From the NCBI GenBank assembly GCA_030550095.1, contig JAUQQA010000021.1:1-42136 (forward strand): a stretch of 42,136 bases of DNA, read 5' to 3'. The notes beneath the pieces were generated by a model, which saw only the letters and a list, made by a program, of their open reading frames with translations, was not told the origin of the DNA and ran no database searches. The position numbers were made by a program, and so were the translations under genes. Numbering within the stretch: the stretch's first letter is position 1; each line of letters opens with the position of its first letter. Of this stretch, positions 1-42,136 are shown piece by piece. This DNA comes from Chloroflexota bacterium (GTDB lineage Bacteria > Chloroflexota > Anaerolineae > J036 > Brachytrichaceae).

Positions 1-1392
1 GACATCATGGCGCGCGCGACCAATGACGTGCGCGAGCTGAACTTGATGATGAACCCTGGGCTTAACCTCGTTGTGGGATCGGCTGCTTTTGTCATTTTTC
101 CGCTGGTCGCTGCGCTCCGCTTGTCGCCGCAGTTGCTTGTGGTGCCGCTGCTCTACCTCGTGAGCTACGCGCTCAGCGCAGCGTTTTACCTGCGGCGGCT
201 CTCGCCCGCCGCCGATGCTGTGCGCCACGCGTTCGGGCACATGAACGCGACCCTTGCCGAGTCCATCGAAGGCATCGAAACCGTGAAAGGCGCAGCTCAA
301 GAAGCGCGCGAAGCTGCCCGCTTCCGGGCAACAGTTGAGGCGTGGCGCAAGGCCTTTGTTCGCCAAGGTGACATTGAAGCCAACTATTGGCCTGCGCTTA
401 TCTATGGCACCACGCTCGCCTTTGGGTTGCTTCACAGCCTGTGGTTGCATCTCGCAGGCACGATCTCCGTCGGCGATGTGATCGGCTTCGTGGGAGTGCT
501 CATGTTTTTGCAGTTTCCTACCTTCGCCACGCAGTTTGCCTATCCTGCGGTTGCCTCGGGCTTGGCGAGCGCGCGCCGCATCTTGGCGATCGTGAACACG
601 CCAGCCGATCTCCACGAGAACACCAGTGGCTACGCGCATCCCATGCGCGGTGAGGTGACCTTCGAGAACGTCTCGTTCCGCTACGCGCCGGACCTTCCGC
701 CTGCGTTGGAGGGTGTCTCATTTCGGGTACAGCCTGGTCAGACGGTTGCCATCGTCGGCTTGACGGGCGCCGGCAAGAGCACGCTGACCAAGCTGATCAA
801 CCGCATCTACGACGTGAGCGAGGGTTGCGTGAAGGTGGACGGCATTGACGTGCGCGATTGGTCGCTTGAGGCGCTGCGGCGGCAGATCGCCACCATCGAG
901 CAGGATGTTTTCCTCTTCTCGCGCACCATCGCGGAGAACATCGCGTTCGGCAAACCCGATGCGACGATGGATGAAATCATCGCTGCGGCAAAAGCAGCAC
1001 AAGCTCATGAATTCATCATGGCGTTTAAAGATGGCTATGAGACCATCGTAGGCGAGCGCGGGGTAACACTCTCTGGCGGACAACGGCAACGCATCGCCTT
1101 AGCGCGTGCGTTTCTCACCAATCCGCGCATTCTTATCCTCGACGACGCGACCAGCGCAATTGATAGCGCCACTGAGGACCTGATCCAACGCGCGATGTTT
1201 CAAGTGTCGCGCGGTCGCACGACGTTCATCATCACGCATCGCCTTTCACAAATCCGCTGGGCGGACATGGTGCTTGTGCTGAAGCGCGGGCGCCTTGTGG
1301 CGTGTGGCACTCACGAGGCGCTGATGCGCACCTCGCCGGACTATCGCGCCATCTTCGCCGAGCACACGCCGCGCAAGCAGGAGGTGGTGTGA
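1..1392 (+). CDS. ABC exporter half-transporter, subunit A (5' truncated)
   Basis: This is one half of an ABC multidrug or lipid-type exporter: a transmembrane domain fused to an ATPase domain. The window opens inside it; the frame is open from base 1, so the true start lies upstream. The membrane domain fills roughly the first 200 codons. The ATPase then shows Walker [11 protein letters not shown]-loop region [12 protein letters not shown], canonical signature LSGGQRQR, Walker B ILILDD and switch His in IITHRLS. The residue after the Walker B Asp is Asp (codon 382 of the fragment) instead of the catalytic Glu. That is the hallmark of the degenerate partner in heterodimeric exporters such as TM287/288, BmrCD and YheIH. 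The next gene starts 2 nt after the stop and encodes the complementary half. The substrate cannot be told from sequence. Confidence 0.93.
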
Positions 1393-1394
1393 GG

Positions 1395-3230
1395 ATGTTT
1401 GCAGGGCTTGCCGCTGAGCGATACGACCGCCAATATGCCGACCGCGAGTTGGTGCGCCGGCTTGCCGCGTACTTCGCGCCGCATCGAAGGCGTCTCATTG
1501 CGCTCGGTGTTGCGCTTGTGGTGATCACTACGACGGGGTTGCTCATGCCGCTGCTGCTCTCGCGCGGCTTGGACCAGGTGGTGCATGCGCCGACGCGCAG
1601 GAGCGCGCTTTTGCTCTCCGCTGCATTGTTAGCGCTGATGGTGCTGAATTGGGTCGGCAGTCGCGCTCGGCGCCGCATGGTGGCGCGCCTCGTCGCTGAC
1701 GTGGTAGGGCAGATGCGGCTCGATGCGTTCAACGCTACCCTGCGCCACGACCTCGCGTTCTTTGACGAGTTTCAATCCGGCAAGGTGATCGCGCGCATCA
1801 CCAACGACACGCAAGAGCTTTCGCAGGTGGCGGCGTTGATCACTGAGCTGTTCTCGCAGCTTCTGGTGGTGGTTGCCTTGGTGATCGTGTTGTTCACGAT
1901 CTCAGTGCCGCTGACGTTGGTGTTGCTGGCGATCGCACCGCTCGCGCCGCTGGCAGGGTGGGGATTGCGCCAATTGGCGCGGCGTGTGACGCGCGTCGGC
2001 TTTCGCGCCATCGCCGAGGTCAACGCGGCGATCCAAGAAGCCGTCGCCGGCATTCGCGTGGCGAAAAACTTCCGCCAAGAACGCGCGATCTACGCGCGCT
2101 TCAGCGCGATCAACCAGCGCTCCTATGCGGTGAACCTGCGGCGTGGCTTTGTGTTGGCGAACGTCTTTCCTGTGTTGAACACGCTGAGCGGCTTCGGCAC
2201 AGCGCTCATGACCTATGCGGGCGCGCTGGCGGTGTTCAACGGAAATGTCTCTCTGGGCGCTTGGTATTTGTTCATCTTGAGCCTAGAGCAGCTTTGGTTC
2301 CCGCTGACCAACATTGCCTCGTTCTGGAGCCAGATTCAGAACGCGCTTGCGGCATGTGAGCGCATCTTCGCGCTCATAGATGCACCAGCGAATGTGCATC
2401 AGCAGCCCGTGGCACAGAACGGGAGGCGAGGCTTGGTGCAGATCCGCCTCAAGGGCGAGATCTGCTTTGAGCGCGTGCGCTTTCGCTACAACGCGCAGCA
2501 GCAGGTCTTGGACGACTTCTCGCTGCACATTCGCCCAGGCGAGAGCATCGCCTTGGTAGGGCACACCGGCGCGGGCAAGAGCAGCATCATCAAGCTGGTG
2601 ATGCGCTTCTATGAGTTCCAAGCAGGGCGCATCCTCGTTGATGGGCACGATATTCGCACGCTAGACCTTGAGCATTACCGTCGGCAGATCGGGCTTGTCT
2701 CGCAGGTGCCGTTTCTGTTCAACGACACCGTGCTGAACAACATCCGCTACGCGCGCCCAGAGCTGAGCGAGGCTGAGGTGGCGCGCATCGCCGAGCGCAT
2801 CGGCGATGGGGAGTGGCTGGCGTCGCTGCCCAACGGGCTGCACACGGTTGTCGGTGAGCGCGGGCAGCGCCTTTCGATGGGGCAGCGGCAGCTAGTGGCG
2901 TTAGCGCGCGTGCTTGCGCAGCAGCCAGCGATCTTCATCCTCGACGAAGCTACCGCAAGCGTTGACCCGTTCACCGAGCGCCAGATCCAAGCTGCGCTCA
3001 ACCTCATCCTTGCCAAGAGCACGGCGATCTTGATCGCACATCGCCTCTCGACGGTGCAGGCGGCGGATCGCATCATCGTGCTCGAGCGCGGGCGCATCGT
3101 CGAAGAGGGCAATCATGAGGCGTTGATGGCGCGCGGTGGGCACTACGCGCAGCTCTACGATGCCTACTTCCGCCACCAATCGGCGGATTTCAATGCAGAG
3201 GTGTTCCGCCGCATGAAGACGGGTGCGTGA
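1395..3230 (+). CDS. ABC exporter half-transporter, subunit B
   Basis: This 611-residue protein is the second half of the exporter, with an N-terminal six-helix membrane domain (about residues 25-330) and a C-terminal ATPase. I chose ATG 1395, 2 nt after the upstream stop; a longer frame exists but would run back into the previous gene. Walker A is GHTGAGKSS (Lys 395), the Q-loop is in GLVSQVPFLF, Walker B is FILDEA with a normal catalytic Glu 518, and the switch His is in LIAHRLS. Its signature is LSMGQ (residues 493-497), not LSGGQ. In a heterodimer this altered signature faces the Walker B Asp-Asp of subunit A, so both defects fall in one composite ATP site and the other site is canonical. 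The gene is co-directional with mfd, 6 nt downstream. Confidence 0.93.
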   Translation: MFAGLAAERYDRQYADRELVRRLAAYFAPHRRRLIALGVALVVITTTGLLMPLLLSRGLDQVVHAPTRRSALLLSAALLALMVLNWVGSRARRRMVARLVADVVGQMRLDAFNATLRHDLAFFDEFQSGKVIARITNDTQELSQVAALITELFSQLLVVVALVIVLFTISVPLTLVLLAIAPLAPLAGWGLRQLARRVTRVGFRAIAEVNAAIQEAVAGIRVAKNFRQERAIYARFSAINQRSYAVNLRRGFVLANVFPVLNTLSGFGTALMTYAGALAVFNGNVSLGAWYLFILSLEQLWFPLTNIASFWSQIQNALAACERIFALIDAPANVHQQPVAQNGRRGLVQIRLKGEICFERVRFRYNAQQQVLDDFSLHIRPGESIALVGHTGAGKSSIIKLVMRFYEFQAGRILVDGHDIRTLDLEHYRRQIGLVSQVPFLFNDTVLNNIRYARPELSEAEVARIAERIGDGEWLASLPNGLHTVVGERGQRLSMGQRQLVALARVLAQQPAIFILDEATASVDPFTERQIQAALNLILAKSTAILIAHRLSTVQAADRIIVLERGRIVEEGNHEALMARGGHYAQLYDAYFRHQSADFNAEVFRRMKTGA

Positions 3231-3236
3231 TCGGCG

Positions 3237-6200
3237 ATGTCGCTGCAAGGGCTGACACAACTGCTGGCTGAGTCGCAGGCGTTTCTCGCGCTGCGCGAGG
3301 CGTTGCAGCGTCGGAATGCAATTGGGGCGTTGGGGTTGCCGCGCGCAGCAAGGCCGCTTGTCGCGGCTGCGCTCGCGCGCGCGGGGTTTCCCATCCTCTA
3401 CGTCACGGCGTCCATCGAGTCCTCGCGTGCGGCAGCGGAGGCGATTTGGCAGCTCGGCGGCGTCGAGCCGTCGCGCTTCGCCGAGCCGAACACGGCGTTT
3501 TACGACAGCGTGCCGCCGGCGCGCGAGGTGATCGCGCAACGTTCTGCGGTGCTCGCAGCGTTGGCGCAGGCGAAGCAAGGCACCGTCGTCGTCGCTTCGG
3601 CGCGCGCGTTGATGCAAGCCGTGATTCCGAACGAGTGGTTTCGATCGCACACGCGCACCTTTAGGCGCGACGACACGTTCTTTGTGGATCGCGTGTTGGC
3701 GCATTGGCTTGCGCTAGGCTACGAAGCCGAGTCTGTGGTTGATCGCGTCGGTGTGTTCAGTCGGCGCGGCGGGATCGTGGACGTGTGGTCGCCAGCGCAC
3801 GCTTTGCCCGTGCGCATCGAGTTGTTCGGCAACACGATCGATGCCTTGCGCGCGTTCGACCCCACCACGCAGCGCAGCGTGGGCGCGGTTGATGCTGTGC
3901 AGATCGCGCCTTTGGACATCCCAAGCGCGCAAACGTGGGCAGCGCGTCAGTCGCTTGTGCATTACTTGCCTGGCGAGGCGCTCTTGCTGATTGACGACGA
4001 AGACGAGCTGCACGCCGCTTGGCGCACCCTGGAGCAGCGCGCGCAACGCGAGCGCGAAGCGACACCAGACCCGCCTGCGTTCCTACCCCATCTAACGTGG
4101 GAGGAATTTGCTCAAGCGCAGGTATCTGCGCAGCGCTTAGTGCTCGGACAGCCATTGACGGGCTTGCTCACGCCGCACCCGCTCGCGCAACACTTCGCGC
4201 CGCCGCCGCGTTTTGCCGGGCAGCTCAAACCGCTCATGGATTACCTGCGCGCAGAGCTGAGTGCAGCGCAGCGCGCGCGCGTTGTGGTGATCTCGCGCCA
4301 AGCGGCGCGCCTTGCCGAGGTGTGGAGCGAGCGCAACGCGCCGCTTGCAGCGCACACAGCACTGGATGAACCACCCGCACCTGGGCTAACCTTCGTCGCC
4401 GGCGCGCTGAGCGAGGGCTTCTTGTTTACGCCGCGCGATCGCGACGCACTTCACGTCATCACCGACGCGGAGATCTACGGGCATGTGCGCCAGGCGACGT
4501 TTTACCGTCCGCGCGGGCGTCTGCGCGATGCGCCCGAGCGCGCGTTTGCTGATTGGCAAATTGGCGACGCGGTGGTGCACGAGGACTACGGCATTGGTTT
4601 GTATCGTGGCTTGGTGCGCCTCACGGTGAGCACGCCGACGATGCCTGGTCAGCCACCGCTCGAGCAAGAACGCGAATACCTGTTGCTGGAGTACGCAGAC
4701 GGCGATCACCTTTACGTGCCACTTCATCAGCTCGACCGCGTGCAGCGCTACGTTGGCGCCGAAGATGTGCCGCCTAAGCTGGATAAACTCGGCAGCGGTA
4801 GCTGGGAGAAAACGCGCCAAAAGGCAAGCGCTGCAGCCGCAGCGTTTGCGCGCGAATTGCTCGAGCTGTATGCGCGCCGTGAGCTTGCAGAGCGCCCACC
4901 GTACAGCCCAGACACGCCATGGCAGATTGAGATGGAGTCGGCGTTTCCCTTCATCGAGACCGAGGATCAGCTACGCGCCATTCAAGAAGTGAAAGCCGAC
5001 ATGCAAAGCCCGCGCCCCATGGATCGGCTGATCATCGGCGAGGTGGGCTACGGCAAAACAGAAGTCGCGTTGCGCGCAGCGTTCAAGGCAGTGCAAGATG
5101 GGCGGCAAGTGGCGGTGTTGGTGCCTACAACGGTGCTCGCGCAGCAACACTGGAACACGTTCTCACGCCGTCTGGCGAGTTACCCGGTGCGCGTGGAGAT
5201 GCTTTCGCGGTTTTGCACGCCCGCGGAGAAAAAGCGCATCCTCGCCGGCTTGCGCGAAGGCACGGTGGACATTGTGATCGGCACACACGCGCTGCTGAGC
5301 GATGGCGTGCAGTTCAAATCGTTGGGGCTGGTGATCATTGACGAAGAGCATCGCTTCGGCGTGAAGGACAAAGAGAAACTCAAGCGATTGCGCGGCGAGG
5401 TGGATGTGCTTACGCTCACCGCAACGCCGATCCCTCGCACACTGTACCTCGGCTTAAGCGGTGTGCGCCCGATCAGCCGCATCGAAACACCGCCTGCAGA
5501 GCGCCTACCTGTAATCACGTTTGTGGGCCCGTGGGATGAGGCGATTGTGCAGCAAGCCATTCGCCGTGAGCTGGATCGCGATGGGCAGGTGTTCGTGGTG
5601 CACAACCGCGTGCAGACGTTGCCATTGCTGCATCAGACGCTCACGCGCTTGGCGCCCGAGGCGCGCATTGCCATGGCGCATGGACAAATGGACGAGCGCG
5701 AGCTTGCGCGCGTGATGCAGCGCTTTGCCGATGGCGAGATCGATGTGCTTGTGTGCACCAACATCATCGAGAGCGGCTTGGACATCCCCAACGCAAACAC
5801 GATCATCGTCGAGTCCGCTGACCACTTCGGCTTGGCGGAGCTGCATCAACTGCGCGGGCGCGTGGGGCGCAGCACTGTGCAGGCATACGCTTACTTCTTC
5901 TACGATCGCCGCGGGCGCATCACCGACGAAGCGCGCCTGCGCCTCGAGACGTTGCGCGAGCGCAGTGGCTTAGGCGCGGGCTATGCAATTGCGCTGCGCG
6001 ATCTGGAGCTGCGCGGCGCGGGCGATCTCCTCGGCGCGCGCCAGAGCGGGCACATCAGCAGCGTGGGCTTTGACTTGTATTCGCGGCTGCTCGCGCAAGA
6101 GGTGGCGCGGCTACGCGCGTTGCGCGAGGGCAAGCCGCCGCCGCCCGAGCCGCCGCGCGCTGTGACTATTGACTTGCCGTTGGCGGTGGGGTTGCCCGAG

Positions 6201-6686
6201 CAGTACATCGGCGATCCGCAGTTGCGCGTGCAGTTGTATCGCCGTGCCGCCGCGCTCGACACTGAGGACGCGATCCGCGCGTTTGAGGAGGAACTCGAGG
6301 ATCGCTTCGGCAAGTTGCCGCCGCCAGCGCGCAACCTGACGTTCCAGTTGCGCTTGAAGCTGCTCGCCAACCAACTCGGCGCGACCAGCATCACCACGGA
6401 AGGCAATCGCTTGGTCATCCGTGCGGAGGCGATCGGGCGCATGAAGCCGCAAGTGGTGCAACGGCTGGTCGGACAAGACGCGCTGGTGGGGCGCAAGCAA
6501 GTCTCGTTCACGCGCAGCGGCACACCAGAGCAGTGGAAACAGCGCTTGGTGGACGTGCTGGGTCGGCTGGTGGAGGCAAAAGCTGCGCTCCCGCCGCCCC
6601 CGCCTGCGCGCCCGCGCGCGCCACAGCGCATCGAGCTGGTCGAAGAAGGCGAGAGCACCTTGCCGCCGATGGTGTTGGAGGAGTAA
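3237..6686 (+). CDS. mfd: Transcription-repair coupling factor Mfd
   Basis: Mfd displaces RNA polymerase stalled at DNA lesions and recruits the UvrA-UvrB repair machinery. The 1149 residues match the usual family length (E. coli about 1148). The order seen is an N-terminal UvrB-like region, the RNA-polymerase-interacting CarD-like module (IGDAVVHEDYGIGLYRG), then a RecG-type SF2 translocase. The translocase has Walker A GEVGYGKTE (Lys 607), a DEEH box (702-705), LTATPIPRTLYL, and motif VI with QLRGRVGRS. A TRCF C-terminal domain follows. Walker A has GE where many homologues have GD. The start is 6 nt after the ABC gene stop, so co-transcription with the exporter is likely. uvrC lies elsewhere in this window (33961-35829). 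Confidence 0.97.
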   Translation: MSLQGLTQLLAESQAFLALREALQRRNAIGALGLPRAARPLVAAALARAGFPILYVTASIESSRAAAEAIWQLGGVEPSRFAEPNTAFYDSVPPAREVIAQRSAVLAALAQAKQGTVVVASARALMQAVIPNEWFRSHTRTFRRDDTFFVDRVLAHWLALGYEAESVVDRVGVFSRRGGIVDVWSPAHALPVRIELFGNTIDALRAFDPTTQRSVGAVDAVQIAPLDIPSAQTWAARQSLVHYLPGEALLLIDDEDELHAAWRTLEQRAQREREATPDPPAFLPHLTWEEFAQAQVSAQRLVLGQPLTGLLTPHPLAQHFAPPPRFAGQLKPLMDYLRAELSAAQRARVVVISRQAARLAEVWSERNAPLAAHTALDEPPAPGLTFVAGALSEGFLFTPRDRDALHVITDAEIYGHVRQATFYRPRGRLRDAPERAFADWQIGDAVVHEDYGIGLYRGLVRLTVSTPTMPGQPPLEQEREYLLLEYADGDHLYVPLHQLDRVQRYVGAEDVPPKLDKLGSGSWEKTRQKASAAAAAFARELLELYARRELAERPPYSPDTPWQIEMESAFPFIETEDQLRAIQEVKADMQSPRPMDRLIIGEVGYGKTEVALRAAFKAVQDGRQVAVLVPTTVLAQQHWNTFSRRLASYPVRVEMLSRFCTPAEKKRILAGLREGTVDIVIGTHALLSDGVQFKSLGLVIIDEEHRFGVKDKEKLKRLRGEVDVLTLTATPIPRTLYLGLSGVRPISRIETPPAERLPVITFVGPWDEAIVQQAIRRELDRDGQVFVVHNRVQTLPLLHQTLTRLAPEARIAMAHGQMDERELARVMQRFADGEIDVLVCTNIIESGLDIPNANTIIVESADHFGLAELHQLRGRVGRSTVQAYAYFFYDRRGRITDEARLRLETLRERSGLGAGYAIALRDLELRGAGDLLGARQSGHISSVGFDLYSRLLAQEVARLRALREGKPPPPEPPRAVTIDLPLAVGLPEQYIGDPQLRVQLYRRAAALDTEDAIRAFEEELEDRFGKLPPPARNLTFQLRLKLLANQLGATSITTEGNRLVIRAEAIGRMKPQVVQRLVGQDALVGRKQVSFTRSGTPEQWKQRLVDVLGRLVEAKAALPPPPPARPRAPQRIELVEEGESTLPPMVLEE

Positions 6687-6703
6687 CTTTTCAGGGCTAT
6701 ACT
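6675..6703 (+). promoter_or_regulatory. Promoter of the vapBC module
   Basis: TTGGAG (6675-6680) and TATACT (6698-6703) are 17 bp apart, an ideal sigma-70-like spacing. The -35 element lies inside the last codons of mfd. The expected transcription start is only a few bases before ATG 6715, so the vapB transcript would be leaderless or nearly so. No Shine-Dalgarno is visible. Confidence 0.6.
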
Positions 6704-6707
6704 GCCC
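6694..6707 (+). promoter_or_regulatory. Inverted repeat around the vapBC -10 box
   Basis: GGGC (6694-6697) and GCCC (6704-6707) are inverted arms that frame the TATACT -10 hexamer exactly. Type II antitoxins usually repress their own promoter by binding palindromes at the -10 box, so this is a plausible VapB operator. The arms are only 4 bp, so chance cannot be excluded. Confidence 0.35.
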
Positions 6708-6714
6708 GCAAGCA

Positions 6715-6993
6715 ATGGCTGAGCTAAAGTTGGAGCTACCAGACACACTCTATGAGCGCCTCCAGGAGATCGCTGCTCGAGAGGGGCGATCGCCAGCTGA
6801 GTTTGCGAGCGAATACCTTGCTCGCCTCGTGGGTGAGCCGGAGATCTCAGCACTCCCTGAAGAACACGAGGCAGCGATCTTGCCCTTGGAGGTGCTTTTT
6901 GGTTCCATCGAAAGCGGTGTGCCTGATCTCTCAGAGAGGCACGATGAATACCTTGGGCTGCGGTTTCTAACTGAGGGAAGAGAGCACGACTAG
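6715..6993 (+). CDS. VapB-like antitoxin
   Basis: This 92-residue protein probably neutralises the PIN-domain toxin encoded 16 bp downstream and represses the module. Its first 40 residues (MAELKLELPDTLYERLQEIA, then a second helix with RSPAEFASEYLARLV) have the strand-helix-helix pattern of ribbon-helix-helix DNA-binding antitoxins. The acidic C-terminal half, rich in Glu and Asp, would be the toxin-wrapping tail. The start at ATG 6715 is supported by the promoter just upstream. The assignment rests on fold pattern and on pairing with VapC; the subfamily cannot be named. Confidence 0.8.
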   Translation: MAELKLELPDTLYERLQEIAAREGRSPAEFASEYLARLVGEPEISALPEEHEAAILPLEVLFGSIESGVPDLSERHDEYLGLRFLTEGREHD

Positions 6994-7009
6994 GGGTGGG
7001 TTCTAGCAG

Positions 7010-7423
7010 ATGCTTTTCGTGGACACCTCGGGTTGGGCTTGCCTTGCCGACAGGAGTCAGCGTTACCATCAGCAAGCCCGAGACCTGTTTAACGCTTACA
7101 AGCAGCGCGGAAGATTCGTCACGACCAACTATGTGCTGGCAGAGCTAGCGGCACTGCTCACGGTGCCATTGAGAGTGCCGCGCTCTCAGGTCATCAGCTT
7201 CATCGAGAGCCTACGCGCCTCTCCGCCTACCCTTATCGAAATTGTCCACATCACGCCCGATCTAGATGAACAGGCTTGGCAGCTCTTCAAGAGCCGCCCC
7301 GACAAGACGTGGTCGCTCACCGATTGCGCCAGCTTCGTGGTGATGCAGCAGCGCGGCATTAAAGAGGCGCTCACTGAAGATCGGCATTTTGAGCAAGCTG
7401 GCTTTGTGCGCTTGCTGCGTTAA
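7010..7423 (+). CDS. vapC: VapC-like PIN-domain toxin
   Basis: This 137-residue PIN-domain protein is a predicted Mg2+-dependent ribonuclease that would cut tRNA, rRNA or mRNA when free of antitoxin. The four acidic active-site positions are all present: Asp5 (MLFVDTSGW), Glu45 (YVLAELAALL), Asp105 (WSLTDCASF) and Asp124 (LTEDRHFEQAGF). The module therefore looks intact and probably active. It lies 16 bp after the antitoxin gene, in the usual antitoxin-first order. The pair sits between mfd and housekeeping genes with no flanking mobile element. The closing GF-RLL pattern is typical of VapC. Confidence 0.9.
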   Translation: MLFVDTSGWACLADRSQRYHQQARDLFNAYKQRGRFVTTNYVLAELAALLTVPLRVPRSQVISFIESLRASPPTLIEIVHITPDLDEQAWQLFKSRPDKTWSLTDCASFVVMQQRGIKEALTEDRHFEQAGFVRLLR

Positions 7424-7432
7424 CATCAGCGC

Positions 7433-7762
7433 ATGGTGCTGCTCTTGCTCACGACGAGCGTCTATGCTGCAACCGCGATGCTCGGCACCAGCATCCGATT
7501 GGGGTGGGTGCGCACGCATCGCTGGCGGTGGGCGCACCACGCGCTGTTTGCGCTCATCTGGCTGACGTTAGGGATAGCGCTGTTGTGGGCATTTCAAGCG
7601 CAGGTCACCTGGCGCTGGAGTTTGCTCGGCACGGCGCCGTTTCTCGTCGCCTTGCCGCGCTTCCGCGCAGGTTCGTCGGCGCATTGCTGGACGGCGACGC
7701 TGGGCTTCGTGCCCTTGGGCATCACGTGGGTTTGGGCGTTGGTGAGCGTGCTGGCACCGTAG
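7433..7762 (+). CDS. Small membrane protein of unknown function
   Basis: This 109-residue hydrophobic protein has three to four likely membrane segments: about residues 1-20, 37-58, 65-80 and 88-108, with Arg/His-rich loops between them. I do not recognise the family. ATG 7433 lies 9 nt after the vapC stop. A TAACAT hexamer (7421-7426), overlapping that stop, sits 6 nt before the start and could be a leaderless -10 box. The next gene starts 12 nt after its stop. Without homologues, the main support is the open frame, the hydrophobic profile and the neat fit between its neighbours. Confidence 0.6.
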   Translation: MVLLLLTTSVYAATAMLGTSIRLGWVRTHRWRWAHHALFALIWLTLGIALLWAFQAQVTWRWSLLGTAPFLVALPRFRAGSSAHCWTATLGFVPLGITWVWALVSVLAP

Positions 7763-7765
7763 AAT
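7760..7765 (+). promoter_or_regulatory. -10-like box TAGAAT before the amidohydrolase gene
   Basis: TAGAAT ends 9 nt before ATG 7775, and no Shine-Dalgarno lies between. TTGGTG (7739-7744) is a weak -35 candidate with a short 15 bp spacer. The arrangement fits the leaderless pattern seen at several other genes here. Confidence 0.4.
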
Positions 7766-7774
7766 TGCTGCGTC

Positions 7775-8926
7775 ATGCCGCTTGACCTCTCACACATCCG
7801 CATCCTCGATCATCACGCGCACAACCTGCTTACGCCCGACGCGATGCGCAAATTCACCCTCACCGCGGCGTTCACAGAGGGCTACGCCGAGGAGATCGTT
7901 TCGCAGCACGTCACGCAGACGTTGTTCTTCAAGCGCAGCTTGCGCCAGCTTGCTGAGGTGCTTAACTGCGAACCCACGCTTGAGGGGTTGCTCGATGCAC
8001 GCGAACAGCTTGGGTACGAGGGGCTGGCGTGGACGTTGTTCGAGGCTGGGCGCTTTGCGGCGCTGCTGCTCGACGACGGCTTCATGCCCGACCGCATCAT
8101 GACCACCGCCTGGCACAACCGCTTCGCGCCAACGTATCGCTTCATCCGCATCGAATATCTTGCGGAGCAACTGATCAAGCAACACCCGACTTGGCAAGCA
8201 TTTGTCGAGGCGTTTCGTGCTGCCCTCGCCATGCGCGATGAGACCGTCGTTGGCTTCAAGAGCATCGTCGCCTATCGCACGGGGCTGGACGTTCGCCCGC
8301 CTAACGACGAAGAGGCACAAGCGGCGTTTGCTGCGCTGCGCGCGCGCGCCGAGCGCGATCTGCCCGTGCGCGTGGCGCTCAAGCCGCTCAACGATTGGCT
8401 GGTGTGGACGGCGCTTGAGGTCGCCGCGCACGACCGCGTGCCCATCCAGTTCCACACCGGCTTCGGCGATCCCGATCTCGATCTGCGCCTAGCAAACCCG
8501 CTGCATCTACGCCCTCTTTTTGAGCGTGCTGAGCTGCGCAGCGTGCCGATTGTGCTGCTGCACGCAGGTTATCCCTACACGCGCGAGGCGGGTTATCTCG
8601 CTGCCGTTTACCCCAACGCTTACCTCGACCTCGGCTTGGCGATTCCTTATCTGAGCCGCGGGGGGATGCGCTTTGCAGCACGTGCAGCGTTGGAACTTGC
8701 GCCGATCAGCAAGATCATGTTCTCCACCGACGCGCATCTCATCCCCGAGACGTTTTACCTCGGCGCGCGCTGCGGGCGCGAGACGCTCGCTGAAGTGCTC
8801 GAAGAGGCTGTGCGCAATGGTGACCTCACCACGAGCGAAGCAGAACGTGCCGCGCAAGACATCTTGCACGACAACGCTGCACGGCTGTACTTCGGGCGCG
8901 TGGATTGGCAATCGCGTTCGTCGTGA
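7775..8926 (+). CDS. Metal-dependent amidohydrolase (Amidohydro_2 / FluG N-domain type)
   Basis: This is a 383-residue TIM-barrel hydrolase. The metal ligands expected for the superfamily are in place: H14-A-H16 on strand 1 (ILDHHAH), His227 (IQFHTGFGD), His263 (VLLHAGYPY) and Asp319 (FSTDAH). The spacing and the STDAH-IPE ending resemble the amidohydrolase domain fused to glutamine synthetase in fungal FluG and its stand-alone bacterial relatives. The substrate is unknown; no glutamine synthetase domain is attached. The glycosyltransferase gene begins 9 nt after the stop, so the two are probably co-transcribed, although no shared pathway is obvious. Confidence 0.85.
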   Translation: MPLDLSHIRILDHHAHNLLTPDAMRKFTLTAAFTEGYAEEIVSQHVTQTLFFKRSLRQLAEVLNCEPTLEGLLDAREQLGYEGLAWTLFEAGRFAALLLDDGFMPDRIMTTAWHNRFAPTYRFIRIEYLAEQLIKQHPTWQAFVEAFRAALAMRDETVVGFKSIVAYRTGLDVRPPNDEEAQAAFAALRARAERDLPVRVALKPLNDWLVWTALEVAAHDRVPIQFHTGFGDPDLDLRLANPLHLRPLFERAELRSVPIVLLHAGYPYTREAGYLAAVYPNAYLDLGLAIPYLSRGGMRFAARAALELAPISKIMFSTDAHLIPETFYLGARCGRETLAEVLEEAVRNGDLTTSEAERAAQDILHDNAARLYFGRVDWQSRSS

Positions 8927-8935
8927 GTTTGGCGC

Positions 8936-10093
8936 GTGGCGCGCATCACGCTAGATTACACCGCAGCGATCCACCAATCCGCCGGCATTGGTCGGCTCAC
9001 GCGCGAGTTGGTGCGCGCGCTGCTTCAGTTGGAGAGCACGCACCGCTTCACGTTGTTCGTCATGGGCCGCCCAGGTCCTGAGGTGCCGCTTTCGAATTTG
9101 CTCCGCACGCGCCATCTGCCGCTGCGCGTGACGCGCCTCAACGACCGTTGGCTGTATCGGCTGTGGTTCCGCCTGCGCTTGCCGCTTGCCGTCCAGTGGC
9201 TGAGCGGCAGCTGCGATCTCTATCACGCCACGGATTTTGTGCTGCCGCCGCTGTGGCGCGGCACCAAGTCGGTGCTCACGGTGCACGACCTTTCCTTCGA
9301 GCGCGACCCCGACTCCGCGCCGCCGCGTCTGCTGCCGTTCCTCAAGCGCGTTGTGCCCGACTCAGTGCGTCGCGCGACCCACATCATTGCCGATTCACAT
9401 GCCACGGCGCGCGACCTTGTGGACCTGTACGGCGTGCCGCCCGAAAAGATCACCGTGATTCACAGCGGCGTGGACGCGCGCTTCTCGCCGCCGCGCAACA
9501 CGTTGCTCGAACAGCGACGCACGGCGTACGTGATGCAACGCTATCGCCTGCGCCAGCCTTTCGTGCTCACAGTCGGCACGTTGCAGCGCCGCAAGAATCA
9601 CGCGCGTTTGGTCGAGGCGTTCGCGCACGTTGCCGCGCGCGACCCCAACGTGTCATTGGTGATCGCAGGTGGCAAGGGCTGGCTTTACGACGACGTGCAC
9701 CAAGCCATTGCGCGGCTGGGGTTGCAGGCGCGTGTGCATTTCACCGGCTTCGTCGAGGACGCCGACTTGCCCTACGTGTATCGCCTTGCTGCGGTGTTTG
9801 CGTTCCCTTCGCTCTACGAAGGGTTTGGCTTGCCGCCGCTTGAAGCAATGGCGTGTGGTGTGCCAGTCGTGACTTCGAACACGTCGTCGTTGCCCGAGGT
9901 TGTCGGCGATGCGGGGCTGATGGTCGATCCGAAAGACGTGCGCGCATTGGCAGCAGCGCTGGAGCAGGCGCTGTTCGACGAAGCATGGCGGCGGCAGAGC
10001 ATCGAGCGCGGGTTGATGCGGGCGCAGCAGTTCTCATGGGAACGCGCTGCGCAGCAGTTGCTCGCCACCTACGAGCGCATCTTGCAACGTTGA
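8936..10093 (+). CDS. Glycosyltransferase family 4
   Basis: This 385-residue retaining GT-B glycosyltransferase would transfer a sugar from a nucleotide-sugar donor to a glycan or lipid acceptor at the cytoplasmic face of the membrane. The N-terminal acceptor domain contains [15 protein letters not shown]. The C-terminal donor domain has [10 protein letters not shown] and the GT4 signature [15 protein letters not shown], followed by [10 protein letters not shown], containing the conserved E-x7-E. The start is GTG 8936, 9 nt after the amidohydrolase stop, with no promoter of its own visible. Acceptor and sugar cannot be inferred, and no other polysaccharide gene is in the window. Confidence 0.92.
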
Positions 10094-10097
10094 TAAT
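10092..10097 (+). promoter_or_regulatory. -10-like box GATAAT before threonine ammonia-lyase
   Basis: GATAAT overlaps the stop codon of the glycosyltransferase gene and ends 6 nt before ATG 10104. There is no convincing -35 hexamer and no Shine-Dalgarno. It fits a leaderless start, but read-through from upstream is also possible. Confidence 0.35.
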
Positions 10098-10103
10098 TAC
10101 CTC

Positions 10104-11339
10104 ATGCCCGAGGTCACCCTAGCCGACATTCACGCTGCCCAGCAGACCTTGCGCGATCAGATCATCCAAACGCCCGTGTTGCCGGAGCTGCGCCTCTCGC
10201 GCGAGTTGGGCGCGCGCGTCTATCTCAAAGCGGAGTCGTTGCAGCGCGCCGGCTCGTTCAAAATTCGCGGCGCCTACAACAAGATCGCCCACCTGAGCGA
10301 AGAGGAGCGCAAGCGCGGCGTGATCACCGCCAGCGCTGGTAATCACGCGCAGGGTGTGGCGCTTGCCGCGCGCATCTTCGGCATTCCAGCGGTGATCGTG
10401 ATGCCGGAGTTCGCGCCGATCACGAAGGTTGTGGCAACGCGCAACTTCGGCGCTGAGGTGGTGCTGCACGGCGCGACGTTCGACGATGCGTTTGCGCACG
10501 CGCGCGCGCTCCAAGCCGAGCGCGGCATGACGTTTGTGCACGCCTTCGACGATCCATTAGTGATCGCAGGACAAGGCACCATCGGCATGGAGATCATCGC
10601 TGCGTTGCCCGATCTCGGTACGTTGATTGTGCCCATAGGTGGCGGTGGGTTGATCAGCGGGATTGCCATTGCCGTGAAGGCGCTCAAGCCTGATGTGCGC
10701 ATCATCGGCGTGCAAGCCGCGGCATGTGCACCTGTGCGCGCGTCGCTCGCAGCAGGCGAGATCGTGACCGCGCCCTCTGCGATCACCATTGCGGATGGCA
10801 TCGCCGTCAAGCGCCCCGGCGAACTGACCATGCGCTACATCCGTGCGTTGGTGGATGATGTGGTAGAGGTGACCGACGACGAGATCGCCTTTGGCATTGC
10901 GCACTGTGCGCAATATGCGCGGCTGGTGGTGGAGGGCGCGGGTGCAGCAGGTGTCGCTGCCCTGCTTGCGCGGAAGGTGGTCGTGCAGCCAGACGAGATC
11001 GTGTGTGCTGTGGTGTGTGGCGGGAACATTGACGGCAACTTGCTCGCGCGCGTGATCGAGCAGGTGATGGTGCAGCAAGGGCGCATCATCGTGCTGCGCC
11101 TCACGGTGCTCGACCGACCCGGGCAACTCGCGGCGGTGATCAACCACGTCGCCGCGTGCGGCGCGAACATCATTGACGTGATCCACCGCCGCGCAGTCTG
11201 GCTTGCGCCGCTCACGCGCACTGGGCTGGAGCTAGTGCTTGAGGTGCGCGACGAAGCCCATGGGCAAGAAGTGATCCATCGCTTGACGAACGCTGGTTAC
11301 CACGTGGAGCGTGTGCGCCTTGGCGAATGGCCCGACTAA
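10104..11339 (+). CDS. ilvA: Threonine ammonia-lyase
   Basis: This PLP enzyme deaminates threonine to 2-oxobutyrate, the entry to isoleucine synthesis. The 411-residue form is the shorter type, with the catalytic domain plus one ACT-like regulatory domain. The PLP lysine is Lys53 in GSFKIRGAYNK, and the phosphate-binding loop is PIGGGGLISG. SAGNHAQGVA contacts the substrate. From about residue 330 the ACT-like segment starts (VLRLTVLDRPGQLAAVINHV), which would carry allosteric control. The short form could equally be called tdcB-like (catabolic); no isoleucine or threonine gene adjoins it to decide. The next gene begins 31-34 nt downstream. Confidence 0.93.
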   Translation: MPEVTLADIHAAQQTLRDQIIQTPVLPELRLSRELGARVYLKAESLQRAGSFKIRGAYNKIAHLSEEERKRGVITASAGNHAQGVALAARIFGIPAVIVMPEFAPITKVVATRNFGAEVVLHGATFDDAFAHARALQAERGMTFVHAFDDPLVIAGQGTIGMEIIAALPDLGTLIVPIGGGGLISGIAIAVKALKPDVRIIGVQAAACAPVRASLAAGEIVTAPSAITIADGIAVKRPGELTMRYIRALVDDVVEVTDDEIAFGIAHCAQYARLVVEGAGAAGVAALLARKVVVQPDEIVCAVVCGGNIDGNLLARVIEQVMVQQGRIIVLRLTVLDRPGQLAAVINHVAACGANIIDVIHRRAVWLAPLTRTGLELVLEVRDEAHGQEVIHRLTNAGYHVERVRLGEWPD

Positions 11340-11360
11340 GCGCGAACTCAGATGAGCAAG

Positions 11361-11366
11361 CATACT
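11361..11366 (+). promoter_or_regulatory. -10-like box CATACT before the CoxM-like gene
   Basis: CATACT ends 4 nt before GTG 11371 and 7 nt before ATG 11374. It is the same hexamer and spacing as in front of the M50 protease gene (31200-31205). No -35 element or Shine-Dalgarno is evident. Confidence 0.35.
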
Positions 11367-11373
11367 GAAAGTG

Positions 11374-12210
11374 ATGCAGTGGGAAGTGTTGCGACCGCGC
11401 GATGTGTTTGAGGCTGTGACGCTGCTCAAGCGCCCCTCCCCGCGCGCCGTAGTGATGGGCGGCGGCACATGGCTGATGCAACAGCCCAATTTGGCTATTG
11501 ATGCCGTTGTGGATGTGAGCGCCCTCGGATTGGACAAGTCGCTCGTCGAAGGCAACCTCTTGCGCCTCGGCGCTGCAATGACACACGCCGCGTTGATTGA
11601 GCACAGCCTGGTGGGTGCGCATGCCGACGGCGCCTTGCACATCATCGGCAAGGGCGCGCGTTATACGCCCGATGCGTGGCGCGCGCGTGCAACGCTTGCA
11701 GGCGCGATCGTCACCGCGCAAAGCGCTTCGCCGCTCATCGTTGCCTTGCTCGCTTGTGATGCGGAAGTAGTTGTCGCTGGTGCTCGCGATCGCACAAAGG
11801 AGATCCAAAGCCCACGCGATTTTTGGAAGGTGATCCCGTTGGCGGGGTTTTTGAGCTACGGACATCGCGTCCTCGAGGAAGGAACGCTGATCACTGAGGT
11901 GCGTTTGCCAATCCCGTCGCCAGATACGCGCAGCGCCTACGTGGAGAGCGAACACGATCCCGCGCTCAACCTCGCCGCGATGTTCGCCATCAAGGACGGC
12001 ATCGTGGGCAATGTCCGTGTCGCGGTCGGCGGCATCGCGCCAAAGCCGCAGCGCCTGAGCCGCTTAGAGTTCGGCTTGGAGCGCAAGAAGTTGAGCGATT
12101 GGCTCGACAGCGAGCTGGAGGCGCAACTGGCGCTGCTCCAACTCGCGCCAGCGCGCGAGGCCCATGTGCGCGCGTTGGTGCACAACACGCTGCTGCAATT
12201 GGCACAATGA
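11374..12210 (+). CDS. FAD-binding subunit of the molybdopterin dehydrogenase (CoxM/XdhB) family, orphan
   Basis: This 278-residue protein resembles the medium, FAD-carrying subunit of xanthine dehydrogenase and CO dehydrogenase. These subunits pass electrons from Fe-S clusters to FAD. The fold pattern is seen from LRPRDVFEAVTLL through MGGGTWLM (first FAD loop) and TLAGAIVTAQSASPLIVALL (second FAD loop region) to a C-terminal CO_deh_flav_C-like domain (NLAAMFAIKDGIV, VAVGGIAPKPQRL). The usual second motif TxGGN is TLAGA here, so FAD binding may be altered. No molybdopterin large subunit or 2Fe-2S subunit is adjacent. ATG 11374 and GTG 11371 are both possible starts. The stop overlaps the hypF start (ATGA), so the two are translationally coupled. 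Confidence 0.8.
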   Translation: MQWEVLRPRDVFEAVTLLKRPSPRAVVMGGGTWLMQQPNLAIDAVVDVSALGLDKSLVEGNLLRLGAAMTHAALIEHSLVGAHADGALHIIGKGARYTPDAWRARATLAGAIVTAQSASPLIVALLACDAEVVVAGARDRTKEIQSPRDFWKVIPLAGFLSYGHRVLEEGTLITEVRLPIPSPDTRSAYVESEHDPALNLAAMFAIKDGIVGNVRVAVGGIAPKPQRLSRLEFGLERKKLSDWLDSELEAQLALLQLAPAREAHVRALVHNTLLQLAQ

Positions 12211-14528
12211 GCGCGCGTCTGCGTTGGCGATACCGTGTGCGCGGCGTGGTGCAGGGGGTGGGCTTCCGCCCGTTCGTGTTTAACCTTGCGCGCGAGCTTG
12301 GCTTAGGCGGGCACGTGGGCAATGACAGCGCTGGCGTATTCATTGAAGTCGAGGGCACGCCTGAGGCATTGCAGCGCTTTGAAGATGCCTTGCATCATCA
12401 CCCGCCGCCGCTGGCGCGCATTGAGGCAATAACGCGCGAAACGCTCACACCGCTCGATGAGCACGCCTTTCGCATCCTCGAGAGCCGCATCGCGCCAAAC
12501 GAGCTGACGCTTGTCTCGCCCGATCTCGCCATTTGCGACGATTGTTTGCGCGAGCTGTTCGATCCCCGTGACCGCCGCTACCGCTACCCGTTCATCAACT
12601 GCACGCAATGCGGTCCGCGTTTCACCATCATCACCGCGCTGCCCTACGACCGCCCCAACACCACCATGGCAGGCTTTGCGATGTGCGCGCGCTGCGCTGC
12701 GGAGTATCACGACCCAGCAGATCGCCGTTTTCACGCGCAGCCCATCGCGTGCGCCGATTGCGGGCCCAGGCTTTGGCTCGAGCACGAGGGCGGACGCCTG
12801 GAAGGCGAGGACGCGCTAAGCCAGGCGCAACGCTTGTTGCTCGAGGGCGCGATCCTCGCCGTGAAAGGCATTGGCGGGTTTCATCTCGCGTGCGACGCGC
12901 GCAACGAGGCTGCGGTGCAGCGCCTGCGCGTCCGCAAGGCGCGCGCCGAAAAACCTTTCGCGCTCATGGCGCGCGATCTCGACGTGGTGCGCACCTTCGC
13001 ACACTTGACGGATGACGAGGTAGATGTGCTGCGCAGCCGCGAGCGCCCCATCGTGCTGCTGCGTCGGCGTGAGGGCGCGCGCGATGTGCTCGCAGAAAGC
13101 GTTGCGCCACGCAACGCGTGGATTGGCGTGATGCTGCCCTATAGCCCGTTGCATTACCTGCTGCTGGATGGTCCGCTGCGCGACGTGCCGTTAGTAATGA
13201 CGAGCGGCAACCTGAGCGAGGCGCCTATCGCCAAAGACAACGACGAGGCACGCCAACGTCTTGCGGGCATCGCTGATGCGTGGTTGATGCACAACCGTCC
13301 TATTCACGTGCGCTGCGATGACTCCGTGGTGCGTCGCGCACGCGCGGGCGCAATCCTCATTCGACGATCACGCGGCTATGCGCCGTTGCCGATAGCCTTG
13401 CCGCGCCCTTTGCCTTCAGTGCTGGCGGTTGGAGGAGATCTCAAAAACACCTTTTGTCTCACGCGCGAAACCAATGCTTTCCTGAGCCAGCATATTGGCG
13501 ACCTTGAAGACTTGGACACGCTCGGTGTTTTCGAGTCAACCGTAGCGCACTTCATGCGGTTGTTCAACGTGCAACCTGCAGCGGTTGTGTGCGACCTGCA
13601 CCCAGGTTATCACGCCACGCGTTGGGCGCGCCAGTGGGCAGCAGCGCGCCAGTTGCCGCTGTTTGCTGTGCAGCATCACCACGCGCACGTGCTTGCGTGC
13701 TTGGCAGAACACAAGCGCGATCTCGAAGCACCGGTGATAGGCTTTAGCTTCGACGGCACAGGATATGGCACGGACGGCGCAATTTGGGGCGGCGAGGTGC
13801 TGATTGCCAACGCACGCGCGTTTGAGCGTGCCGCACATCTGCGTTACGTGCCGTTGCCCGGTGGCGATGCTGCTGTTCGCCGACCCTATCGCGTTGCGCT
13901 CGCGCACCTATGGGCGGCGCAGATCCCCTGGGAGGAGGACTTGCCCGCTGTGCGCGCGTGCCAGCCTGAAGAGCGGCGCATATTGGCGCAGCAACTCGCG
14001 CGCGAGGTGAATTGCGTCCCGACGAGCAGCATGGGGCGCTTGTTCGACGCAGTTGCTTCGCTGCTTGACCTTTGCCACCGCACCACGTATGAGGGACAAG
14101 CCGCCTTGCAGCTTGAGAGTGTTGCGTCTTGTTGTCTCGCGGAAGCACAGCCGTATCCGTTCAACGTCAAAGAGGGCAAACCGCTGCAAGTGGACGTCGC
14201 GCCCCTGTTGCGCGCGGTGATCGCCGATTGGCGCGCAGGTGTCGCATCTGCGCACGTCGCAGCGCGCTTTCATGCCACGGTGGTAGCGCTGATGCGCGCG
14301 CTGGCGAGGCGCTTGCGAGAAGCGCGCAGGCTGAACACGGTGGTGCTGAGCGGCGGCGTCTTTCAGAACGCGATCTTGCTCGATGCTGCTGTGGCGCGGC
14401 TGCGCGCCGATGGTTTCGAGGTGCTTGTCCACCAGCACGTGCCGCCGAATGATGCTGGCTTAGCGCTTGGTCAAGCAGTGTTTGCCGCCTACCAGCTTGC
14501 GGGCGGCGCTGCAGAGGCACCGCTTTGA
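12207..14528 (+). CDS. hypF: Carbamoyltransferase HypF
   Basis: HypF makes the carbamoyl group that becomes the cyanide ligands of the NiFe-hydrogenase active site. The protein has 773 residues; I chose ATG 12207, which overlaps the preceding stop. An in-frame start at 12099 would lie inside the previous gene. Domains in order are acylphosphatase-like (VQGVGFRPF, residues 15-23), then zinc fingers with repeated CxxC (CDDC, CTQCGPRF, CARC, CADCGPRL). A YrdC-like domain (LAVKGIGGFHLACDA) and a Kae1/TobZ-like carbamoyltransferase domain (FAVQHHHAHVLACLAEH, FSFDGTGYGTDGAIWGGE) follow. All four look intact. No hydrogenase or other hyp gene is in the window, so its partners must be elsewhere or it has another role. 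Confidence 0.96.
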   Translation: MSARLRWRYRVRGVVQGVGFRPFVFNLARELGLGGHVGNDSAGVFIEVEGTPEALQRFEDALHHHPPPLARIEAITRETLTPLDEHAFRILESRIAPNELTLVSPDLAICDDCLRELFDPRDRRYRYPFINCTQCGPRFTIITALPYDRPNTTMAGFAMCARCAAEYHDPADRRFHAQPIACADCGPRLWLEHEGGRLEGEDALSQAQRLLLEGAILAVKGIGGFHLACDARNEAAVQRLRVRKARAEKPFALMARDLDVVRTFAHLTDDEVDVLRSRERPIVLLRRREGARDVLAESVAPRNAWIGVMLPYSPLHYLLLDGPLRDVPLVMTSGNLSEAPIAKDNDEARQRLAGIADAWLMHNRPIHVRCDDSVVRRARAGAILIRRSRGYAPLPIALPRPLPSVLAVGGDLKNTFCLTRETNAFLSQHIGDLEDLDTLGVFESTVAHFMRLFNVQPAAVVCDLHPGYHATRWARQWAAARQLPLFAVQHHHAHVLACLAEHKRDLEAPVIGFSFDGTGYGTDGAIWGGEVLIANARAFERAAHLRYVPLPGGDAAVRRPYRVALAHLWAAQIPWEEDLPAVRACQPEERRILAQQLAREVNCVPTSSMGRLFDAVASLLDLCHRTTYEGQAALQLESVASCCLAEAQPYPFNVKEGKPLQVDVAPLLRAVIADWRAGVASAHVAARFHATVVALMRALARRLREARRLNTVVLSGGVFQNAILLDAAVARLRADGFEVLVHQHVPPNDAGLALGQAVFAAYQLAGGAAEAPL

Positions 14529-14553
14529 CAAAATAGGGTTACGGTGGTATAAA
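14525..14553 (+). promoter_or_regulatory. Strong promoter of the tRNA-Ser pair
   Basis: A perfect TTGACA (14525-14530) is followed after exactly 17 bp by TATAAA (14548-14553). This is the closest match to the sigma-70 consensus in the window. It starts inside the last codons of hypF and would drive both tRNA genes from about position 14560. Confidence 0.75.
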
Positions 14554-14579
14554 CACGACACGCCTTCGAGGCAGTGATT

Positions 14580-14598
14580 CGCTCGCACCAAGCGAGCG
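14580..14598 (+). other. Hairpin in the tRNA-Ser 5' leader
   Basis: CGCTCGC (14580-14586) and GCGAGCG (14592-14598) form a perfect 7 bp stem with loop ACCAA, five bases before the first tRNA. The stem can be extended with a wobble and an A-T pair. It lies in the precursor transcript and may affect 5' processing, or act as an attenuator. The function is a guess. Confidence 0.4.
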
Positions 14599-14603
14599 GA
14601 TAC

Positions 14604-14691
14604 GGAAAGGTGGCCGAGTGGTCTAAGGCGGCGGTCTTGAAAACCGCTGTAGGGCTCCGCCCTACCGTGAGTTCGAATCTCACCCTTTCCG
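14604..14691 (+). tRNA. tRNA-Ser(TGA)
   Basis: This is a class II tRNA of 88 nt. The acceptor arms GGAAAGG (14604-14610) and CCTTTCC (14684-14690) pair fully, with discriminator G at 14691. The anticodon stem GCGGT/ACCGC encloses loop CTTGAAA, so the anticodon is TGA (14638-14640), reading UCA-type serine codons. A long variable arm built on GTAGGGCTCCGCCCTAC and the T-arm GTTCGAATC are present. CCA is not encoded. Confidence 0.96.
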
Positions 14692-14720
14692 CTTCGAAGC
14701 GACAACTTCATACCCCTGCT

Positions 14721-14809
14721 GGGGAGGTGCCGGAGTGGACGAACGGAGCCGCCTGCTAAGCGGTTGTCTGGGTAAAACCGGACCCAGGGTTCGAATCCCT
14801 GTCTCCCCG
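14721..14809 (+). tRNA. tRNA-Ser(GCT)
   Basis: This is a class II tRNA of 89 nt, 29 nt after the first. The acceptor arms GGGGAGG (14721-14727) and TCTCCCC (14802-14808) pair with one G-U, and discriminator G is at 14809. The anticodon loop CTGCTAA gives anticodon GCT (14755-14757), decoding AGC/AGU serine. The variable arm is long and the T-stem is CAGGG/CCCTG around TTCGAAT. CCA is not encoded. It is probably co-transcribed with tRNA-Ser(TGA). Confidence 0.96.
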
Positions 14810-14811
14810 CT

Positions 14812-14843
14812 CGAGAGCCGCCTGTGCGAACGGGCGGCTCTCG
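14812..14843 (+). terminator. Terminator-like hairpin after the tRNA pair
   Basis: CGAGAGCCGCC (14812-14822) and GGCGGCTCTCG (14833-14843) form a perfect 11 bp GC-rich stem with a 10 nt loop, two bases after the second tRNA. No run of T follows, so termination would be of the U-tract-poor type, or the hairpin may instead protect or process the 3' end. Confidence 0.6.
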
Positions 14844-14868
14844 GTGCATTAGAAGGCAGGTGCTCTTA

Positions 14869-14885
14869 GCTTTCGCGTAGAAAGC
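14869..14885 (+). other. Small hairpin upstream of minC
   Basis: GCTTTC (14869-14874) and GAAAGC (14880-14885) form a 6 bp stem with loop GCGTA between the tRNA terminator and minC. It may belong to the min operon leader. I found no convincing promoter for this operon between 14844 and 14932. Confidence 0.25.
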
Positions 14886-14932
14886 GTGAAAATCTGCCAC
14901 GCGCTGTGTGGTTTTGACAAGAGGCAAGCGCC

Positions 14933-15748
14933 ATGGTGTCCATCAAAGGTTCGCGCAACGGAGTGTTGATCGCCCTCGAGGGCGCTCCAGATCAGCCTTT
15001 CAGCGCAAGCCTGCGCGAGTTAGAGGCGAAGCTCAAAGTGAACCCCGCTTTTTTCCATGGCAGCGAGGTGGTGGTTGACGTGAAGGGCGCTGCCTTGGAC
15101 GAAGAAGACCTCAACCGCATCGCGGCGACCCTTGCACACTACGGTATCCGATTGGAGAGCCTCGCTGCCCAACACGAGGACACGATGCGCGCCGCACGTG
15201 CGCTGGGTATCCCACTTTACGACCCAACGGCGAACAAGCTCAGCCCAACGCGCCGGCGCGCTCGGAGCACGGCGCTTGACGCAGTGGACCTCGTCAGCGC
15301 GCTTGCTGAGATCGAGAGCGCGGCGATCTCCGAGCAGGAGGGCCTGAGCGAAGGCATCTTGATCAATCGCCGCGTTCGCTCTGGGCAAGTCATCAAGCAT
15401 CCCGGGCATATCGTGGTTATTGGCGATGTGAACCCAGGTGCTTCGCTGGTTGCAGGAGGGGACATCGTCGTCTGGGGTCGGTTGCAAGGCAACGTACACG
15501 CGGGTGCGCTTGGTGATGATCAAGCGGTGGTGTGCGCCCTTGAATTTGTGCCGGCTGTGGTACGCATCGCTGAGCTGACGCTATGGGAGCCACAACGCTT
15601 CACGCCCACAGGTCGTGAAACGCGCCTGAAGTGGCTAGGCGCTTTGCTTGGCTCGTTTGAGGCTGCAGCAGGAAAGCCAAACATCCCTGCCATGGCGCGC
15701 ATCGTTGATCAAGAAATCGTGGTATCGCCCTGGGTTGTCGGTCGCTGA
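14933..15748 (+). CDS. minC: Septum-site inhibitor MinC
   Basis: MinC blocks FtsZ assembly away from midcell and is carried by MinD. The 271 residues comprise an N-terminal inhibitory domain (about 1-100), a linker rich in Arg/Ser/Thr, and the C-terminal beta-helix domain. The C-terminal domain starts at about residue 140 and contains RRVRSGQVIKHPG, VVIGDVNPGA, VAGGDIVVWGRLQG and VHAGALGD, which bind MinD and FtsZ. ATG 14933 has an SD-like AAGAGG at 14919-14924. The protein is somewhat longer than E. coli MinC (231), mainly through the linker. It heads a minC-minD-minE-rodA operon. Confidence 0.95.
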   Translation: MVSIKGSRNGVLIALEGAPDQPFSASLRELEAKLKVNPAFFHGSEVVVDVKGAALDEEDLNRIAATLAHYGIRLESLAAQHEDTMRAARALGIPLYDPTANKLSPTRRRARSTALDAVDLVSALAEIESAAISEQEGLSEGILINRRVRSGQVIKHPGHIVVIGDVNPGASLVAGGDIVVWGRLQGNVHAGALGDDQAVVCALEFVPAVVRIAELTLWEPQRFTPTGRETRLKWLGALLGSFEAAAGKPNIPAMARIVDQEIVVSPWVVGR

Positions 15749-15804
15749 GAGAGGCGCTGTTTTTTCTGTGCGCCCTCTTGCTGTTTTCTGGTAAAACTAC
15801 AGGT

Positions 15805-16596
15805 ATGTCAGCAACGGTTATCACCATCACCTCTGGCAAGGGTGGCGTTGGGAAGACCACAACCACAGCCAACCTGGGGATTGCGCTTGCCATGCAGGGA
15901 AAGCGCGTGGTTGTGTTCGATGGCGATGTGGGCTTGCGCAACCTCGATATCGTGATGGGGCTGGAAAACCGCATCGTGTACGACGTGATTGATTACGTCG
16001 AGGGGCGTTGTCGCTTGCGCCAAGCACTGGTGCGCGACAAGCGCGTGACCGCAGGCGAACTTTATCTGCTCCCCACTGCACAAACGCGCGACAAATCCGC
16101 CATCAACCCACGCCAGATGGTGATGGTGTGCGACGAGCTGCGCAAAGATTTCGACTATATCCTCATTGACTCGCCCGCAGGCATCGAGCAAGGATTCCAA
16201 AACGCGCTTGCGCCTGCGGATCGCGTGCTCGTTGTGCTCAACCCAGAAGTCTCTTCGGTGCGCGACGCAGATCGCGTGATCGGCTTGATCGAGGCGCGTG
16301 GCAAAGGCCCAGCGCAGCTCATCGTGAACCGCTTAGCGCCACAGCGCGTGCGCAAGCAGGAGATGCTCTCCGTGCAGGACATCGTGAGTGTGCTCTCGAC
16401 GGAAGTCATCGGGATCGTGCCCGAGGACGAGGCGATCCTCTCCGCATCGAATCGCGGTATCCCCGTTGTGCTTAATGGGAAGACACCCGCCGCTCAAGCT
16501 TTTCACGACATTGCGCTCCGCCTACTCGGTCATCAGGTGCCGTTGGTCGAGCCTCAGAGTGTGTCCTGGTGGCAGCGGCTGCTGGGGCTGAGTTGA
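15805..16596 (+). CDS. minD: Septum-site ATPase MinD
   Basis: This is the membrane-associated ATPase that carries MinC and is driven off the membrane by MinE. The 263-residue protein starts at ATG 15805; an in-frame ATG at 15778 would add nine unlikely residues. The deviant Walker A is SGKGGVGKTTTTANLG, with the ParA-family signature lysine. DGDVGLRNLDIVMGLENR is a near-diagnostic MinD motif, and the Walker B region is YILIDSPAG. The end, SWWQRLLGLS, is short but could serve as the amphipathic membrane-targeting helix. The gap to minC is 56 nt. Confidence 0.97.
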   Translation: MSATVITITSGKGGVGKTTTTANLGIALAMQGKRVVVFDGDVGLRNLDIVMGLENRIVYDVIDYVEGRCRLRQALVRDKRVTAGELYLLPTAQTRDKSAINPRQMVMVCDELRKDFDYILIDSPAGIEQGFQNALAPADRVLVVLNPEVSSVRDADRVIGLIEARGKGPAQLIVNRLAPQRVRKQEMLSVQDIVSVLSTEVIGIVPEDEAILSASNRGIPVVLNGKTPAAQAFHDIALRLLGHQVPLVEPQSVSWWQRLLGLS

Positions 16597-16606
16597 AACC
16601 CTGCGC

Positions 16607-16614
16607 AAGGAGGT
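16607..16614 (+). promoter_or_regulatory. Strong Shine-Dalgarno of minE
   Basis: AAGGAGGT lies 10 nt before ATG 16625. It is one of the few near-perfect ribosome binding sites in the window, and it contrasts with the many genes that have none. Confidence 0.75.
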
Positions 16615-16624
16615 CAGGCAGTGC

Positions 16625-16966
16625 ATGGGCTTGTTCGAGCGGTTCTTCAACAACAAACACAATTCATCCAGTCCAATGGCTGAGGCGGGCAGTGCTGTAA
16701 CAGCGCGCCAGCGTTTGCAGTTCGTTCTGGTGCACGATCGCGCCGAGATCTCGCCTGCGACGTTGGCGCTGATCAAAGACGACATCATCGCGGTGCTCTC
16801 GCGGCGCATTCGCATTGACCGCGAACACGTCACGATGCAACTCACCCAAACGGAGCGCGAGACACGCCTGGTTGTGGATATTCCGCTGCTCGGGGATGCT
16901 GATTTAAACCTACCTGGGCGCGCCGTCGGCTCACCACGGCGTCCGCTAACCTCACAATCAAGCTAG
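16625..16966 (+). CDS. minE: Min topological specificity factor MinE
   Basis: MinE stimulates MinD ATPase and produces pole-to-pole or travelling Min waves. The 113-residue protein has the short amphipathic N-terminus (MGLFERFFNN) that binds membrane, then the anti-MinCD helix region (ARQRLQFVLVHDRAEISP). The dimerisation domain (IKDDIIAVLSRRIRIDREHV) and closing TRLVVDIPLLG come next. The tail of about 20 residues after that is low-complexity Ser/Pro/Arg. The gene is 28 nt after minD and 9 nt before rodA. Confidence 0.93.
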   Translation: MGLFERFFNNKHNSSSPMAEAGSAVTARQRLQFVLVHDRAEISPATLALIKDDIIAVLSRRIRIDREHVTMQLTQTERETRLVVDIPLLGDADLNLPGRAVGSPRRPLTSQSS

Positions 16967-16975
16967 CCCCAACCC

Positions 16976-18073
16976 ATGACAGAGCGCATCTGGCGCCGCT
17001 ATGACTGGTGGCTGCTGGGGTTTGTCGTGCTGCTCATCATAGGCGGCATCGCTATGATCGCCAGCGCCACGCGCGGCGACCCTGTGGTTGAAAACGTTTG
17101 GATCGATCAATCCATCACCGCGCTCGCTGGGTTGGTGATCATGGTGTTGGTGAGCGCGTTCGATTACACGCTGCTCAAAGGGCTGAGCGTGCTGATCTAC
17201 CCCGTCGTCCTGGTGATGCTCGTGCTGGTGCTGTTCATCGGCAAGGAGCAGAACTTCGCGCGGCGTTGGTTTGACCTCGGTCTTTTCGACTTGCAGCCTG
17301 GAGAGCTTGCTAAGCTCGGCTTGACCGTCACCCTTGCGAGCTTTATCGCGCGTGCCCACGGACGGCAGCCCTATCTCATCACCATTTTGCAGACGTTTCT
17401 CCTCGTCTTGCCCCATGTCTTCCTCATCCTCCTCCAGCCCAACCTCAGCACGGCGCTGACGTTGGTGTTCATTTGGCTCGTGATCGTGTTTGCGGGTGGG
17501 ATCGAGCGGCAGCATGTGTTGATCTTGTTGATCATGACTGCGCTGATTGCAGCGGTGGTGGTGCAGCTCCCCTTCTTCCAGGGCTATCAGTTGAACCGTC
17601 TGCGGCTGCTGCTGGGTTTGGTGGACGAGCCTGGGGTGGCTTATCAAAGCGAACAAGCGCTGATCGCGCTGGGCAACGGCGGGCTTTGGGGGCAAGGCTA
17701 CGCGCGCGGCGCGCAGACGCAACTGCGCTTCTATCCAGCGCGCCACACTGACTTCATCTTCTCGGCCATTGGCGAGGAGCTTGGCTTTGTTGGGGCGACC
17801 TTGTTTATCGTGTTGCTAATGTTGGTGATCTTGCGCACGTTGCGCGCTGCATGGTTGGCGCGTGATTTGTTTGGGCGCTTGATGTGCGTGGGCATCGCGG
17901 CGACGCTTTACCTGCAAACCTACATCAACCTCGGAATGCAGGTGGGTTTGTTGCCCGTGACGGGCGTCGTGCTTCCCTTTGTGAGCTACGGGCGCAGCAA
18001 CTTGATCACTGTGATGGTGGCGATCGGGTTGGTGCAGAGCGTCGCCATGCGCTACAAGAAGTTGGAGTTTTAG
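16976..18073 (+). CDS. rodA: RodA/MrdB, SEDS peptidoglycan glycosyltransferase
   Basis: RodA polymerises lipid II glycan strands for cell elongation, working with a class B PBP. The 365-residue integral membrane protein has about ten membrane segments. The SEDS landmarks are present: ARRWFDLGLFDLQPGELAKL, and the large-loop motif YPARHTDFIFSAIGEELGF with the catalytic Asp. Two deviations stand out. QPGE replaces the usual QPSE, and the normally conserved SYGGS motif reads SYGRS (Arg340). FtsW is less likely because of the operon context and length. It is the last gene of the min operon and converges on rsfS with a 5 nt gap. Confidence 0.93.
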   Translation: MTERIWRRYDWWLLGFVVLLIIGGIAMIASATRGDPVVENVWIDQSITALAGLVIMVLVSAFDYTLLKGLSVLIYPVVLVMLVLVLFIGKEQNFARRWFDLGLFDLQPGELAKLGLTVTLASFIARAHGRQPYLITILQTFLLVLPHVFLILLQPNLSTALTLVFIWLVIVFAGGIERQHVLILLIMTALIAAVVVQLPFFQGYQLNRLRLLLGLVDEPGVAYQSEQALIALGNGGLWGQGYARGAQTQLRFYPARHTDFIFSAIGEELGFVGATLFIVLLMLVILRTLRAAWLARDLFGRLMCVGIAATLYLQTYINLGMQVGLLPVTGVVLPFVSYGRSNLITVMVAIGLVQSVAMRYKKLEF

Positions 18074-18078
18074 CGCGC

Positions 18079-18441
18079 TTACTGCACGCGCAACAGCACA
18101 GGCGCTTTCGACCACAGGGCTTCAAGGTTGTAATAAGCGCGTGAGCTGGGCGAAAAGATGTGCACGATCACCTCGCCGTAGTCCATCAGCACCCATCCCC
18201 CGCTGCCGATTCCCTCAATGCGGCGCGGTGCGCCGAATTGGGGACCCACTTTCTCCTCGATTGCCTCCGCAATGCCGCGCAGTTGGCGTTCGCTAGCACC
18301 GCTGCAAATGACGAAATAGTCAGCGAACGAGGCGAGCTTGCGTAAGTCGAGCAGCACGATGTTCTCCGCTTTTTTGTCGGCGGCGGCTGCAACGATGGCG
18401 CGTGCAAGGGCTAAGCCTTTCTCTGGGGCGCTTCGCGGCAT
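18079..18441 (-). CDS. rsfS: Ribosome silencing factor RsfS (Iojap family)
   Basis: RsfS binds ribosomal protein uL14 and blocks subunit joining in nutrient-poor conditions. I chose the start at 18441 (MPRSAPEKGLALARAIV), giving 120 residues, close to the family norm. The family pattern is clear: DKKAENIVLLDLRKLASFAD, YFVICSGASERQLRGIA, WVLMDYGEVIVHIF, and YYNLEALWSKAP at the end. An upstream in-frame ATG would add 16 residues that overlap the promoter region. The usual neighbour, nadD, is not here. An AAGGA stretch lies 12-16 nt before the start. Confidence 0.95.
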   Translation of the reverse strand: MPRSAPEKGLALARAIVAAAADKKAENIVLLDLRKLASFADYFVICSGASERQLRGIAEAIEEKVGPQFGAPRRIEGIGSGGWVLMDYGEVIVHIFSPSSRAYYNLEALWSKAPVLLRVQ

Positions 18442-18462
18442 GCTCTTCGTATGTCCTTGAGC

Positions 18463-18470
18463 ATTATACT
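18463..18470. promoter_or_regulatory. Overlapping divergent -10 boxes (rsfS / 18479 gene)
   Basis: On the minus strand 18468-18463 reads TATAAT, 21 nt before the rsfS start. On the plus strand 18465-18470 reads TATACT, 8 nt before ATG 18479. The two hexamers share four bases, so polymerase cannot occupy both at once. The plus-strand transcript would be leaderless. Neither side has a good -35. Confidence 0.55.
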
Positions 18471-18478
18471 TACGCGCC

Positions 18479-20041
18479 ATGCACACCACAGAGCTAGGTG
18501 GCGCGCTGATGGTGCTACTGGGGGGGTGGTTGTTGGTTGCAGCAGCGCTCGATCCAAAGCAACAACCGCGCTTTGCAGCGTTGGCGCTGTTTGGGGGCGC
18601 ACTTAGCGGTGTCGTGTTGCCTGTGGTGGGGTTCTTCGCGGAGCGCGCTCAGGCGTCCGCGTGGGTTGGGGCAGCGATGCAATTTGTGGGGCGCACCTCT
18701 GTGTTGCTGGAGCTGGATCGCCTCGACGTGAGCGCTGCGCTCCTCTTAACCGCTGTCGGTGCCACTTGGCTGGTGAGCGCAGCATTGGTGCCATCGCTTG
18801 GCGTGGGCAGCGGCGCGTTGATCGCCTTGCTCAACGGGGGCGTGGTGGTGCCGTTGGTGTGGAGCGGATTTCGCGCCGAGGGTGTTCGCGCGGCGTTGTC
18901 AGCGCTGGGCGCAAGCGGGTGGTGGGAGGCAGTTTCGCCGTTGGGGTGGAGCGGGTTGATCGCTGGAGCGAGCTTGTTAGGTTGGCTCGTGCGCATCCCT
19001 CGAGAGGAGACGCCGCAACAGCCGCCGCGCCTGCCGGCTGCGCATGTGCCCTGGCAGGGCGTCGCCGGTGTGCTCACGTTGCTGATCGGCCTTGTGCTCC
19101 AGGAGCGCGAAGCGTCGGCCACGCCGCGAGTTGTCGGGGGCGTGCTCGGCATCATGACGGCTGTGCTCGTGGCAGGCGGGTATACCGCCTTCGTCACGCG
19201 CGACCCCGATACGCTGAGCATGGCGCGCGCGGCGCTGGGGAGCGCCTTTTTTGCGCTTGCTACGCCCTCAAGCACGCTGCTTGCGGTCTACGTGGCGATG
19301 GGCATCGTGAACGGTTTGCTCGCTACAGTGGGTTACTACGTTGTCAACGAGCGCTTACGCCTGGGCGAGCGCCACGGCCTGCTTGTGTCGGTGTGGACAT
19401 CAAGCCTCTTGGGCGCGCTGCTCAACACACTCGAGGCGGTGAGCTCCTCAACAGCCGATTTTGCAAGCGCTAGTCTTGTTCAAGCAGCAGGCTTTGTTTG
19501 GGGGTTGCTGCCCGCGTTTGGGATTCATGCGGTTTCAGCAAGCCTTGTGCATCGCGCTCAGCCTCGCCATGCCACGTCAACGCCCTCGCTAGAGGTCGAA
19601 GTGCCTACAGGCACGGCAGCGCAGGAAGAGCGGAACGCCGCGGTCGAAGCCCAGACAATGGCGGCTGGGGACGCGCCTGAGCGGGAAGCGGCGATGACGC
19701 CACCAGCATACGCGGCTGGCGTTCCACTGCAAGAGGAAGCAGAGCAAACGGCTCAACCCGAAGCCGCAGCAATCCCTTCCGCGCAACTAGCTGCTGCTGC
19801 CCCAGTAAACAGCGCCACCCCTGCCTCAGCAGAAACGCTCATTGCCTCAGAAGAGACAGGGCGATGGTGGCAGTTCTGGCGCCGGCGGCGTTCGCAGAAG
19901 CCCAGCACGCCTCGACGTGTAGCGCGCAAGGTCGCTTACCCGCGACGGGTTGCAGGGCGGCCGCTGGCTGTGCATCCTCTCGCCGAGGAAGAGCACACGC
20001 CCTTGAGCGACGCCACAACAGAAGAGCGCCCGACGCAATGA
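18479..20041 (+). CDS. Polytopic membrane protein with long Ala/Glu/Pro-rich tail; possible degenerate Amt-like protein
   Basis: I do not recognise this 520-residue protein with certainty. About the first 355 residues form nine or ten membrane segments. The last 165 are soluble, rich in Ala, Glu and Pro, and include a sharply basic patch (WWQFWRRRRSQKPS) near the C-terminus. The order of motifs in the second half of the membrane part recalls ammonium transporters. It has a GSAFFALATPSS helix, a helix ending in NERLRLGERHG, then VSVWTSSLLGALLNTLEA, and a final LVQAAGFVWGLLPAFGIHAV helix. If that reading is right, the twin pore histidines are missing. It has its own leaderless-type promoter. 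The match is by eye and needs a profile search. Confidence 0.7.
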   Translation: MHTTELGGALMVLLGGWLLVAAALDPKQQPRFAALALFGGALSGVVLPVVGFFAERAQASAWVGAAMQFVGRTSVLLELDRLDVSAALLLTAVGATWLVSAALVPSLGVGSGALIALLNGGVVVPLVWSGFRAEGVRAALSALGASGWWEAVSPLGWSGLIAGASLLGWLVRIPREETPQQPPRLPAAHVPWQGVAGVLTLLIGLVLQEREASATPRVVGGVLGIMTAVLVAGGYTAFVTRDPDTLSMARAALGSAFFALATPSSTLLAVYVAMGIVNGLLATVGYYVVNERLRLGERHGLLVSVWTSSLLGALLNTLEAVSSSTADFASASLVQAAGFVWGLLPAFGIHAVSASLVHRAQPRHATSTPSLEVEVPTGTAAQEERNAAVEAQTMAAGDAPEREAAMTPPAYAAGVPLQEEAEQTAQPEAAAIPSAQLAAAAPVNSATPASAETLIASEETGRWWQFWRRRRSQKPSTPRRVARKVAYPRRVAGRPLAVHPLAEEEHTPLSDATTEERPTQ

Positions 20042-20048
20042 GCACGGC

Positions 20049-20846
20049 TCACATGCCGATGCGCTCGCCGCCGTCCACGACGATGACGGCGCCGTTGATG
20101 CGCTCGATCTCGGGATCACACAGCGCGCGAATGGTCACCGCCACGTCGCGGGGCGTGGTGAGGCGACCGGTGGGGTTGCGGCGCAGGGCGATCTGGACGA
20201 TTTCCTCGTGACCCGGGATTTTGCGCAACGCTGGCGTGTCGGTGACGCCCGCCATGATGCAGTTCACCATCACGCCGTGCCGCCCCAGCTCAAGCGCGAG
20301 TTGGCGCGTGTGGCTTTCGAGCGCGCTCTTGGCTGCACTGACGGCGCCATAGGTCTTGAAAGCTTCTTCGCTGCCGGCGCTGGTCATGCTGAACACGCGG
20401 CTGCCCCGACCGAGCAAGCCAGCATGCCATAGGTCTTGCACCCAATACACCAAGCTGTTCGCCATCACGTCCAGCGTCATCTCGAGCTGAGATTGCGTGA
20501 GCTGCTGGCGCGGGTCCTCAGCGATGAACGGCTGGAGCGAACCGAAGGCGACAGAGTGCATGACAAGATGCAAGGTTTGATCGCCGAGCCATGTTTTGAT
20601 CTGCGCGATGGCTTCTTTGCGCTTCTCAGCGTTGGCGATGTTCATGTTCAGGTAATGCACCTGCACGCCGTGCGAGGCGATCTCAGCGACCAACTGTTGC
20701 ACATGCTCCAACGCGGCGCCGCGGTCGAGGTGCAAGCCGATGATGTTCACGCCGTATTTTGCTAGCTCCAGCGCCGTTGCTGCGCCGAACCCCGACGATG
20801 CGCCCAAGATGAGCGCCCACTTGCCTCTCAGTTGTGCTTCGGACAT
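20049..20846 (-). CDS. SDR-family enoyl-ACP reductase, FabL-like
   Basis: This 265-residue short-chain dehydrogenase probably reduces trans-2-enoyl-ACP in fatty acid synthesis. The start is ATG at 20846 (MSEAQLRGKWALILGASSGF); a longer frame upstream is not coding. The nucleotide loop is GASSGFGAA. The catalytic pair is Tyr166-x6-Lys173 (TYGAVSAAKSALES), the Y-x6-K spacing of enoyl reductases and not the Y-x3-K of ordinary SDRs. The C-terminal part (AGVTDTPALRKIPGHEE, then RNPTGRLTTPRDV) resembles Bacillus FabL more than FabI. Other SDR functions cannot be excluded. fabF is 3.6 kb away on the other strand. It is 11 nt downstream of the cysteine-rich gene. Confidence 0.82.
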   Translation of the reverse strand: MSEAQLRGKWALILGASSGFGAATALELAKYGVNIIGLHLDRGAALEHVQQLVAEIASHGVQVHYLNMNIANAEKRKEAIAQIKTWLGDQTLHLVMHSVAFGSLQPFIAEDPRQQLTQSQLEMTLDVMANSLVYWVQDLWHAGLLGRGSRVFSMTSAGSEEAFKTYGAVSAAKSALESHTRQLALELGRHGVMVNCIMAGVTDTPALRKIPGHEEIVQIALRRNPTGRLTTPRDVAVTIRALCDPEIERINGAVIVVDGGERIGM

Positions 20847-20857
20847 GGCTTCAGACC

Positions 20858-21202
20858 TCAACGATCGAGCAGGCTTTGCTCGAGCCAACGCGCGAGGTCG
20901 TCGTGGCAGTGCCCACAGCCAACCTCTGGCGCCTGGACCTCGAGCAGGTGTTTCGCGCATACAGCATACACGTGCACTTGTTCGCGCAACCCAAACCACG
21001 TGCGCTCAACACGCCCCTCGAGCACGAGATGCTCACAAGCGTTTTGGCGCAGGATCGCGGGCACAGGGCAGGTGTGGCACAGGCGCGCGTGCCAACGTCC
21101 ACCTTCTGGGTTGCGGGCGATCAGGCGGCACTCCTCTTTCTGCTTGCCGCGGTGATAGTCCGCATAATAAAACGGGCACTCCACGCCCGCCGGTGTCTTC
21201 AT
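20858..21202 (-). CDS. Small eight-cysteine protein, possible two-site metal or Fe-S protein
   Basis: This 114-residue protein of unknown function starts at ATG 21202 (MKTPAGVECPFYYADYHRG). Its eight cysteines are at residues 9, 25, 42, 45, 56, 82, 96 and 99. They fall into two sets of four, each ending in CxxC: C9-C25-C42-x2-C45 and C56-C82-C96-x2-C99. This suggests two similar metal sites, zinc or 4Fe-4S. Several overlapping open frames exist on the other strand here, but this frame has the non-random cysteine spacing and fits between its neighbours, 32 nt after the secreted protein gene and 11 nt before the FabL-like gene. No signal peptide, so probably cytoplasmic. Confidence 0.72.
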   Translation of the reverse strand: MKTPAGVECPFYYADYHRGKQKEECRLIARNPEGGRWHARLCHTCPVPAILRQNACEHLVLEGRVERTWFGLREQVHVYAVCAKHLLEVQAPEVGCGHCHDDLARWLEQSLLDR

Positions 21203-21234
21203 GGGCAGGATTGTATGCGGGCGGCGCCCAGCCC

Positions 21235-22992
21235 TCAGGGCACAGCGGACGCCAGGCGCACCTGCACATCTCCAGATGCAGCTTTGCGCCAACGCACGTC
21301 ATCGAAGGCAGCGACCTTGCCTGGTAGCAGGGCAAGCAGCGCTGCGTGTCCAGGCGGTGGCGGCGCGCCGAGTGTCGCGCTCAAGATGGGCTGATCGGCG
21401 AGGTAGGCAGTTATCACGGCGTTGTGCGCGCGCAAGCCGAGTTTCACAAAGCGATCGCCTGCCTGGTCTGAGGGAAGCGCTGTTTCCGCGAGCACGCGTT
21501 GCGTCTCTGCCTCAACAGCGACGAGCTGCAATGTGCGTGTGGGCATGACCTGCGCTGCCAACATGGAGAGCAGGTTGCCTTGTGCGTCGGTGCGAACGTG
21601 GACGCCAATGCCCCACGCTTCGCCTCGACCTTTTGCCTCAAAGTGGTAGTCGCTGCCGAACAACGCCGTGCGCAACATGCCGTTCCCGATCACAAACGTC
21701 TCTGCGCCTTCCGTGCGAATAGCCCACTCGCCGTAGGGCACCCACACGCCGCGATCGAGCACGCGCTCGCGCAGCCGACCAGCGCGCAGGTCTGCCGCGC
21801 GGTGTTGCAGCACCCACGTTGTGCCGATGACCTTGCAGATGTAGCCGTGCATCACGTCGCCGAAGATGTGTTGGAAAAGGCATGCTTGGTTGTCGCTCAA
21901 CTGAGGCGCATCGGGCAGCAACGTGAACGGGCCGAGTGGCGAGGCGCCGATGTAGATGCGCGTCTTCCACGCGTTCTCGTTGACTTCAGTGCTGAGGAAG
22001 TACTCATCGTTGAGGACCATCATGTTCGGCGCGGCAAGCTCGTAGGGCGCTTCGAGCAACACGCGCTCGCTGGAGGGATCGGCGAGGTCTTCGATGCGTG
22101 CTGCGCTGCGCACGCGAATTTGCCAAAAGCCAGCCTCGTTGCCGCCGCGGAACCAGTAGAGGTAAAAACGCCCGTCGCGCGGATCGCGGAAGAGGTTTGG
22201 GTTTTGATTGCGAATACCAGGCTCAGGCTGGACGAGCACGCGATATGCTGGGTCGAAGTGCACGCCATCGCGGCTAGTGCGCAGTACCACGTGACTGGTG
22301 CCGCAGTGATCGCGATCGTAGGCCATGTACACTGTGCCCTCCACGAGCAACACCGAGGGCCAACGTTCGCCGTCGCCGATCAACAGCGGCTCGGGGTGTT
22401 TTTCCCAGTGCACAAGGTCGTTGCTGCGCGCCAAGCCGATCCCGCCGCAGTTCGCAAGACCGTAGTAGCCCCAAAAGCGATACCCCTCGCGCTCGAGCGC
22501 GATGACGCTGAGCGTGTGCGGCGCTTCGGTCTCCCACGGCAATGAGCGCTCCATGATGGTGGTTGGCTCGCTGAAGCGAAAGTAGCCTAAGCCGGGTTTG
22601 CCGAAGTCATCGAACATCTCGAACACGCGCCGCCCTTCAGAGAGGTCCTCGCGGGCGGTTGGGTCGAAGCGCAGGGTGAGCGTGAGCGGTGTGTTTGGGC
22701 GCAGCTCGGGCAGCTTAACCCAAAGTGCGGCGGGTTGGTGCGCGGCGTCGCGCTCGATCCAGTGAGGAAGCCAGCGTCCATCCTCGCGCGCGTGCACGCG
22801 TAATTGAGACAAGCGCTGGCAATCCCAGCGCGCGCAATCGAGCGGGATCGAAACTTGGTGAAAGGCGAGCGACGACATGCCCTCGTACGCAACAATGGCA
22901 GCGAACGGCGTTGAGCGCGGCGCACTTGTCACAAGCGCAGCAAGCATCAGCAGCGCGATGAGCACAGGGCGTAACGTCCTTGGTCGGGTCAT
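21235..22992 (-). CDS. Secreted GH43-like beta-propeller protein with DUF2341-like N-domain
   Basis: This is a 585-residue exported protein. The first 24 or so residues (basic start, then LRPVLIALLMLAALVTS) form a signal peptide. A DUF2341-like beta-sandwich follows (about 38-115, LPHWIERDAAHQPAALWVKL). The middle (about 150-410) has repeats typical of five-bladed glycosidase propellers: GIGLARSNDLVHWEKHPEPL, TSRDGVHFDPAYRVL, NPNLFRDPRDGRFYLYWFRG. The C-terminal part (about 430-580) looks like a concanavalin-type lectin domain ending in FDDVRWRK. The natural reading is a GH43- or GH32-like enzyme on polysaccharide, but I could not assign the catalytic acids, so activity is unproven. It leads a minus-strand run with the two genes below it. 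Confidence 0.75.
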   Translation of the reverse strand: MTRPRTLRPVLIALLMLAALVTSAPRSTPFAAIVAYEGMSSLAFHQVSIPLDCARWDCQRLSQLRVHAREDGRWLPHWIERDAAHQPAALWVKLPELRPNTPLTLTLRFDPTAREDLSEGRRVFEMFDDFGKPGLGYFRFSEPTTIMERSLPWETEAPHTLSVIALEREGYRFWGYYGLANCGGIGLARSNDLVHWEKHPEPLLIGDGERWPSVLLVEGTVYMAYDRDHCGTSHVVLRTSRDGVHFDPAYRVLVQPEPGIRNQNPNLFRDPRDGRFYLYWFRGGNEAGFWQIRVRSAARIEDLADPSSERVLLEAPYELAAPNMMVLNDEYFLSTEVNENAWKTRIYIGASPLGPFTLLPDAPQLSDNQACLFQHIFGDVMHGYICKVIGTTWVLQHRAADLRAGRLRERVLDRGVWVPYGEWAIRTEGAETFVIGNGMLRTALFGSDYHFEAKGRGEAWGIGVHVRTDAQGNLLSMLAAQVMPTRTLQLVAVEAETQRVLAETALPSDQAGDRFVKLGLRAHNAVITAYLADQPILSATLGAPPPPGHAALLALLPGKVAAFDDVRWRKAASGDVQVRLASAVP

Positions 22993-23050
22993 TGCGCGAA
23001 TGGCGCCAATGATGCCTCACTTTTGCCGTGGTGTGTTTGCGCTGCGCTGA

Positions 23051-23056
23051 TAGACT
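23051..23056 (+). promoter_or_regulatory. -10-like box TAGACT before ssnA
   Basis: TAGACT ends 10 nt before ATG 23067, inside the 74 bp gap shared with the divergent secreted-protein gene. No Shine-Dalgarno lies between. It fits the leaderless pattern; the -35 is unclear. Confidence 0.4.
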
Positions 23057-23066
23057 TGTGAGGGCA

Positions 23067-24407
23067 ATGTTGATTGACAACGCAACGCTGGTGACTTTGG
23101 ATGCAGAAGGGCGCGTGATCGAGAACGGCGCATTGCTCATCCGTGAGGGGCGCATTGCCGATCTCGGCGAGCGCACTACCTTGCGCGCGCGTTATCCCGA
23201 CGAGCGCGAGGTGTTCGACGCAGGCGGCAAAGTCTTGTTGCCCGGTGCCATCTGCGCCCACACGCACTTCTACGGCGCGTTCGCGCGCGGGTTGGCGATC
23301 CCCGGGGAGCCTCCGCGCAACTTTATCGAGGTGTTGCAAAAGCTGTGGTGGCGGCTCGATCGCGCGCTCGACCTTGAGGGCGTGAAATACTCCGCGCTGG
23401 TGTGTCTGGTGGACGCGATCAAGAACGGCACAACCACGCTGATCGATCACCACGCCAGCCCTGATGCGATCGAGGGCGCGCTCGACGCCATTGCTGAAGC
23501 CGTGGAGCAAGCCGGCGTGCGCGCCGCGCTGTGCTACGAGGTTACCGACCGCAACGGCTTGGATGGCGCTCGGCGCGGCATTGCCGAGAACGCGCGCTTT
23601 GCGCAACGCTTGCGCGCGCAGCCATCGCCCTTGCTTCGCGCGGCGATGGGCATTCACGCCTCGTTTACCGTGAGCGATGCCACGCTCGAGGCGTGCGTGC
23701 AAGTTGCCGAAGCGCACCATCTGCCCATCCACATCCACGTTGCTGAAGATATCGCTGACGAAGACGACAGCTTCAACAAGTACCGCATGTCGGTTGTCGA
23801 GCGTCTTGCCACACGCGGCGCGCTGAGCGCGCGCACGCTGTGTGCCCATTGCATCCACCTCAGCGACCGCGAGCTTGATCTGCTCGCGCAGCACAGCGCG
23901 AAGGTGGCGCATCAGCCGCGCAGCAACATGAACAACGGCGTTGGCGTGGCGCGGGTGTCGGAGATGCTCGCGCGTGGTATCTGCGTCGGTCTCGGCAACG
24001 ATGGTTTCTCCAACGATCCCTTCGCAGAGATGAAGGCGGCGGACTTGCTCCAGAAGATCGCCACGCGCGACCCACGCGCTTTGGGCGCGGACAAAGCGGT
24101 GCGCATGGCCTACGCCAACAACGCGACCATTGCGCGGCTCTTCTGGGAAGAGGCAAGCGCAGCGCTCACCATCGGCGCACCCGCTGACTTGGTGTTGCTC
24201 GACTACGTGCCGTTCACACCGCTCACTGCGGCGAATGCACCTTGGCACATGCTGTTTGGTATGAGCGGCGGGATGGTGACGCACACGATGGTGGGTGGCA
24301 GATGGCTCATGGTGGATCGCGTGTTGCTCATGCTCGACGAGCACGAGATCGCCGCGAAGGCGCGCGAAGCCGCCGCGCGTGCGTGGCAAAAGTTCGCCAC
24401 GCTGTGA
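23067..24407 (+). CDS. ssnA: SsnA-type amidohydrolase / aminohydrolase
   Basis: This 446-residue metal-dependent hydrolase belongs to the cytosine-deaminase / TRZ-ATZ branch and is closest by motif to SsnA. Metal and active-site motifs are HTHFYGAFARG (first HxH), LWWRLDRALDLEG, GTTTLIDHHASP, IHIHVAED (His), LCAHCIHLSD (His) and GLGNDGFSNDPF (Asp). The start ATG 23067 is preferred over an upstream frame start because of the family start (MLIDNATLVTLD) and the -10 box before it. SsnA enzymes are usually found beside selenium- or molybdenum-dependent purine hydroxylases, and none is here. The substrate is probably a heterocyclic amine, but this is inference. Confidence 0.87.
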   Translation: MLIDNATLVTLDAEGRVIENGALLIREGRIADLGERTTLRARYPDEREVFDAGGKVLLPGAICAHTHFYGAFARGLAIPGEPPRNFIEVLQKLWWRLDRALDLEGVKYSALVCLVDAIKNGTTTLIDHHASPDAIEGALDAIAEAVEQAGVRAALCYEVTDRNGLDGARRGIAENARFAQRLRAQPSPLLRAAMGIHASFTVSDATLEACVQVAEAHHLPIHIHVAEDIADEDDSFNKYRMSVVERLATRGALSARTLCAHCIHLSDRELDLLAQHSAKVAHQPRSNMNNGVGVARVSEMLARGICVGLGNDGFSNDPFAEMKAADLLQKIATRDPRALGADKAVRMAYANNATIARLFWEEASAALTIGAPADLVLLDYVPFTPLTAANAPWHMLFGMSGGMVTHTMVGGRWLMVDRVLLMLDEHEIAAKAREAAARAWQKFATL

Positions 24408-24424
24408 GCCAAACGTTGCGCCGA

Positions 24425-24430
24425 TATAAT
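24425..24430 (+). promoter_or_regulatory. -10 box of fabF-rnc
   Basis: A perfect TATAAT lies 40 nt before ATG 24471. No clear -35 at the right distance. This would give a short leader of about 33 nt before fabF. Confidence 0.5.
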
Positions 24431-24470
24431 CCAACAACGAGTTCACATTCAACGTCACCCCGAGCACATC

Positions 24471-25715
24471 ATGCACACGCGAAGAGTTGTCGTCACTGGC
24501 ATTGGCGCGGTTACGCCGCTTGGGCTGGATATGGAAAGCACCTGGGAAGCGCTGATCAACGGGCGCTCAGGTGTTGGTCCGATCACGCGCTTCGATTCGA
24601 GCATCTTGCCCGTCCACGTCGCATGCGAGGTGCGCAACTTCGATCCCACGCCCTATGTGGATCCGCGCGAAGTGCGCCGCACCGACTTGTTCGAGCAATA
24701 CGCGCTCGCTGCGGCTCACCAAGCCGTCAAGCAAGCTGGGCTGGTCATCACGCCAGAGATCGCCGATGAGGTGGGCGTAGTCATTGGCTCTTCGGTGGGC
24801 GGGTTTAACACCATGCTTGCCCAGTATGACATTTTGCGCGAGCAAGGACCGCGCAAGATCAACCCCTTCGCTATCCCGATGATCATGAGCAACGGTGCGG
24901 CTGGGATGGTGGCGATCGCGTTTGGCGCGCGAGGACCTTCGTATTCGCCTGCCTCGGCGTGCGCAACGAGCAACGACAGCATCGGTCAAGCGAGTGAGTT
25001 GATCCGTCGTGGCGTGGCAAAGGTGATGATCTGTGGTGGCGCTGATGCGACGGTGAGCATCCTCGGCATGGCAGGGTTCGACCGCCTTGGCGCGCTCAGC
25101 CACAACAACGCTTTGCCCTCCACTTCACCGCGACCCTTCGATAAAAACCGCGATGGCATCGTGATGGGCGAAGGAGCGTGTGTGTTGGTGCTGGAAGAAC
25201 TTGAGTTTGCTAAAGCACGCGGCGCGCGCATCCTCGCCGAGGTGCTCGGCTACGGTCAAACTACCGACGCTTATCACGTGGTCGCGCCTGCCGAAGGTGG
25301 TGCGGGTGCCGTGCGCGCTATGCAACGCGCGCTGGCGCAAGCTGGCTTGCGCCCCGAGCAGGTGGACTACATCAACGCGCACGGCACGGCGACGCCGCTC
25401 AACGACATCGCCGAGACGCAGGCGGTGAAGACCGTTTTCGGCGATTACGCCTACAAGATCCCCATGAGCAGCACCAAGAGCATGACGGGGCACATGATGG
25501 GCGCAACAGGCGCGCTCGAGGCAGCGGTGTGCATCTACGCGATCCAGCACGGCATCGTCCCGCCCACCATCAACCTCACCGAGCCAGACCCACAATGTGA
25601 CCTCGACTATGTGCCTGGCGAAGCGCGCGTGCATCGTGTGAACTTCGCGATGAACAACTCGTTTGGCTTTGGAGGGCACAACAGCGTGCTCATCTTTGGG
25701 CGCTACGACGAATGA
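24471..25715 (+). CDS. fabF: Beta-ketoacyl-ACP synthase II (FabF)
   Basis: FabF condenses malonyl-ACP with acyl-ACP in fatty acid elongation. The 414 residues match the family. The active site is complete: Cys164 in SPASACATSND, His304 in INAHGTATPLND, Lys336 in SSTKSMTGH and His341 in GHMMGATGALEA. The closing glycine-rich motif is SFGFGGHNSVLIF. It is likely the first gene of a two-gene unit with rnc, whose start overlaps its stop (ATGA). The frequent neighbour acpP is not present. Confidence 0.97.
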   Translation: MHTRRVVVTGIGAVTPLGLDMESTWEALINGRSGVGPITRFDSSILPVHVACEVRNFDPTPYVDPREVRRTDLFEQYALAAAHQAVKQAGLVITPEIADEVGVVIGSSVGGFNTMLAQYDILREQGPRKINPFAIPMIMSNGAAGMVAIAFGARGPSYSPASACATSNDSIGQASELIRRGVAKVMICGGADATVSILGMAGFDRLGALSHNNALPSTSPRPFDKNRDGIVMGEGACVLVLEELEFAKARGARILAEVLGYGQTTDAYHVVAPAEGGAGAVRAMQRALAQAGLRPEQVDYINAHGTATPLNDIAETQAVKTVFGDYAYKIPMSSTKSMTGHMMGATGALEAAVCIYAIQHGIVPPTINLTEPDPQCDLDYVPGEARVHRVNFAMNNSFGFGGHNSVLIFGRYDE

Positions 25716-26410
25716 CGCTCCCAGCGTTCCGCGATCCCGCACTGCTCGAGCTCGCGCTCACGCACACTTCCTACGCCAACGAACACCCCGAGCTTGCAGG
25801 CGCACACAATGAACGCTTGGAGTTTCTTGGCGATGCGGTGCTCGACTTCATCGCCGCTGATTGGCTCTTTCACAAACATCCCGACTTTGACGAAGGGCGG
25901 CTCACCACGCTGCGCGCAGCGCTAGTGCGCGTGCAAACGCTGGCAGAACTTGCGCGCGCCATCGGCTTGCCTGAGCACCTTCGCCTCGGCAAAGGTGAAG
26001 AAGAAAGCGGCGGGCGTGAGCGCGCCAACATCTTAGGCGATGCCTTCGAGGCGTTGCTTGGCGCGCTTTACCTTGACCAGGGCATCGAAGCCGTGCGCGC
26101 TTTCTTAGTGCCGCTGTTGGAGCAAGCCCTCGTGCGCATCATGCAGGCGAACCTCGACCGCGACGCGAAAAGCCGCCTGCAAGAGTGGGCGCAAGGCACG
26201 CTCGGCGTGACGCCGCGTTATCGGCTCGTCAGCAGCGAAGGTCCTGACCACGCCAAGACGTTCACAGTGGCGGTGTGGATCGGCGATCGCATGGCGGCGA
26301 CGGGTCGCGGCAGCAGCAAACAACAGGCAGAGCAAGCTGCCGCCGCCTATGTGCTCGAGCACCTCTCGGAGTTTTTGCAAGAGGGTGAGGTCGCTGCAAA
26401 CCCCACTTAG
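25712..26410 (+). CDS. rnc: Ribonuclease III
   Basis: RNase III cleaves double-stranded RNA in rRNA processing and mRNA decay. The 232-residue protein has the signature NERLEFLGDAVLDF (residues 33-46) and the second acidic cluster in NILGDAFEALLGALYLDQG. A C-terminal dsRNA-binding domain runs from about residue 155 (DAKSRLQEWAQ, then GRGSSKQQAEQAAA). The start overlaps the fabF stop by 4 nt, so translation is coupled. Its stop overlaps, tail to tail, the stop of the DUF58 gene on the other strand. Confidence 0.97.
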   Translation: MTLPAFRDPALLELALTHTSYANEHPELAGAHNERLEFLGDAVLDFIAADWLFHKHPDFDEGRLTTLRAALVRVQTLAELARAIGLPEHLRLGKGEEESGGRERANILGDAFEALLGALYLDQGIEAVRAFLVPLLEQALVRIMQANLDRDAKSRLQEWAQGTLGVTPRYRLVSSEGPDHAKTFTVAVWIGDRMAATGRGSSKQQAEQAAAAYVLEHLSEFLQEGEVAANPT

Positions 26411-27636
26411 CGCGCAGGCACTTGAAACGTCTCTGCAAAGGGCTGACCGTAGCGCACGACACGCACAGCGAGCTTGGGGTGGGTGAGCGCAGCGAGTGGT
26501 GGGGCAGCCAACTGAGCCTCGCCGAACGAGGCACGGTCGAACACAACGGCAAGCGCTGCGCGGCCCGCATGCACCACTTGCTGCAAGGCGTTTCCCCATG
26601 CTGGGTCGGGCGAGGGCGAAATGGCGATCACAAACGCGCTGCGTGGCAAGCCCGTTAGCGCTTCGGCGATGACGTGTGCAAAGGGCAGTTCGCCCTCAGC
26701 GCGAACAACCGCGAGCTGCTCAAGGATATGTTTGAGCTGCCGTGTGCCGGGTTCGGCAGGGATGTAGAGCCGATGTTGCGACCAGGCGATCAAGCCAACA
26801 GCGCGATGGTGTTCTAGAAAGTGTTGCGCCAGGCTTGCTGCAAGCGAGATGGTGTATTCCTCAGTGCTGGGGGGCAAGAGCGTGAAGTTGCCCACGGGCT
26901 TTGCCGTGCTTGAAGTGAAGTGCACGGCGCGCTCAAGGTCAAGCACGAGCCAGATCGCGCCCACTGGATCTTGCTCAAATGCCTTTGCGATGAGCTTCTG
27001 CCGGCGCGCCGTGCTGGGCCAATGGATGCGATTGAGGCTATCGCCTGCGGCGTACTCGCGCACGCCGCTCACGTTGGCGCTTGTGCTCAGCGTTTGTCGT
27101 AGGCGTGCGGTCTCCTCAAAGCCGATCTCGGCGGTGGGCAACACCATGCTGAGAGGACACGTGTATGGCAACACAAGCACGCGCCTGGTCTGGTGCAAGC
27201 GTCGGCGCACCTCAAACAATCCGAGCGGGTCGCTGGCGCACACTTCCACCGGGCCAAGGGTGAACGCACCGCGTTGGGTGCACAGCGTGCTCACGCGCCA
27301 ACCGCGCCACTGTCTTCCTGCTAGCAGCGTGATCCAGCGGCTTGCATTGTGCCCAGGCAAAGTGGAGTGATCCACCACCTCGATCCAGAGCCGAGGCAAG
27401 AGGCTCAGATTGGTAAGGCGCAACGATTCCTCGAACCAGCCCCCCACTTGAACTTGGCTCGACGCTGCGCGGCGGGAAAAACGCAGCCAGTTTGTGCTTA
27501 GCCATGCCCATGCTGGTGCGGCGAGGCTAAGCGCCAGCAAGGCCCCCGCAACGGCCCAAAAGATGCTTCGACCGCTAAGGAGCGCTGCTGCGCAAGCTGC
27601 GAGCAAAACCAGCCACAGCAGGCGGTAGTAGGTCAT
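26407..27636 (-). CDS. DUF58 domain protein, MoxR partner
   Basis: This 409-residue protein has two N-terminal membrane segments (about 5-25 and 25-45), a beta-rich region and a DUF58 domain. The diagnostic DUF58 motif is [20 protein letters not shown]. The later part has a VWA-like arrangement starting at [11 protein letters not shown], but the metal-site serines are not clear. DUF58 proteins act with MoxR AAA+ ATPases in assembling or maturing other proteins; the client is unknown. The start ATG overlaps the moxR stop (ATGA), so the two are translationally coupled. Confidence 0.9.
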
Positions 27637-28646
27637 CGCGCGCGCGCGCCGGGAGCCGGAACTTGCGTGAGCACCTCGTCGAGCACGTGGGCGCTGGTCA
27701 TGCCCTTCACACGTGCTGAGGCGTTCAAGATGAGGCGATGGGCCAGCGTTGGGACCACAAGCGCCTTCACGTCGTCAGGGATCACGTAGTCGCGTCCACG
27801 CAAGAGCGCATGGGCGCAGGCTGTGCGGTAAAGCGTGAGCGCGCCGCGCGGGCTTGCGCCGAGATACACGTCGGGTTGATGGCGCGTGGCCTCGACGATT
27901 TGGGCGATGTAGCGCTTGATGGACGGGTCCACGTACACCGCTTGCAGTGCGGATTGTGCCTGCACCAGCTCCTCTGGCGTCGTCACTTGCTGGATGCGCT
28001 CGAGGGGATGACCACGGTGTTGCGCGTCGAAGATGGCGATTTGCTCCTCGAGCGTGGGGTAGCCGAGCGAGAGGCGCATGAGGAAACGATCTAGCTGCGC
28101 CTCGGGCAAGGGGAACGTGCCTTCGTATTCGATGGGGTTTTGCGTGGCGAGCACAAGGAAAGGTTGGCGGAGCGGATAGGTAACCCCGTCCACGGTGACT
28201 TGCCGCTCTTCCATCGCCTCGAGCAGCGCGGATTGTGTCTTCGGCGTGGCGCGGTTGATCTCGTCCGCCAGGACGATCTGCGCCATGATGGGTCCAGGGC
28301 GGAACTCGAACTCGCCGCGCTTCTGGTTGTAGATCGCCACGCCCGTCACGTCGCTGGGGAGCATATCGGGCGTGAATTGGATGCGGTTGAACGTGCCGCC
28401 GATGGAGCGCGCTAACGCCTTGGCAAGCACCGTCTTGCCCACGCCGGGCACGTCCTCGATGAGCAGATGTCCTTGGCAAAGTAAACAGATGGTGGCAAGC
28501 TCAATTGCCTCGCGCTTGCCGATGATGACGCGCGCGACGTTCTCGATGATCGCCTGCGCGATGGTGCGGGCGTGTTGCACGGCGTCGTAGGGCGCAACAC
28601 GCCCGTGGTCAACTTCAGTGAGGATGATGCGTTGAGGCGTTGTCAC
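27633..28646 (-). CDS. MoxR-family AAA+ ATPase
   Basis: This 337-residue AAA+ ATPase is thought to act as a chaperone with the DUF58 protein encoded next. Motifs are Walker [15 protein letters not shown], Walker [21 protein letters not shown], sensor 1 [20 protein letters not shown], and a C-terminal lid with [14 protein letters not shown]. It starts at GTG 28646, overlapping the stop of tpx by 4 nt (GTGA). It therefore depends on tpx translation, which is an unusual leading gene for a MoxR pair. Confidence 0.95.
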
Positions 28647-29170
28647 TGGTTAAGCAGCTTACGCACAGCCTCTAGCGCAGCGTCGTAGTCTGGGTGCTGT
28701 GCGATCTCGGGAACGTACTCAGCATACACGATGGTGTCATCCTTGTCCACGACGAACACAGCGCGCTGCTCGATGCGCATCTCCTTCACGTGTGTGCCCA
28801 CTGCGTCGCCGAACGCCATAGATTCATGGTCGGAGAGCACGATCACGTTTTTGGCGTCGCGCTCGTTCAACCAGCGGCGCTGCGCCCAAGGCAGGTCGGC
28901 GCTGACGGTGATCACTTTCACCTTGTTGCCGAGCTTTTCGGCTTCCTCGTCGAAGCGGCGGGTTTGCGCGTCGCAAATACCGGTATCCAGCGAGGGCACC
29001 ACGCTGATCAGGCGGATGTGTCCGCTATAGTCGGCGAGGTTCACCTTCGTCCACTCAGTCGTGGTGAGCGTGACAGCAGGGAACTTGTCACCGGGCTTCA
29101 GGCGCGGACCGATCACCGTCAACGGGTTGCCCTTCAAGGTCAACTCATTGGTTCGCTCAATGGTCGTCAT
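28643..29170 (-). CDS. tpx: Thiol peroxidase Tpx without resolving cysteine
   Basis: This 175-residue peroxiredoxin of the Tpx type would reduce hydrogen and lipid peroxides. The peroxidatic Cys66 lies in [15 protein letters not shown] (most homologues have SLDTxVCDxQT). The usual resolving cysteine, in the segment equivalent to SADLPFAQxRxC, is replaced by Leu101 ([16 protein letters not shown]). Cys66 is the only cysteine in the protein. It must therefore act as a 1-Cys enzyme using an external thiol, or be impaired. A good Shine-Dalgarno (AGGGAG) precedes the ATG, and TAGGAT at 29209-29204 is a possible -10. It overlaps moxR. Confidence 0.94.
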
Positions 29171-29239
29171 AGGTTCTCCCTCATCGTCGTGAAAGTTGAC
29201 TGCATCCTACCATGCGCGCGGGCGCGCTGGCTGGAGGCG

Positions 29240-30070
29240 CTAAGCCTCTGCAAGGCGCGCGTGCAAATGGCGGTTGATCTGCTGGAGCACTGCCGCAGAG
29301 CGCGGGCTGCGCTCCAACACGTGGGTGATGTAGGCGCGGAGCACACGCGCCACGGCTTCGTGCACGTCAGGCGAAAGGTAAGATGTGGCGAGCGCTGCGA
29401 GAGGTTGGGTGTGCATGGTGCGCAGGGCAGCCAATGCTGCGCGTGGCAGGGGAAGCGCATCTGGAGCTTGTGCAAGCAGGACCTCGCGGACGACGCCGCC
29501 GCTGATCGGTGAGAACCAGGCTTGTGCGCGCGTCGTGTCTTGATCCACCTCGAGCGGCTGTTGGCTCAGCGCGCATGTGAAAAGCTGAGGGCGGTAGCCC
29601 TCAAGGGTGAGCAAATGTAGCTCGTAGGCGCGGGTGATGAGTGGCGGGTCGGCTGCCTCGCACAAGGCGAGCAGCCCTTCGGCGAGCAGGTGGAACAGCG
29701 CGGCGCTTTCCGTCTCGATGGGCGCGAAAGACTCGGCAAGCTCGCACAAGTAGTGTGCCAGCGCGCCGCGCTGCAAGTCCTCGCGCAAGCGGCGGTGCGG
29801 CTCGAGCAACTCGGCTTGTGTCACAAGGTCGAATTGGCGCCCACGCGCCAGCAACACCTGCGCGCGTGCGAACAACTCAACGTGCCCTGCCTTGCGCGAG
29901 GTCACGCGCCGCGCGCCCTTGGCGAGCACGCGCTTCAGCCCGTGCTCTGGTGTAAGGATGGTGAGCACGCGGTCAGCCTCGCCGAAGTCGGTGCGTCGCA
30001 GCACGATGGCTTGTGTGGTGTAGGTGCGGATGCGCTGCGCGGTGCGTGCGACAGAGCTATGTTCAGGCAT
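29240..30070 (-). CDS. recO: DNA repair protein RecO
   Basis: RecO helps load RecA on gapped DNA together with RecR. The 276-residue protein has the N-terminal OB fold (TQAIVLRRTDFGEADRVLTI, LKRVLAKGARR) and the helical C-terminal domain. The zinc-finger segment common in many RecO proteins (two CxxC pairs) is reduced to one cysteine here (LFTCALSQQP, then FSPISGGVVR), so it probably does not bind zinc. It starts 3 nt after the M50 protease stop and is co-transcribed with it. A small inverted repeat (GAGGC/GCCTC, 29234-29248) overlaps its stop. Confidence 0.92.
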   Translation of the reverse strand: MPEHSSVARTAQRIRTYTTQAIVLRRTDFGEADRVLTILTPEHGLKRVLAKGARRVTSRKAGHVELFARAQVLLARGRQFDLVTQAELLEPHRRLREDLQRGALAHYLCELAESFAPIETESAALFHLLAEGLLALCEAADPPLITRAYELHLLTLEGYRPQLFTCALSQQPLEVDQDTTRAQAWFSPISGGVVREVLLAQAPDALPLPRAALAALRTMHTQPLAALATSYLSPDVHEAVARVLRAYITHVLERSPRSAAVLQQINRHLHARLAEA

Positions 30071-30073
30071 GGC

Positions 30074-31192
30074 TCACAGCGGGCGCGCGGTGAACAGCGC
30101 GAAGAACAAGCCGACGGTGCCGAAGAAGAGCACCGTGCGCTTGAAGTCCAGCGGCGTAAGGTCGTTCAGCGGGCGGGCGCGCGTGGTGCCGCTGAACAAC
30201 GCGAAGAGCATCCACACCAGCCACGTTGTCGAGGTGGTGACGCCGAGCACTCCCATGAAGGCAATGGCGAGATACGTCAGCCACTTCGCCCACGTCTCGC
30301 CGAGTGCCGCGTAAGCGACATGACCGCCGTCAAGCTGCCCCACAGGCAGCAAGTTGATCGCAGTGACCACAAGCCCAAACCGCGCTGCCAGCAGCACCGG
30401 GTTGAGGTAAATGCCGTTGTCTATCGCTTCGGGTCTGAAGATCGCGGTGAGGGCTTGGATGAGGAGGGAACGGTTGCTGGGCGCCGGGTTTGGCGAGACC
30501 TCGGCAATCAGCAAGCCGACGATGTAAAGAGGGATCGCGACCAGCAGCCCTGCGATGGGGCCGCCGAGGCCGACATCGAACAACGCGCGGCGGTCGCGCG
30601 CGGGTGCGCGCATTTGAATAAACGCGCCGAAGGTGCCGAGGGTGCCCGGCAAAGGCACGGGGATGAAGTAGGGCAGCGTCACGGCGAGCTTGTGCCGCCG
30701 CGCGAGTGCGTAGTGCCCCAACTCGTGCGCGCCGAGGATCGCCATGAGCGTGAGCGAGAAGGGAACGCCGTGAGCGAGGATGTTGGCGATCGAAAATGCA
30801 CTGTTGCGGCTCAAGCTGAGCGCGAACATCCCGCCGAACACCGTGGTGGTGACGAGGGTGGCGAAGAAGAGCAGCGCGCTGAGCAACACGCTGGTTGGTG
30901 CGCTCTGCGCGATCGTGCCATGCGCGACAACAACCAATTGGCGCTCGCCCTCGGCGTGGCGCAACAAAGGCACGTAGCCGAGATCGGCAAGGCGCGCTTG
31001 CAAGTGGCTGAAAGCTGCGTCGGGGTCAACGAGCAACCTGCCAACAAAGCGCAACGAGGGCGTTAGATGCTCGCTGTCGGTTTCGATCTCTTCGATTGCC
31101 ATCACCTCCGCCACGCGCGCGCGCAACAGCATGATCAGGTCGCTCGTGCTCAGCGTAGGTGTGGCAAGGCTGCTCACGTTTTGCTCGCTCAC
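30074..31192 (-). CDS. Site-2-protease-like M50 membrane metalloprotease (EGY1-like)
   Basis: This 372-residue intramembrane zinc protease starts at GTG 31192. The first 95 residues are a soluble domain resembling the N-terminal part of plant and cyanobacterial EGY proteases. Membrane segments begin at about residue 100. The zinc site is HELGH (156-160) plus Asp288 in NLLPVGQLDGGH (280-291). The topology and the GTFGAFIQMR loop fit the EGY branch. The substrate is unknown, possibly a membrane-tethered regulator. An ATG two bases upstream is out of frame. CATACT (31205-31200) sits 7 nt before the start, and recO follows after 3 nt. Confidence 0.9.
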   Translation of the reverse strand: MSEQNVSSLATPTLSTSDLIMLLRARVAEVMAIEEIETDSEHLTPSLRFVGRLLVDPDAAFSHLQARLADLGYVPLLRHAEGERQLVVVAHGTIAQSAPTSVLLSALLFFATLVTTTVFGGMFALSLSRNSAFSIANILAHGVPFSLTLMAILGAHELGHYALARRHKLAVTLPYFIPVPLPGTLGTFGAFIQMRAPARDRRALFDVGLGGPIAGLLVAIPLYIVGLLIAEVSPNPAPSNRSLLIQALTAIFRPEAIDNGIYLNPVLLAARFGLVVTAINLLPVGQLDGGHVAYAALGETWAKWLTYLAIAFMGVLGVTTSTTWLVWMLFALFSGTTRARPLNDLTPLDFKRTVLFFGTVGLFFALFTARPL

Positions 31193-31199
31193 ATGGTGA

Positions 31200-31205
31200 A
31201 GTATG
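31200..31205 (-). promoter_or_regulatory. -10-like box CATACT before the M50 protease gene
   Basis: Read on the minus strand, CATACT ends 7 nt before GTG 31192, with no Shine-Dalgarno between. The 18 bp palindrome at 31209-31226 lies immediately upstream, in the -15 to -30 zone of such a promoter. Confidence 0.35.
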
Positions 31206-31208
31206 CAA

Positions 31209-31226
31209 CCGAACGCGCGCGTTCGG
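31209..31226. repeat. Perfect 18 bp palindrome between metB-like and M50 genes
   Basis: The sequence CCGAACGCGCGCGTTCGG is fully self-complementary. It is 18 nt past the metB-like stop and 16 nt before the M50 start. It may be an operator of the recO/M50 promoter or a terminator stem without U-tract for the metB-like gene. Confidence 0.6.
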
Positions 31227-31243
31227 AGTTTGCTTACGCGGGG

Positions 31244-32410
31244 CTAAAGCGCCTCCAGCGCCTGCGCGAGGTCAGCGATGAGATCATCAGGATGTTCCAA
31301 GCCGATAGAGAGCCGAAGCAAGCCAGGCGGCAGCGTGCTGCTTGGTCCTTCAACCGAGGCGCGGTGATCGATCAAGCTCTCGACGCTGCCAAGGCTTGTG
31401 GCATGCGTGAAGAGGCGCAAGCGCCCAGCAAGCGCTAACGCATCGGCTTCAGTGCCGTCTATCTCGAAGGAAACCATCCCGCCGAATCCGCCGCGCATTT
31501 GTTTCTCGGCGATGGTGTGCCCAGGGTGCTCGGGGAGACCAGGGTAGTACACGCGCCGCACGCGCGGATGTTGCGCCAGGAACTGTGCGATCTGCAACGC
31601 TGAGGCAGATTGCGTGCGCACGCGCAGCGGCAGTGTGGGCAGGCTGCGAAGCAAGAGCCAACAATCAAACGCCGAGGGTGCGGCGCCGCCGAGCACTTGG
31701 TAAGCGCGCACGCGCTCGAAGAATGCGTCGTGCTCGCGTGCGATGACGCATCCGCCGAGCAAGTCGCTATGCCCCCCGATGTACTTCGTCGTTGAATGCA
31801 TCACAAGGTCCGCGCCGAGCGCAAGAGGGCTTTGCAAAATTGGAGTGGCGAAAGTGTTGTCGCAGATGCACAGCGCGCCATGCGCATGTGCGAGCGTTGC
31901 AAGCTCGGCGATGTCGGCGATGGTTAAACGCGGATTGGAAGGTGTCTCCACCCACAGGAGTCGCGTGTCGGGTCGAATTGCAGCCTGCACTGCCTCGAGG
32001 TTGTCCATGGGCACAAAGCTCACGCGAATGCCCCATTGCTCAGCGAAGCGCTGCGCGATGAGGCGCGTGCCGTGGTACACCTCTGCCGCGACGAGCACGT
32101 GATCGCCAGGGTTGAGCGCTTGGAAGACCGCGCTTGTGGCAGCGTTCCCCGAGGGGAATGCGGCGGCTACGCTGCCGCCCTCCAATGCAGCGAGCGCTTG
32201 TTCCAGCGCATGGCGGGTTGGGTTGTTCTCGCGCGCGTAGCTGAAGCCATGCGGGTAGCTCCCGTCGGCAGCGCGCAGAAAAGTGGTCGAAGGGTGAATC
32301 GGTGGCGTGACGCTGCCCGTCGTCGGATCAGGCGTGCGCCCAGCATGAACGGCGAGGGTCTCAAGGTGCATCGTGAGATCGCGAGGCTGAGGTGCATCGT
32401 GGGGCAACAT
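31244..32410 (-). CDS. metB: Cystathionine gamma-synthase / gamma-lyase family enzyme
   Basis: This PLP enzyme is of the Cys/Met metabolism family. It has 388 residues from ATG 32410; ATG 32371 (MHLETLAVHAG) gives 375 and the more typical family start. I prefer 32410 because TAGAAT lies 10 nt before it. Motifs are TPPIHPSTTF, the ENNPTRHALEQALAALEGG region, FPSGNAATSAV (phosphate loop) and DNTFATPILQSPLALGADLV. The PLP lysine is in HSTTKYIGGHSD (Lys209, or Lys196 in the shorter form). FTHATSLGSVESLIDHRA is near the end. Synthase, lyase and homocysteine-forming reactions cannot be separated by eye. Confidence 0.92.
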   Translation of the reverse strand: MLPHDAPQPRDLTMHLETLAVHAGRTPDPTTGSVTPPIHPSTTFLRAADGSYPHGFSYARENNPTRHALEQALAALEGGSVAAAFPSGNAATSAVFQALNPGDHVLVAAEVYHGTRLIAQRFAEQWGIRVSFVPMDNLEAVQAAIRPDTRLLWVETPSNPRLTIADIAELATLAHAHGALCICDNTFATPILQSPLALGADLVMHSTTKYIGGHSDLLGGCVIAREHDAFFERVRAYQVLGGAAPSAFDCWLLLRSLPTLPLRVRTQSASALQIAQFLAQHPRVRRVYYPGLPEHPGHTIAEKQMRGGFGGMVSFEIDGTEADALALAGRLRLFTHATSLGSVESLIDHRASVEGPSSTLPPGLLRLSIGLEHPDDLIADLAQALEAL

Positions 32411-32420
32411 GACAGCGCGC

Positions 32421-32426
32421 ATTCTA
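32421..32426 (-). promoter_or_regulatory. -10-like box TAGAAT before the metB-like gene
   Basis: On the minus strand TAGAAT is followed after 10 nt by ATG 32410. It matches the hexamer and spacing at 7760-7765 before the amidohydrolase gene. No -35 is obvious. Confidence 0.4.
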
Positions 32427-32488
32427 GCCTTGGAATGGCGCTGCGCTCCGAGGGCGACTCGCCGGAGCTGCGCGGGAAGGGCGCTCGC

Positions 32489-32494
32489 TATAAT
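32489..32494 (+). promoter_or_regulatory. -10 box of proS
   Basis: A perfect TATAAT lies 36 nt before ATG 32531. The -35 region (AGCTGC or nearby) is weak. No strong Shine-Dalgarno is seen. This region, 32411-32530, separates the divergent metB-like and proS genes. Confidence 0.5.
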
Positions 32495-32530
32495 CGGGCG
32501 CGCAATTTCGTCTGGAACGTCACGCAAACA

Positions 32531-33964
32531 ATGGCAAAGATCACCCCTCGCTCGCAAGATTTTTCCGAGTGGTACCTGGACATCATCCGCGAAGCTGACC
32601 TCGCTGACTACGCACCGGTGCGCGGCTGCATTGTGGTGAAGCCCTACGGCTGGGCGATCTACGAGTTCATGCGCGACTTCCTTGACCGGCGCTTTAAAGA
32701 GACAGGGCATGTGAACGCCGCCTTTCCGCTGTTCATCCCGCTCAGCTTTTTGCAGCGCGAGGCGCAGCATGTGGAAGGATTTGCGCCTGAGCTGGCGATC
32801 GTCACGCACGGCGGCGGCGAGCAACTAGAAGAGCCGCTCGTCGTGCGCCCCACCAGCGAGACCATCATCGGCTGGTCCTACGCGCAGTGGGTGAGGAGCT
32901 ACCGTGATCTGCCGATCTTGATCAACTGCTGGAACAGCGTGGTGCGGTGGGAGAAGCGCACCAAGCCGTTCTTGCGCACGATGGAGTTCTACTGGCAAGA
33001 AGGGCACACGGCGCACGCGACCCATGAAGAGGCGTTCGAGGAGGTGATGCGCATGTTGAACGTGTACTACGATCACATGCGCGAGGACTGCGCGCTGCCT
33101 GGCATCCGCGGGCGCAAGAGCCTCTACGAGCGCTTCGCCGGCGCGATCAGCACCTTCAGCGTGGAGAGCATGATGGGCGATAAGCGCTCGCTGCAAAGCT
33201 GCACCAGCCACGACCTCGGGCAGAACTTTGCGCGCGCGTTTGACATCAAGTTCCTCGACCGCGACAACACCGAGAAGTACTGCTGGACCACCTCTTGGGG
33301 GATGAGTTGGCGCCTCGTCGGCGCGGTGATCATGGTGCACGGCGATGACCAGGGCTTGCGCCTGCCGCCGAAGATCGCGCCGATCCAGGTGGTGATCGTG
33401 CCGATCTTCAAGACGGAAGAAGAACGCGCGCAAGTCATGCAAGTCGCCGAGCGGCTGTTCCACACCCTCAAAGCCGCAGGGCTGCGCGTCAAGCTCGACG
33501 ATCGGGACGAGACGCCAGGCTACAAGTTCAACGACTGGGAGATGCGGGGTGTGCCTGTGCGCGTCGAGGTTGGACCGAAGGACGTTGCCAACGGAACAGT
33601 GGGCTTGGCGCGGCGAGACTTGCCCGGCAAACAGGGCAAAACCTTCGTGCCGCAGGAAGGGCTTGCCGAGCGCATCCAAGCGCTGCTTGTGGAGATCCAC
33701 AACACGCTGCTCAAGCAGGCTGAGGACTTCCTACACAGCAACATCCGCGAGTGCAACACGTGGGAAGAGGTTGAGGAGGCAGTGCAGGACGGCTGGGCGC
33801 TCGCGCCTCTAGAGGATAACCCTGCCAACGACGAATTCATCCGCAACAAGCTAACGGGCGTCAAAGTGCTGAATTTCCCGCTTGATCAACCCGAAGGCGA
33901 GTGGCGTTGTGTGATTACTGGCAAGCCCGTACGTGAGCGCGCGCTGATCGGCAAGTCCTACTAA
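32531..33964 (+). CDS. proS: Prolyl-tRNA synthetase, archaeal/eukaryal type
   Basis: This enzyme charges tRNA-Pro. The 477-residue protein is the short type (TIGR00408-like), without the large editing insertion of the E. coli form. I chose ATG 32531 (MAKITPRSQDFSEWYLDII); a long upstream in-frame extension overlaps the divergent gene and is not coding. Class II motifs are VVRPTSETIIG, RWEKRTKPFLRTMEFYWQEG and HTAHATHEEA, with GMSWRLVGAVIMVHGDDQGL for motif 3. The usual C-terminal zinc cysteines are largely missing (WRCVITGKP), but the C-terminal Tyr remains. Its stop overlaps the stop of convergent uvrC. Confidence 0.96.
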   Translation: MAKITPRSQDFSEWYLDIIREADLADYAPVRGCIVVKPYGWAIYEFMRDFLDRRFKETGHVNAAFPLFIPLSFLQREAQHVEGFAPELAIVTHGGGEQLEEPLVVRPTSETIIGWSYAQWVRSYRDLPILINCWNSVVRWEKRTKPFLRTMEFYWQEGHTAHATHEEAFEEVMRMLNVYYDHMREDCALPGIRGRKSLYERFAGAISTFSVESMMGDKRSLQSCTSHDLGQNFARAFDIKFLDRDNTEKYCWTTSWGMSWRLVGAVIMVHGDDQGLRLPPKIAPIQVVIVPIFKTEEERAQVMQVAERLFHTLKAAGLRVKLDDRDETPGYKFNDWEMRGVPVRVEVGPKDVANGTVGLARRDLPGKQGKTFVPQEGLAERIQALLVEIHNTLLKQAEDFLHSNIRECNTWEEVEEAVQDGWALAPLEDNPANDEFIRNKLTGVKVLNFPLDQPEGEWRCVITGKPVRERALIGKSY

Positions 33965-35829
33965 GCATCGCCAAGCGCATCCTTGATCGCTTCGGCAACA
34001 CTGCGCGGCACGATCTCGGCGAGCGCGTCCACACTTGCCGCGCGGATGCCTTCAAGGGAGCCAAACGCGGCAAGCAACTTGCGGCGCCTCGCAGGGCCAA
34101 CGCCGGGAAGCGCGTCGAGTTGTGAGGCAAGCCCCAAGCGCTCGCGTTGCCTGCGGTGACTGCTCAGCCCGTAGCGATGCGCCTCGTCGCGGATGCGCTG
34201 GACGAGGTAAAAGCTCTGCGCATCGCGCGGCAACAGCACAGACTCAGCGCGCCCAGGCAAGAAGATCTCCTCTTTCTGCTTGGCGAGCGCGATGACGGGC
34301 ACGACGTGCGCAAGGTCGAAGGCGCGTAACACCTCAAGCGCAACGTTGAGTTGTCCCTTGCCACCGTCCACGATGATGAGGTCAGGCAGGATGGACCACG
34401 TGGGGTCGCGTCGCTTTTGTCCCGGCATCGTCAGCGCTTGTGCTTCTTGCGCCTCGCGCCAATGCGTGAAGCGCCGATGCAGCATCTGGCGCATGGACTC
34501 AAAATCGTTAGGACCTTGGACGCCGCGAATGTTAAAGCGCCGGTAATCGCGCTTGCTTGGCTTGCCGTGCACGAAAACCACCATGCTGCCGACGATCGCT
34601 GTGCCTTGCGTGTTGCTCACGTCGTAGCACTCGATGCGCGTGGGCAAGCGCGGCAGGTCAAGCGCCTCTTGCAGTTCGCGCAACACCGCCTCTTGGCGCA
34701 ACGCGTCCTCGCGCCACTGCGCACGCAACACGGCAAGTTGCTCGCGCGCGTTTTGTTGTGCCAGCTCCACAAGGCTTTTGGCGGTTTCGCCTTCGGGCGG
34801 GCGCAGATACACGGCGGCGCCGCGCTTCTGCCGCAGCCATGCTTCGATGATCTTGGCTTCCTCAAGCTGCTGAGGCAGGATCACCTCTTGCGGGACGTAA
34901 GCCGCCTCATCATAAAAGCGCTTAATGAAAGCATCAAGCACGGCTTGGTCATCCTCGCCCTCTGCGCCGTCGAGCACGAAATACTCTTGACCCAAGAGCT
35001 TGCCGTTGCGAATGAACAGCACTTGCACGCAGGTGTCGCCATCTTCACGCGCAAACGCGATCACGTCTTGATCGCCGCCAGCAGGGTTGACGATGCGCTG
35101 CTTCTCGACGACGTGCTCCAGGGCGCGCAGCTGATCGCGATATTCCGCAGCGCGCTCAAATTGCAGCGCCTCGGCAGCGCGCTCCATGCGTTGACGCAGC
35201 TCTTGCATCACGGCGTCGCTCTTACCCTCGAGGAAATCGCACAGACGCTGGATGTTGGCGCGGTACTCCTCGCGCGAGACTGCGCCGATGCACGGGCCGT
35301 TGCAAAGCTTGATGTCGTAGTAAAGGCAAGCGCGCGTGTCGTGCCCTGTGATCACGCGGTCGCATGTGAGGAAGGGAAACATGCGACGCAGCGCGTCGCG
35401 GGTGGCATACACAGCTTTGACGTTGGAGTAGGGGCCGTAATAGCGCGCGCCGTCGCGCTCGATGCGCCGTGTCACTGTGACGGTCGGGAAGTCGTCCTGC
35501 CAGGTGATTTTGAGATAAGGGTATCGCTTATCGTCTTTGAGGCGGATGTTGTAGCGCGGGCGGTACTTCTTGATCAGCTCTGCTTCTTGGATCAACGCCT
35601 CCAGCTCGCTGCCGCGCACGACGAACTCGATGCGATGAATCTGCCGCACCAACCGCGCTGTCTTTGGCGAGGTACGCCAGACGTTCGGGTTGAAGTAAGA
35701 GCGCACGCGGTTGCGCAGATTCACTGCCTTGCCGACGTAGATCACCTCGCCGTTAGCGTCGTAGAAGAGGTAACACCCTGGCTGCGTCGGCAAGTTCCGC
35801 ACCGTCGCCTCAAGGTGCTCGGGGATCAC
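33961..35829 (-). CDS. uvrC: Excinuclease ABC subunit C
   Basis: UvrC makes both incisions in nucleotide excision repair. The 622-residue protein starts at GTG 35829. The GIY-YIG nuclease domain is at the start (GCYLFYDANGEVIYVGKAVN, residues 18-37). Four cysteines at 156, 168, 176 and 180 have the same 12-8-4 spacing as the reported Fe-S site of E. coli UvrC. The UvrB-binding UVR motif is around residues 205-240 (MERAAEALQFERAAEYRDQL). The RNase H-like nuclease domain (ECYDVSNTQGTAIVGSMVVF, DLIIVDGGKGQLN) and a helix-hairpin-helix end (LDALPGVGPARRRKLL) follow. Its function links to mfd in this window. Confidence 0.97.
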   Translation of the reverse strand: MIPEHLEATVRNLPTQPGCYLFYDANGEVIYVGKAVNLRNRVRSYFNPNVWRTSPKTARLVRQIHRIEFVVRGSELEALIQEAELIKKYRPRYNIRLKDDKRYPYLKITWQDDFPTVTVTRRIERDGARYYGPYSNVKAVYATRDALRRMFPFLTCDRVITGHDTRACLYYDIKLCNGPCIGAVSREEYRANIQRLCDFLEGKSDAVMQELRQRMERAAEALQFERAAEYRDQLRALEHVVEKQRIVNPAGGDQDVIAFAREDGDTCVQVLFIRNGKLLGQEYFVLDGAEGEDDQAVLDAFIKRFYDEAAYVPQEVILPQQLEEAKIIEAWLRQKRGAAVYLRPPEGETAKSLVELAQQNAREQLAVLRAQWREDALRQEAVLRELQEALDLPRLPTRIECYDVSNTQGTAIVGSMVVFVHGKPSKRDYRRFNIRGVQGPNDFESMRQMLHRRFTHWREAQEAQALTMPGQKRRDPTWSILPDLIIVDGGKGQLNVALEVLRAFDLAHVVPVIALAKQKEEIFLPGRAESVLLPRDAQSFYLVQRIRDEAHRYGLSSHRRQRERLGLASQLDALPGVGPARRRKLLAAFGSLEGIRAASVDALAEIVPRSVAEAIKDALGDA

Positions 35830-35836
35830 AGCGAGG

Positions 35837-35864
35837 ATTGTAAGCCTGCTGACTCAAGGCGCAA
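35837..35864 (-). promoter_or_regulatory. Promoter of uvrC
   Basis: On the minus strand TTGCGC (35864-35859) and TACAAT (35842-35837) are 16 bp apart. The -10 box ends 7 nt before GTG 35829, so the uvrC mRNA would be leaderless. It shares the 264 bp gap 35830-36093 with the promoter of the DUF11 gene. Confidence 0.55.
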
Positions 35865-35978
35865 CAATGAGCTTAAAGACTGCCTTGCCGCTGATGAGGG
35901 TCAAAGTTGCACGTTATGCACTTTCGTGATCTACGCCCTTTCTTGGCGGAGTTTGTGCACTGATGAGCGCATTTCTGC

Positions 35979-36007
35979 TTGACGTTGGGTGAAGCAGTCG
36001 CCATAAT
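35979..36007 (+). promoter_or_regulatory. Promoter of the DUF11-repeat protein gene
   Basis: TTGACG (35979-35984) and CATAAT (36002-36007) are exactly 17 bp apart. Transcription would start near 36014 and give a leader of about 80 nt. This leader contains AAGGAC 11 nt before ATG 36094 as a ribosome binding site. It is the clearest leadered protein-gene promoter here. Confidence 0.65.
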
Positions 36008-36093
36008 AGCAAGTTGTCTGATAGCGCTTGCTCACTGTGAAGAGCAGGGGAACGTCGCACCCTGTTCATACAACGAAGCAAGGACAACGAACC

Positions 36094-39000
36094 ATGCTGA
36101 GCCATGCCCTGCCGATCCCGCGATGGATACGCGCTGTGCTGAGCGCGCTTCTGCTCTATACGCAAGCTGCGCCTGTCGTTGCGCAGGCTTTCACTCTTCC
36201 TAGTGAATCAACTTCTTTGCTCCTAGGCACACCGAGTGCGCTTTCTGTCTTGCCGGCGTGGTTTGCCTCGTCTGCCCCAGAGAGCGGGTCTCCCAACACA
36301 CAGACGCTGCCTATTTGGTTCACCGCTGCCCCTTCGCCTTTGTCATCGTCTGAGTGGGCTGTCAGCTCCGCGCAGGAGATACCTGGGGCTTCTCTGCTCG
36401 GCACACAAACGATTTACGCGAACCAGATCACCGTGACCCTCACGCCGCAGCAGATCAACCTGTGCGATCCGCTCACAGTCACTGTGGTCGCAGCGAACAA
36501 CAGCGTCACCACCACCGGCGTGGTGATCACCGTGACGCTGCCTGGTGGGTTTACGAACAACACCGCGACGTTCAACGTGGGCGAGGTCGCGCCGAACGCG
36601 GTGATCACGCGAGAAGCAACCTTCACCGCCACGTGTGGCGCGGTCTCAGGGCAAGTCGTCGTTACACTGACGCAGGACGCCTACCCGCCCATCGTCAAGA
36701 TCGCTGAATACGTGGTTAACCCCGGCGCGATCACCGTCCGCAAGGAGCCAGCGGTGATCCCAGCAGCAGTCGGCGATGTGGTTACGTGGACGGTGTTGGT
36801 GGAGAACACGGGCTACGGCACAGTGTACAACGTGCGCGTCACCGACACGCTGGGTCCAGGACTGCAATTTGTCGGTGGCACAACCGCGACCACCTACCTC
36901 TCCATCCCCGTAGGGCAAACCGTCTCGTTCACTGTTTCGGCGCAGGTTGCGTCGTGCAGCGGCTTAGAGAACAGCGTGATCGCTACGTGGGGGTGCAACG
37001 GCGAGACGTGCTTAACGCCGCAAACAGCCAAAGCTGCGATTGACCTGCTGCTGCGCTTCCCCGAGCTGAAGTACAGCTTGCCCAACTTCAACGTGGACTA
37101 TTGCGCTGGCGGCACAGTGTTCACCATCCCCATCACCAACGTTGGCGATGGCGCCGCATACTCCGTCACGCTGCTCGTTGACCTCTCGCCGTTCACGGTG
37201 AGCGTCGCGCCGCCGGCGACGTATGTCGCGGGCGCCTTCCAGATACCCCAAATTCCGCCTGGGCAGACGTTCAACCTGGTGTTCACACTCACGACGCCGA
37301 GCAATGTGTGTGGGCTGCCCGCGAACGGTGGTTTTTCGTTCGATCTCAATTACCGCGATGCTTGCACCCTTCTCTACACGGAGATCCCGCAAAGCGCAGG
37401 CTGGCAGCTCGTGAACACGCCAGGGAGCTTGAGCGTGAGCAAGCTCATGCCGAGCGAGGTATATCGCGGCGCGTTGATCACGGCGCCGATCACGGTGAAC
37501 GCCAGCGGCATTTCTGGCTCGATCCGCGTCACCGACCGCGTGCCTGCTGGCTTCACGGTGGTGAGCACAGGGGGCGGCGTGAGCTTCACGCTGGGAGGCT
37601 TCACCTACATCACGTGGGTGATCACAGGCTCGACCGTGCTGACGCCTGTCTTCGTCGTGGTTACCGAGACCAGCGGCTGCGTGGCTTGTGGCTTGGCGCT
37701 CACCAATTGGGTCACAGCAACGGCGGGCGATTGTCGCAATTGCCAGCAAGAGGCACAGGCACAAGCCACAACGTATGTGCAATGCGATGAGGGCGTGCAA
37801 AGCCTAAAGTTGGTCTCCGACCCGGCGCCTGTGTGCACCAACGCTGCGCTGACTTACACCAACCGCTACACTTTCCCGCTTAACTTCAGCGCGCCGCCGA
37901 CGTGGACAGGCTTGATCTTTACCGAGTCGTTGACTAACCAGACCTACGTCGCTGGCTCGGCACAGGTCTTCGTGAGCAATGGCAACATCTCGTGTTCAGC
38001 GACGTTCTCAGAGGCTGTTGTTGGCGGTCAGCTAGTGATCACCAACATCAACCCGCCATGCAACCCGAGCATCGCTGGCGCCACGCTCATCATCAGCTAC
38101 ACCACCACGCCCACGGAGACGAGTTCATGCAGCGATGTGACGTGGTACGACTGGTCCTACCTTAACCTCGGCACGACGGGCAACAGCACGTGCGGCGGGA
38201 GCGACGTAGTGGTGGAAGGCGTGTTCGTGCAAACGCGCGCGCCGCGCATGTCGTTGAGCCTATCAGGATTGCCGCAGAATGTGGCTGCATGCGGCACTTA
38301 CACCGTCACGCTCACCGCGCAGCGCACCAACGACATCCCCGCCTACGATGCCTTGATCGAAGTGCCGACGAACACTTACGCAGTGCTCGAGGTGCTCGGC
38401 TTCGGCGGTGCCACGCCTGTGTTCACCGAGACGGGCAGCTTCGGTTATCGGTGGTTCTACTCCGATGCCTTTGCTAGCGCGCTCACTGCGACGGTGCAAT
38501 TGCGCGTGCAGTTGCGCTGCGGCGCCACGCCAGCGCCGTTTGCAGCCACGCTGCATTACGAGAGCGTCTGCACCAACGACGACACCTACTTTGAGCGTTG
38601 CAGTGCGGGGGGAACCTTGAGCACGCCGCGCCGCCTATCGCCGTTGCCGCTTGTTACTAAGTTCCCAGAGCGCATCTACGCCACAAGCGACTTTGTGACG
38701 TGGACGCTCGTCGCAAAGAACACGGGCGCAGGACCTGCTTACAACGTGGTGCTCACTGATGCGCTCGGCAGCGGCTTGCGCTTTGTCACGGCGACGATCA
38801 CCTCGTCGTTGGGGGCTGTGACCAGCATCAACGTGATCACCTCGACCAACTTGGTCACGTGGGAAGTGCCGGTGATCCAGCCCAAAGAGACGCTCACAAT
38901 CCGCTATACGGCGGAGATCGTGAGCTGCACAGACCTGACGAATCGCTTCTCTGGTGCTCAAGGCTGCTTGGGGCAGACCTGCCTGGGTGGTGGTCCGGTG

Positions 39001-42000
39001 TCTTCGGTGGTGGAGCTGCCGCCGACGGTGCTGCTGAACACCAATCAAACCTTCTCGCCTATCGAGACGTGCTTCACGCGCACGGTGACGGTCACGGTGC
39101 GCAACGCCGGGTTGCTCAGCGTGTACTCGGCGACTGTGACTCAGACATTGCCCAATGGGCTGTTCTACGTGCCCGGCAGCACGCAGATCAGCACCGACAC
39201 GCTGAACTGGCAACCAGGTCCTGATCCCACAATCAGCGGGCAGACGCTCATTTGGGAACCGACTGCAGCAGCGCCGCTCGGCGACTGGCTTAAGCGCTTG
39301 TACCCGAAAGACACGGTGTATCTGCGCTTCGACGTGCGCGCGAGCTGTGCCTTCGCAGGAGGTCAACTGCGCATCCGCACAGGTTACCGCGACGTCTGCG
39401 GCTTGCCGTTCGAGACCGCGACCTCGTCGTATGTGCTCGGCGTGAAGCAAGCTGAGCTTTCGATCACCAAAGTTGGTCAGAACCTAAGCCGTACTTCGCC
39501 CTCGGACACCTACCTTTACGCAGAACCCGGCGAGGTGGTGGTGTTCACGATCACGGTGGCCAACGCAGCCAATGCAGCACCAGCGCAGCTTGTGGTGATC
39601 AGCGACGCGCTGCCTGCTAATCTGGTGTTCCAAGACGCAACGCCGGGCTATGCTGGGGCCACACCGGGCACGTTGGGCGGCACGATCACGTGGTCGCTCT
39701 CAACGCTGAATCCGGGCAGCACGGCCGTCTTCACCGTGAGCACAGTGGTGAGCCAGCCGCAGGGGTGCCAGATCACCGACACGTTCAACGTCGCCTCGGT
39801 GAGCTGGGGTTGTCCTGATGGATGTCGTCTAACGTTGCCTGCGCAGCAGGTGCGCGTGCGCACGCGCCCCGTGTATGACGCACCGGACATCGCAGCGGAG
39901 ATCGCGCCGAACGCGCTGAACGTGTGCGGCGGCGTGATCACCCTGACGCTGCGCAACGATGGACCACCCGCCTACAACGTCGTGCTCACCACGACACCCC
40001 CGAGCGGCTACGTTTACAGCGACACGCTGAGTGCCAGCGTCACGCCCTCGAACGTCACGCCGGTGGGGGATGGCGCCGTCTACACCTGGCAGGTGCTCCC
40101 GAGCGGCGTGACCACGATCACGCTGCGCGTGCGCAATGCGAACACGAATGGCGCTTGTGCTGTGCCGAGTGGCGCTTTCACCGCCACGCTGCTCTACGAC
40201 GATGATGTCCCTGATTGCCCCGCGAGCGGCCCCTACTCGGCGACTGCCTCGGTAAACCTCAATGTGCGGACGCCCGCACTCACCGTGAGCAAGACCCCCG
40301 CGTTCCGCATCGCTGCCGTTGGGCAAGCGGTGACGTGGACGATCCGCGTCACTAACACGGGCAGCGGCACTGCGTTTAACGTGCGTATCACCGATGTCGT
40401 CGGCTCGTCGTTTGTGAACGTGACGGCCACCAACGGCGCGCTGGTCGCGGGCAACACGATCACGTGGACGTTGAGCGCGCTTGCGCCGAACACGGCGTTC
40501 AGCGCTATCGTCACAGGGGTGATCACCACCACAGGCGAGAACCGCAACGTCGTCACGGCAACCTCAAGCTGCGGCACGGGCTGCTTCACAGCAAGTGGTG
40601 TTGCAACGGCGTTCGTGTCGTTGGGCGACCTCTTCGCCAAGGGACCGGCTGTTCAGACGGGCACGGTGGGCAGCCTGGTGGTGTTCACTTTCACAGGCGC
40701 CACCAACGACGCAGACAACATCTTCACACAGGTGTTGCTCACGGACGCGCTGCCGACAGGACTGGGATTTGTCTCGGCGACGTTGAGCTACACCGTGGAC
40801 CTCGACGGCAACCAAGGTGGACCAACGACCGTGGTTAACCTCGCGCCCACCATCACGCCGGGCTTGTACCTCAGCGGCAATGTGGTGTGGAATCTCGGCG
40901 TGATCACAGGAGCGGCGCGCTTCACGGGCACCGTCATCGCTGTCATCCAGAACGTCACGCAGACCAACGAGGGCAACATCTTGACCAACACGCTGCGTAT
41001 CACGTTCCTGGACGATGGGCAGCTCGGCGTGCTCACAGCGACTGCGCGGGTGAACACGATTGAGCCGCTACTCCACCTCGGCAAGACATACCTCACGCCT
41101 TACGGCTGCGACGGCACGCTGCTGTTGGATAACTTCAACCGTCCGGCTGCTACGCCGCCTACGGGCTGGTATACGGTCGCCGCCACATGGACCAACGAGA
41201 ACGGTTTGTTAGTACGCACAGGTGGCCCTCAGGGAAACGCGCTTCTCGTCCGAGACAACTTCACCGCAACGGAGTTCAGCTACAGCGCGCTGGTCTCCAC
41301 GACCGATGACAGCTCCAGCTTTGGTCTGGCGTTCCGTTACACTGCGCCCAATCAGTACTATCGCGTGCGCCTGCGGCTGAACGACAGCGGCACTGGTGTC
41401 CAGTTACAGAAAGTCACCTCTACAAGCATCCCTAACTTAGCCACAGTCAACACCTTCACACCAACCCTGCGGCAGTGGTATCACCTCGAGGTGCAGGTTG
41501 AAGAGGTTGCTAATGGCTTGCGCATCCGCGCTTTCGTTGATGGCAAGCTAGTCATCAGCGTCACCGACACCACCCCGCTCCCTGCAGGCACTGTCGGCAT
41601 CTACAGCAACAACTGTGTTCTAAGGGCGTGTGCTTTCGACGACGTGTTGGTCACGCGCCTCAATCGTGCAGGTTGCTTCGTGGGCGCAAACGACCTCGTG
41701 ACTTACACCTTGTTGATCTCCAACCAGGGGCGTTTGCCGGCTTACGACTTGGTGATCACGGACGTGTTGCCAGTTGGCGTGAGCCTCGTGACTTACACGG
41801 TGAGCACAAACGACCCGAGCGGACCAACAGTGCTTGCAGGTCCGACAAGCGGGGCGACGGGTGTGCTGACATGGCTGGTGAGCCATCTCACGCCGACCGT
41901 GCCGTTTACGACGCTTCAGCACACAGGGCTGACGATCACGGTGATCGCGCAGGTAGCGCCTTGGATCACAGCGAACGTCACGCTGAGCAATCACGCCTTC

Positions 42001-42136
42001 TTGCAGTATGACGCATGGCGCGAGGAGAGCCAGCCGATCAGCAGCGTGGTGCGGATCTACAGCGGTGGTTCACACGCGGCAGCCGTGCAAACAGCAGACG
42101 GCGGGATCAGCAAACAAGTGCAATTCGCGCCGCCGC
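36094..42136 (+). CDS. Giant secreted DUF11-repeat protein with embedded lectin-like domain (3' truncated)
   Basis: The frame is open from ATG 36094 to the window end, at least 2,014 codons. The N-terminus (WIRAVLSALLLYTQAAPVVAQA) is a signal peptide, with likely cleavage after AQA. The rest is a chain of beta-sandwich repeats of the DUF11 / conserved-repeat type. Clear repeat starts are near residues 230, 867, 1148, 1412, 1528 and 1868, sharing VTWTVxVxNTGxGxxYNVxxTDxL. Many repeats carry cysteine pairs (WGCNGETCL, QGCLGQTCL, WGCPDGC), suggesting disulfides outside the cell. Residues 1676-1855 are a concanavalin-like/LamG-type domain (DNFNRPAATPPTGW to FDDVLVTRL) inserted between repeats. 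It is probably a cell-surface or sheath protein; the anchor would be beyond the window. Confidence 0.88.
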   Translation, partial: MLSHALPIPRWIRAVLSALLLYTQAAPVVAQAFTLPSESTSLLLGTPSALSVLPAWFASSAPESGSPNTQTLPIWFTAAPSPLSSSEWAVSSAQEIPGASLLGTQTIYANQITVTLTPQQINLCDPLTVTVVAANNSVTTTGVVITVTLPGGFTNNTATFNVGEVAPNAVITREATFTATCGAVSGQVVVTLTQDAYPPIVKIAEYVVNPGAITVRKEPAVIPAAVGDVVTWTVLVENTGYGTVYNVRVTDTLGPGLQFVGGTTATTYLSIPVGQTVSFTVSAQVASCSGLENSVIATWGCNGETCLTPQTAKAAIDLLLRFPELKYSLPNFNVDYCAGGTVFTIPITNVGDGAAYSVTLLVDLSPFTVSVAPPATYVAGAFQIPQIPPGQTFNLVFTLTTPSNVCGLPANGGFSFDLNYRDACTLLYTEIPQSAGWQLVNTPGSLSVSKLMPSEVYRGALITAPITVNASGISGSIRVTDRVPAGFTVVSTGGGVSFTLGGFTYITWVITGSTVLTPVFVVVTETSGCVACGLALTNWVTATAGDCRNCQQEAQAQATTYVQCDEGVQSLKLVSDPAPVCTNAALTYTNRYTFPLNFSAPPTWTGLIFTESLTNQTYVAGSAQVFVSNGNISCSATFSEAVVGGQLVITNINPPCNPSIAGATLIISYTTTPTETSSCSDVTWYDWSYLNLGTTGNSTCGGSDVVVEGVFVQTRAPRMSLSLSGLPQNVAACGTYTVTLTAQRTNDIPAYDALIEVPTNTYAVLEVLGFGGATPVFTETGSFGYRWFYSDAFASALTATVQLRVQLRCGATPAPFAATLHYESVCTNDDTYFERCSAGGTLSTPRRLSPLPLVTKFPERIYATSDFVTWTLVAKNTGAGPAYNVVLTDALGSGLRFVTATITSSLGAVTSINVITSTNLVTWEVPVIQPKETLTIRYTAEIVSCTDLTNRFSGAQGCLGQTCLGGGPVSSVVELPPTVLLNTNQTFSPIETCFTRTVTVTVRNAGLLSVYSATVTQTLPNGLFYVPGSTQISTDTLNWQPGPDPTISGQTLIWEPTAAAPLGDWLKRLYPKDTVYLRFDVRASCAFAGGQLRIRTGYRDVCGLPFETATSSYVLGVKQAELSITKVGQNLSRTSPSDTYLYAEPGEVVVFTITVANAANAAPAQLVVISDALPANLVFQDATPGYAGATPGTLGGTITWSLSTLNPGSTAVFTVSTVVSQPQGCQITDTFNVASVSWGCPDGCRLTLPAQQVRVRTRPVYDAPDIAAEIAPNALNVCGGVITLTLRNDGPPAYNVVLTTTPPSGYVYSDTLSASVTPSNVTPVGDGAVYTWQVLPSGVTTITLRVRNANTNGACAVPSGAFTATLLYDDDVPDCPASGPYSATASVNLNVRTPALTVSKTPAFRIAAVGQAVTWTIRVTNTGSGTAFNVRITDVVGSSFVNVTATNGALVAGNTITWTLSALAPNTAFSAIVTGVITTTGENRNVVTATSSCGTGCFTASGVATAFVSLGDLFAKGPAVQTGTVGSLVVFTFTGATNDADNIFTQVLLTDALPTGLGFVSATLSYTVDLDGNQGGPTTVVNLAPTITPGLYLSGNVVWNLGVITGAARFTGTVIAVIQNVTQTNEGNILTNTLRITFLDDGQLGVLTATARVNTIEPLLHLGKTYLTPYGCDGTLLLDNFNRPAATPPTGWYTVAATWTNENGLLVRTGGPQGNALLVRDNFTATEFSYSALVSTTDDSSSFGLAFRYTAPNQYYRVRLRLNDSGTGVQLQKVTSTSIPNLATVNTFTPTLRQWYHLEVQVEEVANGLRIRAFVDGKLVISVTDTTPLPAGTVGIYSNNCVLRACAFDDVLVTRLNRAGCFVGANDLVTYTLLISNQGRLPAYDLVITDVLPVGVSLVTYTVSTNDPSGPTVLAGPTSGATGVLTWLVSHLTPTVPFTTLQHTGLTITVIAQVAPWITANVTLSNHAFLQYDAWREESQPISSVVRIYSGGSHAAAVQTADGGISKQVQFAPP
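41119..41661 (+). other. LamG/concanavalin-like domain inside the DUF11 protein
   Basis: This part of the large frame encodes residues 1676-1864. It has the sequence style of jelly-roll carbohydrate-binding domains: LLLDNFNRP start, FGLAFRYTAPNQYYRVRLRL, WYHLEVQVEEVANGLRIRAF, VDGKLVISVTD, GTVGIYSNN. It breaks the run of DUF11 repeats and could bind glycans or cell-wall polymers. Confidence 0.6.

Follow-up and report, generated by a model that had tools for sequence, protein, structure and literature searches.

Three described systems come closest to the eight-cysteine protein reported here: zinc ribbons, [4Fe-4S] proteins of the WhiB type and, by gene order, elongation factor P (EF-P) with its modification enzymes (EarP, EpmA, YmfI). 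The zinc ribbons DZR (PF12773), DZR_2 (PF18912) and Zn_ribbon_6 (PF07191) resemble the second of the protein's two cysteine sets, which in many members reads C-x2-H/C ... C-x2-C and follows a weakly predicted beta pair. No member matches any of them significantly, however (best E 0.022–0.11, in one or two of the 51 members scanned), and, unlike them, the protein has lone cysteines in its first set and can use a distant cysteine, C56, in the second set in place of a knuckle residue.

In WhiB proteins the fourth cysteine lies about five residues after a CxxC. Set against that layout, the protein is alike in its CxxCPV motif and in having a small site made of cysteines alone, but differs in that C25 is invariant and C56 is part of the other site. 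The WhiB model matched 1/51 members at E 0.08, which we take as chance, and membership of that family was rejected. EF-P, finally, is the commonest conserved neighbour of the gene, and YmfI is a reductase by fold, as is the gene's neighbour in the DNA analysed here; this likeness is one of gene order, with no sequence similarity claimed, and the EF-P arrangement is missing from the stretch itself.

The gene and its surroundings

The window, that is the whole 42,136-nucleotide stretch of DNA that was analysed, encodes the protein on its minus strand at 20858–21202 including the stop codon (ATG at 21202–21200, TGA at 20860–20858). Translation gives 114 residues with cysteines at positions 9, 25, 42, 45, 56, 82, 96 and 99, all as the preliminary description had them; its coordinates, too, hold for the minus strand, an orientation that it had left unstated. 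Upstream on the same strand lies a 585-aa ORF (21235–22992, from the ORF list), whose stop is 32 nt ahead of the ATG. The sequence TACAAT at 21215–21210, ending 7 nt 5′ of the ATG, is a possible −10 box, from which the gene might have its own leaderless transcript.

The next gene downstream (20049–20846, minus strand), its ATG 11 nt past the TGA, encodes an enoyl-ACP reductase of SDR fold that is FabL-like, as first proposed (Pfam adh_short_C2, E 9.3e-45). No family group but the window's own showed this neighbour, and a link between the two genes was rejected: three relatives from that group (L034, L035 and L038) have a conserved gene in between. The intervening gene is histone-deacetylase-like in L034 (Pfam E 3.5e-71) and is missing from that place in the window.

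A single-copy family of one class

A single-sequence search recovered homologues in 34/301 genomes of the phylum, all 34 among the 38 listed members of the window's class, with no match in the other 263 phylum genomes. A 33-row profile matched 304/396 genomes of the class, nearly always in one copy per genome, and 195/234 of those of good quality. With a 51-row profile, 49/55 class genomes matched as against 3/345 phylum genomes outside the class; these three matches were weak (E up to 0.01 per genome, best 2.7e-4) and about as many as the three or four that chance should give at that threshold. The eight-cysteine protein is thus a genuine single-copy family, present in most members of one Chloroflexota class (Anaerolineae-type).

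In keeping with the original impression that it belongs to no named family, the family was absent from the libraries searched: no significant relative was found in Pfam, NCBIfam, PHROGs, PADLOC or the PDB. Pfam and NCBIfam gave no family for the window protein at E up to 10, and scanning 51 members for named families gave best E values of only 0.022 and 0.032; PADLOC and PHROGs returned no match for four members at E 0.01, and neither three scans of viral contigs nor a search of plasmids produced a relative. No name for the protein was found in the excerpts that a literature search returned.

Two cysteine sets with separate histories

Conservation was scored on 138 distinct proteins from 202 loci, after identical proteins had been merged and sequences longer than 135 residues trimmed to that length. 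These homologues are a non-random draw, comprising the best-scoring loci together with genomes picked for divergence, and leave out six genomes whose matches were broken or the weakest (G417, G331, G324, G414, G585 and G394).

The first set, C-x15-C-x16-C-x2-C, spans codons C9 to C45 (21068–21178, minus strand); its four cysteines, together with R18 and W37 that lie between them, were invariant (138/138). The second set, C-x25-C-x13-C-x2-C, belongs to the stretch from C56 to H100 (20903–21037, minus strand; C56, C82, H85, C96, C99 and H100) and varied more. C82 and C96 were each present in 133/138 homologues and C56 in 91/138, while C99 occupied its own alignment column in 120/138.

In 13 sequences, all from family groups f12 and f126, the second set was degenerate: five had neither C82 nor any cysteine in the 96/99 region, and eight kept C82 and one cysteine there. 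All 13 lacked C56 and all kept the first set, which indicates that C56 belongs with the second set and that the second set can be discarded. The division of the eight cysteines into two sets of four, as originally drawn, therefore stands. The most reduced examples (L055, L101, L103, L166 and L169, all of group f12), with no C56, C82 or 96/99-region cysteine and the first four kept, would represent natural removal of one site.

The remaining 125 sequences had an intact second set, defined as C82 with CxxC or Cx3C at 96/99, and here C56 interchanged with a His or Cys at position 85. Scored as two-knuckle zinc ribbons, 74/125 had H or C at 85, and the 51 that lacked it all had C56 instead; conversely, all 34 that lacked C56 had His or Cys at 85. 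Both were present in 40/125, and no sequence had neither. The interchange is strong when relatedness is left uncorrected (Fisher p 3e-10), but only five changes of C56 and six of H85 were counted on the tree, and a sign test on independent pairs was not significant. Such a pattern would be expected if four ligands made up the site and the fourth could be either of two residues.

Probable nature of the two sites

On these results we consider the protein probably to be a cytosolic metalloprotein of small size that binds metal at two distinct sites, a Cys4 core and a zinc-ribbon-like second site that can be lost. The cytosolic location is suggested by the N-terminus (MKTPAGVECPFYYADYH), where no hydrophobic leader is visible by eye. 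Site 1 (C9, C25, C42, C45) would be the indispensable, all-cysteine core, holding Zn or [4Fe-4S]; site 2 would be formed by C82, C96 and C99 with either C56 or H/C85 as fourth ligand, would presumably hold Zn, and may act as a stabilising or binding module that some lineages have shed. The two metals would hold the compact protein together. The site 1 half, which contains the conserved R18, W37 and CPVP turn (CxxCPVP), probably provides the working surface, and the protein as a whole may serve as an accessory factor, with a protein or an RNA as its binding partner. The net charge lies close to neutral (median +3 in the family, 0 in the window protein) and so gives no indication for or against nucleic-acid binding. 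An AlphaFold model built from a four-row alignment had a mean pLDDT of 48, too poor to show any site, and contained two low-confidence strands, at residues 59–67 and 74–82.

A narrower proposal is that site 1 holds a [4Fe-4S] cluster and serves a redox or oxygen sensor or an electron-transfer factor, with site 2 as structural zinc. Since this falls within the two-site reading as a special case, confidence in the one overlaps with confidence in the other; we entertain it tentatively. Site 1 combines one CxxC with two lone cysteines 15–16 residues apart and a CP motif, and a CP motif with such cysteines is commoner in Fe-S proteins, for example the XPD/DinG-like helicases, than in zinc ribbons; the four ligands, moreover, are cysteine in every homologue. 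Spacing alone, however, does not identify the metal, and no Fe-S family profile matched, the single hit to WhiB being at chance level.

Gene neighbourhood and elongation factor P

A gene for EF-P lay immediately upstream of the eight-cysteine gene, and on its strand, in 28/57 distinct genomes, and in a further genome some 4 kb upstream; downstream, a HAD hydrolase was found in 25/57 genomes and FtsH in six. Because locus counts take some genomes twice, we also counted by family group: EF-P was adjacent in 10/29 groups (f2, f4, f11, f92, f116, f117, f119, f126, f127 and f129), as well as at locus L032, and was not adjacent in the other 19 with enough upstream sequence, the window's group included. 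Beyond EF-P and HAD the neighbours change from one family group to another, which suggests that the pair has been kept for a reason, although common ancestry contributes as well. In 6/57 loci a DnaQ/DinG-type helicase was upstream; it preceded EF-P in some of these, and in group f12 it stood immediately ahead of the eight-cysteine gene, as though EF-P had dropped out from between the two. That EF-P so often precedes the gene makes a translation-linked accessory factor conceivable.

A stricter version, in which the protein serves EF-P as an accessory or modification factor and is encoded in an efp–eight-cysteine–HAD operon, seems unlikely to us. It draws on the adjacency just described, on the persistence of the EF-P/eight-cysteine pair while the genes beyond differ, and on the scarcity of EarP, found in just 2/199 class genomes though most sampled EF-P loops have an Arg tip. 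Against it, the two genes are not adjacent in most family groups, Arg-tip EF-P occurs in genomes both with and without the eight-cysteine gene, and the EF-P of the window's own genome has the loop PGNWKA. Genome G168, furthermore, has EF-P followed directly by FtsH (L213), the eight-cysteine gene having gone from a place where same-group relatives have it. More generally, EF-P was kept in 12/14 searched class genomes that lack the eight-cysteine gene, showing that EF-P can generally do without the gene. A role in modifying the EF-P tip in particular was rejected, since tip type does not follow the presence of the gene.

Several observations on EF-P stand beside these counts. The only EF-P match in the window's genome (L208, 1158–1769, contig C2) has a tip, PGNWKA, that is unusual against the Arg tip of most sampled sequences; the loop in the window's family group is PGNWKA or PGNWRA. 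Group f113 has a Lys-tip EF-P, and the eight-cysteine gene was not found there. Genome G262 yielded neither gene, which is probably an assembly gap. The two genomes with EarP, the EF-P rhamnosyl transferase, are G437 and G452 (L209 and L210), both of one genus code. For EpmA, 7/199 class genomes passed the model's cut-off; at E 0.001 the model is uninformative, matching 14/14 control genomes too.

The most elaborate version joins these strands: a class-specific, redox-responsive translation accessory factor in which a [4Fe-4S] cluster on C9, C25, C42 and C45 is coupled to a zinc ribbon. It would be expressed from the efp operon in many lineages and would work together with EF-P or on ribosomes that have stalled. 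We regard this as a speculation with little chance of being right.

Improbable readings: duplication and heme attachment

The preliminary description had read the two cysteine sets as an internal duplication, making the protein a duplicated single-site module. Each half does carry four cysteines and close in CxxC, but profiles of the halves (residues 1–52 against 50–108), compared by hhalign, lacked similarity (probability 0.3%, one aligned column), and a duplication was rejected on this comparison. Neither spacing nor ligand type agrees between the halves, the second often using a C82-x2-H85 with no counterpart in the first, and a duplicated origin is now very improbable. A fragment of a c-type cytochrome, with C96-G-H-C99-H100 as the heme attachment motif, is scarcely credible: the window protein does have CxxCH and its third phmmer match in the PDB is a cytochrome (residues 90–101 only, E 1.2), but the His is unconserved, occupying the aligned column in 54/138 homologues and not in the other 84, and no exported leader is visible by eye.

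Significance

The eight-cysteine protein is a sound finding, and is one more small putative metal protein until a partner or a metal has been shown. Near class-wide, single-copy and unmodelled, with invariant cysteines, it well merits consideration for a family entry of its own, and the family is a candidate marker of the class. Lineages without site 2, or with the fourth ligand swapped, allow what each site does to be tested without guesswork, and the recurrent position of the gene behind efp offers a concrete first hypothesis for its function.
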